A stretch of 64,000 nt of DNA from an uncultured Pelagibacteraceae bacterium (GTDB lineage: Bacteria; Pseudomonadota; Alphaproteobacteria; Pelagibacterales; Pelagibacteraceae). The stretch covers positions 62,001-126,000 of the forward strand of contig CABYXR010000001.1 in assembly GCA_902522955.1 (NCBI GenBank), given 5' to 3'. This document shows, one piece after another, positions 1 to 64,000 of the stretch; position 1 is the stretch's first letter; each line of letters begins with the position of its first letter. The translations under genes were made by a program, and so were the position numbers. The notes under the pieces were generated by a model. The model saw nothing but the letters and a program-made list of their open reading frames with translations, did no database searches and had not been told where the DNA came from.

Positions 1-875
1 TTTTTTCTTACAAGAATTTGATAGCTTTCATTTAAATCAGTAATTGTATTACAAATTTTAAATTTATACTCATTGATTTCAGAAACAGGTGTGACTTCAG
101 CTGCAGTTCCGGTAAGGAAACAGCCAACAAAGTTTCTCATTTCCTCAGGTTTGATTTTTCTTTCAATTACTTTGATTCCTTTAGATTTTGCTATCTTTAT
201 AACTTCTCTTCTTGTAATTCCGTCAAGAAACGAGTCTGGTATAGGAGTGTGTAATTCTCCAGTTTCATTTTTAAAAAAGATATTTGCTCCAGTTGCTTCT
301 GCGATGTTACCTTCGTGATCTAACATTAAAGAGTCGGTATACCCATTACTTTCTGCCTCGTGTTTCGAAAGAGTACAAATCATATATAACCCTGCTGCCT
401 TAGTATCCCAAGGTATAGAGTTTGGGTTTGGTCGACGCCAAGAAGATATATTCAACCTGATGCCTTTAGATTTTAATTTTGGATCAAAATAAGAACCCCA
501 TTCCCAAGTAGCAATGGCAATGTGAATTTTATTTTTTTGTGCCGAGATAGCCATCATCTCACTACCTCTCCAAATCACTGGTCGCACATATCCGTTTTGC
601 ACGTTTTGAATATTTACAATTTTTTTGCAAGCATCATTAATTTCTTTTTGACTGTAAGGAACTTTTATTCCCATTCTTTTAGCAGAATAAAACAATCTTT
701 CCGTGTGTTCCTCTAGTTTAAAAATCTCACCATCATAAACTCTTTCGCCCTCAAAAACACAACTAGCATAGTGAAGTCCGTGGTTCAAAACATGAATATT
801 AGCTTCAGACCAATCAACAGCTTTGCCATTAAACCAAATTTTTCCAGATCTTTTATCGTAAGGTATGCTTTCCAT
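1..875 (-). CDS. ilvE: Branched-chain amino acid aminotransferase (partial, runs off the window start)
   Basis: Minus-strand reading from ATG at 875 gives MESIPYDKRSGKIWFNGKAVDWSEANIHVLNHGLHYASCVFEGERVYDG..., class IV aminotransferase pattern. No stop inside the window, so absent from the ORF track. Confidence 0.93.
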   Translation of the reverse strand, partial: MESIPYDKRSGKIWFNGKAVDWSEANIHVLNHGLHYASCVFEGERVYDGEIFKLEEHTERLFYSAKRMGIKVPYSQKEINDACKKIVNIQNVQNGYVRPVIWRGSEMMAISAQKNKIHIAIATWEWGSYFDPKLKSKGIRLNISSWRRPNPNSIPWDTKAAGLYMICTLSKHEAESNGYTDSLMLDHEGNIAEATGANIFFKNETGELHTPIPDSFLDGITRREVIKIAKSKGIKVIERKIKPEEMRNFVGCFLTGTAAEVTPVSEINEYKFKICNTITDLNESYQILVRK

Positions 876-952
876 TTAGATGTAAATATATAGATTTTTT
901 TCTTACAAAAAAGTATATTTCTTAATAAGATAAGTCAATATAACTTACCATT

Positions 953-1393
953 ATGAAAGATTTATTATATCTCAAAGACGAACAAATTAAAGATTTTATT
1001 CAGCTTTTATCATATGCTTATCGAGAAACTTTTGCTGATCCGAAACAGATTTTAGCAAAAAGATATTTTGGTCCAGCGCATTTGCGATCTTTAAATCTTA
1101 TAGAAAGAAATCCAGGTATTAGTTTTGGGGAACTAATGTTCAAACTTAAAGTTACTAAACAAAGCTTAAATAGAGTTTTAAGAGATCTTATCAAATCTAA
1201 AATGATCAAACAAATTAAGGATGAGCATGATACAAGAAAAAAAAATTTATTTTTAGATAAAGAGGGTAAAGTGTTTTTTCAAACCGTTTATAATACACAA
1301 AAAAAAAGGATATTTAATGCTCTTAAAAATTCTAATGCTGACTCAGTTATTAAGTTTAAAGAAGTTTTAAAAAAAATCGTAGATGGAAAATAA
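953..1393 (+). CDS. MarR-family transcriptional regulator (PetP-like)
   Basis: 146 aa with winged-helix MarR pattern (ISFGELMFKLKVTKQSLNRVLRDLIKSKMI...DTRKKNLFLDKEG); overlaps the following response regulator. Confidence 0.8.
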   Translation: MKDLLYLKDEQIKDFIQLLSYAYRETFADPKQILAKRYFGPAHLRSLNLIERNPGISFGELMFKLKVTKQSLNRVLRDLIKSKMIKQIKDEHDTRKKNLFLDKEGKVFFQTVYNTQKKRIFNALKNSNADSVIKFKEVLKKIVDGK

Positions 1394-2060
1394 TAAAACT
1401 CATATTCTTATTGTAGATGATGATAATAGAATCAGAAGCTTGTTAAAAGAATATTTAATTGAAAATAATTATTTAGTGTCAACTTCAGAGAACGCTGAAA
1501 ATGCAAAAAAAAAACTCTCGGTATTTAAATTTGATTTAATTGTTTTAGATGTAATGATGCCAGGTCAAAATGGTTATGATTTTACAAAAGAAATTAAAAG
1601 AAAAATAAAGATTCCTATTATTTTGTTGACTGCCAAAGGCGAAACAGATGATAGAGTTAAAGGTCTTGAGTTAGGAGCAGATGATTACATCGGTAAACCT
1701 TTTGAACCTAAAGAATTATTACTTAGAATAAAAAATTTAATAAAAAGAAATTTTAAGATTGATCCAAATAAAATACATTATGTAGGCAATGCTCAAATTG
1801 ATTTGAATAAGATGAATATACTACTTGATGGAAAAAATAAAAAAATCAATGTTTCAGAAAAAAAAGTTTTGATAGAAATGTTAACAAACCCAGGAAAAAC
1901 GTATTCAAGAGAAGAAATTGGAAAAATATCTGGTATAAATCAAGAGAGATCGATTGATGTTATGATTACAAGATTAAGATTAAAAATTGAAAAAAATCCA
2001 AAAAATCCAAAATTTTTACAAACTATTAGAGGGTCAGGCTATGTTCTCTGGATTGAATAA
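1383..2060 (+). CDS. OmpR-family two-component response regulator (PetR-like)
   Basis: Receiver domain (ILIVDDDNRIR...LIVLDVMMPGQNGYD...KPFEPKELLLRI) plus C-terminal winged helix (RSIDVMITRLRLKIE...QTIRGSGYVL). Confidence 0.92.
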   Translation: MENNKTHILIVDDDNRIRSLLKEYLIENNYLVSTSENAENAKKKLSVFKFDLIVLDVMMPGQNGYDFTKEIKRKIKIPIILLTAKGETDDRVKGLELGADDYIGKPFEPKELLLRIKNLIKRNFKIDPNKIHYVGNAQIDLNKMNILLDGKNKKINVSEKKVLIEMLTNPGKTYSREEIGKISGINQERSIDVMITRLRLKIEKNPKNPKFLQTIRGSGYVLWIE

Positions 2061-3357
2061 ATTTATAAAATATATATTGCCCAAAAGACTTTTTTACAGA
2101 GCATTAATTATAGTGGCTGCTCCGACAATAATTTTACAACTTATAATAACAATAGTTTTTTATGATAGCATTTGGATTAAAGCAAACAAAAACATAACTA
2201 GATCTTTAGTATCTCAATTAAAAACTATTCAAAATGCTTATATAAATAATAAAGAAAATTTAGAATTTTTTACTGATAGTTATAAAAATAATTTTAATTT
2301 TGAGATAGATATAAATAACAATCCATTTCCAGTCGCAAGTGGAGAGAGAAAATTTAGCCCAATGGATAGGTCTTTAAGGAGAGAGTTGAAATCTTCATTT
2401 GGTAATAACAACTATTATTTTAATACTTCTAAGTTTAAAAACGCGGTTGAAATTAAAATTAGATTAGAAAATGAAGTTATAGAATTTTTAGTTCCTAAAG
2501 AAATGATATCACCTTCATCAGTAAGATTATTTGTATTATGGACAACTCTGCCATCGATTATTTTAATCTTAATTGCTCTAATATTTTTAAAGAATCAAAC
2601 TAAACCACTTGTTCGACTAGCTAAAGCAGCTGAAAGGTTTGGAAAAGGTGTGTATGTGAATGACTTCAGGCCTTCTGGCGCTTCTGAAATAAGAAAAGCA
2701 GCTTATGAATTTGACAGGATGGCTAAAAGAATAAATAGGCACCTTAATCAAAGATCAGAAATGCTATCTGGAATAAGTCATGATTTAAGAACTCCATTAA
2801 CAAGATTAAAACTACAGTTAGCGATGGTCGACCAAAAAGAAATTTCTGAGAAAATGTATAAAGATATTGATGAAATGGAAAGTATGCTCAACGATTATTT
2901 ACAGTTTGCTAAAACTCAAACTCAAGAAGAAACTACTTTAATAAGCTTATCAGATATACTCAATTCGATTAAGAAAAAATTTAAAAATGAGAATTTAATT
3001 TTAAATAATTTTGAAAATGTAAATTTAAAAGGAAGATTGACATCTCTGACAAGATGTTTTGAAAATGTAATTCAAAATGGTCTCACCTATGGCAAAAAAG
3101 TATATGTAAAAGTCCAAAAAGGAACTAATATTGTAGCAGTTTTCATTGAAGACGACGGTCCTGGAATACCAGAAGATCAATTTAAAAATGTTATGAAACC
3201 TTTTGTGCGTCTCGATAAAAGTAGAAACCTTAATCAATCAGGTGTGGGATTGGGGCTAGCTATCGTTGAAGATATAGTAAATTCACATGGAGGAAATATT
3301 CAATTGGGTAAAAGCAAATTTAATGGTTTGCAGGTTAAGATTTCTTTGCCTTTTTAG
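2041..3357 (+). CDS. Sensor histidine kinase (EnvZ-like)
   Basis: Two TM segments, HAMP-like region, H-box GISHDLRTPLTRLKLQLAM, ATPase motifs DDGPGIP and GVGLGLAIVEDIV. Start ATG 2041 preferred over the ORF-track start at 1987, which lies deep in the regulator gene. Confidence 0.9.
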   Translation: MFSGLNKFIKYILPKRLFYRALIIVAAPTIILQLIITIVFYDSIWIKANKNITRSLVSQLKTIQNAYINNKENLEFFTDSYKNNFNFEIDINNNPFPVASGERKFSPMDRSLRRELKSSFGNNNYYFNTSKFKNAVEIKIRLENEVIEFLVPKEMISPSSVRLFVLWTTLPSIILILIALIFLKNQTKPLVRLAKAAERFGKGVYVNDFRPSGASEIRKAAYEFDRMAKRINRHLNQRSEMLSGISHDLRTPLTRLKLQLAMVDQKEISEKMYKDIDEMESMLNDYLQFAKTQTQEETTLISLSDILNSIKKKFKNENLILNNFENVNLKGRLTSLTRCFENVIQNGLTYGKKVYVKVQKGTNIVAVFIEDDGPGIPEDQFKNVMKPFVRLDKSRNLNQSGVGLGLAIVEDIVNSHGGNIQLGKSKFNGLQVKISLPF

Positions 3358-3580
3358 GCTTTTTTTTTCTAACTAATTTTCTAATTATAGCTTCTTGTTT
3401 CTGAGTTATCTTTTTTAATACTTCAAACTCTTCTCTTGAAACCAGTTGGAGCTTATTAATTAGTTTGTCTCTTGTAAATTTAAGATCTGTAGATATCTCT
3501 TTCTTTATATCTTTGCTACTTAAAATTCCATTCTCAATTAAGCTTGATAAAACTTTTAATAATTTTTCAGAACTTTTCAT
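3335..3580 (-). CDS. Small coiled-coil protein of the UbiK/BMFP (YqiC) type
   Basis: 81 aa: VSREEFEVLKKITQKQEAIIRKL... characteristic of the family; Lys-rich C-terminus. Confidence 0.7.
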   Translation of the reverse strand: MKSSEKLLKVLSSLIENGILSSKDIKKEISTDLKFTRDKLINKLQLVSREEFEVLKKITQKQEAIIRKLVRKKKPKKAKKS

Positions 3581-3631
3581 AATTCATCTTATTTGATAGA
3601 AAACCTAATTTCAAATATGTTATAAGAGATC

Positions 3632-4417
3632 ATGTACATTCACGATTTAGACCCTATTTTATTCGATTTTGGTTTTTTGGTTATCAGATGGTATTCATTA
3701 GCCTATATATTAGGAATTTTGATCGGTTGGTGGCTGGGTAAAAAAATTATTTTAAAAAAATTCAAATCTTTAAATCATATTTTTGAAATCAAAGAATTTG
3801 ATAATTTGATTACATATATAATTGTATCTATACTTATTGGAGGAAGAATTGGATATGTTTTATTTTATAATTTTGGATACTATTTATTAAATCCATTAGA
3901 TATTTTAAAAATTTGGGAAGGTGGAATGTCTTTCCACGGAGCACTTTTAGGTGTAATACTTGGTACTTATTGGTTTTCAATTAAAAAAAATATACCAACT
4001 TTTTTCTTGCTAGATATAATCGCCTTTGTTGCTCCTATAGGAATATTCCTAGGGCGTATAGCTAATTTCATCAATGGTGAATTAATTGGTAAAACAACTG
4101 ATGTTTTTTGGGGAGTTGTTTTTCCTAAAATTGATAACAATATAAGACATCCGTCTCAATTATATGAAGCTTTTTTGGAGGGTGTAGTTCTGTTTATTAT
4201 TATGAATTTATTTTTTTTTAGAAAGAATTATAAAACTGGAACTTGTTCCTATATGTTTTTAATTACTTATGGCATTTTCAGGATATTTTCTGAGTTTTTT
4301 AGAGAACCTGACTCACAAATTGGATTTATTTTTGGTTCTTTGAGTATGGGAATGCTTTTAAGTTTATTTATGATTTTTGCTGGTTCAATTCTTTATTTAA
4401 AAAAAAATGACTTATAA
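3632..4417 (+). CDS. lgt: Prolipoprotein diacylglyceryl transferase
   Basis: Multi-TM; GGRIGYVLFYN, GGMSFHGALLG, GRIANFINGELIG, RHPSQLYEAFLEG motifs. Confidence 0.97.
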   Translation: MYIHDLDPILFDFGFLVIRWYSLAYILGILIGWWLGKKIILKKFKSLNHIFEIKEFDNLITYIIVSILIGGRIGYVLFYNFGYYLLNPLDILKIWEGGMSFHGALLGVILGTYWFSIKKNIPTFFLLDIIAFVAPIGIFLGRIANFINGELIGKTTDVFWGVVFPKIDNNIRHPSQLYEAFLEGVVLFIIMNLFFFRKNYKTGTCSYMFLITYGIFRIFSEFFREPDSQIGFIFGSLSMGMLLSLFMIFAGSILYLKKNDL

Positions 4418-5486
4418 TCCTGGATATTTTAATTTAAGGCTTAAAAAATTAATTCCTGTCGATGAATTTATCGAAAAAGTTTTGTATGAACCAAAAATTG
4501 GTTATTATACAAAAAAAATTCCATTTGGAAGCCAGGGTGATTTTATTACAGCACCGACAATTTCAAATTTATTTTCTGAAATAATCTCAATATGGGTTGT
4601 TTCTGTTTGGGAAAAACTTGGAAAACCAAAAACTTTCAATTTTGTAGAACTTGGTCCAGGTGATGGAAGTCTTGCAAAAGTTTTTGTTAATACAATTAAA
4701 AAATTTCCAGAGCTTAATGACTCCATAAATATATATTTATATGAAAAGAGTAAACTTCTAAGCAATTTACAAAAAAAAAAATTAAAAGGGTCTAAAATAA
4801 AATGGATTAGAAATTTTGATAAAATTAAAAAAGGCCCAGTTATTTTTTTTGGAAATGAGTTTTTCGATGCGATTCCAATAAAACAGTTTTTAGTAGAAAA
4901 AAAATCTTTATTAGAAAAATGTTACTCAGTTGATCCTGCGTCAGGATTGGACGAAGCTTACCAAAAAGCTAATAGAGAGGATGTAAAAAAAATCAAAACT
5001 TTTAAAGCTTTAGAAGGGTTAAAATTTATTGAATTCCCCAAACTAGGATTTCTTGAGTTGGATAAGATAGTAAAAAAAATTAATGATCTTTCAGGTGGGA
5101 TTTTACTTATAGATTATGGTTATTTAAATGTTATTAACAGAAGCACTCTGCAGACAGTTATGAAAAATAAAAAAATAGACATGAATCATTTATTTAAAAA
5201 CCTTGGAAGAGCTGACATTTCTTCTCTTGTGAATTTTAGTCTTTTAAAAGAGTATTTTCTTAAAAATAAGCTTAAAGTTAAAAAAATAGTTTCCCAAAAG
5301 TTTTTTTTAGAAAAAATGGGAATAATCGAAAGAGTTAAAGTTTTAGAAAAAAATATGACTTTTAAACAAAAAGAGTACATGTCTTTAACTTTAAGGAGAC
5401 TTTTAAATAAGGAATTAATGGGTGGCTTGTTTAAAGTTATTTTTGCCTTTAAATCAAAAAATAGTAACTTCCTAGGATTTAAATAA
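4407..5486 (+). CDS. SAM-dependent methyltransferase, MidA/NDUFAF7 family
   Basis: GYYTKKIPFGSQGDFITAPTISNLFSE, FVELGPGDGSLAKV, GNEFFDAIPIKQF, LLIDYGY motifs. Confidence 0.9.
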   Translation: MTYNPGYFNLRLKKLIPVDEFIEKVLYEPKIGYYTKKIPFGSQGDFITAPTISNLFSEIISIWVVSVWEKLGKPKTFNFVELGPGDGSLAKVFVNTIKKFPELNDSINIYLYEKSKLLSNLQKKKLKGSKIKWIRNFDKIKKGPVIFFGNEFFDAIPIKQFLVEKKSLLEKCYSVDPASGLDEAYQKANREDVKKIKTFKALEGLKFIEFPKLGFLELDKIVKKINDLSGGILLIDYGYLNVINRSTLQTVMKNKKIDMNHLFKNLGRADISSLVNFSLLKEYFLKNKLKVKKIVSQKFFLEKMGIIERVKVLEKNMTFKQKEYMSLTLRRLLNKELMGGLFKVIFAFKSKNSNFLGFK

Positions 5487-6241
5487 TGTTTTATTCTAAA
5501 AATCTAAAAAAAATAAAGAAAATTAAACATTGTTTTTTTTCTAGAAAAGGAGGTTTTTCAAGAGGAATATATAAAAGTTTAAATTGTGGAAAAGGATCAA
5601 AAGACAATAAGGCTAATATTAAAAAAAATTTAAAGTTTGTTTCAAAAAAGATTAACGTCAAATTAAATAATCTTAAACTAATGCATCAAACACATAGTAA
5701 TAAGGTAATATTTGTTAGCAAAAACAACGGAAGATCTAAAAATTTTTATTCTGATGCATTAATAACTAATATTAAGGGATACGCTTTAGGAGTTATTACT
5801 GCAGATTGTGTTCCAATTATTCTTTACGATAGTAAAAATCAATTTATCGGATGTATTCATGCAGGTTGGAAAGGAGCTTTTTCTGGAATAATAGAAAATA
5901 CAATAAAAAAATTTAAAAAACTTAATTCCAAAAATAAAATTTTTGCCAGCATAGGCCCTTGTATCGGACCGAAAAGTTACGAAGTTGATATAAATTTTTA
6001 CAAAAAGTTTTTATTACAATCAAAAAAAAACAAGTCTTATTTTGTAAAGAAAAATAATGTAAAAAAACTATTTAACCTTAGAAAATACGTAAATGACAAA
6101 CTTTTAAGACTCAATGTAAAAGTTGATCATGTAAACCATGACACTTTTAAGGAAAAAAGTAGTTTTTTTAGTTTTAGAAGGTCTCAAAAATTACTAGAAA
6201 AAGATTACGGTAGGAGTATTTCTGTTATAAGTCTGGTCTAA
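5486..6241 (+). CDS. pgeF: Peptidoglycan editing factor PgeF / YfiH multicopper-oxidase-domain protein
   Basis: MHQTHSNKV, ADCVPIILYD, GCIHAGWKGAFSGI, ASIGPCIGPKSYEV motifs. Confidence 0.93.
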   Translation: MFYSKNLKKIKKIKHCFFSRKGGFSRGIYKSLNCGKGSKDNKANIKKNLKFVSKKINVKLNNLKLMHQTHSNKVIFVSKNNGRSKNFYSDALITNIKGYALGVITADCVPIILYDSKNQFIGCIHAGWKGAFSGIIENTIKKFKKLNSKNKIFASIGPCIGPKSYEVDINFYKKFLLQSKKNKSYFVKKNNVKKLFNLRKYVNDKLLRLNVKVDHVNHDTFKEKSSFFSFRRSQKLLEKDYGRSISVISLV

Positions 6242-6349
6242 TAAATAGTTTCAAAAACTGTCTAAGTTTAGCCAAAATTTATTATTACATTAGTAATTGT
6301 TAAAGCTCTTTAACGTAAAAATCTTCAACAACATATAACTTGAATTGGT

Positions 6350-6378
6350 TTGAAAACATTTAAAAATAACGGTATAAG
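6350..6378 (+). promoter_or_regulatory. Candidate sigma70-type promoter for prs
   Basis: TTGAAA (6350-6355), 17-nt spacer, TATAAG (6373-6378), in a 150-bp intergenic gap upstream of prs at 6391. Confidence 0.5.
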
Positions 6379-6390
6379 TGATTACATTTC

Positions 6391-7323
6391 ATGAAAATTT
6401 TATCTGGAACAAGCAATCTTAAATTAAGCAAGGATATCTCAAAAAAACTGAAACTGAAATTAGTAAATACTAATATAAGAAGATTCGCTGATGGTGAAAT
6501 CTATATAGAGATTAATGAAAATATAAGAGGTAATAGTGTTTTTGTAATTCAATCAACCTCCAATCCTGCTAATGATAATTTAATGGAACTTCTTCTTGTA
6601 ATCGATGCTTTAAAAAGATCTTCAGCAAAAAACGTTACGGCCGTGATTCCATATTTTGGATATGCTAGGCAAGACAGAAAAGTTGCCCCAAGAACTTCTA
6701 TTTCTGCAAAAGTTGTGGCAAACCTAATAACTAATGCTGGAGCAAGTAGGGTTTTGACAGTTGATTTACATGCTGGTCAAATTCAGGGTTTTTTTGATAT
6801 GCCGGTTGATAATTTATTTACGACTCCACTGTTTGCAAAATACATCAAAAAAAAATTTAGTAACAAAAAATTGATTTGTGTTTCTCCTGATGTGGGAGGT
6901 GTTCAAAGAACTAGAGGTTTAGCCACAAGAATAAAAGCTGATCTTGCAATTATCGATAAGAGAAGACCGGCACCTGGCGAGTCCGAAGTTATGAATATAA
7001 TTGGGGATGTAAAAAATAAAACATGTATAATCGTTGATGATATAATTGATAGTGGTGGAACTATAGTAAATGCAGTTGATGCACTAAAAAAAAGTGGTGC
7101 TAATGAAGTTTACGTTTTCATTACCCATGCTGTTTTAAGTGGAGACGCTGTTAAGAAAATTAAAAATTCAAAAATTAAAAAACTGATAATTACCGATACA
7201 ATTGATAATTCTCAAAAAATTAAAAATAACAATAAAATTGAGGTCTTATCTATATCTTCGCTTATGTCCGAAGCAATAAAAAGAATAGCAAATTCTAATT
7301 CGGTTTCTGATTTGTTCAATTAA
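6391..7323 (+). CDS. prs: Ribose-phosphate pyrophosphokinase
   Basis: [50 protein letters not shown] motifs. Confidence 0.98.
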
Positions 7324-7375
7324 TACTTGTTTTATTAAACAAGGTGAGTTATATAACTTTTCCAATATAAAATAA

Positions 7376-8128
7376 ATGAGCAACTTAAAAGCAATTAAAA
7401 GAGATAACACGTCTACGGGATCAACTAATAAGTTGAGAGCTAGCGGTTTTATACCCGCAATTTTGTATGGTGGAAAGAATCCAAATCAAAAAATTTCTAT
7501 TGAAAAAAAAGCTATCAGAGAAATTATCAACTCTGACAATTTTTTATCCAAAGTTTTAGAGCTGGATATTGATGGCAAAAAAGAAAAAGTTTTACCTAGA
7601 GATGTCGCATATAACGTTATCTCAGAAGAGCCTATTCATATTGATTTCATGAGAATTGTAACAGGTAAAAAAATTGTTTTAGAAATTCCAGTAAAATTTA
7701 TAAACCATCCTGACTCACCTGGTCTTAAAAAAGGAGGAGTTCTTAATATTGTTAGAAGGGCGGTTGAGCTAAAATGTCCTGCTGAAAATATTCCTAGCGA
7801 TATAACAATTGATTTAAAAGGAACAGATATCGGTACAAGCTTAAAGATTTCATCTGTTAAATTGCCTGACAATGTATTACCCACTATTACGGACAGAGAT
7901 TTTGTTATAGCGACTGTTGCAGCGCCAACAATAATTAAAGAACCAGAAAAACCTGCTGAGGAGGTCGCAGAAGGTACAGAAGGAGAAACTCCAACAGAGG
8001 GAGCAGAAGCAGCAACTAAGGATGGAGATGCAGCCAAAAAAGATGAAAAAGGAAAAGATGCTACAGGTGGAGACAAAAAAACTGATGACAAAAAACCTCC
8101 TGAAAAAAAACCTCCTGAAAAGAAATAA
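7376..8128 (+). CDS. rplY: 50S ribosomal protein L25/Ctc with a low-complexity charged C-terminal tail
   Basis: L25 N-domain (ASGFIPAILYGGKNPN) and CTC domain (HIDFMRIVTGKKI...VPVKF-type). Tail ends KKPPEKKPPEKK. Confidence 0.94.
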   Translation: MSNLKAIKRDNTSTGSTNKLRASGFIPAILYGGKNPNQKISIEKKAIREIINSDNFLSKVLELDIDGKKEKVLPRDVAYNVISEEPIHIDFMRIVTGKKIVLEIPVKFINHPDSPGLKKGGVLNIVRRAVELKCPAENIPSDITIDLKGTDIGTSLKISSVKLPDNVLPTITDRDFVIATVAAPTIIKEPEKPAEEVAEGTEGETPTEGAEAATKDGDAAKKDEKGKDATGGDKKTDDKKPPEKKPPEKK

Positions 8129-8133
8129 TTGAT

Positions 8134-8706
8134 ATGCTTTTACTTGTCGGATTAGGAAATCCTGGCTCAAACTACACTAATACGAGACATAATATTGGTT
8201 TTAAAATAATTGATGCCATCAATGCACATTTTAAATTGTCAAAGCAAAAACCTAAATTTAAAGGATTGCTAACAACCGGAAACATAGAGTCAAAGAAAAT
8301 ATACGCTATAAAACCTCTTACTTTTATGAATAATTCAGGAACCGCAATTAAGGAATTAATAGATTATTTTAAAATTGAAGCGAAAGATGTGTTTGTATTT
8401 CATGATGATATGGATATTGATTTTGGAAAAATCAAAGCAAAATTTGGTGGCACTAGTGCTGGACATAATGGTATTGACTCAATTGATAAATTCATAGGCA
8501 AAGATTATTCAAGAGTAAGAATTGGTATTGGCCATCCTAAACAAAAAAAGAAAGTTAACAATCACGTTTTAGAAGATTTTAAAGAAGACGAGGAAGAAAA
8601 AATAAAAGAAATTACAGAAAATATCGTTAAGTTAATCCCAACTTTAATAGATAAAAAAATTGATCTTTTTTCAAGTAAAGTAAATCAAAATCTGAATGGG
8701 ATTTAA
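8134..8706 (+). CDS. pth: Peptidyl-tRNA hydrolase
   Basis: MLLLVGLGNPGSNYTNTRHNIGF, KPLTFMNNSG, FHDDMDIDFGKIK, GGTSAGHNGIDSI. Confidence 0.98.
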   Translation: MLLLVGLGNPGSNYTNTRHNIGFKIIDAINAHFKLSKQKPKFKGLLTTGNIESKKIYAIKPLTFMNNSGTAIKELIDYFKIEAKDVFVFHDDMDIDFGKIKAKFGGTSAGHNGIDSIDKFIGKDYSRVRIGIGHPKQKKKVNNHVLEDFKEDEEEKIKEITENIVKLIPTLIDKKIDLFSSKVNQNLNGI

Positions 8707-9766
8707 GTGTGGAATAGTAGGTCTCCCGAATGTAGGGAAATCTACATTGTTCAATGCATTGACTGCCTCAAAAAATGCTGAGGCTGCAAACTTTCCTTTT
8801 TGTACCATTGATCCAAATATAGGGATTGTAGATGTAGTAGATAAAAGATTAGATCAGTTATCTGATCTTTCTAAATCTAAAAGAAAAATTTATGCAAATA
8901 TTACTTTTGTAGATATAGCGGGATTAGTTAAGGGTGCGTCTAAAGGTGAGGGATTAGGCAATAAGTTCTTGTCTCATATTAGGGAGGTTGACGCGATTAT
9001 ACACTTAGTAAGATGCTTCGATTCGGACAGAATAACTCACGTAAGCTCAAAAATTAACCCAATAGATGATCTTGAGACAATAAGGACAGAAATTATCTTA
9101 TCTGATATTGATTTGATCCAAAAAAAGTTAGAGAAAAGTAAAAAAAAGTCTTTAAGCGAAAAAGAATTAAAAATACTGGAAAATAAACTAGAAAGTTTGA
9201 ATAAAGGCAAAGATAATGAAATAGAAAATAAGGATGATAAAAAATTTTTACTAGAATTAGGGTTATTAAGCGAGAAACCTAAAATCATAGTTTGTAATGT
9301 TGATGAAGAAAACTTGATTGACGGAAATAAATATACAAAATTAGTAAAATCTAAAAATTCGAATGAAAAAATTATTACAATATGTGCAGATATAGAAGAT
9401 CAAATTATGGGCTTAGATAAAAACGAAAGAGAAACTTTTATGAGAGAAATTGGATTAGATAAAACTGGTCTTAATCGATTAATAAAAGAAGGGTACGACC
9501 TATTAAATTTAGATACCTTTTTTACATCAGGACTAGAAGAAAGTAGAGCTTGGACAATTAAAAAAAATACATTAGCCCCAAAAGCTGCCAGTGTAATACA
9601 TACAGATTTTGAGAAAAATTTTATTAGGGCAGAAGCAGTCACATGTGAAGATTTTATTAAATTTGGTAGTGCTGAAAAGTGTAAAGAAAATGGTAAATTA
9701 AGAATAGAAGGAAAAGATTATATAGTTAAAGATGGAGACGTATTATACTTTCGTGTCAATCCTTGA
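8696..9766 (+). CDS. ychF: Redox-regulated ATPase/GTP-binding protein YchF
   Basis: GIVGLPNVGKSTLFNALTAS, NFPFCTIDPNIGIV, VDIAGLVKGASKGEGLGNKFLSHIRE, C-terminal TGS domain. Confidence 0.98.
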   Translation: MGFKCGIVGLPNVGKSTLFNALTASKNAEAANFPFCTIDPNIGIVDVVDKRLDQLSDLSKSKRKIYANITFVDIAGLVKGASKGEGLGNKFLSHIREVDAIIHLVRCFDSDRITHVSSKINPIDDLETIRTEIILSDIDLIQKKLEKSKKKSLSEKELKILENKLESLNKGKDNEIENKDDKKFLLELGLLSEKPKIIVCNVDEENLIDGNKYTKLVKSKNSNEKIITICADIEDQIMGLDKNERETFMREIGLDKTGLNRLIKEGYDLLNLDTFFTSGLEESRAWTIKKNTLAPKAASVIHTDFEKNFIRAEAVTCEDFIKFGSAEKCKENGKLRIEGKDYIVKDGDVLYFRVNP

Positions 9767-10525
9767 CCAAATCTTTTTCATACTTAAATAAACAAGAAAG
9801 GTTAAAAGTACTAAATAAATGATTACCTTTACACCAGTTTTATGTCTCTCTTCTAATTCTGGCTCAGCAGCCCAAGCTAGAAAAGTTGTTACATCTTTTG
9901 CCATTTGATCGACGGTAGACTCTGTGCCGTCAGCGTAATCAACTAAACCTTCAATTAAATTATTTGGCATTTTAATCTTATTACCAATCATATACTTGTT
10001 ATAGTATACTCCTTGATCTAAAGTTACTCCAGGAGGTGGATCCTCGTATCCTACCAAAACAGAATAAATATAATTAGCCCCACCTTTTCTTGCTTTTACT
10101 AAAACTGACATATCAGGTGGATATGCTCCACCATTAGCAGCTGCAGCTGCTTCTTTGTTTGGGTGGGGGCTCACAAATTTATCTGATGGTTTACCAGGTC
10201 TAGTAAACATCTCACCTTGGCTGTCTGGTCCATCAATGACCTCGAAACTTGCTGCGATTGCTTTTACTTCCATCTCTGAAAACTCTGGGCCACCTGGTTC
10301 GCCTAAATTTCTATAGGTTAAATATTCCATTGAATGACAAGAAGCACAAACTTCTTTATAAACTTGAAATCCTCTTTGTAATGAGGCTCTGTCAAACTTA
10401 CCAGTTAAACCCTTAAAACTCCAATTTATCTTGATCGGATCAGTTTGTTCAGCACTATGAGTAGAGTAAGGAAAAAAAACTATTGAAATTAAAAAAAATA
10501 TTTTTGTTAATTTAAATTTTGCCAT
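9743..10525 (-). CDS. petC: Cytochrome c1, ubiquinol-cytochrome c reductase
   Basis: Signal peptide, heme motif [15 protein letters not shown]-terminal TM. Start ATG 10525 ([11 protein letters not shown]) preferred over 10558. Confidence 0.95.
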
Positions 10526-11771
10526 TATCTTTCTTCGCGAGAGAGGGCTCTGCTCCACCTGTAAGCACAGGGTCAGAAATACTCATTGGAACCGGATCGG
10601 TTTTTTCTAAATAACCAACAACCGGCAACACAACTAAGAAATGTAAAAAATAATAAATAGTTCCAACTCTAGCTAATACTAAATAAATTCCTTCTGCAGG
10701 CATTGCTCCCATATATCCGAGCATTAATACGTCAAAAACAAATATCCAATAAAATTGTCTATAAATTGGTCTAAAAACTGCTGACCGGACCTTAGAGGTA
10801 TCTAACCATGGAAGTACAAAGAGAATAAAAATTGATCCAAACATCAAAATTACTCCACCTAATTTATCTGGGACTGATCTCAAAATTGCATAAAAAGGTA
10901 ATAAGTACCACTCTGGAACTATGTGAGCTGGAGTTACTAATGGGTTTGCAGGAATATAATTATCTGAATGACCTAAAACATTAGGTGTGAAAAAAACAAA
11001 TCCTGCAAAAATTATCATAAAAACTAATAAAGCAAATGCATCCTTTATAGTTATATATGGATGAAAAGGTACAGTGTCTTTTGATGGTTTCTTAATATCT
11101 ATCCCAACAGGATTATTATTGCCAGGGACGTGTAAAGCCCATATATGCAAAATTACTAAACCTAAAATTAAAAACGGTATCAAGTAATGTAAACTAAAAA
11201 ATCTATTTAAAGTGGGATTATCAACTGAATAAGCTCCCCAAAGCCAAGTAGTTATACTTTCTCCTACCAGAGGTATGGCACTAAACAAATTAGTAATTAC
11301 AGTAGCTCCCCAAAAACTCATTTGTCCCCAAGGCAACACATAACCTAAGAACGCAGCGGCCATCATTAGAAGGTAAATCATCAAACCTATAATCCAAATT
11401 ACTTCTCTTGGAGATTTATATGATCCATAAAATAAAGATCTCAAGATATGAATATAAACAGCTAAAAAGAACATCGAAGCTCCATTGCTATGAATATATC
11501 TTATTAACCAACCATAGTTAACATTTCTCATTATATGCTCTACACTTCCGAATGCTAAGTCTGCATGTGCAACGTAATGCATGGCAAGTACAATCCCTGT
11601 TACGATTTGAGTGATTAAACAAAAAGTTAATATTCCACCAAAAGTCCACCAATAGTTTAAATTTTTTGGTGTTGGATAATCTGTTAGGTGTGCTCCCAAA
11701 GTAAGAATGGGAAGTCTATCGTTAAGCCACTTTCCAGCTTTTGATTTTGGTATATATTCTTGTTCACTCAT
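10512..11771 (-). CDS. petB: Cytochrome b, ubiquinol-cytochrome c reductase
   Basis: Multi-[22 protein letters not shown], ...[15 protein letters not shown]. Confidence 0.98.
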
Positions 11772-11791
11772 TTTTATTTAAATTATATTTT

Positions 11792-12313
11792 TTATCCAAT
11801 TTTAATCGTGTTGTTATCAACAAACTCGAACTTTGGTATTTCCATATTCTTAGGCGCAGGACCTTTTCTTATCCGGCCTGAGATATCGTAATGAGAGCCA
11901 TGACAAGGGCAAAACCAACCTTTATAATCACCTTTGTCTTTTAGCGGAACGCACCCAAGATGAGTACATACTCCAAGCATTACTAACCATTCGTCTTTAC
12001 CATCTTTTACTCTATCTTCGTCTTTTTGAGGATCAGGCAAATCGTCCAAGCTTACAGCTCTAGCTTCAGCTATTTCTTCCGTAGTTCTTCTTTTAAGAAA
12101 AACAGGCTTACCTCTCCATAATACAGTAATTGATTTGCCAGGTTCAATCTGGCTAATGTCAACCTCTGTAGTTGCTAGCGCTTGTTGTGCTTTATCTGGA
12201 TTCATCTGATCAATCATCGGCCAGATAACCGCACCTATTCCAACCGCACCAACGGTATAGGTTGCGGTATACAAAAAATCTCTTCTATTTACTTTTTTTT
12301 CTTCTTTGCTCAT
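11792..12313 (-). CDS. petA: Rieske iron-sulfur protein of the bc1 complex
   Basis: Twin-arginine-like NRRDFLY N-terminus; CTHLGCVPL and CPCHGSHYD Rieske motifs. Confidence 0.98.
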   Translation of the reverse strand: MSKEEKKVNRRDFLYTATYTVGAVGIGAVIWPMIDQMNPDKAQQALATTEVDISQIEPGKSITVLWRGKPVFLKRRTTEEIAEARAVSLDDLPDPQKDEDRVKDGKDEWLVMLGVCTHLGCVPLKDKGDYKGWFCPCHGSHYDISGRIRKGPAPKNMEIPKFEFVDNNTIKIG

Positions 12314-12414
12314 TTGTAGTCTTTATGTTTATAATGTAATTATTAAATAAGACTAAATAATTCTAGTTTCTAGGGTCAGAATGACACATAAATACTATAA
12401 ATTAAGCTTAAATA

Positions 12415-12864
12415 ATGCACATAGCTCTATATAAACCTGACATTCCTCAAAATACTGCTGCTATTATTAGACTCAGTTCATGTTTTGATCTTAAATTGCA
12501 TATTATAGAACCATGTGGGTTTGATTTAAACGACTTGCGTTTTAAAAGAGTAGTTATGGATTATATTGGGTTTAGTAGAATTTTTAGGTATGAAGATTTT
12601 GAAGAGTTTAAAAATAAGAATTTAAAATCGCGAATTGTATTGATGACTACAAAAGCCAAAAAGGCTTATCATAAATTTAAGTTCCGAAAAAATGATATAT
12701 TATTATTTGGTAGAGAAAGCGCTGGAGTGCCGAAAATCTTGCACTCTAAAATCAAAGATAGACTAAAAATTCCTATAAATAAAAAAACACGGTCTCTTAA
12801 TGTTGCTATGTCAGTTGCAATAACAGCTTCAGAGGCATTAAGACAAAACAATTTATTAAAATAA
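12415..12864 (+). CDS. trmL: tRNA (cytidine/uridine-2'-O-)-methyltransferase, SPOUT family
   Basis: MHIALYKPDIPQNTAAIIRLSSCFDLKLHIIEPCGF, LFGRESAGVP, SLNVAMSVAI. Confidence 0.93.
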   Translation: MHIALYKPDIPQNTAAIIRLSSCFDLKLHIIEPCGFDLNDLRFKRVVMDYIGFSRIFRYEDFEEFKNKNLKSRIVLMTTKAKKAYHKFKFRKNDILLFGRESAGVPKILHSKIKDRLKIPINKKTRSLNVAMSVAITASEALRQNNLLK

Positions 12865-13688
12865 TGATCACCACAGATTTTAGAAAAAAAATAGCTGATA
12901 ATTGGTTTGCCTACTTACAAAATCAAATTTGTAAAGAGTTTGAGTATTTAGAGAATAACAAAATAAGATTTCATCGCAGAAAGTGGAAAAAAGAAAAAAT
13001 TAAAGAGGGTGGTGGAATATCATATCTTATGTCTGGAGGTAATGTTTTCGATAAGGTTGGAGTAAATAAATCCACTGTTTCTGGAAAATTTGCGAAGAAA
13101 TTTAGGTCAAAAATTTTTGGAGCAAGTAAAAATGGAAAATATTGGGCTTCTGGTATTTCTGTAGTAGCACATATGAAAAATCCAAGGATTCCTGCTATTC
13201 ATTTTAATACAAGATTTATAGTAACGACAAAGGAATGGTTTGGTGGAGGGATAGACATGACACCTAGTTTTATAGATTTAAAAGAAAAGAAAATCCTTCA
13301 CGACAACTTAAAAAAAATTTGTCTTCAAAATAAAAAAGATTATGCTAAATACAAAAAATGGTGTGATAAATATTTTTATCTACCACATAGAAAAGAGCCA
13401 AGAGGTATAGGAGGAATTTTTTTTGATTATGAGACTGGAGATTGGAGTAAAAATTTCAAATTTGTAAGAGAACTCGGTTTAAAATTTATCGAAATTTCAA
13501 AAAATATCATCAATAGAAAGAAAATGGTCAAGTGGACAAAAAAAGATAAAGAGAAACAATTATTTAAAAGAGGTAGGTATGTTGAGTTTAACCTTTTATA
13601 TGATAGAGGTACAAAGTTTGGTTTAAATTCAGGTGGTAACATAGACTCAATTTTAATGTCTTTACCACCAGAAGCAAAGTGGAAGTGA
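12864..13688 (+). CDS. hemF: Oxygen-dependent coproporphyrinogen III oxidase
   Basis: IPAIHFNTRFI, WFGGGIDMTPSF, HRKEPRGIGGIFFD, YVEFNLLYDRGTKFGL. Confidence 0.97.
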   Translation: MITTDFRKKIADNWFAYLQNQICKEFEYLENNKIRFHRRKWKKEKIKEGGGISYLMSGGNVFDKVGVNKSTVSGKFAKKFRSKIFGASKNGKYWASGISVVAHMKNPRIPAIHFNTRFIVTTKEWFGGGIDMTPSFIDLKEKKILHDNLKKICLQNKKDYAKYKKWCDKYFYLPHRKEPRGIGGIFFDYETGDWSKNFKFVRELGLKFIEISKNIINRKKMVKWTKKDKEKQLFKRGRYVEFNLLYDRGTKFGLNSGGNIDSILMSLPPEAKWK

Positions 13689-14167
13689 TTATGGAAAAAG
13701 AACCGATTACAGTTAGTGGACTAAAAAATTTAAAAACTGAGTTAGAGGATTTAAAAAATGTTCAGAGACCAAAAATAGTTGAAGCAATAGCTGAAGCTAG
13801 ATCCCATGGCGATTTGAAAGAAAATGCTGAGTATCATGCTGCAAAGGAGCAACAAGCTTTGATTGAAAGTAGAGTAATAGCAATAAACGATTTAATTGCC
13901 AGAGCAAATGTAATCGACGTTACTAAAATTGAGAATGACGGTAAAGTAATTTTTGGTTCAACAGTTAAAGTTCAAGATATAGAAACAAATAACAAAATTT
14001 CATACAGATTAGTTGGTCAAGATGAGGCCGATATTAAAAAAAATTTAATTTTTTTTAAAAGCCCCATTGGTAAAGCTCTTATTGGAAAAAATAAAGGTGA
14101 AATGGTAAGCGTTAATACTCCCTCTGGAGAGAGAAATTTTGAAATATTGGATGTTAATTATATTTAA
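13679..14167 (+). CDS. greA: Transcription elongation factor GreA
   Basis: ELEDLKNVQRPKIVEAIAEARSHGDLKENAEYHAAKEQQ; C-terminal SPIGKALIGKNKGE. Likely start ATG 13691. Confidence 0.97.
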   Translation: MEVIMEKEPITVSGLKNLKTELEDLKNVQRPKIVEAIAEARSHGDLKENAEYHAAKEQQALIESRVIAINDLIARANVIDVTKIENDGKVIFGSTVKVQDIETNNKISYRLVGQDEADIKKNLIFFKSPIGKALIGKNKGEMVSVNTPSGERNFEILDVNYI

Positions 14168-15426
14168 TTTAAATTTTGCTGAATTAACTCTAATAATCTT
14201 TTATCAGAAATTTGAAAATTATTTTCTATCCATTCTTTTTCGATAATTTTCATAGCTTTTCCCAAAACCGGCCCTTCCTTCATACCCTTTTTTTTAAAGT
14301 ATTCGCCATCATAGGGAAATTTGTGAACTTTTGAATTAGATATATTTTTTGAAATTTTAGTAAAATTTTGTAAATTATATTTTGTATTACTTAAGAAATT
14401 CAATAAGTTTAATATTCTTAGATGTTCTTTATTGTATAAATATATATTTTTTTCTAAATCTTTACCAAAGAAATTTTTATTCTTTTTTGAAAATTTAAAA
14501 TTTTTCGCTAATAAACTTAAATTATCTTTTAAATCGTTTGAAACTTTGTATTTATGAAAAAAATACTCATGACTATCTTTTTCATCAATTAATAATACTG
14601 CTAACAAACTTTTTTTGTTTAATTCAAAATATTCATTAATTTTATCGAATTTTTGTAATCTATCAAGATATCTCAATTCTGGAAATATGAATGAAAAAAT
14701 AATTTTATTGTTTTCATTTTTTAGAAGATTATTAAAATTTTTTAAATTTAAAATTTTAAATAATTCATCTAAAATTCTTTCCTTTGAAATTATTTTTATT
14801 CCATTTAAATTTAGTTTTAAAGCTTCTATGGTAGTATTGTCAGTTTGACTATCATATTGAATTGCAAACCTTAGAAACCTAATAATTCTTAAATAATCCT
14901 CTTCTATTCTTTTTTGTGGGTCTCCTATAAATTTTACGTTATTATTTTTTAAATCTACTGTTCCTGTTTGAGGATCAAATATTTTCCCATTGATATCCAA
15001 ATAAATTGCATTAATTGTAAAATCTCTTCTTTCAGAGTCCAAAATCCAATTATCTATATATTCAACTTCAGCATGTCTTCCGTCTGTTGCTACATCTTTT
15101 CTTAATGTGGTTAATTCAAGCTTGAGCTCACTGGATATTAAAGTGACTGTTCCATGTTTTATGCCAGTCTCAATAATTTTAAAAATTGAGTTTTGAAATC
15201 TTTGCTTTATTTCATCAGAAGTTAAGATTGTTGCAATATCTATATCATCAACATTTTCTCCAGATAAATGTTTTCTTACACAGCCTCCAACAAATCTAGC
15301 TACCACGATTTCTTTCGAATATCCCTTTTGTAATTTTTTAAAAACATATTTAAGGTCTTTATTTTTGTAAAAAGGAAATAATTTTCTTTTTATATTGTTT
15401 ATAAAATCTAAACTCAAATTAAACAT
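14164..15426 (-). CDS. pcnB: CCA tRNA nucleotidyltransferase / poly(A) polymerase family
   Basis: FVGGCVRKHLSGENVDDIDIATI, RRDFTINAIYLD, DYLRIIRFLRFAIQ. Confidence 0.92.
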   Translation of the reverse strand: MFNLSLDFINNIKRKLFPFYKNKDLKYVFKKLQKGYSKEIVVARFVGGCVRKHLSGENVDDIDIATILTSDEIKQRFQNSIFKIIETGIKHGTVTLISSELKLELTTLRKDVATDGRHAEVEYIDNWILDSERRDFTINAIYLDINGKIFDPQTGTVDLKNNNVKFIGDPQKRIEEDYLRIIRFLRFAIQYDSQTDNTTIEALKLNLNGIKIISKERILDELFKILNLKNFNNLLKNENNKIIFSFIFPELRYLDRLQKFDKINEYFELNKKSLLAVLLIDEKDSHEYFFHKYKVSNDLKDNLSLLAKNFKFSKKNKNFFGKDLEKNIYLYNKEHLRILNLLNFLSNTKYNLQNFTKISKNISNSKVHKFPYDGEYFKKKGMKEGPVLGKAMKIIEKEWIENNFQISDKRLLELIQQNLN

Positions 15427-15433
15427 AGGCAGT

Positions 15434-15507
15434 TGGCTGGGGCACTAGGATTCGAACCTAGGATGGCGGTATCAAAAACCGCTGCCTTACCGCTTGGCTA
15501 TGCCCCA
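15434..15507 (-). tRNA. tRNA-Gln (anticodon TTG), CCA encoded
   Basis: Minus strand TGGGGCATAGCCAAGCGGTAAGGCAGCGGTTTTTGATACCGCCATCCTAGGTTCGAATCCTAGTGCCCCAGCCA folds as a cloverleaf: acceptor TGGGGCA/TGCCCCA, anticodon loop TTTTGAT, T-loop GTTCGAA, 3' GCCA. Confidence 0.97.
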
Positions 15508-15542
15508 ATACTAAGATTTTGATATATCATAAATAAGTTGAA

Positions 15543-16379
15543 TTAAATAGTTTTTGCAAAGGTTGTCCAATATGTCGGATATTTAGATTTTATTTTATTT
15601 AATGCAGCTATTGCCCTTTTTTTGCTTTGAAAAACCCCGTAACAAACTGACCCAGACCCAGTCATTCTTGAGAAAAAACAGCCTTTGGTTTGTCTTATTT
15701 CAAAAAGAAGGCTTTTTATAATCGGATATTTTTTCTCAATAATTAATTGTAAATCGTTATTTGCTTTAGTTAAAAAATTAACATAATTTTTTTTATCCTT
15801 AATTATATTAGAATTAAGCTTAAGTTTTGGTGAGTATTTTTTTACTTTAGAGTAAACATATTTGGTTGAACATCTTATATTTGGATAAACAAGCAAAAAA
15901 AATAATTTGTGTTTTTTTTCATAAGTTTTTATTTTATTGAGATTTTCAAGAAAACCCTGATTATAAAGGAACAAATAACAATCAGATCCGATTTCCCTTT
16001 TCATACTATTAATCATTTTTTTACTAAACTTCTTTTTTAATAAATACTTCACTAAATAAACAGCATTACTAGTGCCTCCTCCTAATCCAGCAAATATTGG
16101 AATGCTTTTTTTTATATTTATTGAGAAATAATTTGTAACTAATCTATTTTTTCTTAATAGTCTAAGAGTTTGTAGAATTGAGTTGTCTTTTTTATTTATA
16201 TTTTTTGAGAACTTTCCACAAAAATTGACCTCGTCTTTAAATTTTTTATTTTTTTTTATCTTTATTTCATCAAAAAGATCAATTAAACAAAAATGAGACT
16301 GTATTTCATGTAAACCACTTTTTAATCTTTTATTGACATTTAATGACAAATTAATTTTTGAAAAGGATTTTAATTTCAT
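15543..16379 (-). CDS. ispE: 4-diphosphocytidyl-2-C-methyl-D-erythritol kinase
   Basis: SFSKINLSLNVNKRL, IPIFAGLGGGTSNAVYLVKYL, MTGSGSVCYGVF (GHMP kinase). Confidence 0.95.
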   Translation of the reverse strand: MKLKSFSKINLSLNVNKRLKSGLHEIQSHFCLIDLFDEIKIKKNKKFKDEVNFCGKFSKNINKKDNSILQTLRLLRKNRLVTNYFSINIKKSIPIFAGLGGGTSNAVYLVKYLLKKKFSKKMINSMKREIGSDCYLFLYNQGFLENLNKIKTYEKKHKLFFLLVYPNIRCSTKYVYSKVKKYSPKLKLNSNIIKDKKNYVNFLTKANNDLQLIIEKKYPIIKSLLFEIRQTKGCFFSRMTGSGSVCYGVFQSKKRAIAALNKIKSKYPTYWTTFAKTI

Positions 16380-16385
16380 TAATTG

Positions 16386-18083
16386 TTATAAACCTAAAAT
16401 TAATTTTTTTCTTACATCATTTTTAAGATCATCTTCCGTTTCTTCGAGAATTAATACGTAGTTCCAATAATACCTAGCTTGAATCTTTTTTCCAAATTTC
16501 CACAAAACATCTCCAAAATGATCATTCACTATCGGATCGGCAGGCATTAATTGGACTGCAAGTTGAAGATAATTTTTTGACTCCTCGTATTTTTTTAGTT
16601 TAAATAAAGCCCAGCCTAATGAGTCAATAATATAAGGATCATTAGATTTTAAATTATTTGCTTTCTCCAACATTTTTAATGATTTTTCAATTTTAATTCC
16701 CTTTTCAATCCAAGAATATGCAAGATAATTTATTACGTAAGCCTGATTTGGGTTTGCATCTAAAGAGGCGAGCAAATCTTTTTCTGCTTTTTCCCATTCT
16801 CCTAATCTTTCGTAAACAACACCCCTTCCGTCTGTTGTTTCTGGATAAAGAGGATGATCTTTATTAATTAATTGAATTATTTCCGTATAATAGTTTATAG
16901 CTTTTTCGTATTTTTTATTTCTTTTCAAAAATTCAGCGAAATCAAAAGTATCATATATGTTTTTATATTTAAGTTTTTCATAGTTTTTTGTCATTAACTT
17001 AATCGCTTCGTCATTATTTTTTTCTTTTTGAAAGATTAGTGCTTTTTGTTTAGTTGCATACCATAGATATACAGAGCCTTGTTTTTTTATTTTGTTATAG
17101 ATCTTTTTGGATTTGTTAAAATTTTCTATTTTATAAAAATTTTCCGCTAACAACGTATCAAATGAGTAAAAATCTTTGTTTAGATATTTTGACAAATTTA
17201 AATAAAAATTTGAGTGAGAATACATTGATTGAGAGGAAAAAGCATTGGCAGTGATATAAAGTATTTCAGCTATTACATTTGATTGTTTTTTGCAATTAAA
17301 ACTAGATTTAAAATCGTTTTCTATAACTAGATCTATCTTAAATTGATTTAATAGTAAATTCCTTGGATACAGTTCAGTAGAGGAATTTAAAATTTTTTTT
17401 GCATCATCAATCCTTCCTAAATTATATAAATAATTTGCATAGAAATAATTATATCTAGAAAAATCAATTTTCTTATCATTTATAAGCCTTTTAAAAAAAA
17501 CATCAGTATTAACATCATTGAAATAACAATGTAAAAAAACATTTTGTATTCTTTTTAAATTCTCAAAGACAGGCTCAGTAGAATTAATCTTTTTTTTAGC
17601 AGAATTTAAATTAGTACTATCTAAACCAACCCAATTTAATAATGATTCTATAATAAATGAATTTAATAAAATTTCTGTTTTTCTTTTTTTTATTTTTAAA
17701 AAATATTTTTTAGCAAGATTATTTTCTTCATTTTTGAGGTAATAAATACCTATAATTAAATCACTTTCAAATGTACTTTGATTTTTTTTTTCTAATTTTT
17801 TTGAGAAGTGAAATGCTTCATTTATCTTACCTAAATTTACTAAAGTAAATAAATACCTCTTGCCAAAATTTGAGTGACTTCTTTCCAAATCGCTTAATCT
17901 GTTAAAATACTTATAGGACTCACTGTATTGATTGTTATTCAAAGATAATATTCCTGAAAAATAATTTGAAATATTTTTTCCCTTAGCTAAAAGATCTGAA
18001 TTTTTTGCTTCAGCTGTGGAAAAAAAAATGATGACAAAAAAGAATTGTAATGTAAATTTAAGAGAATTTTTAAATTTGTTCAT
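16386..18083 (-). CDS. Tetratricopeptide repeat protein with signal sequence
   Basis: N-terminal signal-like segment; repeated TPR pattern in the C-terminal half (YEKAINYYTEIIQL..., WEKAEKDLLASLDANPNQAYVINYLAYSW...). Confidence 0.85.
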   Translation of the reverse strand: MNKFKNSLKFTLQFFFVIIFFSTAEAKNSDLLAKGKNISNYFSGILSLNNNQYSESYKYFNRLSDLERSHSNFGKRYLFTLVNLGKINEAFHFSKKLEKKNQSTFESDLIIGIYYLKNEENNLAKKYFLKIKKRKTEILLNSFIIESLLNWVGLDSTNLNSAKKKINSTEPVFENLKRIQNVFLHCYFNDVNTDVFFKRLINDKKIDFSRYNYFYANYLYNLGRIDDAKKILNSSTELYPRNLLLNQFKIDLVIENDFKSSFNCKKQSNVIAEILYITANAFSSQSMYSHSNFYLNLSKYLNKDFYSFDTLLAENFYKIENFNKSKKIYNKIKKQGSVYLWYATKQKALIFQKEKNNDEAIKLMTKNYEKLKYKNIYDTFDFAEFLKRNKKYEKAINYYTEIIQLINKDHPLYPETTDGRGVVYERLGEWEKAEKDLLASLDANPNQAYVINYLAYSWIEKGIKIEKSLKMLEKANNLKSNDPYIIDSLGWALFKLKKYEESKNYLQLAVQLMPADPIVNDHFGDVLWKFGKKIQARYYWNYVLILEETEDDLKNDVRKKLILGL

Positions 18084-18090
18084 ATAAAAA

Positions 18091-18792
18091 ATGCTTAAAA
18101 AAATTAATACAAAAACAATTAAACTGCTAAAATTTTATAAGCTTATTAATTATAATTTAATTTACAATAATAAAGTAATCAATAGATATAAAAATAAAAA
18201 TTATGAAATTAGTTCAGATAAGGCCAAGAAGCTTGAAAAGCTTAAAAATAATATTTCTGAAATTAAAAACTGTGAGTTGAAAAAAAATGCTTCTCAAATG
18301 GTTTTTTCTGATGGCAACCCCAAAGCGAATATTATGTTAATTGGAGAAGGTCCTGGAGCCAATGAGGATAAAGAAGGTATCCCTTTTGTTGGAAGAGCCG
18401 GAATTTTATTAGATAAAATGTTAGCTTCTATAAATCTTGATAGAAAAAAAGTGTATATATCTAATGTAGTTAATTATAGACCACCTGAAAATAGAAGACC
18501 CACAGATGAGGAGATTAAAAGATATCTGCCTTTTATTACCCAACATATAGCTATCATAAGTCCAAAAATATTAGTTTTGATGGGTAGCACTGCAATGAAC
18601 GCTCTTGTTGAAAATGAAGAAGTAATTTCAAAAGTTCGAGGAAAATGGATAGAAAAACAATTTGGTAATTGTAAGACGTCAGTTATTGTAACTTTCCATC
18701 CAGCATTCTTAATGAGACAGCCCGCCCAAAAAAAAATGGCTTGGGTTGATCTGAAAATGATAAGGGATAAAAAAGCGAAACTAAAAATTTAA
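18091..18792 (+). CDS. Uracil-DNA glycosylase, family 4 (divergent)
   Basis: MLIGEGPGANEDKEGIPFVGRAG, NVVNYRPPENRRPT, TFHPAFLMRQ; canonical Fe-S cysteines mostly absent (see findings). Confidence 0.9.
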   Translation: MLKKINTKTIKLLKFYKLINYNLIYNNKVINRYKNKNYEISSDKAKKLEKLKNNISEIKNCELKKNASQMVFSDGNPKANIMLIGEGPGANEDKEGIPFVGRAGILLDKMLASINLDRKKVYISNVVNYRPPENRRPTDEEIKRYLPFITQHIAIISPKILVLMGSTAMNALVENEEVISKVRGKWIEKQFGNCKTSVIVTFHPAFLMRQPAQKKMAWVDLKMIRDKKAKLKI

Positions 18793-19365
18793 TTGAAAAA
18801 AAAACAAATCACTGCAGGAGTTGACGAGGTTGGAAGAGGCTGTCTAGCTGGCCCTGTTGTTTCAGCTGCAGTAATTTTCAAAAATAATATTAACCTTGAG
18901 ATATTAAAAGACTCGAAAAAAATTCCTTTTAAAAAAAGATCTGAAATATCAGAACATATTAAATTAAACTCATATTATTCTATTGGCATTGCTTCTGTAA
19001 AAGAAATTCTAAATCTAAATATTTTAAAGGCATCTTTGCTGTCAATGAAAAGAGCAGTAGATAAATTATCGATTAAGCCAAGGTTAGTTTTAATTGATGG
19101 AAATTTTGCGCCCCCTGGACTAAAAAATTTTAAAACAATTATAAATGGTGATGAAAAGGTTAAAGTAATAAGTGCTGCTTCAATAGTTGCAAAAGTATAT
19201 AGAGATAATTTAATGATAAAATTATCAGAAAAATATTCAAATTATGCTTGGGATAGTAATTTTGGATATGGAACTAAAGCACACTTAACTGGTCTTAAAA
19301 AGTTTGGAGTAACCGCTCATCATAGAAAAGGCTTTAAACCAATACACAAGATGTTGTCTAAATAA
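18793..19365 (+). CDS. rnhB: Ribonuclease HII (TTG start)
   Basis: TAGVDEVGRGCLAGPVVSAAVIF, LIDGNFAP, VKVISAASIVAKVYRD. TTG follows the UDG stop codon directly. Confidence 0.96.
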   Translation: MKKKQITAGVDEVGRGCLAGPVVSAAVIFKNNINLEILKDSKKIPFKKRSEISEHIKLNSYYSIGIASVKEILNLNILKASLLSMKRAVDKLSIKPRLVLIDGNFAPPGLKNFKTIINGDEKVKVISAASIVAKVYRDNLMIKLSEKYSNYAWDSNFGYGTKAHLTGLKKFGVTAHHRKGFKPIHKMLSK

Positions 19366-19416
19366 GAAACTTTAACACTAGAGGACTCTTTTTTTTTCTA
19401 AAATAGTTTGACCCTC

Positions 19417-19437
19417 GATTCAATTTAGAGTTGAATC
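19417..19437. promoter_or_regulatory. Inverted repeat GATTCAA-N7-TTGAATC carrying two GANTC sites, upstream of the GANTC methyltransferase gene
   Basis: Read directly: gattcaa tttagag ttgaatc, ending 7 nt before the ATG at 19445; a third GANTC (GACTC) at 19384-19388. Confidence 0.65.
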
Positions 19438-19444
19438 AAGAAAT

Positions 19445-20518
19445 ATGAGTTCTTATCAAAACAAAATTTTAAATTGCGACAACTTAAAAGAATTAAAAAG
19501 AATTCCTAATAAAACTTTTGATTTAGTGTTTGCTGACCCTCCTTACAATATGCAAATTGGAGATCTATTAACTCGACCTGACTCGAGTAAAGTAAATGGC
19601 GTTAATGATAAGTGGGATCAGTTCGATAGTTTTAAACATTATGACAATTTTAGTAAGATTTGGTTATCTGAATGCAAAAGAACTTTAAAAGACAATGGGA
19701 GTATTTGGGTAATTGGTTCCTATCATAATATTTTCCGATTAGGTTATCACTTACAAAATTTAGGTTACTGGTTACTGAATGATGTTGTTTGGAGAAAAAA
19801 TAATCCAATGCCTAATTTTAGAGGCACAAGATTTACTAATGCTCATGAAACTTTGATCTGGGCTTCAAAAAATAAAAATTCTAAATATACTTTTAATTAT
19901 CAATCCCTTAAATGTTTAAATGATGATTTGCAAATGAGATCGGATTGGACGCTACCTATTTGTAGTGGAAAAGAAAGATTAAAAAAAAATGGAAAAAAAA
20001 TTCACTCTACTCAGAAACCAGAAGCGCTGCTTCATAGAGTTATATTAGCAACAACAAAAAAAGGTGATTTAGTTTTTGATCCATTTTTAGGTACTGGGAC
20101 TACTGCTGTAGTATCTAAAAAATTAGGTAGGTATTACTGTGGAATAGAAAAAAACAAAAGATACTTCGATGCAGCAAAAAAAAGAATAAACAAAACAACA
20201 AGAATTGAGGATGATTATCTTGATACTATAGAAAATAATAAATCGAAACCTAGAATACCCTTTGGATCACTTGTTGAATTAGGAATTATCAAACCTGGAA
20301 CATCTTTAATGGACTCAAAGAAAAAGATAAATGCTAAAATAATGGCGGATGGAAGTATAAAATATAAAGAGGCTGAAGGTTCAATTCATAAAATTGCGGC
20401 AAAAATTACGGGAACAGAGAGTTGTAATGGCTGGACTTATTGGCATTACAACGTGAACGGATCAACTGTATTAATTGATAGTTTAAGACAAAAATTTATT
20501 GCAGAAAAACAATCCTAA
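19445..20518 (+). CDS. ccrM: Cell-cycle DNA adenine (GANTC) methyltransferase
   Basis: Motif IV LVFADPPYNMQ, FxGxG-type DPFLGTGTTAVVSKKLGR, C-terminal CcrM extension (ADGSIKYKEAEGSIHKIAAKITGTESCNGWTYWHY). Confidence 0.95.
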   Translation: MSSYQNKILNCDNLKELKRIPNKTFDLVFADPPYNMQIGDLLTRPDSSKVNGVNDKWDQFDSFKHYDNFSKIWLSECKRTLKDNGSIWVIGSYHNIFRLGYHLQNLGYWLLNDVVWRKNNPMPNFRGTRFTNAHETLIWASKNKNSKYTFNYQSLKCLNDDLQMRSDWTLPICSGKERLKKNGKKIHSTQKPEALLHRVILATTKKGDLVFDPFLGTGTTAVVSKKLGRYYCGIEKNKRYFDAAKKRINKTTRIEDDYLDTIENNKSKPRIPFGSLVELGIIKPGTSLMDSKKKINAKIMADGSIKYKEAEGSIHKIAAKITGTESCNGWTYWHYNVNGSTVLIDSLRQKFIAEKQS

Positions 20519-21645
20519 TTTTTATACACTGTACCCAAATATGATTTAATAAAGCTCTTTCTTTTCAGTAGAAATTTCATGAAAAAATTCCTTATTTTTT
20601 GCATAACCGGATTTGAAAGATGAAAAGCAAAAAAATTAAAGTTTGATCTATTTCTGACTAATTTTGCCCTAATTGATCTTTTACGGAAATAATCATTTTG
20701 TATATCTAATCTTTCTTTCTGAAGCAATTTAAACAGCTCAAAAGCACTTTCTATAGACTGGCCTGCGCCTTGAGCTAAAGTTGGTAAAAATCCATTAAAA
20801 GCATCTCCAATATAAAAAACTTTATCATTTGAAGAAGGAAGAATTTTAGGAGTCGAATATAATGGCCAGGATTTTAATTCACCATTAAAGACTTTCTCTA
20901 AATTTGAATTTTGATTAACAACTTTTTCAACTAAGGATTTAATATCATCAGGATCATATCTTTTACTTCTGATGATGCAAACAAGATTAAGATCTTTATT
21001 TTTATTAATCGGGTAAAAGACTAAATGGCAATTTTTTCCCATCATTAGACTTATTCTATCCTCATTAATATTTAATTTAGTTTTCGAATTAACTATTGTT
21101 CTTAAAGCTACAGCTTTATTAAATTTCGGCTTATTTTTTTTCTTTTCAAAAAAAGATCTAGTATTGGAAAAAATACCGTCAGCGACAATGACAATATCAA
21201 CTAAATCGTTCGTATTATCATCAAATTTTAAAAGTACTTTACCTTTTAATTCTGAAACCTCTTTGATTCGCTTTCCAAATCTCAAATGCTGGGTGTAAAT
21301 ATCGTCTTTTAAAAATTCAATTAAAGTAGATCTTTGTAAAGTAGTATACTTGCTTTCTGTCGTATTAAATTGACCCAAATCTAAGTCACATATTTTTATA
21401 TTTTGAATATCATAAAAATCAATTGCCTGTGGATTAAAAATATTTTCTTCACTTATTTTTTTAAAACCGATGTGATTTAAAACATTTATACTATTACTTG
21501 ATAATTGAATTCCATATCCTTCGTCTAGAGATAAACTTTCATCTTTCTCATACAACATAAATTCATGATCAGAATTTTTACTGATCAAATTTGCCAGGGT
21601 TAACCCTGCTATCCCTGCACCAATGATAGCCAATTTTTTTTTCAT
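20515..21645 (-). CDS. FAD-dependent monooxygenase (UbiH/salicylate hydroxylase-like)
   Basis: LAIIGAGIAGLTLANLISKN Rossmann motif; VADGIFSNTRSFF; GDAFNGFLPTLAQGAGQSIESAFEL. Confidence 0.85.
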   Translation of the reverse strand: MKKKLAIIGAGIAGLTLANLISKNSDHEFMLYEKDESLSLDEGYGIQLSSNSINVLNHIGFKKISEENIFNPQAIDFYDIQNIKICDLDLGQFNTTESKYTTLQRSTLIEFLKDDIYTQHLRFGKRIKEVSELKGKVLLKFDDNTNDLVDIVIVADGIFSNTRSFFEKKKNKPKFNKAVALRTIVNSKTKLNINEDRISLMMGKNCHLVFYPINKNKDLNLVCIIRSKRYDPDDIKSLVEKVVNQNSNLEKVFNGELKSWPLYSTPKILPSSNDKVFYIGDAFNGFLPTLAQGAGQSIESAFELFKLLQKERLDIQNDYFRKRSIRAKLVRNRSNFNFFAFHLSNPVMQKIRNFFMKFLLKRKSFIKSYLGTVYKN

Positions 21646-22646
21646 TAGAATAAAATTGAGACTTGCTTAAATATTTTCTTTGTAAAACTCGGAATAAATT
21701 CCTTATTGTTATTTAATGAGTGCCAATTGTGTGTTGCAGGTATTTTATTTGAAAATTTATAATATAAATTAATGTTTAATTTTAAATTTGATATAGAATT
21801 TTTATATTTAGTTAGAAATTTCCAGTTTTTATTTTTTGCTGAATTATCTGATTCTTTAATTGTGGGTAAATTGCAATTTTTCAAAAAACCTATTTGATTT
21901 TTTTTTGTTAAAGCTATTTGTCTTTTTTTGTTTATATAACAATAAATATCATAATTTTTATCTTTAATCATTTTTTTACCAGGATTTTTTATCTTTCTAT
22001 TAGATTTAAAATACTTGCAAGATTTATTCAAACAACAATTGATACAATTTGGGTCTTTTGGTTTACATATTAAAGCACCAAATTCCATTAAAGCTTCTAC
22101 AAAATCTGCATTGCGATTTGTGCTAAATAATTTTTCTTTATTTTTTAAAATTAATTTTTCAAAATTTATTTTTGCTATTTCTTTATTCAAGTATCTTGAA
22201 AAAACTCTTTTAACGTTTCCATCAATTGCAATAGTGGGCATATCATATACTAAACCTAATAAAGCGTTTCCGGTATACTCCCCTACTCCAGGTAACTTTT
22301 TAATTTCTTTCAAGGTTTTGGGAAGTTTAAATTTATAATTATTTACCAATTGTTGTGAGCATTTTAAAAGATTTTTAGCTCTCCGGTAATATCCCAGGCC
22401 TTCCCACATTTTGAGAATTTCTTTTTCATTGCTTTTCGATAAATGTTTTAAAGTTTTATATTTTTTGGTAAAATTATTAAAATATGGGATAACTGTTTTT
22501 ACTTGAGTTTGTTGAAGCATAAATTCGCTTAAAAGCCTATAATAAAGCTTTTTATTTGATTTTTTACTAACACGCCAAGGTAAGTTGCGTTTATTATTAT
22601 CATACCAACGTATAATTTTATTTGATAAATTGGAATTTAAATGCAT
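21645..22646 (-). CDS. mutY: A/G-specific adenine glycosylase
   Basis: WYDNNKRNLPWR, MLQQTQVKTVIPYFNNF, LPGVGEYTGNALLG, C-x6-C-x2-C-x5-C cluster (CKPKDPNCINCCLNKSC). Start ATG 22646 preferred over the ORF-track start at 22682. Confidence 0.95.
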   Translation of the reverse strand: MHLNSNLSNKIIRWYDNNKRNLPWRVSKKSNKKLYYRLLSEFMLQQTQVKTVIPYFNNFTKKYKTLKHLSKSNEKEILKMWEGLGYYRRAKNLLKCSQQLVNNYKFKLPKTLKEIKKLPGVGEYTGNALLGLVYDMPTIAIDGNVKRVFSRYLNKEIAKINFEKLILKNKEKLFSTNRNADFVEALMEFGALICKPKDPNCINCCLNKSCKYFKSNRKIKNPGKKMIKDKNYDIYCYINKKRQIALTKKNQIGFLKNCNLPTIKESDNSAKNKNWKFLTKYKNSISNLKLNINLYYKFSNKIPATHNWHSLNNNKEFIPSFTKKIFKQVSILF

Positions 22647-23123
22647 TACAAACAGAATAATAAATATAAGATTATCGCACAAGGGTTGCGACCATTTTCT
22701 AGCTCCATACCTAAAACTTTAAAAAAATATTTAAAAAAAGGGGGTTATAATTACTCTAACATTGTTGATAACTGGACAACAATGGTTGATAAAAAGATAT
22801 CAGATTCATGTTATCCAATTTCAATCAAGATGGGCAAAGAGATGAAAAATGGCACATTAATACTTAATGTTGTTCACGGGAAAGAACTAGAAATAGAATA
22901 TGCTAAATCACAAATTATCGACAAGATAAACAGTTTTTTTGGTTATGATTGTATTAGCCAAATAAATTTGAAAATTATAGAAGAAAAAATTAAACTTAAA
23001 AAGAGTAAATTCAATAAAATTAAGAATATCTCTAAAATAAATAAAAAAATAGCTAATGTTCAAAATCTAGAATTAAAAAAATCTTTGAAAAATTTTTTGA
23101 AAGCCTTTGATGAAAAAAATTAA
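22641..23123 (+). CDS. DUF721 / DciA-family protein
   Basis: GLRPFSSSIPKTLKKYLKKGG...IVDNWTTMVDKKISDSCYPISI; 160 aa. Confidence 0.82.
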   Translation: MHYKQNNKYKIIAQGLRPFSSSIPKTLKKYLKKGGYNYSNIVDNWTTMVDKKISDSCYPISIKMGKEMKNGTLILNVVHGKELEIEYAKSQIIDKINSFFGYDCISQINLKIIEEKIKLKKSKFNKIKNISKINKKIANVQNLELKKSLKNFLKAFDEKN

Positions 23124-23700
23124 TAAGTTATTTTATATAGTAATACTTCTAATCTTTATTATTTCTCCAGTAAAAGCTAAAGATATTTTACAAATGGGTG
23201 CGTTAAATGCAAAGGTTACGGTAAAAGTATTTTCATCTTTAACATGTCCGCATTGTGCGAATTTTCATTTAAATATTTTTGAGAATTTAAAAAAAGATTT
23301 TATTGACAAAAACTTAGTCAAATTTGAACATCATAGTTTTCCCTTAGATCTTGCAGCACTTAATGCTGAATTGATTGTCAGATGCCATAACGATTCAAAA
23401 AAAAGTTTTCAATTATTAGGTGAAATTTATGAAAAACAAAATGATTGGACTACAGGATCTGATATAAATGTTATTAACGAGTCTATTAAAAAAATAGGTT
23501 TAGAGTCTGGGTTAAGTAGAAATTCTATGAAAAACTGTCTTGAAAACGAAACGCTTCAACAACAAATATTAAATGAAAGAATTAATGCTCAAAAAAACTA
23601 TCAAATTACTTCTACACCAACAATTTACATTAATAAAAAAAAATACGACAGTAAACATGACTATAAAAAACTTAAGAAAGCAATAGAAAAACTATTATAG
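23107..23700 (+). CDS. DsbA-family thiol:disulfide oxidoreductase
   Basis: Signal peptide; CPHC active site (SSLTCPHCANFH); TSTPTIYINKKKYD. Confidence 0.93.
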   Translation: MMKKINKLFYIVILLIFIISPVKAKDILQMGALNAKVTVKVFSSLTCPHCANFHLNIFENLKKDFIDKNLVKFEHHSFPLDLAALNAELIVRCHNDSKKSFQLLGEIYEKQNDWTTGSDINVINESIKKIGLESGLSRNSMKNCLENETLQQQILNERINAQKNYQITSTPTIYINKKKYDSKHDYKKLKKAIEKLL

Positions 23701-26145
23701 ATGAAATTTAAGAAATTAGAGATAAGTGGGTTTAAATCTTTTTCTGAAAAAACAACTTTTTTAATTCAAGACGGTTTAACTGGAATTGTTGGGCCAAATG
23801 GATGTGGAAAATCTAATATAGTTGAATCTTTAAGATGGTGTATGGGCGAAAGCTCAGCAAAAAGTATGAGAGGCTCTGGTATGGAGGATGTTATATTTTC
23901 AGGAACTTCTAACAGACCATCAAAAAATATATCTGAAGTTGCCTTATTGCTGGACAATAAAGATAAAGACGGACCATCACAATATAAAGATTTCGAAGAG
24001 ATAGGGATAAAAAGAAAAATCGAAAAAGATAAAGGCTCTAAATATTATATTAATGATAAGGAGGTGAGAGCAAGAGACGTTCAAACTTTTTTTGCAGACT
24101 TATCAACTGGCGCACACTCACCCTCTTTAATTAGTCAAGGTCGAATAGGGCAGCTCGTTACTGATAAACCAATCGAAAGAAGATCTATTCTTGAGGAAGC
24201 CGCAGGTATTTCAGGTATTCATGCAAGAAGACATGAAGCAGAGACTAGACTTAATGCAGCAGAAAATAATCTTAAGAGGGCTGATGAACTAAAAAAACAG
24301 CAACAAAAACAGTTAGACAATTTAAAAAAACAAGCTGAAGAGGCAACTAGGTACAAAGAAATATCAAAAGAAATTAAAATGGTAGAAGCAGGATTATATT
24401 ATTTAAAGATTCAAGACATAGAAAAAGATAAAAAAAAGATTCAAGAAAAATTAAGTGAGTTAGAGGATGAAGTTAGTGCTATTAATATCGACCTAAATCA
24501 TAACAACACTTTATTAGAAGAAGAAAATAAAAAATTGTCTCCCCTTAGAGACAAAAAAATGGAAAGTGCTGCAAAACTACAGAAATTAAATCTCGATATG
24601 TCTAGTTTGGATGAGGAGGAATTAAGAGTAAAATCTTTACAGTTAAAATTAGAAAAATCTGTTAGAACAATAGAGTCTGACTTGGAGCGTGAAAGAAGCA
24701 TTTCGTTAGATGCTTCTCTTAACGAAAAGAGAATTCTTAAAGAGAAGGAAGAACTCTTAAAAACTGAAAATGAATTAATAGAAGTAGAGACGACTTCATC
24801 AAAAGAATTAAATACTTCCAAATCAAATTTAAATAATCTGCAAAATCAACTGGAAGAAATGTTAAACGAGATCGAAAATTTTATTGACCAAGAGAAAAAA
24901 CTGACAAAAAAAATTTTCAGTGAATTGAAAGAGCTTGTAAAAAAAATCACGATATCTCAAGAAGAATATGCTGAGAAATATGGAAAAAATAAATCTATTC
25001 AAAGCGACTCCATTAAAAGAAAAGAGAGAATAAAAAATATCGATATAGAGCTAGATAATTGGAGAAATTTAAAAAGCAATTCTGAAAAAATGATTTCAAA
25101 ACTTGAGGAAAGAAGATCTAAAATTAAAATAGAGTTAGACGAAAATCAAAAAAATCCTGAACGTATTGCTACATCTAAAGGCCAGAATTTACAAAATTTG
25201 GAAAATACTAAAAAAAGAAATACAGAAATTGAGACAGAGTTATTCGACGCGGAAAAAAAATATACTCTTATTAATCAGAACCTAAGAGAGATACAATTAA
25301 AACTTTCTAATCTTAAAGAAAATAAAGCTAGAAATGAAGCTACAATTGAAGGAATAGATAGTAGAAAAAAAGATTTGCTATACTCTGTTAAAAATGAATT
25401 AAGAATTGATAGTGAGTCCTCACTATTACCCCAATCGGATCTGAGTACTTTAACAATAGAAAACTTACCTAGTATTGAAAAACAGTCACAAAAAGTTGAA
25501 AAGATAAAAAAACAAAGAGAATCCCTTGGTTCAGTCAATCTTCGAGCTGATGAGGAGACTAAGAAATACGAAGAAGAAATCAAAAAGATGGAAGACGATA
25601 GAGCAGATTTATATTCTGCTATAATAAAACTTAAAACTAGTATAGATGAACTAAATCAAAAAGGTAGAGAAAGACTTTTGGAGGCGTTTACTAAAGTTAA
25701 TAGAAAATTTAATGAAGTTTATACAAAATTGTTCAGTGGAGGTACTGCAAAAATTGAATTAGTTGACTCAGATGATCCTTTAGAGGCAGGTTTGGAGATG
25801 TTCGTATCACCTCCGGGTAAAAGACTTCAATCAATTACTCTTTTATCAGGGGGAGAACAGGCTCTAACAGCTTTATCATTAGTTTTTGCAGTTTTTCTTG
25901 TAAACCCCTCTCCTATTTGTGTTTTGGATGAAGTTGATGCGCCTTTAGATGATGCAAACGTAACAAGATTTTGTGCGCTTCTTGATGAGCTCACAAAAAT
26001 TACTAAAACAAGATTCATAATTATTACTCACCATGCATTAACAATGTCTAGGATGCATAGATTGTACGGTGTTACGATGGCCGAAAAGGGAGTCAGCCAA
26101 CTTGTTGCTGTTGACTTACAAAAAGCAGAGGGACTTGTGGCTTAA
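23701..26145 (+). CDS. smc: SMC chromosome-segregation ATPase, short (814 aa) and apparently hinge-less
   Basis: Walker A GPNGCGKSN, signature TLLSGGEQALTALSL, Walker B PICVLDEVDAPLDD; long coiled coil between the two head halves. Confidence 0.95.
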   Translation: MKFKKLEISGFKSFSEKTTFLIQDGLTGIVGPNGCGKSNIVESLRWCMGESSAKSMRGSGMEDVIFSGTSNRPSKNISEVALLLDNKDKDGPSQYKDFEEIGIKRKIEKDKGSKYYINDKEVRARDVQTFFADLSTGAHSPSLISQGRIGQLVTDKPIERRSILEEAAGISGIHARRHEAETRLNAAENNLKRADELKKQQQKQLDNLKKQAEEATRYKEISKEIKMVEAGLYYLKIQDIEKDKKKIQEKLSELEDEVSAINIDLNHNNTLLEEENKKLSPLRDKKMESAAKLQKLNLDMSSLDEEELRVKSLQLKLEKSVRTIESDLERERSISLDASLNEKRILKEKEELLKTENELIEVETTSSKELNTSKSNLNNLQNQLEEMLNEIENFIDQEKKLTKKIFSELKELVKKITISQEEYAEKYGKNKSIQSDSIKRKERIKNIDIELDNWRNLKSNSEKMISKLEERRSKIKIELDENQKNPERIATSKGQNLQNLENTKKRNTEIETELFDAEKKYTLINQNLREIQLKLSNLKENKARNEATIEGIDSRKKDLLYSVKNELRIDSESSLLPQSDLSTLTIENLPSIEKQSQKVEKIKKQRESLGSVNLRADEETKKYEEEIKKMEDDRADLYSAIIKLKTSIDELNQKGRERLLEAFTKVNRKFNEVYTKLFSGGTAKIELVDSDDPLEAGLEMFVSPPGKRLQSITLLSGGEQALTALSLVFAVFLVNPSPICVLDEVDAPLDDANVTRFCALLDELTKITKTRFIIITHHALTMSRMHRLYGVTMAEKGVSQLVAVDLQKAEGLVA

Positions 26146-26147
26146 AA

Positions 26148-26432
26148 ATGAATACGCCTAATGATTTTAAAACTCGCCTTAAAATTGCAAAATCCAAAAT
26201 TAAAAAAAACGACATTTCGGATAATGAAAAAAGAGGCTCATTTATGGGTAATGCTTTCAAATTAGGGACTGAACTAGTTGCTGCAGTAGCAGTTGGGACA
26301 ATAATTGGGTTTATTTTAGATACCTGGTTTGATACTAAACCATGGTTAATAATAATTTTCTTTTTTTTGGGAGCAGCAGCAGGCATGTTGAATGTAATAA
26401 AGGCAGCTAACAGAATGCAGAAGGAAGACTAA
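26148..26432 (+). CDS. atpI: ATP synthase accessory protein AtpI/AtpZ
   Basis: Two TM segments, GTIIGFILDTWFDTKPWLIIIFFFLGAAAGMLNV; directly upstream of atpB. Confidence 0.85.
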   Translation: MNTPNDFKTRLKIAKSKIKKNDISDNEKRGSFMGNAFKLGTELVAAVAVGTIIGFILDTWFDTKPWLIIIFFFLGAAAGMLNVIKAANRMQKED

Positions 26433-26441
26433 AGGGTTTTT

Positions 26442-27176
26442 ATGGCAAGCAATCCGATGCAACAATTCACAGTCCACAGAATTGGGCCTGAAATAAAAAT
26501 AGCAGGAGTTGATTTATCTTTTACAAATGCAAGTTTATTTATGGTTATAAGCGCCTCTATTATTATCTTATTCTTATTTTTAGGCTCTAAAGAAAAAAAA
26601 ATAATTCCTGATAAATTACAACTTATTACTGAAATGTTTTATACCTTTGTTGCAAAAATGATAAGTGATACTGCTGGTTCAAAAGCTAAACCCTATTTTC
26701 CATTTATTTTTAGCTTATTTATGTTCGTATTGCTTTGTAACATGGTCGGAATGCTACCTTACTCTTTTACTGTAACAAGTCATATAATTGTTACTCTTAT
26801 AATGGCTCTATTCATTTTTGTGGCTGTAACGATAATAGGTTTCATCAAACATGGTTTTAAATACTTAACTATCTTTGTACCAAGTGGCGTGCCAGCTGTA
26901 CTTTTACCCTTAATTACAGTCATAGAAATTATATCATATTTAAGTAGACCAGTAAGTTTATCAGTGCGTTTGTTTGCAAACATGATGGCTGGTCATACAA
27001 TGTTAAAAGTTTTTGGAGGATTTGTTGTAAGTTTAGGAGTATTAGGTGGGTGGTTACCGCTTAGTTTTTCAGTAGCTTTAACTGGCTTAGAAATTTTAGT
27101 AGCATTTTTACAAGCTTATGTTTTTGCAATATTAACCTGCATCTATTTAAATGATGCATTAAATTTACACCATTAA
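26442..27176 (+). CDS. atpB: F0F1 ATP synthase subunit a
   Basis: PVSLSVRLFANMMAGHTMLKV and LEILVAFLQAYVFAILTCIYLNDAL. Confidence 0.98.
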   Translation: MASNPMQQFTVHRIGPEIKIAGVDLSFTNASLFMVISASIIILFLFLGSKEKKIIPDKLQLITEMFYTFVAKMISDTAGSKAKPYFPFIFSLFMFVLLCNMVGMLPYSFTVTSHIIVTLIMALFIFVAVTIIGFIKHGFKYLTIFVPSGVPAVLLPLITVIEIISYLSRPVSLSVRLFANMMAGHTMLKVFGGFVVSLGVLGGWLPLSFSVALTGLEILVAFLQAYVFAILTCIYLNDALNLHH

Positions 27177-27193
27177 TTAATAAAGGAGGAAAA

Positions 27194-27421
27194 ATGGAGT
27201 TAGAAGCGGCAAAAATGATTGGAGCAGGCCTTGCTGCAATCGCATTGGCTGGAGCTGGAGTAGGTATCGGAATTATTTTCGGTAACTACCTATCTGGAGC
27301 AATGAGAAATCCGTCTGCAGCTCAAAAACAATTCCCTAACTTGCTGTTGGGATTTGCTTTAGCTGAAGCAACTGGATTATTCGGACTTGTAGTGGCTTTA
27401 ATTATTTTATTTGCATTTTAG
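27194..27421 (+). CDS. atpE: F0F1 ATP synthase subunit c
   Basis: 75 aa hairpin: GAGLAAIALAGAGVGIGIIFGNYLSGAMRNPSA...LGFALAEATGLFGLVVALIILF; strong AAGGAGG upstream. Confidence 0.98.
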   Translation: MELEAAKMIGAGLAAIALAGAGVGIGIIFGNYLSGAMRNPSAAQKQFPNLLLGFALAEATGLFGLVVALIILFAF

Positions 27422-27431
27422 TAAATTGAAT

Positions 27432-28007
27432 ATGAAAAGTTTTTTAATATTTTTTATAGCATCATTAGCTATAAATATTAATTTGTATGCAGCTGAGGCT
27501 GGGATGCCTCAGCTGGATCCAACATATTGGGCGTCGCAAGCCTTTTGGTTAATCCTTGTCTTTGCGATACTCTATATTGCAATATCAAAATTTTACCTGC
27601 CAAAAATTAAAGATAATTTAGATAACCGTGAAAATAAAATTAAAGAAGATTTGGATAATGCAAATAAATTTAAAGATCAATCAGAGGTGAAGTTTAAAGA
27701 ATACGAATTGATTATGGAAAATGCTAAAAAAGAGGTTTCTAAAATTCATTCGGACTCAAAAAATATTTTAAATAAAGATATACAATCCAAAAAAGAAACA
27801 ATAGAAAAAGAAATTGATAAAGAGATTTTAAAAGCACAGAAAGAAATTTTAGAAATAAAAAAAAATTCAATATCTTCGATTCAAAATATTTCTGAAAATA
27901 TTGCTGCAAATATTATTGAAAATATATCAGGTGATAAATTAAATGAGAGCAGTATCAAAGCTACTATAAAGGATGTCTCAAAAAAAAATATTGGTAAATA
28001 TCTATGA
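27432..28007 (+). CDS. atpF2: F0F1 ATP synthase subunit b'
   Basis: N-terminal TM plus long coiled coil; PQLDPTYWASQAFWLILVFAILYIAISKFYLPKI. Start ATG 27432 preferred over 27411. Confidence 0.9.
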   Translation: MKSFLIFFIASLAININLYAAEAGMPQLDPTYWASQAFWLILVFAILYIAISKFYLPKIKDNLDNRENKIKEDLDNANKFKDQSEVKFKEYELIMENAKKEVSKIHSDSKNILNKDIQSKKETIEKEIDKEILKAQKEILEIKKNSISSIQNISENIAANIIENISGDKLNESSIKATIKDVSKKNIGKYL

Positions 28008-28501
28008 CACTAGATGCAACTTTTTGGGTAACTATTTCTTTCTTTATTTTTCTAGGAATATTGTTTTATTTCAAAATACCTCAAAAAGTAAAGGAAGTTC
28101 TTGATCAAAATATATTAAATATTAAAAATCAAATTAATGAAGCTGAGAAGCTTAAAGAGGATGCTAAAAATATTTTGATCGAGCATGAAAAAAAAATTAG
28201 TAGTTCAAAAAATAAAGTTAAAGAAATGTTAAACAAAGCCAATGAAGAAGCAGAGAAAAATGTTATAAAAACCAATGAAGAATTCCATAACTTTATGGAA
28301 ATAAGAAAAAAGAGCGCAGAAGAGAGAATAAGACAACTTAAAAACCAAGCTGAAAAAGATATAAAAAATGCCTCTGTTAAAATAGCTATAGAGTCTGTGG
28401 AAAAATTGATTAAAAACTCACTAGATAAAAGCAAATTAGATAAAATTTACAGCTCTAGTATCGAAGAAACAAAATTAGCACTTAAGAAGAAATCTAGTTA
28501 G
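28004..28501 (+). CDS. atpF: F0F1 ATP synthase subunit b
   Basis: DATFWVTISFFIFLGILFYFKIPQKV plus coiled coil; adjacent to b'. Confidence 0.92.
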   Translation: MTLDATFWVTISFFIFLGILFYFKIPQKVKEVLDQNILNIKNQINEAEKLKEDAKNILIEHEKKISSSKNKVKEMLNKANEEAEKNVIKTNEEFHNFMEIRKKSAEERIRQLKNQAEKDIKNASVKIAIESVEKLIKNSLDKSKLDKIYSSSIEETKLALKKKSS

Positions 28502-28517
28502 AATAGGCCATAAACAT

Positions 28518-29987
28518 ATGGCAAAAAAAACAATTGTTATTGGTTCGGGATTTGGAGGGTTGGCTGCTGCGCTTAGATTAAAAGCTAAAGGCCACAAAGT
28601 TACTTTAGTAGAAAAACATCCTGATCTAGGTGGTCGTGCAAGAGTTTTTAAAAAAGATCATTTTATTTACGACGGTGGTCCAACAGTAATAACTGCCCCG
28701 TACCTATTTGAAGAACTATTTTCACTATTTAACAAAAATATTTCTGACTACGTCGATATAGTGCCTTTAGATTTGTGGTACAGATTTGTATTCAGTAACG
28801 GAGATACATTCGACTACAATGGTGATGACAAATCTATGGAGGAACAAGTAAAAAAATTTAACCCTACTGATTATGGCGGATATAAAAATTTAGTAAATTT
28901 TACTGAAAAAATCTTTAATAAAGGCTTCACGGATTTATCTGACAAACCCTTTAATAATTTAGTCTTTATGATGAAACAAATTCCATCTTTACTTAAATTA
29001 AAAAGCTATAAGTCAGTCTATAGTTTAGTTTCAAACTATATATCCGATGAAAAATTAAGAAGGGTATTTAGTATGCACCCTTTATTAGTGGGTGGAAATC
29101 CATTCAGTACAACTTCGATATATACATTGATTTTATTTTTAGAGAAAAAATGGGGAATTCACTACTCAATGGGAGGAACTGGAAGTGTTGTTAAAGCTTT
29201 AGAAAAACTAATGATTGAGGAAAATATCAAAATTATCAAAAATGCTGAGGTTACAGAAATACTTACAGAAAATAAAAAAGTTAAAGGTGTTAAAATAAAT
29301 AATTCAAAAATAATCAATAGCGATTATGTGATTTGTAACTCCGATCCCCCAAATGTTTACAACAACCTAATAAAATCGAAGGGAGATTATAATTTTTTAT
29401 TTAAACAAAAAATGAAAAGAATGGATTATTCAATGGGATTATTTGTTTATTATTTCGGCTCTAAAAAAAAATATATTGATGTTGCTCATCATACAATTTA
29501 TTTTGGAGAGGCTTATGAAAAACATCTTGATAAAATATTTGAGAAAAAAATACTCTCTAGTGACATAAGCTATTATTTACATCGACCATCTGCAACAGAC
29601 CCTAATATGGCTCCAGAAGGCCAAGACGCTTTTTATGTATTAGTTCCAGTCCCAAATAATCTATCTAAAGTTAATTGGATCGAGGAAGGTGATAAATTTA
29701 AAGATTTAGTTTTAGATAAAATGGATAGAACTGTTTTACCTGGTATTAAAGAAAATGTGGTAAGTGATTTTTATTTAACACCTGATTATTTCGAAATAGA
29801 TTTAGCAACTCTTTATGGATCTGGATTTTCAATTCAACCAAAATTTTCTCAGTCAGCTTATTTTAGATTTCATAATCAGTCTGAAATATATAAAAACTTA
29901 TACTTTGTTGGTGCAGGTACACATCCAGGTGCTGGAATGCCTGGGGTTCTCTCATCAGCAAAAGTTTTAGACAAATTATTTTTATGA
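28518..29987 (+). CDS. crtI: Phytoene desaturase
   Basis: IVIGSGFGGLAAALRLKAKGHKVTLVEKHPDLGGRARV; GGPTVITAP; C-terminal YFVGAGTHPGAGMPGVLSSAKV. Confidence 0.97.
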   Translation: MAKKTIVIGSGFGGLAAALRLKAKGHKVTLVEKHPDLGGRARVFKKDHFIYDGGPTVITAPYLFEELFSLFNKNISDYVDIVPLDLWYRFVFSNGDTFDYNGDDKSMEEQVKKFNPTDYGGYKNLVNFTEKIFNKGFTDLSDKPFNNLVFMMKQIPSLLKLKSYKSVYSLVSNYISDEKLRRVFSMHPLLVGGNPFSTTSIYTLILFLEKKWGIHYSMGGTGSVVKALEKLMIEENIKIIKNAEVTEILTENKKVKGVKINNSKIINSDYVICNSDPPNVYNNLIKSKGDYNFLFKQKMKRMDYSMGLFVYYFGSKKKYIDVAHHTIYFGEAYEKHLDKIFEKKILSSDISYYLHRPSATDPNMAPEGQDAFYVLVPVPNNLSKVNWIEEGDKFKDLVLDKMDRTVLPGIKENVVSDFYLTPDYFEIDLATLYGSGFSIQPKFSQSAYFRFHNQSEIYKNLYFVGAGTHPGAGMPGVLSSAKVLDKLFL

Positions 29988-30832
29988 AAAGTAATTTATT
30001 AAAGAAACATGCTAAATCTTTTTATTGGGCAAGTTTTTTTTTGTCGAGTAACACTTTGGAGAAATGCTCATCTTTATATAATTTCTGTAGAACCTTGGAC
30101 GATATAGTTGATGATAATAATGATCTTAATGAGAAGAAAGATATTTTCTCAAAATTTAAAAATGACTTTAAAAATAAAAATTTTAACAATCAAATTATAA
30201 AAGATATGTGGTCAGTCATTAATAGTGAAAGTATTTCTAAACAAATAGTAATAGATTTATTTGATGGAGTTGAAACAGACTTAAAGGAAAAAGTAGTGAT
30301 TGATTCAAAAAAAGATTTGCTTGTTTATTCTTATAGAGTTGCCGGAACAGTTGGATTAATGATGTCAAAAATACTAAAAGTAAAAAATAAAGAGGCTCTA
30401 AAAGGTGCGATTGATCTTGGTATAGCTATGCAGCTTACTAATATTGCTCGAGATGTTTGTGAGGATAAACAACGGAACAGGCAGTATATAAAACACGATT
30501 TTTCCTCAATACGATCTATTATAGAAGACTCCCAAGCATTTTACGAAAAATCATTTAAATCCATAAGCAATATACCATTGAAATCTAGATTTTCAGTTAT
30601 TGTTGCAAGACGAGTTTACAGGAAAATAGGTGACTACATTCTTAAACAAAAAAATATAGATAATTATAATAAAGCTGGCAAAATCTATATCCCGGTATTT
30701 GAAAAAGTAATTCAGACTTTTTTATCTATTATTGACTTTATAAAGTTATTATTCATCAAGAATTTAGATTACAACAATCAAGTGAATCATAATATTTTAG
30801 AACAAGAAATAAACTTGAATGAAAGAATTTGA
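29984..30832 (+). CDS. crtB: Phytoene synthase
   Basis: FYWASFFLSSNT..., RTLDDIVDD, GTVGLMMSKIL, AMQLTNIARDVCED. Confidence 0.96.
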   Translation: MKSNLLKKHAKSFYWASFFLSSNTLEKCSSLYNFCRTLDDIVDDNNDLNEKKDIFSKFKNDFKNKNFNNQIIKDMWSVINSESISKQIVIDLFDGVETDLKEKVVIDSKKDLLVYSYRVAGTVGLMMSKILKVKNKEALKGAIDLGIAMQLTNIARDVCEDKQRNRQYIKHDFSSIRSIIEDSQAFYEKSFKSISNIPLKSRFSVIVARRVYRKIGDYILKQKNIDNYNKAGKIYIPVFEKVIQTFLSIIDFIKLLFIKNLDYNNQVNHNILEQEINLNERI

Positions 30833-31886
30833 TTATATAATTATTGGAGGTGGATGCGCAGGTTTATCTTTGGCTTATGAATTAGAAATTAATGATAAGC
30901 TTAAAGATAAAACTCTTGCAATAATTGAGACCCGTAAAGAATATAAAAGAGACAAAACATGGTCTTTTTGGAAAGTTTTTGACCATAATTTTGATGATTG
31001 TGTAATTAAAACTTGGAACAATTTTACAATTAATACTGCTGAAAACCATAATGAATTAACAAATAAAAAATTTCCTTACCAAAGTATCGATAGTGGAAAA
31101 TTTTATAAAAAAATAAATTCCAAACTCTCCACTAATTCAAATATTAGTTTTTTCAGAAATCTAAACGAAGTCAATTCAGAAAATTCAATAATTTTTAATA
31201 GTATTTTTGAAAAAGAACTCGATAAATCTGAGTTATGGCAACACTTTCAAGGTATCGAGATAGAAACACCTAAAAACATTTTTGATGAGGAAATAATAAA
31301 CTTAATGGATTTTAATTGTGATCAGAGAAAAGATGTTCATTTTTTCTACACATTGCCATTTAGCAAAAATAAAGCTTTGATTGAGACTACTTGGTTATCA
31401 GATTTAGAGGATCAGAGCCTCAGAGATTATGACCTTCAGCTAGAAAATTATATTAAGAATAATCTTGGTATAAAAAACTATAAAATAAATTTTACTGAAA
31501 AAGGAGCTATACCACTCTTTGCTCCATCATTAAGTAATAATAATAAAATAATTAATATTGGATCAGCTGGAGGGATGACTCGGTTAAGTACAGGTTACAC
31601 CTTTTTGAACATTCAAGAACATAGTCGTTATATTGTAAAAAACATTGACAATATTAATAAAGCAAAAGTATTCTCTATAGGAAAAAAATATCAATTTTTA
31701 GATAAAGTATTTCTAAAAGTATTAGAAAAATATCCCGAAAAGATGCCTAAAATTTTTTTTAATATGTTCAAAACTTCCTCAAATACGATAATAAAATTTT
31801 TATCAAATAAAAGTAATATTATTGAAGACATAAATATTATTAGCAAAATGCCAAAATTAATTTTTTTAAAAGCATTGTTATATTAA
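30819..31886 (+). CDS. crtY: Lycopene beta-cyclase
   Basis: FDYIIIGGGCAGLSLAYEL, TWSFWKVFDHNFDD, GSAGGMTRLSTGYTFLNIQ. Confidence 0.94.
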   Translation: MKEFDYIIIGGGCAGLSLAYELEINDKLKDKTLAIIETRKEYKRDKTWSFWKVFDHNFDDCVIKTWNNFTINTAENHNELTNKKFPYQSIDSGKFYKKINSKLSTNSNISFFRNLNEVNSENSIIFNSIFEKELDKSELWQHFQGIEIETPKNIFDEEIINLMDFNCDQRKDVHFFYTLPFSKNKALIETTWLSDLEDQSLRDYDLQLENYIKNNLGIKNYKINFTEKGAIPLFAPSLSNNNKIINIGSAGGMTRLSTGYTFLNIQEHSRYIVKNIDNINKAKVFSIGKKYQFLDKVFLKVLEKYPEKMPKIFFNMFKTSSNTIIKFLSNKSNIIEDINIISKMPKLIFLKALLY

Positions 31887-32791
31887 TGGAAAATATTAAC
31901 TTAAAGCACTCAATTATATTTTTTAATTTTTGTATTTTGATAAGCCCTCTTTATCTAATGCTCAATTTTGAACCAGTTGTATTTTGCTTGTTTTTAATTT
32001 TAATTTTGGGAATTTCTCACGGTGCATTAGATAATATCAAAGGAAAAAAACTTTTAAGATTATTTGGTTACAAACAAACTGTATACTTTTATCTTGCCTA
32101 TGTATTAATTTCATCATTGATAATAATATTCTGGTTGATATTTCCTAATACAATTTTATTACTATTTTTGATTGTAGCCGCCTATCATTTTGGAAAAGAA
32201 GATACAGTATTTTTTTTTAGAAAAAAGTTTTTAATATCTGAGTGTTTATTCTTCTTAAAAGGATCAACAGTAATTATGGCTCCATTATTATTAAAGAGAG
32301 AAGAAACAAATGAAATATTTAGAATTCTTAATTTCAATGTTTTCGAAACAGAATTTTTTAGTAATGAATTTTTAATTGGAATGTTATGCCTCAGTTTTTT
32401 ATCATCTATGTACATTTCAAAAAAAGAAAACACAAATCTTAAAAGTGTCATGATCATGGACTTCTTTTCTTTGATTATACTAAATTTTTTTTTATCGCCT
32501 ATTTTAGCTTTTACTCTTTATTTTTGTTTTCTTCACTCAATTAGGCATTCGATTACTCTTATTTTTGAGCTGGATAGTTTTTTCAAGCCAGGACTTAATA
32601 AATTTATAATTAAAGCTATTCCTTTAACTTTTGTAACTGCAGTAATATTTTTATTTGCGATATATTTTTTAAATAATGTTTACAAGCTTGACGAGGCTAT
32701 TTATAAGGTGATTTTTATTGGTTTGGCGTCGCTTACTTTTCCGCATATATTGTTAGAATATCTTTTAGAAAAAAATGAAAAAAGAACTTAA
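31886..32791 (+). CDS. blh: Brp/Blh-family beta-carotene 15,15'-dioxygenase (retinal synthesis)
   Basis: Multi-TM with conserved His motifs ISHGALDNIKGKKL, AAYHFGKEDT, FCFLHSIRHS; directly follows crtY. Confidence 0.93.
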   Translation: MENINLKHSIIFFNFCILISPLYLMLNFEPVVFCLFLILILGISHGALDNIKGKKLLRLFGYKQTVYFYLAYVLISSLIIIFWLIFPNTILLLFLIVAAYHFGKEDTVFFFRKKFLISECLFFLKGSTVIMAPLLLKREETNEIFRILNFNVFETEFFSNEFLIGMLCLSFLSSMYISKKENTNLKSVMIMDFFSLIILNFFLSPILAFTLYFCFLHSIRHSITLIFELDSFFKPGLNKFIIKAIPLTFVTAVIFLFAIYFLNNVYKLDEAIYKVIFIGLASLTFPHILLEYLLEKNEKRT

Positions 32792-33719
32792 AATTTATTT
32801 AGCATCACCAAGAGGATTCTGTGCTGGGGTAAAAAGAGCGATTGAAATAGTTGAAAAATCTATCAGCAAGTTTGGTGCTCCAGTATATGTTCGTCACGAA
32901 ATAGTCCACAATAAACAGGTTGTTGAAGAATTAAAAGAAAAAGGTGCAATTTTTGTTAATGAATTATCTGACGTAGGTGATGCAAGTAGACCTGTAATTT
33001 TCTCAGCTCATGGAGTTCCGAAGTCAGTCCCAGAAGAGGCTAAATTAAAAAATTTATCCTATGTAGATGCAACTTGTCCATTAGTTTCAAAAGTTCACAG
33101 AGAGTCAGAGCAATTAAATAAAAATGGTTTCGATATATTATTAATTGGACATAAAAATCACCCTGAAGTTATTGGCACAATGGGTCAACTTCCAAGTGGA
33201 TCGATCAAACTAATTGAATCAATAAATGATGTTGATCTTCTTAAAAAAAATGATTTTAAAAAACCTCTGGCATATATTACTCAAACAACCCTGTCTGTAG
33301 ATGATACAGCTGAAATAATTAAAGCTCTTAAAAGTAAGTTTCCAAAAATCAAAGGCCCTATAAAAGAGGATATATGTTACGCTACGACTAACAGACAGTC
33401 TGCGGTTAAAGAGATAGCCTCCAAGTGTGATATGTTTTTTGTAGTGGGTAGCCGTAATTCGTCTAATTCTGTCAGGCTAGTTGAGGTTGCAAAAAAAGCA
33501 GGTTGTAATAATTCTCATTTAATGCACTCTGAAAAAGAAATTCCTTTTAATGAAATAGATAATTCTGAAACCATCGGGATATCTTCTGGAGCATCTGCAC
33601 CAGAAAAGCTTGTTCAAGCTTTGTTAGAAAGTTTAAGAAAAGATAGAAATGTTTCTATAGAAGAAGTGGTAGTTGCAGAAGAAAAGGTTATATTTAAATT
33701 GCCGAAAGAGCTCAATTAA
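32775..33719 (+). CDS. ispH: 4-hydroxy-3-methylbut-2-enyl diphosphate reductase
   Basis: ASPRGFCAGVKRAIEIV, VRHEIVHNKQVVE, DATCPLVSKVH, CYATTNRQSAVKE. Confidence 0.98.
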   Translation: MKKELKIYLASPRGFCAGVKRAIEIVEKSISKFGAPVYVRHEIVHNKQVVEELKEKGAIFVNELSDVGDASRPVIFSAHGVPKSVPEEAKLKNLSYVDATCPLVSKVHRESEQLNKNGFDILLIGHKNHPEVIGTMGQLPSGSIKLIESINDVDLLKKNDFKKPLAYITQTTLSVDDTAEIIKALKSKFPKIKGPIKEDICYATTNRQSAVKEIASKCDMFFVVGSRNSSNSVRLVEVAKKAGCNNSHLMHSEKEIPFNEIDNSETIGISSGASAPEKLVQALLESLRKDRNVSIEEVVVAEEKVIFKLPKELN

Positions 33720-34687
33720 TGGCTGTTTACACAAGATTAAATCAAAAAAAGATTGAGGAAATTTTATCTAATTATAGTTTAGGTAAGTTAGACTCATTCA
33801 AAGGAATTGAAGAAGGTATTGAAAATACAAACTATTTTTTATCAATTGACAAGAAAAAATTTATACTAACTATTTATGAAAAAAGAGTAAGATCTGCTGA
33901 TCTTCCTTTCTTTTCAGATTTGATGTCATCACTAAATAAAGCTAGCTTTAAATGCCCCGCTCCAATTTCCAATAATAATAATGAAACTATTACAAATTTT
34001 GAGGGGAAAAAACTAATGATTGTCTCGTTTCTCGAAGGAAGGGCAAAACAAAATCTTTCACCTGCCAACTGTAAAACAATTGGGTCTGAGATAGCTAAAA
34101 TGCATGAGCTCACAAAGAGACTTAAATTAAATCGACAAAATGACCTCTCGGTCAATTCATGGAGAAAGTTGTTTAATTCAGTTAAAGATAAGTGTGAAAA
34201 TATACATAAAGATCTTCCAAAATTAATTGAGGAAAATCTTAATGATGTTGAAAAAAATTGGCCAAAAAATTTACCAAAAGGAATTATTCATGCTGACTTA
34301 TTTCATGATAATATTTTTTTTATTCAAGATAAATTTAGTGGTGTAATTGACTTTTATTTCTCATGTGAAGATTTTTTTGCTTTTGAAATAGCTATTTGCT
34401 TTAACGCTTTGTGTTTTGACGGTCTAAAAAGTAATTTAAGTTTTAACGTTACTAAAGCAAAGAATTTTATAGATGGATATACATCTGTAAGAAAATTGTC
34501 CCACGAGGAATTGAATAATATTAAGGTTTTATCTCAAGGCGCTGCTTTGAGATTCTTGCTAACTCGAGTATTCGATGCATTAAATAAAGTTGAAGGAGCA
34601 ATAGTTAAAATTAAAGATCCAATGGAGTATTTAAAAAGATTAGAATTTCACAAGAGTGCAAAAAATCATGAGGATTATTTCTTTTAA
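33719..34687 (+). CDS. thrB: Homoserine kinase (ThrB type II)
   Basis: GIEEGIENTNYFL, GIIHADLFHDNIFF, GVIDFYFSCEDFFAFEIAIC. Confidence 0.95.
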   Translation: MAVYTRLNQKKIEEILSNYSLGKLDSFKGIEEGIENTNYFLSIDKKKFILTIYEKRVRSADLPFFSDLMSSLNKASFKCPAPISNNNNETITNFEGKKLMIVSFLEGRAKQNLSPANCKTIGSEIAKMHELTKRLKLNRQNDLSVNSWRKLFNSVKDKCENIHKDLPKLIEENLNDVEKNWPKNLPKGIIHADLFHDNIFFIQDKFSGVIDFYFSCEDFFAFEIAICFNALCFDGLKSNLSFNVTKAKNFIDGYTSVRKLSHEELNNIKVLSQGAALRFLLTRVFDALNKVEGAIVKIKDPMEYLKRLEFHKSAKNHEDYFF

Positions 34688-35109
34688 TGAAATTAAAAAT
34701 TTATACTGATGGTGCTTGCTCTGGAAATCCTGGGAAAGGAGGTTGGGCAGCAATCATATTAGATGATTCTAATCAATCAAGTATTTCTGGAAGTGAGAGT
34801 AATACAACTAATAATAGGATGGAATTAATGGCTCCAATTATGGCATTAAAAAAAATAAGAAAGAAATCAGAAATTACAATTTTTACTGACTCAAAATATG
34901 TAAAAGATGGAATAACTGATTGGATTAAAAAGTGGAAAGTTAATAATTGGAAAAGTTCAAACAAGAAACCAGTTAAAAATAAAGATCTTTGGATTAAATT
35001 GGATAATGTTTGCTTAAAACATAAAGTTACTTGGAAATGGGTTAAGGCGCACGCTGGTAACAAATATAATAATCTTGTTGATGAATTGGCAGTTTCGAAA
35101 ACTAAATAG
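34687..35109 (+). CDS. rnhA: Ribonuclease HI
   Basis: IYTDGACSGNPGKGGWAAII, NNRMELMAPIMAL, VKAHAGNKYNNLVDELA. Confidence 0.98.
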   Translation: MKLKIYTDGACSGNPGKGGWAAIILDDSNQSSISGSESNTTNNRMELMAPIMALKKIRKKSEITIFTDSKYVKDGITDWIKKWKVNNWKSSNKKPVKNKDLWIKLDNVCLKHKVTWKWVKAHAGNKYNNLVDELAVSKTK

Positions 35110-35587
35110 ATTTTAAAAAGCTTTCAGCTGAAGATAATTCACAAGTAACTGTTTCTTTTTCTTCCTCTGCTTTTTTAACTTCGCCATTCTCCACCAACAT
35201 AGTGTAGCGATTAGATCTAATTCCTAATCCTTTTTCGAATTTATTTACCTCTGCTCCAATAGCTTTCGTAAATTTAAGAAAGGGATCACCAGCCATGAAT
35301 ATTTTACTTCCAACATTTTGATTTTCGCCCCAAGCCTTCATTACATTAGGATCATTCACAGCAATACATACAATTTTTGTAATTCCTTTTTGAGTAGCTA
35401 AGTCGTAATTTTTTATATACCCAGGAAGATGAAGAGCCGAACAAGTTTTAGTAAAAGCTCCAGGCATACCTAAAATAATAGTCTTGCCTTTGCAAAGATC
35501 CAATATATCAATTTTTTTCACATCATTATTTTGGTCAAGATAAAATAATTCTGAGTTAGGTAGTTTGTCCCCTATTTTTATTCTCAT
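35102..35587 (-). CDS. Peroxiredoxin (Prx5-type)
   Basis: PGAFTKTCSALHLPGYI active site; AWGENQNV, GIRSNRYTMLVENGEV. Confidence 0.95.
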   Translation of the reverse strand: MRIKIGDKLPNSELFYLDQNNDVKKIDILDLCKGKTIILGMPGAFTKTCSALHLPGYIKNYDLATQKGITKIVCIAVNDPNVMKAWGENQNVGSKIFMAGDPFLKFTKAIGAEVNKFEKGLGIRSNRYTMLVENGEVKKAEEEKETVTCELSSAESFLKSI

Positions 35588-36960
35588 TGTATTTTGCCCA
35601 AAATATAATTTTTTACTTCTGAATTTGAATTCCCAATAATATCAAATGTTTCCTTTTTATCTATATTCAATTTTAGATGTTCAGGTGAGACTAAATTTTC
35701 ACCTATAGCTTTTTTTATTGTATCATTAAACTTGTAAGGATGAGCTGTACCAAGAACAACTATATCTCCTAAATTTTTAAAACTTTTTGCTGCTCTTACA
35801 CCAGTAGCAGTATGAGGGTCAATTACAAATTTGTGTTCCTTGTATATCTCATCAATAATACTTACTGTCTCTTCATCTGTAACTTTTACTGCTTCAAAAT
35901 CTTTTTTGATTTTATCGACTTCTTTTTTTTCTAAATTAAATAAACTTTTTGATGATAAATCACTCATTAATGATCCTACCTTAGTATCACTTTCATCTAA
36001 TATATAATAAAGCAGCCTCTCAAAATTACTGGCAACTTGAATATCCATGCTTGGTGTGATGGTTGCTTTCACCGTATCAGGTTTATATTCACCTGTATTG
36101 ATTACTCTTTGTAAAATATCATTTTTATTTGTAGCAACTATAAGTTTATTAATTGGTAAACCCATTTTTTTTGCTACATATCCAGCATAGATATCTCCAA
36201 AATTACCAGTTGGCACTGAAAAGCTTAAATTGTTTTTTTTTAATTTGAAGAAAGAGTAAAAATAATAAACAATCTGACAAACAATTCTCACCCAATTGAT
36301 AGAATTTACGCCTGACATATTTATTTTTGATCTAAAACTATTTTCATTAAAAAGCTCTTTTACAATTTTTTGACAGTCATCAAATGAACCCTCTATAGCT
36401 ATATTGTAAATATTAGTTCCTCCAATAGTTGTCATTATTTTTCTTTGAATATTAGAAATTTTATTATGTGGATGCAGAACAAAAAGATTTATATTTTTTC
36501 TATTGCTTAATGCTGCTATAGCTGCTGAACCAGTGTCGCCTGATGTAGCAACAACGACATTTACAGTTTTATCTTTTGCGACTTCTAAGTGGTCATACAT
36601 ATTTCCAATTACTTGCATTGCAATATCTTTAAAAGCTAAAGTGGGTCCATGATAAAGTTCGAGAAGATTTATATTTCCAATTTTTTTTATATTTACGACT
36701 TCTTTATCTTTAAAACTACTATAAGATTTTTGAATCAGTGAGCTAAGTTCATTCTTTTTAATTTCACCTGAACAAAAATTAAAGATAATTTCGGTAGCGA
36801 GTTCATTATAATTTAGTTGACTTAAATTATTTAGTTCTTCTTGACTATACTTCTTTATTTCAGCAGGCAAAAATAACCCTCCGCCTGGTGCAAGTCCTCT
36901 TAAGAAAATATCTTTAAAACTAAATTCTAAAGATTTATCCCTAGTGCTAAAATAATTCAT
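35584..36960 (-). CDS. thrC: Threonine synthase
   Basis: YHGPTLAFKDIAMQ PLP lysine motif; VATSGDTGSAAIAAL; SFSVPTGNFGDIYAGYVAKKMGLP. Confidence 0.97.
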   Translation of the reverse strand: MNYFSTRDKSLEFSFKDIFLRGLAPGGGLFLPAEIKKYSQEELNNLSQLNYNELATEIIFNFCSGEIKKNELSSLIQKSYSSFKDKEVVNIKKIGNINLLELYHGPTLAFKDIAMQVIGNMYDHLEVAKDKTVNVVVATSGDTGSAAIAALSNRKNINLFVLHPHNKISNIQRKIMTTIGGTNIYNIAIEGSFDDCQKIVKELFNENSFRSKINMSGVNSINWVRIVCQIVYYFYSFFKLKKNNLSFSVPTGNFGDIYAGYVAKKMGLPINKLIVATNKNDILQRVINTGEYKPDTVKATITPSMDIQVASNFERLLYYILDESDTKVGSLMSDLSSKSLFNLEKKEVDKIKKDFEAVKVTDEETVSIIDEIYKEHKFVIDPHTATGVRAAKSFKNLGDIVVLGTAHPYKFNDTIKKAIGENLVSPEHLKLNIDKKETFDIIGNSNSEVKNYILGKIQ

Positions 36961-37619
36961 TTTTTTCTTCTAAAATATAAATAATAAAAAATAATAGAAA
37001 TCGATATTGCATACCACGTTATAGCATATTTGAGGTGATTATTTGGCACATCAATACTAATTTTTTTTGGAAGAGGTGTCTTAGCTTGATTATCCTCTAA
37101 AAAAATTACGAAATTATTAAATTGTTCACCCGTTGCATTTCTTAGATCTTCTAAATTTATTGAAAACCAAATATTATTTTTAAGATCATTATCTGGTTTA
37201 AACATATTTGGTTTATATATTTCTCTTAAAAGTCCGATTATTTTTTTTTCAGACTCATTTTTAAGGTTTATGCTTGGGCTATCTTTAAGTTTTTTAACTA
37301 TCCAACCCCTGTTGATAAGGACGTTTTCATTTCTATTTGTTCTGAAAGGGGTTATTACATCATATCCAGGTTTACCATTATCGTTCAAACTATAAAGATA
37401 GATTTGTTTATCATAATCAAATTTTCCTTTAGTAGTAACTCTTTGGTAGTTTTTTTTAATCAAAGTTGAATATTCAATTGGGCTTGAGTTTAATCCATAA
37501 GTTATTTCACTAATCAACTCTAATTTCCATTGTAATCTATAAAGTTGCCAAGTACCTAACGCGCAAAATATTGTTACAAATAAAATTACGAATAGTTGAA
37601 ATAAAAATGCTTTTTTCAA
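36957..37619 (-). CDS. SURF1-family cytochrome oxidase assembly protein (probable TTG start)
   Basis: GTWQLYRLQWKLELI, LINRGWIV, two TMs. TTG at 37619 lies 8 nt past the coxC stop; the ORF-track start at 37676 would overlap coxC by 50 nt. Confidence 0.88.
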   Translation of the reverse strand: MKKAFLFQLFVILFVTIFCALGTWQLYRLQWKLELISEITYGLNSSPIEYSTLIKKNYQRVTTKGKFDYDKQIYLYSLNDNGKPGYDVITPFRTNRNENVLINRGWIVKKLKDSPSINLKNESEKKIIGLLREIYKPNMFKPDNDLKNNIWFSINLEDLRNATGEQFNNFVIFLEDNQAKTPLPKKISIDVPNNHLKYAITWYAISISIIFYYLYFRRKK

Positions 37620-37626
37620 TTTGAGA

Positions 37627-38418
37627 TTAGCTTCCCCAAATATATATTGCAGCAAATAAGAATAGCCACACGACATCTACGAAATGCCAATACCAAGCTG
37701 CAGCCTCAAAACCAAAATGATGTTCTGAATTAGAGTGTCCTTTCATAGATCTAAATAGGCAAACTGCTAAAAAAATAGTTCCTATTATTACATGAAATCC
37801 ATGGAAACCCGTAGCCATATAAAAAGTTGACCCGTAAATATTTCCATCGATTGTAAAAGAAGCATGTTGATATTCATAAGCTTGAAAACAAGAAAAAATA
37901 AATCCTAAAAAAACTGTTAATATCAAACCATTTACTAAAGCTTTTCTATCATTTTCTAACATTGCGTGGTGCGCCCAAGTTACTGTTGTGCCTGATAATA
38001 GAAGAACCAAAGTATTTATTAAAGGAATATCCCATGGATCAAATGTTTCAATATCAGGCGGAGGCCATGTCGCTCCTACTGCCTCAGTTGGAAATAAACT
38101 TGCATTAAAATATGCCCAAAACCAAGCAACAAAAAACATAACTTCAGAGGCTATGAAAAGTGTCATTCCATATCTGTGACCTATTTGAACTATTGGAGTA
38201 TGATGACCTTCAAATTCAGCTTCCTTAATTACATCTCTCCACCACATGAATGCACCGTAAATGACTAATGCAAAACCAACTAAAAGTAACCATAAAGCTT
38301 TAGAATGAAAGTAATACACAGCTCCAAATGCTAAAACCAAAGTTGCAAAAGAAACATATATAGGCCATGGACTTGGGTCTACTAAATGAAATCCGTGTTT
38401 TTTTTCTTTTGAGGACAT
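37627..38418 (-). CDS. coxC: Cytochrome c oxidase subunit III
   Basis: HGFHLVDPSPWPI, GATWPPPDIETFDPWDIPLINTL, GFHGFHVIIGTIFL, YWHFVDVVWLFLF. Confidence 0.98.
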   Translation of the reverse strand: MSSKEKKHGFHLVDPSPWPIYVSFATLVLAFGAVYYFHSKALWLLLVGFALVIYGAFMWWRDVIKEAEFEGHHTPIVQIGHRYGMTLFIASEVMFFVAWFWAYFNASLFPTEAVGATWPPPDIETFDPWDIPLINTLVLLLSGTTVTWAHHAMLENDRKALVNGLILTVFLGFIFSCFQAYEYQHASFTIDGNIYGSTFYMATGFHGFHVIIGTIFLAVCLFRSMKGHSNSEHHFGFEAAAWYWHFVDVVWLFLFAAIYIWGS

Positions 38419-38421
38419 TTG

Positions 38422-38973
38422 TTAAACTTTATCTTTTTTATAATAATCTGATGAAAAAAAGGTAAATGACAATGTTACATCAGCAATATTTTTAGTCTTA
38501 TTATCATCCACAACTTTTGGATCTAAGAAAAATGTCAGGTTGAATTCTCTTTTTTCTCCAGCTTTAAGTGTTTGCTTCTCAAAACAAAAACAACCAATCT
38601 TATTTAAATAAATGCCAAAAGGAGCGGGTGAAACATTAAAAGAGGCTGAGCCTGATGAAAGTTGGTTATTTGGATTTTCAACATAAAATTTAACTGTGTG
38701 GACTTCTCCTGGTTTCAAATCTAAAGTTTTTATCTCTGGTGTGAATTTCCAGTTCAAAGTGCTATTAATATTTGTATCAAATCTCATTTTATAGTCTTGA
38801 TTTACTATTATTTTGGGAATTTCTTTATTAGAAGCATTTTGTGTGGTACCTCCAAAACCGGTTACTCTACAAAACAAATCATACAAAGGAACAGCAGCGA
38901 AAGATAATCCTAGCATGAGAAAAAAAATAGATATTAGTATTATTGGGGTAATTTTTTTTTTGTTTATATTCAT
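38422..38973 (-). CDS. ctaG: Cytochrome c oxidase assembly protein Cox11/CtaG
   Basis: SFAAVPLYDLFCRVTGFGGTTQ, KIGCFCFEKQTLKAGE. Confidence 0.97.
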   Translation of the reverse strand: MNINKKKITPIILISIFFLMLGLSFAAVPLYDLFCRVTGFGGTTQNASNKEIPKIIVNQDYKMRFDTNINSTLNWKFTPEIKTLDLKPGEVHTVKFYVENPNNQLSSGSASFNVSPAPFGIYLNKIGCFCFEKQTLKAGEKREFNLTFFLDPKVVDDNKTKNIADVTLSFTFFSSDYYKKDKV

Positions 38974-39083
38974 TATATTTCCCTATTATAAATACCAATA
39001 TTATAAAAAGTAAGTACAAACAAAAAAACCATAAATAAAACCAAGAGCATAGCAGTAATTAAATTTTTTTTCTTTTTATTCAT
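38973..39083 (-). CDS. Small single-TM protein, CoxF-like, between ctaB and ctaG (36 aa, not in ORF track)
   Basis: Hand translation: MNKKKKNLITAMLLVLFMVFLFVLTFYNIGIYNREI*. Start overlaps the ctaB stop (TGATG) and stop overlaps the ctaG start (TAATG). Confidence 0.8.
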   Translation of the reverse strand: MNKKKKNLITAMLLVLFMVFLFVLTFYNIGIYNREI

Positions 39084-40003
39084 CAAATTAATTTAAGTAA
39101 ACTTTCGATTAATAATAAAAGGAATATTATAAATAAGTATAATATAGAATATACAAATATTTTTCTTGAAATTATATTAGACTCTTTCGATTTGTTTTCT
39201 CTGAATAATTTATAACATAACAAGATATAGTAGCTTGTCATCATCAAAGAAGCAGTAAGATAAATTAAACCTCCTAAATTAAAAAAATAAGGGGCTATAA
39301 CAAACGGGGTCATTAATATTGAATATATAAGTATATTTAATTTTGTTTTTTGTATACCTGCAATGATTGGAAGCATTGGGATTTTTGCTCTCTTGTAATC
39401 ATCAGTTTTATAAAGACTTAGCGCCCAAAAGTGCGACGGCGTCCAAAGAAATATTATTAAAAATAATATAATTGGCTCAATTGAAATTTGACCTGTAGCG
39501 ATTGTCCATCCAATAACAGGAGGTAAAGCACCAGCTGCGCCTCCTATCACTATGTTTTGTGGAGTTTTTCTTTTTAACCAAATTGTATAAACAAAAAAAT
39601 AAAATCCGATAGTAAAAACTAATAAAGCTGAAGATAGTAAATTAGACGAATGATAAAGTATAGCTGATGATAAAAAAGTTAGTGCTATACCAAAATATAA
39701 AGCCTGTTTTTTTTTTACTTTTCCTGTTGGAATTGGTCTAAGACAAGTTCTGCTCATTAAAGCATCTAGATCTGACTCGTACCACATGTTAAGCGCACCC
39801 GCCGCTCCAGATCCCATCGCAACAGCTAATAGAGAAATAATAGAATTTGATAACGAGATAGAAGATAGTGAAATGATCATTCCAACCATACAAGTAAACA
39901 ATACTAGGGACATTACCCTAGGTTTCATAAGATTAAAAAAAGATTGTAAATTAAATACTAATCCTAATTTAGTATTTCTTGATTTTGTTAATATTTGGCT
40001 CAA
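39083..40003 (-). CDS. ctaB: Protoheme IX farnesyltransferase (heme O synthase)
   Basis: LMKPRVMSLVLFTCMVGM, NMWYESDLDALMSRTCLRPIPTGK, WTPSHFWALSLYKTDDYKRAKIPM. Confidence 0.97.
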   Translation of the reverse strand: MSQILTKSRNTKLGLVFNLQSFFNLMKPRVMSLVLFTCMVGMIISLSSISLSNSIISLLAVAMGSGAAGALNMWYESDLDALMSRTCLRPIPTGKVKKKQALYFGIALTFLSSAILYHSSNLLSSALLVFTIGFYFFVYTIWLKRKTPQNIVIGGAAGALPPVIGWTIATGQISIEPIILFLIIFLWTPSHFWALSLYKTDDYKRAKIPMLPIIAGIQKTKLNILIYSILMTPFVIAPYFFNLGGLIYLTASLMMTSYYILLCYKLFRENKSKESNIISRKIFVYSILYLFIIFLLLLIESLLKLI

Positions 40004-40004
40004 T

Positions 40005-42433
<2,429 letters not shown>

Positions 42434-42472
42434 AAGTTTTTATACATTTTTTAAATTATTTCACAATTTCTA

Positions 42473-43198
42473 TTAATGCGACAATTGATGAGAGTTATTG
42501 ATATAATTTACCAAGGAAATAGCGCTTATTACTGCTGTATCGGTCCTTAAAATGTTTTTCGAAATTGTAAAAGGTATTACGTTTGAGTAACTAAGCACAA
42601 GTTTTCTTTCTGGTGGTGAAAAATCTCCCTCAGGCCCTATTAATATAATTTTTGACCCAGCTCCTTTAATTTTTTCATATTTTAAATTTTCTTCGGAATT
42701 AATATCAGCAAATAAAAGTTTTGTAGTGGAATTCAGTCCAGAAATGAAATCTTTAAGTTTAATTATTTTTAATATTTTAGGAGGCGCAAATTGGTTTGAT
42801 TGCTCGGTGGCTTCAATAACAATTCTGTTTGCCCTTTCATAGTTTAATTCTTTAACTTCGGAACGCTCAGACACAATAGGAATAATCTTTGATACTCCTA
42901 GTTCTGTAGCTTTTTGTAAAATTAAATCCATGGGATTTTTTTTAACCAGACAAATTGCTAATTCAGAATTAGATGACTGAAAGGAGTCTTTTATCTTATT
43001 CATAAATTTTACTTCTACTCTATCTTTCTCCAAAAAAACTATCTCGCTTAACCATTCTCCTTCTTGATTGAAAAAATTTATATTTGATCCTTTTTTTAGT
43101 CTCATAACGTTTGTAACGTAATGAGTATGCTCTTTAGATAGTAAAGAAGTCATATTAGAAGTTATAGTGTCTCTATAATATAATCTTATGTTGCTCAT
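42473..43198 (-). CDS. rsmE: 16S rRNA (uracil(1498)-N(3))-methyltransferase
   Basis: HYVTNVMRLKKGSNINFFN, QKATELGVSKIIPIVSERS, LIGPEGDFSPPE, ILRTDTAVISAIS. Confidence 0.95.
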   Translation of the reverse strand: MSNIRLYYRDTITSNMTSLLSKEHTHYVTNVMRLKKGSNINFFNQEGEWLSEIVFLEKDRVEVKFMNKIKDSFQSSNSELAICLVKKNPMDLILQKATELGVSKIIPIVSERSEVKELNYERANRIVIEATEQSNQFAPPKILKIIKLKDFISGLNSTTKLLFADINSEENLKYEKIKGAGSKIILIGPEGDFSPPERKLVLSYSNVIPFTISKNILRTDTAVISAISLVNYINNSHQLSH

Positions 43199-43218
43199 AT
43201 GTTATTTATACAATAAAA

Positions 43219-43488
43219 ATGATAGTTAATTATAATAAAGAGGCAAAGATGAATAAAGGAGAAAGAGCTGACAACAGTCCCATAGGAGTAAATGTTATTG
43301 AAGGTAAATCTTATTATTGGTGTACTTGTGGAAAAAGTTTTAAACAACCTTTTTGCGATGGATCTCATAAAGGATCAAAATTTGGACCGATGGTCTTTAA
43401 GGCCGATCAGACAAAAAAGGTTTTTTTTTGCACTTGTAAACAGACAGAAGATCCTCCCTTATGTGACGGATCTCACAACAAAAAATGA
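43219..43488 (+). CDS. Dual CDGSH iron-sulfur domain protein
   Basis: Two motifs: CTCGKSFKQPFCDGSH and CTCKQTEDPPLCDGSH. Start could also be ATG 43249. Confidence 0.9.
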   Translation: MIVNYNKEAKMNKGERADNSPIGVNVIEGKSYYWCTCGKSFKQPFCDGSHKGSKFGPMVFKADQTKKVFFCTCKQTEDPPLCDGSHNKK

Positions 43489-44144
43489 AAACAACATCAA
43501 TAGTTTTTGATGCTTACGGCACATTGTTCGATGTCAACTCAGCGGCAGAAAATTGTAAAGATAAAATTGGAGATAAGTGGAAAAGTTTCGCAAACTTTTG
43601 GAGAACAACACAACTTGAGTACACTTGGCTCAGAAGTTTAATGAAAAGACATAAAGATTTCTGGCAAATAACAGAGGATAGTTTAGAAAAATCTATGGAA
43701 GTTTTTGGAATTGACAAAAATTTAAAAAATGAATTATTAAATCTCTATAAGGTTTTATCTCCTTACCCTGAAGTTAAAAAAGTCTTAGAAACTTTAAAAA
43801 AAAAAGATTTAAAACTATCTATATTATCAAATGGAACTCCTAGTCTTTTGAAAGAACTAGTTCATAGCAATAACTTGAATGGTTTATTTGATGATCTATT
43901 TTCCATTGAAGAGGTAAAAATTTATAAACCTTTCTCAAAAGTTTACGATCTACCTATTAATAAATATAAAATCAAACCTAATGAGGTAACATTTTTAAGT
44001 GCAAATACTTGGGATGTTTCTGGTGGGGGGAACTATGGTTATAATGCAGTATGGGTAAATAGAAGTAACGCTTTTTTTGATTATTTAGATTATAAACCTA
44101 AAAATGAAATTAACAATTTAACGCAGTTACTTAATTTAATTTAA
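43485..44144 (+). CDS. Haloacid dehalogenase type II (HAD superfamily)
   Basis: VFDAYGTLFDVNSA, LSILSNGTPSLL, IYKPFSKVYDLP, FLSANTWDVSGGGNYGYNAVWVNR. Confidence 0.88.
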   Translation: MKTTSIVFDAYGTLFDVNSAAENCKDKIGDKWKSFANFWRTTQLEYTWLRSLMKRHKDFWQITEDSLEKSMEVFGIDKNLKNELLNLYKVLSPYPEVKKVLETLKKKDLKLSILSNGTPSLLKELVHSNNLNGLFDDLFSIEEVKIYKPFSKVYDLPINKYKIKPNEVTFLSANTWDVSGGGNYGYNAVWVNRSNAFFDYLDYKPKNEINNLTQLLNLI

Positions 44145-44159
44145 AAGTTATTATTTGAT

Positions 44160-45002
44160 ATGTCTTTAATCGAAGTAAAAAAAATTGTTAAAGCTTTAAA
44201 TGCTTCGGATGGAGCAGGCGTTAAATTAAAAAGAAGTATAGGAACGCCTGAAGCAGATTATATTGATCCATTTTTAATGCTTGATGAATTTGGTTCAGAT
44301 AACAAAGATGATTACATTGCGGGTTTTCCTCCTCATCCCCATAGAGGGATCGAAACAGTAACCTATATGTTAAGAGGTCAATTTGAACATGAGGATAGTA
44401 CAGGATCAAAAGGTAGAATGGAACCAGGCGATGTTCAGTGGATGAAAACAGGAAGAGGAATTATACACTCTGAAATGCCTGCAATGTCCGAAGGAAAATT
44501 ATTGGGTTTTCAACTTTGGATAAACATGCCAGCTAAATTGAAGAAAAATAAGCCCGAGTATCTTTTTATAAAAGGAAAAGAACTTGGGATTCATGAAGAT
44601 AATGAAAAGACAATCAAAGTTATAGCCGGAAAATATGAAAAAGCAGAAGGTCCTCAAACAAATCACAATGTAGAACCAATCTTTTTTCACGTTAAACTCG
44701 ATAAGGATAAATACTTTAAATTTGAAGTGCCTGAAAAACATAACTCTTTTATTTATTTACTAAGGGGTGAGTTAAAAATTGGTGAAAAAATGCATGATTT
44801 AACTGATGACTCAAATTTAATTTTACTTGATAACGGTAAAAAATTAATCGTTAAAGCAGTCAAAAAAACTGAATTTCTTTTTGTTGCAGGAAAACCAATT
44901 GGTGAACCCATTGCTAGAGGGGGGCCATTTGTTATGAATACAAAAGCTGAGATACTAGAGGCTATACAAGACTATAATAACGGAACATTTGCTAAATATT
45001 AA
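44160..45002 (+). CDS. Pirin family protein
   Basis: DPFLMLDEFGSD, GFPPHPHRGIETVTYMLRGQFEHEDS, GDVQWMKTGRGIIHSEMP. Confidence 0.95.
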   Translation: MSLIEVKKIVKALNASDGAGVKLKRSIGTPEADYIDPFLMLDEFGSDNKDDYIAGFPPHPHRGIETVTYMLRGQFEHEDSTGSKGRMEPGDVQWMKTGRGIIHSEMPAMSEGKLLGFQLWINMPAKLKKNKPEYLFIKGKELGIHEDNEKTIKVIAGKYEKAEGPQTNHNVEPIFFHVKLDKDKYFKFEVPEKHNSFIYLLRGELKIGEKMHDLTDDSNLILLDNGKKLIVKAVKKTEFLFVAGKPIGEPIARGGPFVMNTKAEILEAIQDYNNGTFAKY

Positions 45003-45026
45003 AAGTTCAAGTACGTTTCTTTAAAA

Positions 45027-46001
45027 ATGTCTAAATCAATAATTATCAAAAAGGTTGGGGGACCTGAAGTTTTAGAAATTCAAGAAAATAAAGTAACCTC
45101 ACCTGGTCCAGATGAAATTAAAGTTACTAATTATGCTATTGGCTTAAACTATATAGATACTTATCATAGATCTGGCTTGTACCCTCTTCCCATGCCAACT
45201 GGGATCGGCTTAGAAGCAGCAGGAAAAATAGATGAAGTAGGTTCTAATGTGAAAGAATTTAATAAAGGGGATAATATAGCTTATGCATCAATGCCGATTG
45301 GAGCTTATGCTAGTGAAAGAATTATACCCGCAAAAATTGCTGTAAAAGTTCCTGATGGAATTTCCCATAAACTAGCAGCAACTTTAATGACAAAAGGCCT
45401 AACGACAAATTATTTATTAACTAAAACTTATTTTCTTAAAGCTGGTGAAACAGTTTTATTTCATGCTGCTGCTGGGGGAGTTGGTCAAATTTTTGCTCAG
45501 TGGGCAAATAGTATCGGAGCAAAAGTAATTGGAACAGTTGGCTCTGAAGAAAAAATTAAAATAGCAAAAAAAAATGGTTATGAGCATGTAATTAATTATT
45601 CGAAAACTGATTTTGCAAAAGAAGTAATGAAAATTACTAATAATAAAGGTGTTCCAGCAGTATTTGATGGAGTTGGAAAAAAAACTTTTCAAGGATCACT
45701 GGCATGCTTGAAACCATTAGGTATGATGGTAAGCTTTGGTAATGCTTCAGGCCCTTTAGATCCTTTAAATGTTCCTAAAGATATTCAATCAAAAAGTCTT
45801 TTCTTTACTAGACCAACAATTGGTCATTACTTTACTAATAGAAAAGAGCTTCAAGCTGGAGCTGATGAAATTTTTAAAAAAGTAAAATTTGGAAAAATAA
45901 AGATAAGTATATCAAAAGAATATAAATTAAAGGATGCAGAACAGGCTCACAGAGATTTAGAGGCTAGAAAACTTATTGGACCCGCTATATTGATTCCTTG
46001 A
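45027..46001 (+). CDS. NAD(P)H:quinone oxidoreductase, zinc-less MDR family
   Basis: NYIDTYHRSGLYPLPMPTGIGLEAAGKI, LFHAAAGGVGQIFAQWA, GRK-like HRDLEARKLIGPAILIP. Confidence 0.93.
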   Translation: MSKSIIIKKVGGPEVLEIQENKVTSPGPDEIKVTNYAIGLNYIDTYHRSGLYPLPMPTGIGLEAAGKIDEVGSNVKEFNKGDNIAYASMPIGAYASERIIPAKIAVKVPDGISHKLAATLMTKGLTTNYLLTKTYFLKAGETVLFHAAAGGVGQIFAQWANSIGAKVIGTVGSEEKIKIAKKNGYEHVINYSKTDFAKEVMKITNNKGVPAVFDGVGKKTFQGSLACLKPLGMMVSFGNASGPLDPLNVPKDIQSKSLFFTRPTIGHYFTNRKELQAGADEIFKKVKFGKIKISISKEYKLKDAEQAHRDLEARKLIGPAILIP

Positions 46002-46264
46002 TGAAAGAAAAGATAATATCTCCATGTATCAGCATTTGTAAAACAGATCCTGTGACAGGATATTGCTACGGTTGTGCAAGAACAAGTAGTGAAAAAAAAT
46101 TGTGGAAAGACGAAAATACCTTAAATGAATGGAAATTAAAAAGTTTAGAAAAAATAATCTCTAGAATGAAAGGATGGCAACGAGAGACATTTAAAGAGTC
46201 TTATCAACATAAAGTTGAGCACGGAATTTCTTTATTTAAAAAAGAGCAATTAGAGAAAAAATAG
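45998..46264 (+). CDS. DUF1289 family small Cys-rich protein
   Basis: SPCISICKTDPVTGYCYGCART... Confidence 0.88.
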   Translation: MMKEKIISPCISICKTDPVTGYCYGCARTSSEKKLWKDENTLNEWKLKSLEKIISRMKGWQRETFKESYQHKVEHGISLFKKEQLEKK

Positions 46265-46675
46265 TTATAAATCTTTTTTCATTGAGTCCATATCGCTCAA
46301 ATGAAATTTTAAAGCTTGATTTGATAATCTTATTTCTTGTAAAAATAGAAAAATTGATATTATCATACAAACACAACAAGCTGCAAAATTAATCCTAGCA
46401 AACTGCACAGTATTTAAATAGAGCATTAACACAGTGGACATATTAAAAAGAAAACCAAAAGCGGCAAAACCCATTACGTATTTTAACAGATTTGTTCTCT
46501 TATTTAATACATGTAGTTGATTTTCCCATTCAGGGGGTACCTTTTTTTCAAATGTATATTGATCATGTATATTTCTGATCAATGCGCTTAAAGTATGAAA
46601 TCTATTACTATACATAGTCATCATTAAGGGAATAGCCGGAAACATTAAAGCTGCAACTGTATAATCTACATCCAT
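46265..46675 (-). CDS. DUF2721 family membrane protein
   Basis: AALMFPAIPLMMTMYSNRFHTLSALIRNIHDQY plus two TM segments. Confidence 0.75.
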   Translation of the reverse strand: MDVDYTVAALMFPAIPLMMTMYSNRFHTLSALIRNIHDQYTFEKKVPPEWENQLHVLNKRTNLLKYVMGFAAFGFLFNMSTVLMLYLNTVQFARINFAACCVCMIISIFLFLQEIRLSNQALKFHLSDMDSMKKDL

Positions 46676-46705
46676 ATCGAATCGAATTGATTATGTATAT
46701 AGTGT

Positions 46706-47584
46706 TTGATATTTACAAGTCATATTTTCATGAAACAACTTAAAATATTTATTGATTTAACAAGGCTTAATAAACCAATCGGATTTATGCTTTTGTTTTG
46801 GCCATGTTCTTGGGGTTTAGCCTATGCTTTCAATTATAGTAATGATTTAAATATTTTTTTTTACTATTTAATACTTTTTTTTTTAGGATCAGTTTTAATG
46901 CGAAGCGCCGGGTGTATTATCAATGATATTGTCGATAGAAATTTTGATAAAAAAGTCAAAAGAACAAAAAATAGACCTATAGCCTCTGGAAAAATTTCTG
47001 TTAAAAGATCATTTATATATTCTTTATTTCTTTGTCTGTTAGCTTTTATTATTCTTATTCAGTTTAATTTATTTACAATTATTTTAGGGATGAGCTCTAT
47101 GTTTTTGGCTTTTTCTTACCCCTATATGAAAAGAATTACTTATTGGCCTCAACTTTTTTTAGGCTTAACATTTAATTGGGGAATTATAATGGCTTGGGTT
47201 GCAATAAACAATGATATTTCATCAGAGATTATACTGCTTTATATATCAGCCATATTTTGGACATTGGGCTATGACAGTATTTATGGAGTACAAGATATGA
47301 CAGATGACGAAATAATAGGTTTAAAATCAACAGCAATAAAATTTAAAAAAAATATTAAATTATTTGTAAGCATGAATTATTTTTTAACTTCTGTAATTTT
47401 ACTTTATCTATTTAAAGATCAAATAAATTTTAATCTTTTTTTAATAATTTTTTTTCTTTTCTGCTTAAGTTTAATTTATCAAATAAAAATATTTAATCCC
47501 CGTAAACCTGAGACCTGTCTAAAAGCTTTTAAATTAAATAACTTATCTGGTTTAATTTTATTTCTAGGCATTTTATCTATCTAA
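46706..47584 (+). CDS. ubiA: 4-hydroxybenzoate polyprenyltransferase
   Basis: LTRLNKPIGFMLLFWPCSWG, MRSAGCIINDIVDRNFDKKVKRTKNRPIASGKIS, YDSIYGVQDMTDDEIIGLKSTAI. Likely start ATG 46730. Confidence 0.97.
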   Translation: MIFTSHIFMKQLKIFIDLTRLNKPIGFMLLFWPCSWGLAYAFNYSNDLNIFFYYLILFFLGSVLMRSAGCIINDIVDRNFDKKVKRTKNRPIASGKISVKRSFIYSLFLCLLAFIILIQFNLFTIILGMSSMFLAFSYPYMKRITYWPQLFLGLTFNWGIIMAWVAINNDISSEIILLYISAIFWTLGYDSIYGVQDMTDDEIIGLKSTAIKFKKNIKLFVSMNYFLTSVILLYLFKDQINFNLFLIIFFLFCLSLIYQIKIFNPRKPETCLKAFKLNNLSGLILFLGILSI

Positions 47585-47590
47585 ATTAGA

Positions 47591-49333
47591 ATGGATTTTA
47601 AAGAACTTAAATCAATTTTAAAAAGACTTTATAAAGAGTACATCAAAAGGTATCTAAAATTTATTTTTATCGCTGCTGGCCTTTCGGTTGTGGTTGCAGC
47701 TAACTCTTCTGCAATTGCTTGGTTATTAGATCCCGCTGTAAAAAAAATTTTTATTGAGAAAGATAGAACCCTTGCATGGTTAATTCCTCTTGCAATAATA
47801 TTTACATTCACAACAAAAGGGGTAAGTCTCTATCTTGCCAGAATTAATATAATTAAAGTCTCAAACCTCATTACAGGAGAAATTCAAAAACAAATTTCAG
47901 ATAACATGCTGACTGCAGATATTAAAACTATCGATGCAAGACATTCAGGACAATATGTTTCTAATATTTTGTTTGACGCTCAACAAATACAATCACTTGT
48001 TGGGATAGGCGTCCTTAATATTATGAAAGATACTTTAACAGTTTTAGGATTAGTGGGTCTTATGTTTTACCAGAATTGGAAATTAGCAATATTTGCAATT
48101 CTGATGATACCACTTGCAGCTGGTCTTGCAAAAAGTTTAGGGAGAAGAGTCGCAAAGATTGTAACTCAAGCTGGTGAAATCTCAGGTAACTTAACTTCTT
48201 TTTTATCAGAAATGATTAAAGGTTCAAAAATGATAAGAATTTATCAGAAAGAAAAAGAAGAGAGAAATAAAGCGAGTAAAATAATAGATGACCTGGTAGA
48301 CAAACAAATCAAACATAATATTGTTATAGTAAGAGCAACACCGATCATGGAAACATTAACCGGTATCATGATCGCAGGATTCATTTTTTTTTCTGGGAAA
48401 TTAATTTCTTCTGGAGAGCTGGAGGTGAATCAATTTTTTTCTTTTCTTGCAGCAATGATGTTGGCTTACCAACCAATTAGGTCTTTAGCTACTTTAAACA
48501 TGATATTTTATCAAGGAGCTGCTGCATTTAAAAGAATAGCAAAAGTTATAGATAAAAATATAGAAATTAAAAATAATAGTTCTTTACCTGAACTCAAAAT
48601 CAATAATTGTAATATAAATTTTAAAAATGTGAGTTTTAAATATGAAACCACAAAGGATAAAGCAATAAAGAATCTTAGTTTGGATATTAAAGGAAATGCA
48701 TTATCTGCTTTAGTAGGTCCCAGCGGTGCTGGTAAAAGTACCATTATTAACTTGATACCGAGATTTTATGATGTTCAAGATGGAAATATAGAAATTGATG
48801 GACAAAAAATTGACTCCGTTACTTTGAATTCGCTAAGAAAAAATATCTCTCTGGTAAGTCAAGATGTTATCTTATTTGATGACACTATAAGAAACAATGT
48901 CGCTTACGCCAACTTAGAGGCCGGTGATGAAGAAATTAAAAGCGCATGTGTTTCTGCTGCGGCAGAGGAGTTTATTAATAAAATGCCTAAAAAATATGAG
49001 ACAATTGTTGGTGAAAATGGCGTTAGACTTTCGGGGGGTCAAAAACAAAGGATATCAATAGCTAGAGCAATTTTAAAAAAATCTCCAATTATACTCTTAG
49101 ACGAAGCAACTTCATCTTTGGACACCGGCTCAGAGGAAATTGTACAAAATGCAATAAAGAATTTAACTAAAAACAAAACAACTATTGTAATAGCTCATAG
49201 GCTTTCAACAATACATAATGCGGATAAAATATTTGTTTTACAAAATGGAGTATTAATAAACTCGGGTAATCATGATCATCTTATAAATGATTGCCAAGAA
49301 TATAAAACTCTTTATGAGAAACAGTTAAAATAA
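47591..49333 (+). CDS. msbA: ABC transporter ATP-binding/permease, MsbA type
   Basis: Six-TM domain; Walker A GPSGAGKST, signature LSGGQKQRISIARAIL, Walker B ILLDEATSSLD; next to waaA/lpxK. Confidence 0.9.
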   Translation: MDFKELKSILKRLYKEYIKRYLKFIFIAAGLSVVVAANSSAIAWLLDPAVKKIFIEKDRTLAWLIPLAIIFTFTTKGVSLYLARINIIKVSNLITGEIQKQISDNMLTADIKTIDARHSGQYVSNILFDAQQIQSLVGIGVLNIMKDTLTVLGLVGLMFYQNWKLAIFAILMIPLAAGLAKSLGRRVAKIVTQAGEISGNLTSFLSEMIKGSKMIRIYQKEKEERNKASKIIDDLVDKQIKHNIVIVRATPIMETLTGIMIAGFIFFSGKLISSGELEVNQFFSFLAAMMLAYQPIRSLATLNMIFYQGAAAFKRIAKVIDKNIEIKNNSSLPELKINNCNINFKNVSFKYETTKDKAIKNLSLDIKGNALSALVGPSGAGKSTIINLIPRFYDVQDGNIEIDGQKIDSVTLNSLRKNISLVSQDVILFDDTIRNNVAYANLEAGDEEIKSACVSAAAEEFINKMPKKYETIVGENGVRLSGGQKQRISIARAILKKSPIILLDEATSSLDTGSEEIVQNAIKNLTKNKTTIVIAHRLSTIHNADKIFVLQNGVLINSGNHDHLINDCQEYKTLYEKQLK

Positions 49334-49338
49334 AATTA

Positions 49339-50604
49339 ATGTTGGGAATCTATAGATCGATAACTCTTTTTTTTTATCCACTTTTTATTATTATAATTTA
49401 TTTAAGAAAAATTTTTAAAAAGGAAAATAACGAGAGTTTTAAAGGAAAATTATTTCCTTCTAAGTTTTTGATTGATAAAGATAAGACTAAAAACTTAATT
49501 TGGTTTCATGCAGCTAGTATCGGAGAAGCTCAAAGTGTAGTTCCGCTCATTAAAAAAATTATAAGTGAAAGAAGTAATACTGAGATTCTTATTACAACCA
49601 TAACTCAATCTTCTGCAATATTAATGAGAAAAAATTTTGAAAAAAACAAAAATATAAAGCATAGATACTTACCTTTAGATGTAAAATTTTTAATTAATAA
49701 ATTTTTAGATGGATGGAAACCTAGTTTAGTTTTATTTGTTGACTCTGAAATATGGCCAAATTTCTTGTTTGAGATAAAAAAAAGAAAAATCACTCTTTTA
49801 TTATTAAATGGAAGAATTACTAAAAGATCTTTTTTAAGGTGGTCTAAAATCTCAAATATAGCTGAACAAATCTTTAGTAAATTTGATCTATGTTTAGCGT
49901 CCAATTTTGAAACAAAAAAATACCTTGAGACGTTTAAAGTAAAAAATATAAAGTTGTTAGGTAATTTGAAATTTTCAACAAGTTACCAACCAAAAAATAG
50001 TCTAGAAAAGTTACCTCCTGGTAAAAGAATATGGTGCGCTATGAGTACACATTTAGGCGAAGAAAATATTGTAATCAATACACATTTGATTATAAAAAAA
50101 GATAATAAAAATTTAACAACTATAATTATTCCACGACATATTAATAGAGTTAAAGAAATAGAGTCTCTATGTAAAAATAGAAATCTTACATTTCAGCTAT
50201 TATCTAATAATGAGAAAATAAATTTTGAAAAAGAAATAATCATAGTAAATTCATATGGCAAAGTCTCAGAATATTTAAGTTTGTGTAAAAGTGTCTTTAT
50301 CGGTAAATCATTAATAAAAAAACTTCAACACGTTGGAGGACAAAACCCTATAGAGGCTGCAAAACTAGGATGTAAAATTTATCATGGTCCCTATGTATAT
50401 AATTTCGAGGAAATATACAGTTTATTAAATAAATATAAAATATCTGAGCAAGTGACGAATGTTGATGAATTATCAAAAAAATTAAATTTTGATTTAAATA
50501 ATCTAGATGTCTTTAAAAATGAAAATGCATTAAATAATATTAAAGAACTTGGAGAAAAAATTTTAAAAACTACATTTGATGAGGTGGCAAAATTTAAAAA
50601 TTAA
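49339..50604 (+). CDS. waaA: 3-deoxy-D-manno-octulosonic acid transferase
   Basis: IWFHAASIGEAQSVVPLI, LFVDSEIWPNFLFEIKKR, GGQNPIEAAKLGCKIYHGPYVYNFEEIY. Confidence 0.95.
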   Translation: MLGIYRSITLFFYPLFIIIIYLRKIFKKENNESFKGKLFPSKFLIDKDKTKNLIWFHAASIGEAQSVVPLIKKIISERSNTEILITTITQSSAILMRKNFEKNKNIKHRYLPLDVKFLINKFLDGWKPSLVLFVDSEIWPNFLFEIKKRKITLLLLNGRITKRSFLRWSKISNIAEQIFSKFDLCLASNFETKKYLETFKVKNIKLLGNLKFSTSYQPKNSLEKLPPGKRIWCAMSTHLGEENIVINTHLIIKKDNKNLTTIIIPRHINRVKEIESLCKNRNLTFQLLSNNEKINFEKEIIIVNSYGKVSEYLSLCKSVFIGKSLIKKLQHVGGQNPIEAAKLGCKIYHGPYVYNFEEIYSLLNKYKISEQVTNVDELSKKLNFDLNNLDVFKNENALNNIKELGEKILKTTFDEVAKFKN

Positions 50605-51533
50605 TGAAATTATTTAAACCAGAATTCTGGACAAGAAGAACTAATTTTTTTTCTATATTATTATTGCCTCTGTCTTTGATTTATCAATTTTTTTTTTATA
50701 TGAAAACTTTGATAGTAAAAGAGAGAAATTTTAAAATCCCTATAATTTGTGTTGGAAACATATATCTAGGTGGAACTGGTAAAACTCCATTATCCTTATT
50801 TTTAATGAAAATATTCGAAGATCGAGGAAAAAAAACCTCTATAGTAAAAAAATATTACCAGCAACATTTTGATGAACATTTAATGATTCAAAATTACACC
50901 AATAATTTATTTCTTAATAAAAGTAGACAAGCAGCTATAGAAAAAGTTGAAAAAAGTAATTTTGATTTAGCAATTTTAGATGATGGTTTTCAAGACTTAT
51001 CAATTAAGAAAAATTTTAATATACTTTGTTTTAATTCTAATCAATTAATAGGCAATGGTTTTACATTTCCCTCTGGACCTTTAAGAGAAAGATTGAACTC
51101 AGTACTTAGGGCTGATGTAGTTGTAATCAATGGTAAAAAAAATGTCGCTTTTGAAAAAAGATTAACTAATATTTCAAAAAAAATTGAAATATTTTATTCA
51201 AATTATGAACCAATAAATATTGGAGAATTTAAAAATAAGAAAGTATTTGCATTCGCAGGAATAGGTAATCCAAGTAATTTTTTTGAAATGTTAATTGAGA
51301 ATAATATTAATCTGAAAAAAAAAGTTGCTTTTCCTGATCATTATAAATTTAGTAAAAATGAGATAGAAAAAATTATTTACGAAGCCTCAAAAAATAATTT
51401 GGTAATATTAACGTCTGAAAAAGATTATTTTCGAATAAAAAAATACAATTTTGAGGAAATAAAATGTATTAAAATAAGATTAAAGATCAATAATGAAGAA
51501 AGATTTTTAGAAAAAATCAATAATTTTATATGA
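50604..51533 (+). CDS. lpxK: Tetraacyldisaccharide 4'-kinase
   Basis: PIICVGNIYLGGTGKTPLSLFL, AILDDGFQDLSIKKNFNIL, FPSGPLRERLNSVLRADVVVING. Confidence 0.95.
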   Translation: MKLFKPEFWTRRTNFFSILLLPLSLIYQFFFYMKTLIVKERNFKIPIICVGNIYLGGTGKTPLSLFLMKIFEDRGKKTSIVKKYYQQHFDEHLMIQNYTNNLFLNKSRQAAIEKVEKSNFDLAILDDGFQDLSIKKNFNILCFNSNQLIGNGFTFPSGPLRERLNSVLRADVVVINGKKNVAFEKRLTNISKKIEIFYSNYEPINIGEFKNKKVFAFAGIGNPSNFFEMLIENNINLKKKVAFPDHYKFSKNEIEKIIYEASKNNLVILTSEKDYFRIKKYNFEEIKCIKIRLKINNEERFLEKINNFI

Positions 51534-52387
51534 TTAAAAAATTCAAATACCTTGTTGAAGCTATTTTCATTTATACATTTTTTGGTATAGCAAAATTAAT
51601 TGGTCTTACACTAAGTCGGAAACTTTTTGCTTTAATATTTAAAGTAATTGGACCAACTATAAGGTCTAATAAGATAGCATTTAAAAATATAGAAATATTT
51701 TCTAATAATATCTCAATTTTAAAAAAAAAAGAAATTGTTAATAATATGTGGGCCAACTATGGGATGACATTTGTTGAATATATTTTTTTAAAGAAATTTC
51801 AAAATAGCAACTCTCATATAGAGATTTTAGGGGAAGATATTTTAAAAAGTGTTGTAAATGAAAGTAAACCAGTAATTTTTATTTCTGGACACTTTGCTAA
51901 TTTTGAATTGATGTCAATGGAGTTAACAAAAAGAAACATTAAACTTGCAACAATTTATAGGCCGCTAAATAACTTTTATTTAAATCCATTAATGGAATAC
52001 TTGAGAAAAAAATATATTTGTAAGAACCAAATTAAAAAAGGAATAAATGGTGTAAAAAGTACAATTAACTTTATAAAAAGTGGATACAATATTGCTTTAA
52101 TGATTGATCAAAGAGTTAGCGAGGGTGAAAAAATAAAATTTTTTGATAAAGAAGCATTTACAACAACTTTACCTGCCCAATTAATTCTAAAATATAATTT
52201 AAAAGTTGTTCCTATTTTCATAGAAAGAAATAAATTAAATAAGTTTATAATGAAAATTTTTAAACCAATTGATTTCTCAAAAAATAAAGATAAGTTTTTT
52301 ATTACAAATAAATTGAATAAAGTTTTAGAAAATATGATTTCTAAAAATCCGAATCAGTGGATCTGGACACATAATAGATGGAAATAA
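51530..52387 (+). CDS. Lipid A biosynthesis acyltransferase (LpxL/HtrB family)
   Basis: ISGHFANFELMSMELTKRN, ATIYRPLNNFYLNPLM, ALMIDQRVSEGEKIKFF, NQWIWTHNRWK. Confidence 0.93.
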   Translation: MIKKFKYLVEAIFIYTFFGIAKLIGLTLSRKLFALIFKVIGPTIRSNKIAFKNIEIFSNNISILKKKEIVNNMWANYGMTFVEYIFLKKFQNSNSHIEILGEDILKSVVNESKPVIFISGHFANFELMSMELTKRNIKLATIYRPLNNFYLNPLMEYLRKKYICKNQIKKGINGVKSTINFIKSGYNIALMIDQRVSEGEKIKFFDKEAFTTTLPAQLILKYNLKVVPIFIERNKLNKFIMKIFKPIDFSKNKDKFFITNKLNKVLENMISKNPNQWIWTHNRWK

Positions 52388-52389
52388 AT

Positions 52390-52584
52390 TTATTTTTTTA
52401 ATTTTTTCAAGCTTTTGTTAACCTCTAAAGGTGAAAAATAAGCTTCTTGTAAATCAACGTTCCAATAGCTTAAATCCTTTAAAAGAATTTGTTTTCCAGA
52501 AATAGCACAGACTACAAAATCTCCCTCCTCAATAATATCAAAGGAGTTATTCTTATATTTAAGTTTGGCTTTTTTTTTGTTCAT
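52390..52584 (-). CDS. DUF2093 domain protein
   Basis: 64 aa: FDIIEEGDFVVCAISGKQILLKDLSYWNVDLQEAYFSPLE. Confidence 0.82.
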   Translation of the reverse strand: MNKKKAKLKYKNNSFDIIEEGDFVVCAISGKQILLKDLSYWNVDLQEAYFSPLEVNKSLKKLKK

Positions 52585-52616
52585 CTATAAAATAAACATA
52601 TAATATATCTTTTCTT

Positions 52617-53885
52617 ATGAATATTGCATTATTAGGTAGTGGTGGAAGAGAGCACACTTTGTGTCAAAAAATCTTCGATTCTAAGTTATCTAAGAATATT
52701 ATTTGCATCCCTGGTAACGCTGGTACTTCGAAAATAGCTAAAAATATTAATATCGATATGCTTGATTTCAAAAAACTTTTAAAAGTTATAAAATTTTACA
52801 AAATAAATTTAGTTATCGTTGGACCAGAAGAGCCATTAGTAAGAGGTGTAGTAGATTTTCTTCTTAAAAATAAGATTAAAGTTTTTGGACCAAATAAATA
52901 TGCAGCTAAACTTGAAGGCTCTAAAGCTTTTATGAAATCATTATGTAAAAAAAATAACATTCCTACAGCTGAATTTAAAATATGTCGAAATAAGAACGAC
53001 GTAAATAATTTTTTAAAAAAAAATATTTTCCCTTTAGTAGTCAAAGCTGATGGGTTAGCTGCTGGAAAAGGGGTTACTATATGTAGAAATAAGAAACAGG
53101 TTTTAAAAGTTTCTGATGAAATCTTTAAAGGTAAATTTAAATCATCGAAAAAATTAGTATTAGAAGAGTTTTTAGAGGGAGAAGAAGCGAGCTACTTTCT
53201 ATTAGTAGATAAAAAAAGTTTTAAATTTTTTGGATCAGCTCAAGATCATAAAAAAGTTGGTGAAAAAGATACCGGACCTAACACTGGTGGAATGGGGGCT
53301 TACTCACCAGCTAAAATAGTTACTCAAGATTTAGAAAAAAAAATTATCAAAAAGATAGTTTCACCAACTTTAAAAGCTTTAAAACAAAAAAGAAAAAATT
53401 ATACTGGTTTCTTGTATGTAGGTTTAATGATCAAAAACAATGAACCTTTTTTAATAGAATATAATGTTAGAATGGGTGACCCAGAATGTCAGGTTATATT
53501 ACCTCGACTCAATACAGATTTAGTTAAAATTATTTCTTACGCAGTAAAAAATAAATTGAACACAATTGATATAAAGTGGAAAAAAATTAAATGTATGACA
53601 ATAGTTCTGTGTTCCAAAGGTTACCCAGGGAAATATAAAAAATTTATTAAAATAAATAATTTAATGAATATCAAGCTTAAAAAAAATTCTTTTATTTTTC
53701 ATGCTGGGACTAAGTATATCAATGATGATATTTTTTCAAATGGAGGAAGGGTATTAAATATTACATCGGTAGGAAAGACTTTCAAAAAAATTAGATTTAA
53801 TATTATAAGTATAATAAAAAAAATTAACTGGAGAAGTGGATTTTTTAGAAAAGATATAGGATGGAGAGTAATTCAAAACAAATGA
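52617..53885 (+). CDS. purD: Phosphoribosylamine-glycine ligase
   Basis: ALLGSGGREHTLCQKI, VVKADGLAAGKGVTICRN, TGPNTGGMGAYSPAKIV, EYNVRMGDPECQVILPRL. Confidence 0.98.
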   Translation: MNIALLGSGGREHTLCQKIFDSKLSKNIICIPGNAGTSKIAKNINIDMLDFKKLLKVIKFYKINLVIVGPEEPLVRGVVDFLLKNKIKVFGPNKYAAKLEGSKAFMKSLCKKNNIPTAEFKICRNKNDVNNFLKKNIFPLVVKADGLAAGKGVTICRNKKQVLKVSDEIFKGKFKSSKKLVLEEFLEGEEASYFLLVDKKSFKFFGSAQDHKKVGEKDTGPNTGGMGAYSPAKIVTQDLEKKIIKKIVSPTLKALKQKRKNYTGFLYVGLMIKNNEPFLIEYNVRMGDPECQVILPRLNTDLVKIISYAVKNKLNTIDIKWKKIKCMTIVLCSKGYPGKYKKFIKINNLMNIKLKKNSFIFHAGTKYINDDIFSNGGRVLNITSVGKTFKKIRFNIISIIKKINWRSGFFRKDIGWRVIQNK

Positions 53886-54439
53886 GAGTGATTAGTGGTA
53901 TTTTTAAAGGGAAATCTATTTCTTTTTTAAAATCAAAAATTACAAGACCTCTTAAAGACTCAGTAAAAGAAAATATATTTAATATTATCAATCACTCAAA
54001 TATTTTAGGAATTAAAATTAACAACACAAATATTTTAGATCTTTACTCTGGTATTGGATCTTTTGGAATTGAATGTGTCTCTCGTGGTGCTAAAAAAGTT
54101 ACTTTTGTTGAGAAAGATCATAATGCAATTGAAACTTTAAAAAAAAATTTAAAAACACTTTTGATTAAAGATAAAGCTACAGTTATAAGTGATGAGATTG
54201 AAAATTATTTAAATGTAAAAAAAACTGAAAAATTTAATATTATATTTTTAGATCCACCTTTTGCAGAAAATAGTTTTATAAATGATCTTAAACTAATAAA
54301 GAAGAATAAGATTTATTTAAAAAATCACGTAATTATAATTCATAGAGAAAGTAAAACTAATGATAATTTTAATGGTATTTTAAATCCTATCATAATTAGA
54401 AAATACAGTAGATCTAAAATTATTTTTGGAAAATTCTAA
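53882..54439 (+). CDS. rsmD: 16S rRNA (guanine(966)-N(2))-methyltransferase
   Basis: MRVISGIFKGKSI, RPLKDSVKENIFNII, LDLYSGIGSFGIECVSRGAKKVTFVE, IIFLDPPF. ATG 53882 (ATGA overlap with purD stop) preferred over 53861. Confidence 0.95.
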   Translation: MRVISGIFKGKSISFLKSKITRPLKDSVKENIFNIINHSNILGIKINNTNILDLYSGIGSFGIECVSRGAKKVTFVEKDHNAIETLKKNLKTLLIKDKATVISDEIENYLNVKKTEKFNIIFLDPPFAENSFINDLKLIKKNKIYLKNHVIIIHRESKTNDNFNGILNPIIIRKYSRSKIIFGKF

Positions 54440-55656
54440 ACAAGTGCTTTTCTTGTATCTTTTTTTACATCTTCTACTGCGGGCTGATCGAACGGATTAA
54501 TATTAATAAGTTTACCGATTAAGACTGTCTCGATTATGAAATATGAAAATAATTCACCTATAGTTTGTTCATTCTGTTCACTGACTTTAAACTCCCTAAA
54601 AGGTATTTTTTTCTTTTTTAAATTTTTTATAAAAGCATTTTTTTGAGCATTTTTAATTTTATTTAAACTTTTATTATTAAGATATTTAAATTTTTTATCT
54701 AATTTTTTAGAACTAATTTTAATTCCAGCATCTTTATCGCTACTTAATATGTAAAACAACTTATCTTTCGGCCCTTCTAGATAAAGCTGGAGTAAACTAT
54801 GATGGTCTTTTGGTCCTTGAGATATTATCGGTAATAATCCTTTTTCTTTTTTTCCTAAACTTTCAGCTATAAGTTGTTGGTACCAATAAAGAAATTTATC
54901 TAGTTTAGGCTCGTAATTAAGTAATACTAAATTTTTTATATTTTTTTTTAAAAAAATGTTGGCTAATTTAATTGAACTGTCTTTAAGAAAAATTTTATTT
55001 TTTCTTTTGCTTAAATGAACCAAAATATTTTTTCTTAAATTACTAATTTTTAAACCCATTAAATATGCAGGAAGCATTCCAACTTCTGATAGGACAGAAT
55101 ATCTTCCTCCAATATATTTTCTATGTTCAATAAAGTGGAATTTCATCTTTTTTGATAATGAATATAAAGAGTTGTTATTTTTTTCAGTTATTACAATTAA
55201 GTTTTTGGAATTGTTATTAAGAATTTTTAAAGCTAACAAATTAGATAATGTCTCTAAAGTTTCGCCTGATTTTGAAATCACAATGAATAGGGCGTGGTTT
55301 AGACTAAAATTTTTTTTAAAAAAATTAAGTTTATCTTCATCCAGATTATCAAAAAAATGAAAATCTTTTTTTATTTTTTGTTTTAAAAATGAATATATCG
55401 CTTCAGATCCTAGAATTGAACCTCCCATCCCAACTAATACTATCTTATTATATCTTTTGAATTTTTTAAGATCTTTTTCTTTAAAGTTTAATCTAAATTT
55501 TTTGCTTAACATATGAAAAACATCTTTTTGAATGTTTTGGCTATTGTATATATCTATTAAACTTCTATTTAATTTGCGCTTCAAATTTTTATTTAAATTC
55601 AAATTAATATGTTTTTTTTGAATAAAGTTTTTATAAATTATCTTTTTATTTTTCAC
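54436..55656 (-). CDS. pgi: Glucose-6-phosphate isomerase
   Basis: VLVGMGGSILGSEAI, VISKSGETLET, GGRYSVLSEVGMLPAYLMG, QGPKDHHSLLQLYLEGP. Confidence 0.95.
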   Translation of the reverse strand: MKNKKIIYKNFIQKKHINLNLNKNLKRKLNRSLIDIYNSQNIQKDVFHMLSKKFRLNFKEKDLKKFKRYNKIVLVGMGGSILGSEAIYSFLKQKIKKDFHFFDNLDEDKLNFFKKNFSLNHALFIVISKSGETLETLSNLLALKILNNNSKNLIVITEKNNNSLYSLSKKMKFHFIEHRKYIGGRYSVLSEVGMLPAYLMGLKISNLRKNILVHLSKRKNKIFLKDSSIKLANIFLKKNIKNLVLLNYEPKLDKFLYWYQQLIAESLGKKEKGLLPIISQGPKDHHSLLQLYLEGPKDKLFYILSSDKDAGIKISSKKLDKKFKYLNNKSLNKIKNAQKNAFIKNLKKKKIPFREFKVSEQNEQTIGELFSYFIIETVLIGKLININPFDQPAVEDVKKDTRKALV

Positions 55657-55967
55657 TTACCAATTTTATTTATTATTGATTGTTCTATAGAAGTTTCATT
55701 CGAATTAGACGTATTCGATTGATTAGGAATTTTTAAAATCTTATTTATGTTATTGTTTTCACCTACTTTCTTTTTTATTGTTCCTGGTGTTGGCAAAATA
55801 TCATAGTCTGGGGGAAGAACTAACGGTTGTCTTTTTTTGACAAGAAATTCATCGGTTGTTTTTATTTTTTCATTTCTTAGAACTTTACCTGCATCAGACA
55901 TTGCTCCACATGAATATAAAAAAAGCGTTAAAAATATGTAAAATATTGATTTGTTAATTTTTTTCAT
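55653..55967 (-). CDS. Small lipoprotein, DUF3035 (BamF-like)
   Basis: Lipobox LYSC in an N-terminal signal; RQPLVLPPDYDILPTPG motif. Confidence 0.8.
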   Translation of the reverse strand: MKKINKSIFYIFLTLFLYSCGAMSDAGKVLRNEKIKTTDEFLVKKRQPLVLPPDYDILPTPGTIKKKVGENNNINKILKIPNQSNTSNSNETSIEQSIINKIGK

Positions 55968-56457
55968 CTTTCAAAATTAAATCTTTTAAAATAAAAACTA
56001 TAATTCCAATAGTTATGAATATATCTGCGATATTAAATGTAAACCAGTGAAAATTTTTATAATGTATATCAATAAAATCTGGCACAGCAAAATAAGTTAG
56101 TCTATCGTAAACATTTCCCAGAGCACCTCCCAAAATCAATGAAAATAATATTTTGTCTATCTTTTTAGTTTTTATAATGAGATAAATCAAAAATATTATT
56201 ACGAAACATATTATCCCAGTAATCAAATTATAAATTAAACTAGAGTTGGTGCTAAAAAAACCAAATCCAATTCCGGTATTCCATACTAAATTAAAATTTA
56301 AAAAATCGTTTATATATAAGTTATTTTCATTTAAGTTAGTTATTATTTTAATTTTTGAGTATCTGTCTAAAAAGAAAACCAAAGAAATAATCACTAGAAA
56401 ATAAAGGTTTTCTCTTTTAAGAATCCCACTTTTTATATCTTTAAAATAAATCAGAAT
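55954..56457 (-). CDS. lspA: Lipoprotein signal peptidase, with proposed non-canonical ATT (56457) or CTG (56454) start
   Basis: NLVWNTGIGFGFF, GGALGNVYDRLTYFAVPDFIDIHYKNFHWFTFNIADIFITIG. The ORF-track start at 56394 cuts into TM1; the open frame upstream adds MLIYFKDIKSGILKRENLYFL, with AGGAG 6 nt before ATT. Confidence 0.85.
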   Translation of the reverse strand: MLIYFKDIKSGILKRENLYFLVIISLVFFLDRYSKIKIITNLNENNLYINDFLNFNLVWNTGIGFGFFSTNSSLIYNLITGIICFVIIFLIYLIIKTKKIDKILFSLILGGALGNVYDRLTYFAVPDFIDIHYKNFHWFTFNIADIFITIGIIVFILKDLILKDEKN

Positions 56458-56466
56458 ATTAGTCTC

Positions 56467-59193
56467 CTATTTAATTGGACAATTTTCACGACTACATCTT
56501 CTTTCTAAAATTTTCCAACATCTATCACATTTTTTTCCTCTAGCTTTTTCAACTTTAATTTTGATTTCACCATTATTAACCAAATTTTTTTCTGCTTTTG
56601 AAACAATAAAATATTCAGCTAAATCAATATCTTTAAGTAATTCAAAGTTCTCTTTACTCAAAGAAAGTTGTATTTCGGCCTCTAAACTGGAACCAATTTC
56701 TTTGCTAATTCTTTTCTCTTCAATGGCTAAATTTGCTTCTTGTTTAATTTTAAATAAATTTGACCATTTTTCATTTAATTTGGAATTATTCCAGTTTTTA
56801 GGTATTTTAACAAAGCTATTCTCGTGGATGCTTTCATCGTTTTTGTTTATTAAACTAAATATTTCTTCTGTTGTAAAAACTAAAATAGGTGCAAACCATT
56901 TTAATAAACTTTCTAATATTATATTTAAAGCAATTACACAGTTTTTTCTTTTCTTTGAATTTAAACTATCACAATAGAGAACATCCTTTCTGATATCAAA
57001 ATAAAAAGATGAAAGATCTAGTGTGCAAAAATTTAATAGCTCTTTATAAAGTTTATGAAAATTGTAATTTTTTAAGTTTTCTTCTACAGATATACTTATT
57101 CTGTACAATCTATTAAGAATGTATTGTTCTAGCTCATCAAATTCGTTTATCTTAATTTTTTCAAAATTTTGTTTTTCAAACTTATCCTTTAAATTTCCAA
57201 GCATAAATCTGAAAGTATTTCTTATTTTTCTGTATGACTCTGCATGTTGTATTAAAATATTTTTATCAATTCTCAAATCTTCTGCATAATCAGAGGAAGA
57301 TGCCCAAACTCTTAATATATCTGCCCCATAATTTTTTAAAATATCTTCAGGTGAAATAACATTTCCCGTTGATTTAGACATTTTCATTCCTTTACCGTCA
57401 ACAACAAAACCATGCGATAATATACTTTTAAAAGGAGCTTTACCTCTTGTTCCACAAGACTCTAACAAAGAAGAATGAAACCATCCTCTGTGTTGGTCAG
57501 ATCCCTCTAGGTACATATCTGCAGGCCATTTTAAATCTTTTCTTTTTTCTAATACAAAACTATGTGTTGAACCGCTATCAAACCAGACTTCTACAATATC
57601 ATTAAGTTTTTCGTAGTCATTTGAATTATAGTCGTCTCCCAAAAAGATTTTTGGATCATCAGTAAACCAACAATCGGATCCTTGTTTTTCATAAATAGAT
57701 GCTATTTTATCAATTACTTTTTGATCTTTTAATGGCTCTTTAGTTTTTTTATTAATAAAAATTGGTAATGGCACTCCCCAAACTCTTTGCCTGGAAACAC
57801 ACCAATCTGGTCTTCCCTCAATCATTGATAAAAGTCTTTCTTTTCCTTTCTCTGGATAAAAGACTGTTTCGTTTATTGATTTAATAGCCTTTTTTCTAAG
57901 ATCATTTTTTTGCATGGAAATAAACCATTGAGGTGTTGCTCTATAAATTAATGGAGCTTTGGATCTCCATGAGTGCGGATAACTATGACTAAGCTTATCA
58001 TTTTTTAATAATCTATTTTGCTCCTTTAATTTTTCTATAATTATAGGATCAGCCTTAAAGATGTGAGTTTTTTCAAAATATGGTATTTCCTTTGTGTAGA
58101 GACCTGCGCTATCTACAGTGTAAAGAGAGGGAATATTATTTTTCAAACATAAATTAAAATCATCTGGTCCGTGGCTTGGGGCGCAGTGAACAATCCCAGT
58201 TCCTTGCTCAAGGTTTACAAATTGGGCGTCTAACATTGGGACATTATATTTAAACTTCAATTTGACAAATGGGTGGCTACAAATTGTTTTTTCAAATTCT
58301 GAACCTTTGAAGGTTTTTATTTCTTTGTAATTTTTTATCTCGCAAGCTTCTGTAATTTCTTTGACTAAATTTTTCGCTACAACAATTCTCTTTTCCTTAA
58401 AATAATCAAGATTTTCTATCTCCAATATTGAATAATCTATATTACTGTTAAAAGCCAAAGCTTTGTTTGCTGGTATTGTCCATGGCGTAGTCGTCCAGAT
58501 GATAACACTAGTATCTTTCAAATATTCTTTATCGGTATCTTTGACTTTGAAAGCTACATAAATGGTATTAGATGTATGATCCTTATATTCAACCTCAGCA
58601 TCTGCTAAAGCTGTTTTTTCAACAGTTGACCAAAGAACTGGTTTAAAACCTTGATATAAACTTCCATCTAAAAGAAATTTTCCTAGTTCTCTTACTATTT
58701 GAGCCTCAGCCTCATAGCTCATAGTAGAATAATAATTTTCGAAATCTCCTACAACACCTAATCTCTTAAATTCCTTAATGTGAACATCGATCCAACCTTT
58801 AGCGAATTCTCTACACTCTTGCCTAAAATCTTTGATTGGAACTTCGTCCTTATTCTTTCTCTTTTTTTTGTATTGTTCTTCAATTTTCCATTCAATTGGA
58901 AGACCATGACAATCCCAACCGGGTACATAAATAGAGTCTTTTCCGCTCATTTGATGGAAACGAGTAATCATATCCTTCAAAATTTTGTTTAATGCAGTTC
59001 CCATATGAATATGACCATTTGCGTAAGGAGGGCCATCATGGAGAACAAATTTTTCTTTTCCTTTTGACTTTTTTCTCAATCTTTCAAATATCTTATTTTT
59101 CTCCCATTTCTTTAAAATTTCTGGCTCTTTAGCAGGTAAACTTGCTTTCATTGAAAAGGCTGTTTTAGGAAGTTGAAGTGTATCTTTAGACAT
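56467..59193 (-). CDS. ileS: Isoleucyl-tRNA synthetase
   Basis: HDGPPYANGHIHMGTALNKILKD (HIGH), KMSKSTGNVISPEDI (KMSKS), C-terminal zinc motif CDRCW...CSRENC. Confidence 0.98.
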   Translation of the reverse strand: MSKDTLQLPKTAFSMKASLPAKEPEILKKWEKNKIFERLRKKSKGKEKFVLHDGPPYANGHIHMGTALNKILKDMITRFHQMSGKDSIYVPGWDCHGLPIEWKIEEQYKKKRKNKDEVPIKDFRQECREFAKGWIDVHIKEFKRLGVVGDFENYYSTMSYEAEAQIVRELGKFLLDGSLYQGFKPVLWSTVEKTALADAEVEYKDHTSNTIYVAFKVKDTDKEYLKDTSVIIWTTTPWTIPANKALAFNSNIDYSILEIENLDYFKEKRIVVAKNLVKEITEACEIKNYKEIKTFKGSEFEKTICSHPFVKLKFKYNVPMLDAQFVNLEQGTGIVHCAPSHGPDDFNLCLKNNIPSLYTVDSAGLYTKEIPYFEKTHIFKADPIIIEKLKEQNRLLKNDKLSHSYPHSWRSKAPLIYRATPQWFISMQKNDLRKKAIKSINETVFYPEKGKERLLSMIEGRPDWCVSRQRVWGVPLPIFINKKTKEPLKDQKVIDKIASIYEKQGSDCWFTDDPKIFLGDDYNSNDYEKLNDIVEVWFDSGSTHSFVLEKRKDLKWPADMYLEGSDQHRGWFHSSLLESCGTRGKAPFKSILSHGFVVDGKGMKMSKSTGNVISPEDILKNYGADILRVWASSSDYAEDLRIDKNILIQHAESYRKIRNTFRFMLGNLKDKFEKQNFEKIKINEFDELEQYILNRLYRISISVEENLKNYNFHKLYKELLNFCTLDLSSFYFDIRKDVLYCDSLNSKKRKNCVIALNIILESLLKWFAPILVFTTEEIFSLINKNDESIHENSFVKIPKNWNNSKLNEKWSNLFKIKQEANLAIEEKRISKEIGSSLEAEIQLSLSKENFELLKDIDLAEYFIVSKAEKNLVNNGEIKIKVEKARGKKCDRCWKILERRCSRENCPIK

Positions 59194-60101
59194 TATTTTT
59201 TAGCTTGCTTAACATCAAGTTTAATTTGTTTTTTCAAATGTTCTAAGTTTTTAAATTTTTTCTCTGCTCTTATAAATTTCAAAAATTCTACCTTTATAAC
59301 CTTATTATATAGATTTTTATTAATTCCAAATATATTTACTTCTAAAAGTAAATTAAGACCATTAAATGTCGGTCTATAGCCAATATTAGCTATTCCGCTT
59401 TTTTTAAACTGTTTAGTTTCAACTATAACTGAATAAACACCTAATTTAGGTATTATGTAATCTCCAATCTTAATATTACAGGTTGGAAATCCAATGAGTC
59501 TTCCTCTTTTTTTTCCTTTAATAACTTTGCCTTCAATTGACCAGGGTCGACCCAAAAGTTTAATTGCTTCATTAATGTTTCCATTTGCTATTTTTTTTCT
59601 AATTATTGTTGATGAAATTATTTTTTTTGATTTATTAAGTGGAGAAATAACTATTGTTTTATATCCAAGTTTCTTCTCATAGTTTTTAAGTAATGCTATG
59701 TTGCCTTTCCTATTTTTTCCAAATCTAAAATTTTTGCTAACAAAAATATATCTAGACTGGATTTTGTCTTTAATCATCTTTTTGATAAAATATTCTGCAC
59801 TAAACAAGGAGAATTTTTTATTAAATTTGATAATAACTAAAAAATCTAATTTTAATTTTTGTAATTGATATATTTTTTGATTAAGTTGGTTAATTCTATG
59901 GTTTTTTACTTTTGAATTAAAAAACATTAATGGCATTGGTTCGAATGTTATTAAACCAAATGGAAGCCTCTCTTTTTTTGATTTAATTTTTGCTTGATTC
60001 AAAACTTTTTGATGGCCTAAATGAATGCCATCAAAATTACCAATTGCTACTACGCTATTTCTATGTTTTTTTTCTATTTTTAAATTTTTATAAATTTTCA
60101 T
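59193..60101 (-). CDS. ribF: Bifunctional riboflavin kinase/FAD synthetase
   Basis: VVAIGNFDGIHLGHQKVLNQA, FRFGKNRKGNIALL, GRLIGFPTCNI, GIANIGYRPTFNG. Confidence 0.96.
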   Translation of the reverse strand: MKIYKNLKIEKKHRNSVVAIGNFDGIHLGHQKVLNQAKIKSKKERLPFGLITFEPMPLMFFNSKVKNHRINQLNQKIYQLQKLKLDFLVIIKFNKKFSLFSAEYFIKKMIKDKIQSRYIFVSKNFRFGKNRKGNIALLKNYEKKLGYKTIVISPLNKSKKIISSTIIRKKIANGNINEAIKLLGRPWSIEGKVIKGKKRGRLIGFPTCNIKIGDYIIPKLGVYSVIVETKQFKKSGIANIGYRPTFNGLNLLLEVNIFGINKNLYNKVIKVEFLKFIRAEKKFKNLEHLKKQIKLDVKQAKK

Positions 60102-60102
60102 T

Positions 60103-60909
60103 TTACCATTTAAGTTCCTTTTGAAAGTAATCTGTCTTTACATCATATTTTATCAATAGTTTTGGAAGATCTTTATCAATTTTGAATTCATTCTTATGGA
60201 CTCCGTTATAAATAAATAAGCTATCAATATTTAAGTTATTAGCTCCTTTGATATCTGTTCTTAAATTATCACCTATTGCCAAAACTTTTTCTCCTTTCTC
60301 GAAACACATCTCGTAAATCTCTTTGTGGGGTTTTCCATAATATATTACCTCACCTCCCATAGACTCAAATAGCTTAGCAATTGATCCTGCACAAAGTTCT
60401 TCAATATCGCCTCTGTGAACTACTAGATCAGGATTTGTGCATACTAATTTTTTTTTAGTATAACCTTTAAGCAAAGATTTATAAAAATTTAAATCATTTT
60501 CTTCTTCATCAAAAAATCCTGTACAAAGTATAAAATCACATTTTTCTAAGGACGTTTTATTTTCTTCTACTTTTTTAAATATTGAATTATCTCTTACTGG
60601 TCCAAGATGGTAAAATTTTTTTCCAAATTTATATTGATTAACTGCTAACATTGCAGCCTCACCAGAAGTCACTACCTTGGATAAAAATTTTTCATCCATT
60701 TTCATCTTTTTTAAAAAATCAATTACTTTTAAACTAGGTCTTGGAGCGTTAGATAAAAAAACAATTTTTTTTGAATTTTTATTTAAATTTTCAATTACTT
60801 CAATTGCCTTCGGATTTAATGATATTCCGTTATGCATCACACCCCATAGATCTATTATATATGTATCGTAAGAGTTAAATATTTCAGATAAATGATTTAA
60901 ATTTCTCAA
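60103..60909 (-). CDS. HAD-superfamily hydrolase, NagD/TIGR01459-like
   Basis: YIIDLWGVMHNGISLNPKAIEVI, VFLSNAPRPS, CTNPDLVVHRGD, AIGDNLRTDIKGANNLNIDSLFIYNGVHK. Confidence 0.9.
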   Translation of the reverse strand: MRNLNHLSEIFNSYDTYIIDLWGVMHNGISLNPKAIEVIENLNKNSKKIVFLSNAPRPSLKVIDFLKKMKMDEKFLSKVVTSGEAAMLAVNQYKFGKKFYHLGPVRDNSIFKKVEENKTSLEKCDFILCTGFFDEEENDLNFYKSLLKGYTKKKLVCTNPDLVVHRGDIEELCAGSIAKLFESMGGEVIYYGKPHKEIYEMCFEKGEKVLAIGDNLRTDIKGANNLNIDSLFIYNGVHKNEFKIDKDLPKLLIKYDVKTDYFQKELKW

Positions 60910-60979
60910 TTTTTATAGTCTCTCTTTTAATTCAGCCAAAAAATATAGCAAATTAGCCTTTTTTTTATGATTTTCACCA

Positions 60980-61007
60980 CTTGAAATCTTTACAAAACTC
61001 ACCATAT
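60980..61007 (+). promoter_or_regulatory. Candidate heat-shock (sigma32/RpoH) promoter of groESL
   Basis: CTTGAAA (60980-60986), 13-nt spacer, CACCATAT (61000-61007), close to CTTGAAA-N13-CCCCATNT; 34 nt upstream of the groES ATG. Confidence 0.7.
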
Positions 61008-61041
61008 CAGCCCTACATCAAAATTTATAGGAGAAATAAGT

Positions 61042-61338
61042 ATGAAATTTAGACCCTTACACGATCGTGTGCTTATAAAAGTATTAGATAGCGAAGAAAA
61101 AACTGCTGGAGGCATAATTATTCCAGATACAGCTAAAGAAAAACCGCAAGAAGGTGAGGTAGTTGCTGTTGGCCCTGGTTCCAAAAATGAAAGTGGTAAA
61201 ATAACACCAATGGATGTTAAAGTTGGTGACATTGTTCTTTTTGGGAAATGGTCAGGAACAGAAGTGAAAATAGACGGCAAAGAATATAGCATTATGAAAG
61301 AGGCTGACATAATGGGAATTTCTAAAGGAAAAAAATAA
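61042..61338 (+). CDS. groES: Co-chaperonin GroES
   Basis: [38 protein letters not shown]. Confidence 0.99.
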
Positions 61339-61344
61339 CACTAA

Positions 61345-63015
<1,671 letters not shown>

Positions 63016-63021
63016 TTTCAC

Positions 63022-63699
63022 TTACCTAAAAGATTTTAAAAAAGGCTGTAATTTTACAGCCTTTTTTTTTGCAATAAATAAACATGCTTTTGAGCTTAGT
63101 ATCAATCCATCTTTAAGGACTCTTAAATTGTTATCAGCCAAAGTTTTGCCAGTTGAAGTAATATCTGTAATAATTTCGGAAGAACCTATAAATGGATAAG
63201 TTTCAGTAGCGCCTAGACTAGGAATCAATTTATATTGAGTTACTCCTTTAGAAATCAAAAAATCGTTAGTTAAATTTGGATATTTAGTTGCCACTCTCAA
63301 TCTAGAATTTCTTTTATATCTAATATCAAATGATACCTCTTCAAGATCAGCAATAGTCTGGACATCTATCCAATCATCTGGCACTGCAACAACTAGGTTG
63401 GCATTACCAAAATTAAGTTTTTTTTGCATACTTATTTTATTCTGTAGATTTTTACCAGACTCTTTTAAGAGATCTAACCCAGATACACCTATATCTAAAG
63501 TTCCGTCTCCTAATCTTTGAATAATTTCTTTAGCGTGAAGAAAAATAATCTTAATATTTTTTTTATTTTCAATAGTGCCAAAATAATTTCTTTCTTTTTC
63601 ACCTTGTAAAATCTTATGTCCTTTATCATCAAAAAACGATATTGCTTTATCTTTTAATCGTCCTTTACTTGGTAGGCCTATAGTAATTGACTCTGTCAT
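63022..63699 (-). CDS. hisG: ATP phosphoribosyltransferase catalytic subunit, short form
   Basis: ITIGLPSKGRLKDKAISFF, DIGVSGLDLLKE, FIGSSEIITDITSTGKTLADNNLRVL. Confidence 0.96.
   Translation of the reverse strand: MTESITIGLPSKGRLKDKAISFFDDKGHKILQGEKERNYFGTIENKKNIKIIFLHAKEIIQRLGDGTLDIGVSGLDLLKESGKNLQNKISMQKKLNFGNANLVVAVPDDWIDVQTIADLEEVSFDIRYKRNSRLRVATKYPNLTNDFLISKGVTQYKLIPSLGATETYPFIGSSEIITDITSTGKTLADNNLRVLKDGLILSSKACLFIAKKKAVKLQPFLKSFR
63035..63072. terminator. Near-symmetric bidirectional hairpin terminator inside the hisG 3' coding end
   Basis: A-tract, ggctgta-attt-tacagcc, T-tract; 7-bp stem, begins about 20 nt after the groEL stop. Confidence 0.8.
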
Positions 63700-64000
63700 A
63701 TATTTTTTAAATTTATTGCGGCACCAACGGCTGGTGTATTCTTTTTAGCACCGAGGCTTTTAAGTAGATCATCATAACGGCCACCCCTGGCAATTTCTTT
63801 TTTTCCTGAAAATACTTCAAACACGACCCCAGTATAATATTCTACGTCTCTACCGAAATTTGCAATGAAGTTGATATCTTCATTCAGTTTTTTTAAATTA
63901 AGAATGGATTTAAAGTCTTTAAATATATTTTTTTTGAGATTATTTTTTTTAGCAAAATCTAATAATCTCTCATCAAGCTCAGAGAGTTTACAGTTTATTT
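63696..64000 (-). CDS. hisZ: ATP phosphoribosyltransferase regulatory subunit (HisRS-like), partial
   Basis: Minus-strand reading ...NFGRDVEYYTGVVFEVFSGKKEIARGGRYDDLLKSLGAKKNTPAVGAAINLKNI*, TGA overlapping the hisG ATG. Absent from the ORF track because the start lies beyond the window. Confidence 0.88.
   Translation of the reverse strand, partial: INCKLSELDERLLDFAKKNNLKKNIFKDFKSILNLKKLNEDINFIANFGRDVEYYTGVVFEVFSGKKEIARGGRYDDLLKSLGAKKNTPAVGAAINLKNI

Follow-up and report, generated by a model that had tools for sequence, protein, structure and literature searches.

The glycosylase gene and its surroundings

The window, by which we mean the whole stretch of DNA analysed here (64,000 nucleotides from an uncultured bacterium of the SAR11 family Pelagibacteraceae), contains a full-length gene for a family-4 uracil-DNA glycosylase (UDG4) of 233 aa. 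The ORF starts with ATG and its stop codon lies inside the coordinates given. The features considered are listed below by position, with residues of the Thermus thermophilus enzyme given as Tth.

16386..18083, minus strand: TPR-repeat protein, a divergently transcribed ORF, conserved neighbour by synteny
18091..18792, plus strand: cluster-less UDG4, with one ligand-position Cys left
18262..18264, plus strand: position of cluster Cys1, codon ATT, I58 (aligned to the Tma, Tth and Sto UDG4)
18271..18273, plus strand: position of cluster Cys2, codon TGT, C61, the only ligand-position Cys retained
18343..18369, plus strand: motif 1, GEGPGANED, residues 85-93 (E86, G87 and E92 are Tth E41, G42 and E47)
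18463..18465, plus strand: N125 (Tth N80), bidentate uracil contact
18475..18477, plus strand: position of cluster Cys3, codon TAT, Y129 (Trp in most Alphaproteobacteria)
18490..18492, plus strand: N134 (Tth N89), water coordination
18523..18525, plus strand: position of cluster Cys4, codon TAT, Y145 (most Alphaproteobacteria and the sister family f2 have retained Cys)
18697..18699, plus strand: H203 in motif 2, FHPAFLMR (Tth H155), leaving-group stabilisation
18793..19365, plus strand: RNase HII (rnhB), the next gene, an ORF named from sequence resemblance, a neighbour conserved by synteny in SAR11 and in several other Alphaproteobacteria

The protein scored 200.3 bits against the curated family model TIGR00758 (UDG_fam4, cut-off 125.3) and matched PF03167 with an E value of 2e-35. 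Family 4 is defined by GE(A/G)PG in motif 1 and HPA in motif 2 (PMC10359453), and the window protein follows this pattern with GEGPG at residues 85-89 and HPAF at 203-206. Two related families could be ruled out. UdgX (Mycobacterium smegmatis 6AIL and relatives) has a similar fold and a general superfamily resemblance but carries GEQPG, a KRRIH loop and a cluster, whereas here we find GEGPG and the stretch NYRPPENRRP without the KRRIH-loop insertion. Family-5 UDGs (UdgB, Thermus 2D3Y) share the superfamily fold but are characterised by GLAPA, HPSP and four Cys, as opposed to GEGPG, HPAF and I-C-Y-Y at the ligand sites.

No further PF03167 gene was found in the source genome, and UDG4 is the sole UDG-superfamily gene detected there; at 81% completeness, this genome may lack a second UDG that the organism has, but UDG4 is also the sole PF03167 gene in 11 out of 11 relatives of the same genus with 92-98% completeness. 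The arrangement of TPR protein, UDG4, rnhB and DNA methyltransferase is common to SAR11 and partly to other Alphaproteobacteria, which fits vertical descent of the UDG4 gene.

The ligand sites of the [4Fe-4S] cluster

Both phmmer comparisons with the UDG4 structures of Thermus, Thermotoga and Sulfolobus and a MAFFT alignment of 248 rows place I58, C61, Y129 and Y145 at the four sites that hold the ligands of the [4Fe-4S] cluster. The first-pass annotation, made from the sequence alone, had assigned exactly these residues and had proposed an alignment to characterised enzymes (Thermus, Thermotoga) as a check, which indeed puts all four on the cluster Cys positions. It had also regarded other cysteines at these positions as evidence against a loss, and there are none: the protein contains only two Cys, C61 and C194, which rules out a compensating Cys elsewhere, and reads I-C-Y-Y where family 4 has four cysteines. 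With just two Cys in the whole protein, a canonical [4Fe-4S] cluster is impossible. Of the two, C61 is nearly invariant in a 103-row alignment of relatives.

Dozens of distinct genomes from the family repeat the pattern I/L-C-Y/F-Y, which rules out a sequencing error; together with the dN/dS values given below, this recurrence rules out a pseudogene as well. The SAR11 orthologues, which had been suggested as a second check, thus show that the replacements are the usual state in the family (Pelagibacteraceae by named records).

Compared with the cluster-bearing UDGa/UdgA proteins of Thermus thermophilus (1UI0), Thermotoga maritima (1VK2/1L9G) and Sulfolobus tokodaii (4ZBX), the window protein belongs to the same sequence family and has the same fold, motifs 1-3 and all mapped pocket residues, but three of the four Cys ligands are replaced (I, Y, Y) and there are about 40 extra N-terminal residues, modelled at lower confidence. 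Descent, fold, motifs and pocket place it in the family-4 lineage, where it is most fittingly classed as a variant branch without the cluster. Automatic annotation that calls such alphaproteobacterial proteins cluster-bearing family-4 UDGs is in error.

A conserved catalytic site

The uracil-pocket and catalytic residues of Thermus UDGa are E41, G42, E47, F54, N80, N89 and H155 (PMC5387724). Every one of them is kept in the window protein (E86, G87, E92, F99, N125, N134 and H203), and among 103 relatives the mapped pocket residues are mostly invariant or nearly so, with G85, E86, P88, G89, E92 and H203 identical in all sequences. The gene gave a dN/dS of about 0.06-0.11 against its congeners (dS close to saturation); the differences fall mostly on third codon positions, and this pattern of substitutions shows strong purifying selection. 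The AlphaFold model, for which no cofactors were modelled and whose input alignment included cluster-bearing relatives, reached a mean pLDDT of 91.9, with 93-98 in the blocks that contain the former cluster loops. Its best Foldseek matches were the UDG4 structures 1l9g, 4zbx and 1ui1 (TM, target, 0.84-0.88; for 1l9g, E 8e-20 and TM 0.88).

A protein deprived of its cluster might no longer be a glycosylase at all, but a pseudo-enzyme or a damage sensor. Something of this kind is suggested by a sub-clade of the same orthologue in the Pelagibacter group, where three pocket or catalytic residues are lost while purifying selection persists. However, the window protein and the sampled congeners keep all mapped catalytic residues, and UDG4 is the only UDG-superfamily gene found in their genomes, which makes the loss of glycosylase function extremely unlikely here.

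The sub-clade itself (genus g4; L041, L043, L048, L054, L055, L058, L064, L090, L091, L097, L114 and L127) combines N80 to Y, N89 to D/E and H155 to N/S (Tth numbering) with a dN/dS of about 0.1-0.25. Its protein is conserved and of UDG4 fold, but the activity has probably been lost or changed. In another genus, g5 (L123, L124 and L125), an additional UDG4 paralogue has diverged strongly: its motifs are GDYPN and FDPELL, and most pocket residues are gone.

Extent and age of the ligand loss

The absence of the ligands extends far beyond the window. Within its SAR11 family all four sites are without Cys in some genera, and the sister family f2 of the same order has F/Y-C-W-C. The four-Cys set is absent in 72 out of 72 sampled alphaproteobacterial UDG4 ORFs, a set counted without two CCCC proteins of one divergent family and without four proteins that resemble UdgX and have KRRIH-type loops; F-C-W-C occurs in 50 of these ORFs, and the Cys3 site is Trp in 71. 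In a scan of named genomes, with loci chosen by similarity to the query, both Cys1 and Cys3 were absent in all 80 loci, including those of Bradyrhizobium, Afipia, Novispirillum and Anaplasma. These alphaproteobacterial genes are orthologous to that of the window, fall in the same clade and share part of the neighbourhood, and the cluster is gone in both; they differ in that most of them retain Cys2 and Cys4 (F-C-W-C), as against I-C-Y-Y in the window protein. The other Pseudomonadota have CCCC in 39 of 40 cases.

After masking of the four ligand columns, a maximum-likelihood tree united the cluster-less rows in one clade of 77 (bootstrap 100, SH-aLRT 99). A single change of state, the loss of the cluster, was found in 100% of the bootstrap trees, the bootstrap being almost, not fully, converged. 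All cluster-less sequences fall in one clade and therefore point to one old loss. On this tree the ancestral alphaproteobacterial gene had already lost the ligands, and only Cys4 to Tyr and, at the Cys3 site, Trp to Tyr/Phe are changes of the SAR11 family. The sole sampled alphaproteobacterial UDG4s with CCCC (L220 and L225, family f77) sit on a long branch outside the cluster-less clade and were perhaps acquired by transfer.

SAR11 bacteria live in iron-limited water, and the first-pass annotation had taken the loss as a possibly iron-sparing peculiarity. The replacement of Cys4 by Tyr as well in the SAR11 family would agree with such an adaptation to an iron-poor ocean, but the loss is older than SAR11 (100/99 for the clade in the tree) and is common to soil, plant- and animal-associated Alphaproteobacteria; the sampling of sister family, class and phylum, together with the single deeper loss on the tree, rules out a SAR11-specific event. 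Intact cluster motifs also persist in other SAR11 proteins. MutY in the same window (21645-22682, minus strand) has an intact C-x6-C-x2-C-x5-C motif, as the first-pass annotation had pointed out, the source genome encodes SufB/D-type assembly proteins, and the family-5 UDG of the Pelagibacter group keeps its four Cys in 16 of 16 cases. The iron saved by a single repair enzyme would in any case be negligible. Iron sparing in SAR11 is the least probable of all the readings weighed here, leaving as conceivable an iron-related cause in a distant ancestor. The tempting story of iron limitation has to be corrected accordingly: the loss is an old trait of nearly all Alphaproteobacteria and not specific to the ocean.

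Genomes of the Pelagibacter group carry the family-5 protein (L105 and 15 similar loci; motifs GLAPA and HPSPRN, best PDB match 2d3y) alongside a UDG4 that is without its cluster, and the four-Cys scheme of the family-5 protein provides a control within the clade. Family-5 UDGs were not detected in the window's genome, elsewhere in its genus or in the sister family f2.

Proposed packing in place of the cluster

The reading that we favor, with a probability of nearly nine in ten, is that the gene encodes a working UDG of family-4 descent without a [4Fe-4S] cluster, which was lost once and early and whose place is taken by packing. The absence of iron, the contacts and the activity are what we infer in this reading. 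Since the uracil pocket is intact, the protein should flip out and bind uracil, with H203 stabilising the leaving uracilate and N134 positioning the water as in Thermus UDGa. The segments around residues 58-61 and the loop 129-145, normally tied by the cluster, would be held by hydrophobic and aromatic packing. On the simplest view, an early alphaproteobacterial step changed Cys1 to Phe and Cys3 to Trp, leaving Cys2 and Cys4 behind, and a later one in SAR11 changed Cys4 to Tyr, Trp to Tyr/Phe and Phe to Ile/Leu; Phe/Trp would have filled the ligand cavity at first, with Ile/Tyr/Tyr taking over in SAR11. The Cys3-Cys4 loop has kept its length and the RPPxNR core despite the loss of the ligands. 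A replacement of the cluster by aromatic packing had already been put forward in the first-pass annotation; the loss of the ligands and the hydrophobic or aromatic nature of the residues at their sites were borne out, and the packing contacts are predicted ones.

Viral UDG4s provide what is apparently an independent parallel, supporting aromatic packing on the strength of the residues found. In a viral collection 72 of 80 have CCCC, and four that are devoid of most or all ligands have W, Y, F and F at the Cys3 site.

A remnant of the metal site could also be imagined, in which C61 and non-Cys ligands hold some other metal or a cluster that is incomplete, bridged or bound by two ligands. C61 is, after all, nearly invariant, Cys2 and Cys4 are retained together in most Alphaproteobacteria, and His occupies the Cys3 site in three viral UDG4s. 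Yet a single Cys is insufficient for a [4Fe-4S] cluster, lineages without Cys at all four sites keep the pocket (L-I-Y-F in g7, F-N-Y-F in g5, and also F-I-W-Q and V-I-W-F), and a linked loss of Cys2 and Cys4 was not significant, with just three usable independent pairs. We consider a surviving metal site very unlikely.

The three viral proteins with His for the third Cys (L337, L339 and L391, C-C-H-C) come from viral contigs and possibly carry a Cys3His cluster, to judge by their ligand residues.

What the cluster is for

The [4Fe-4S] cluster of DNA-repair enzymes is often regarded as essential, and its role is debated between structure, redox sensing and DNA charge transport. A class-wide loss of single origin with the catalytic site kept indicates that the cluster is dispensable for retaining a UDG4. 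The broader proposition would be that across a whole bacterial class a core DNA-repair glycosylase exchanged its cluster for an aromatic/hydrophobic plug in a single early event and was retained, in the window's SAR11 genus as the sole UDG-superfamily protein, and that this was previously undescribed; we give it about an even chance. A description of a cluster-less alphaproteobacterial UDG4 was not found in the open literature searched, and priority is uncertain. If true, nature would have carried out a cluster-minus experiment on whether DNA glycosylases need the cluster for structure, for loop positioning or for DNA-mediated redox signalling, with matched pairs available in the alphaproteobacterial F-C-W-C or SAR11 I-C-Y-Y versions and the CCCC of other Pseudomonadota. 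Another alphaproteobacterial enzyme of the superfamily, BdiUng of Bradyrhizobium diazoefficiens, reported by Chembazhi et al. 2017, is said to have a family-4-like fold with GQDPA in motif 1 and to form a separate family.
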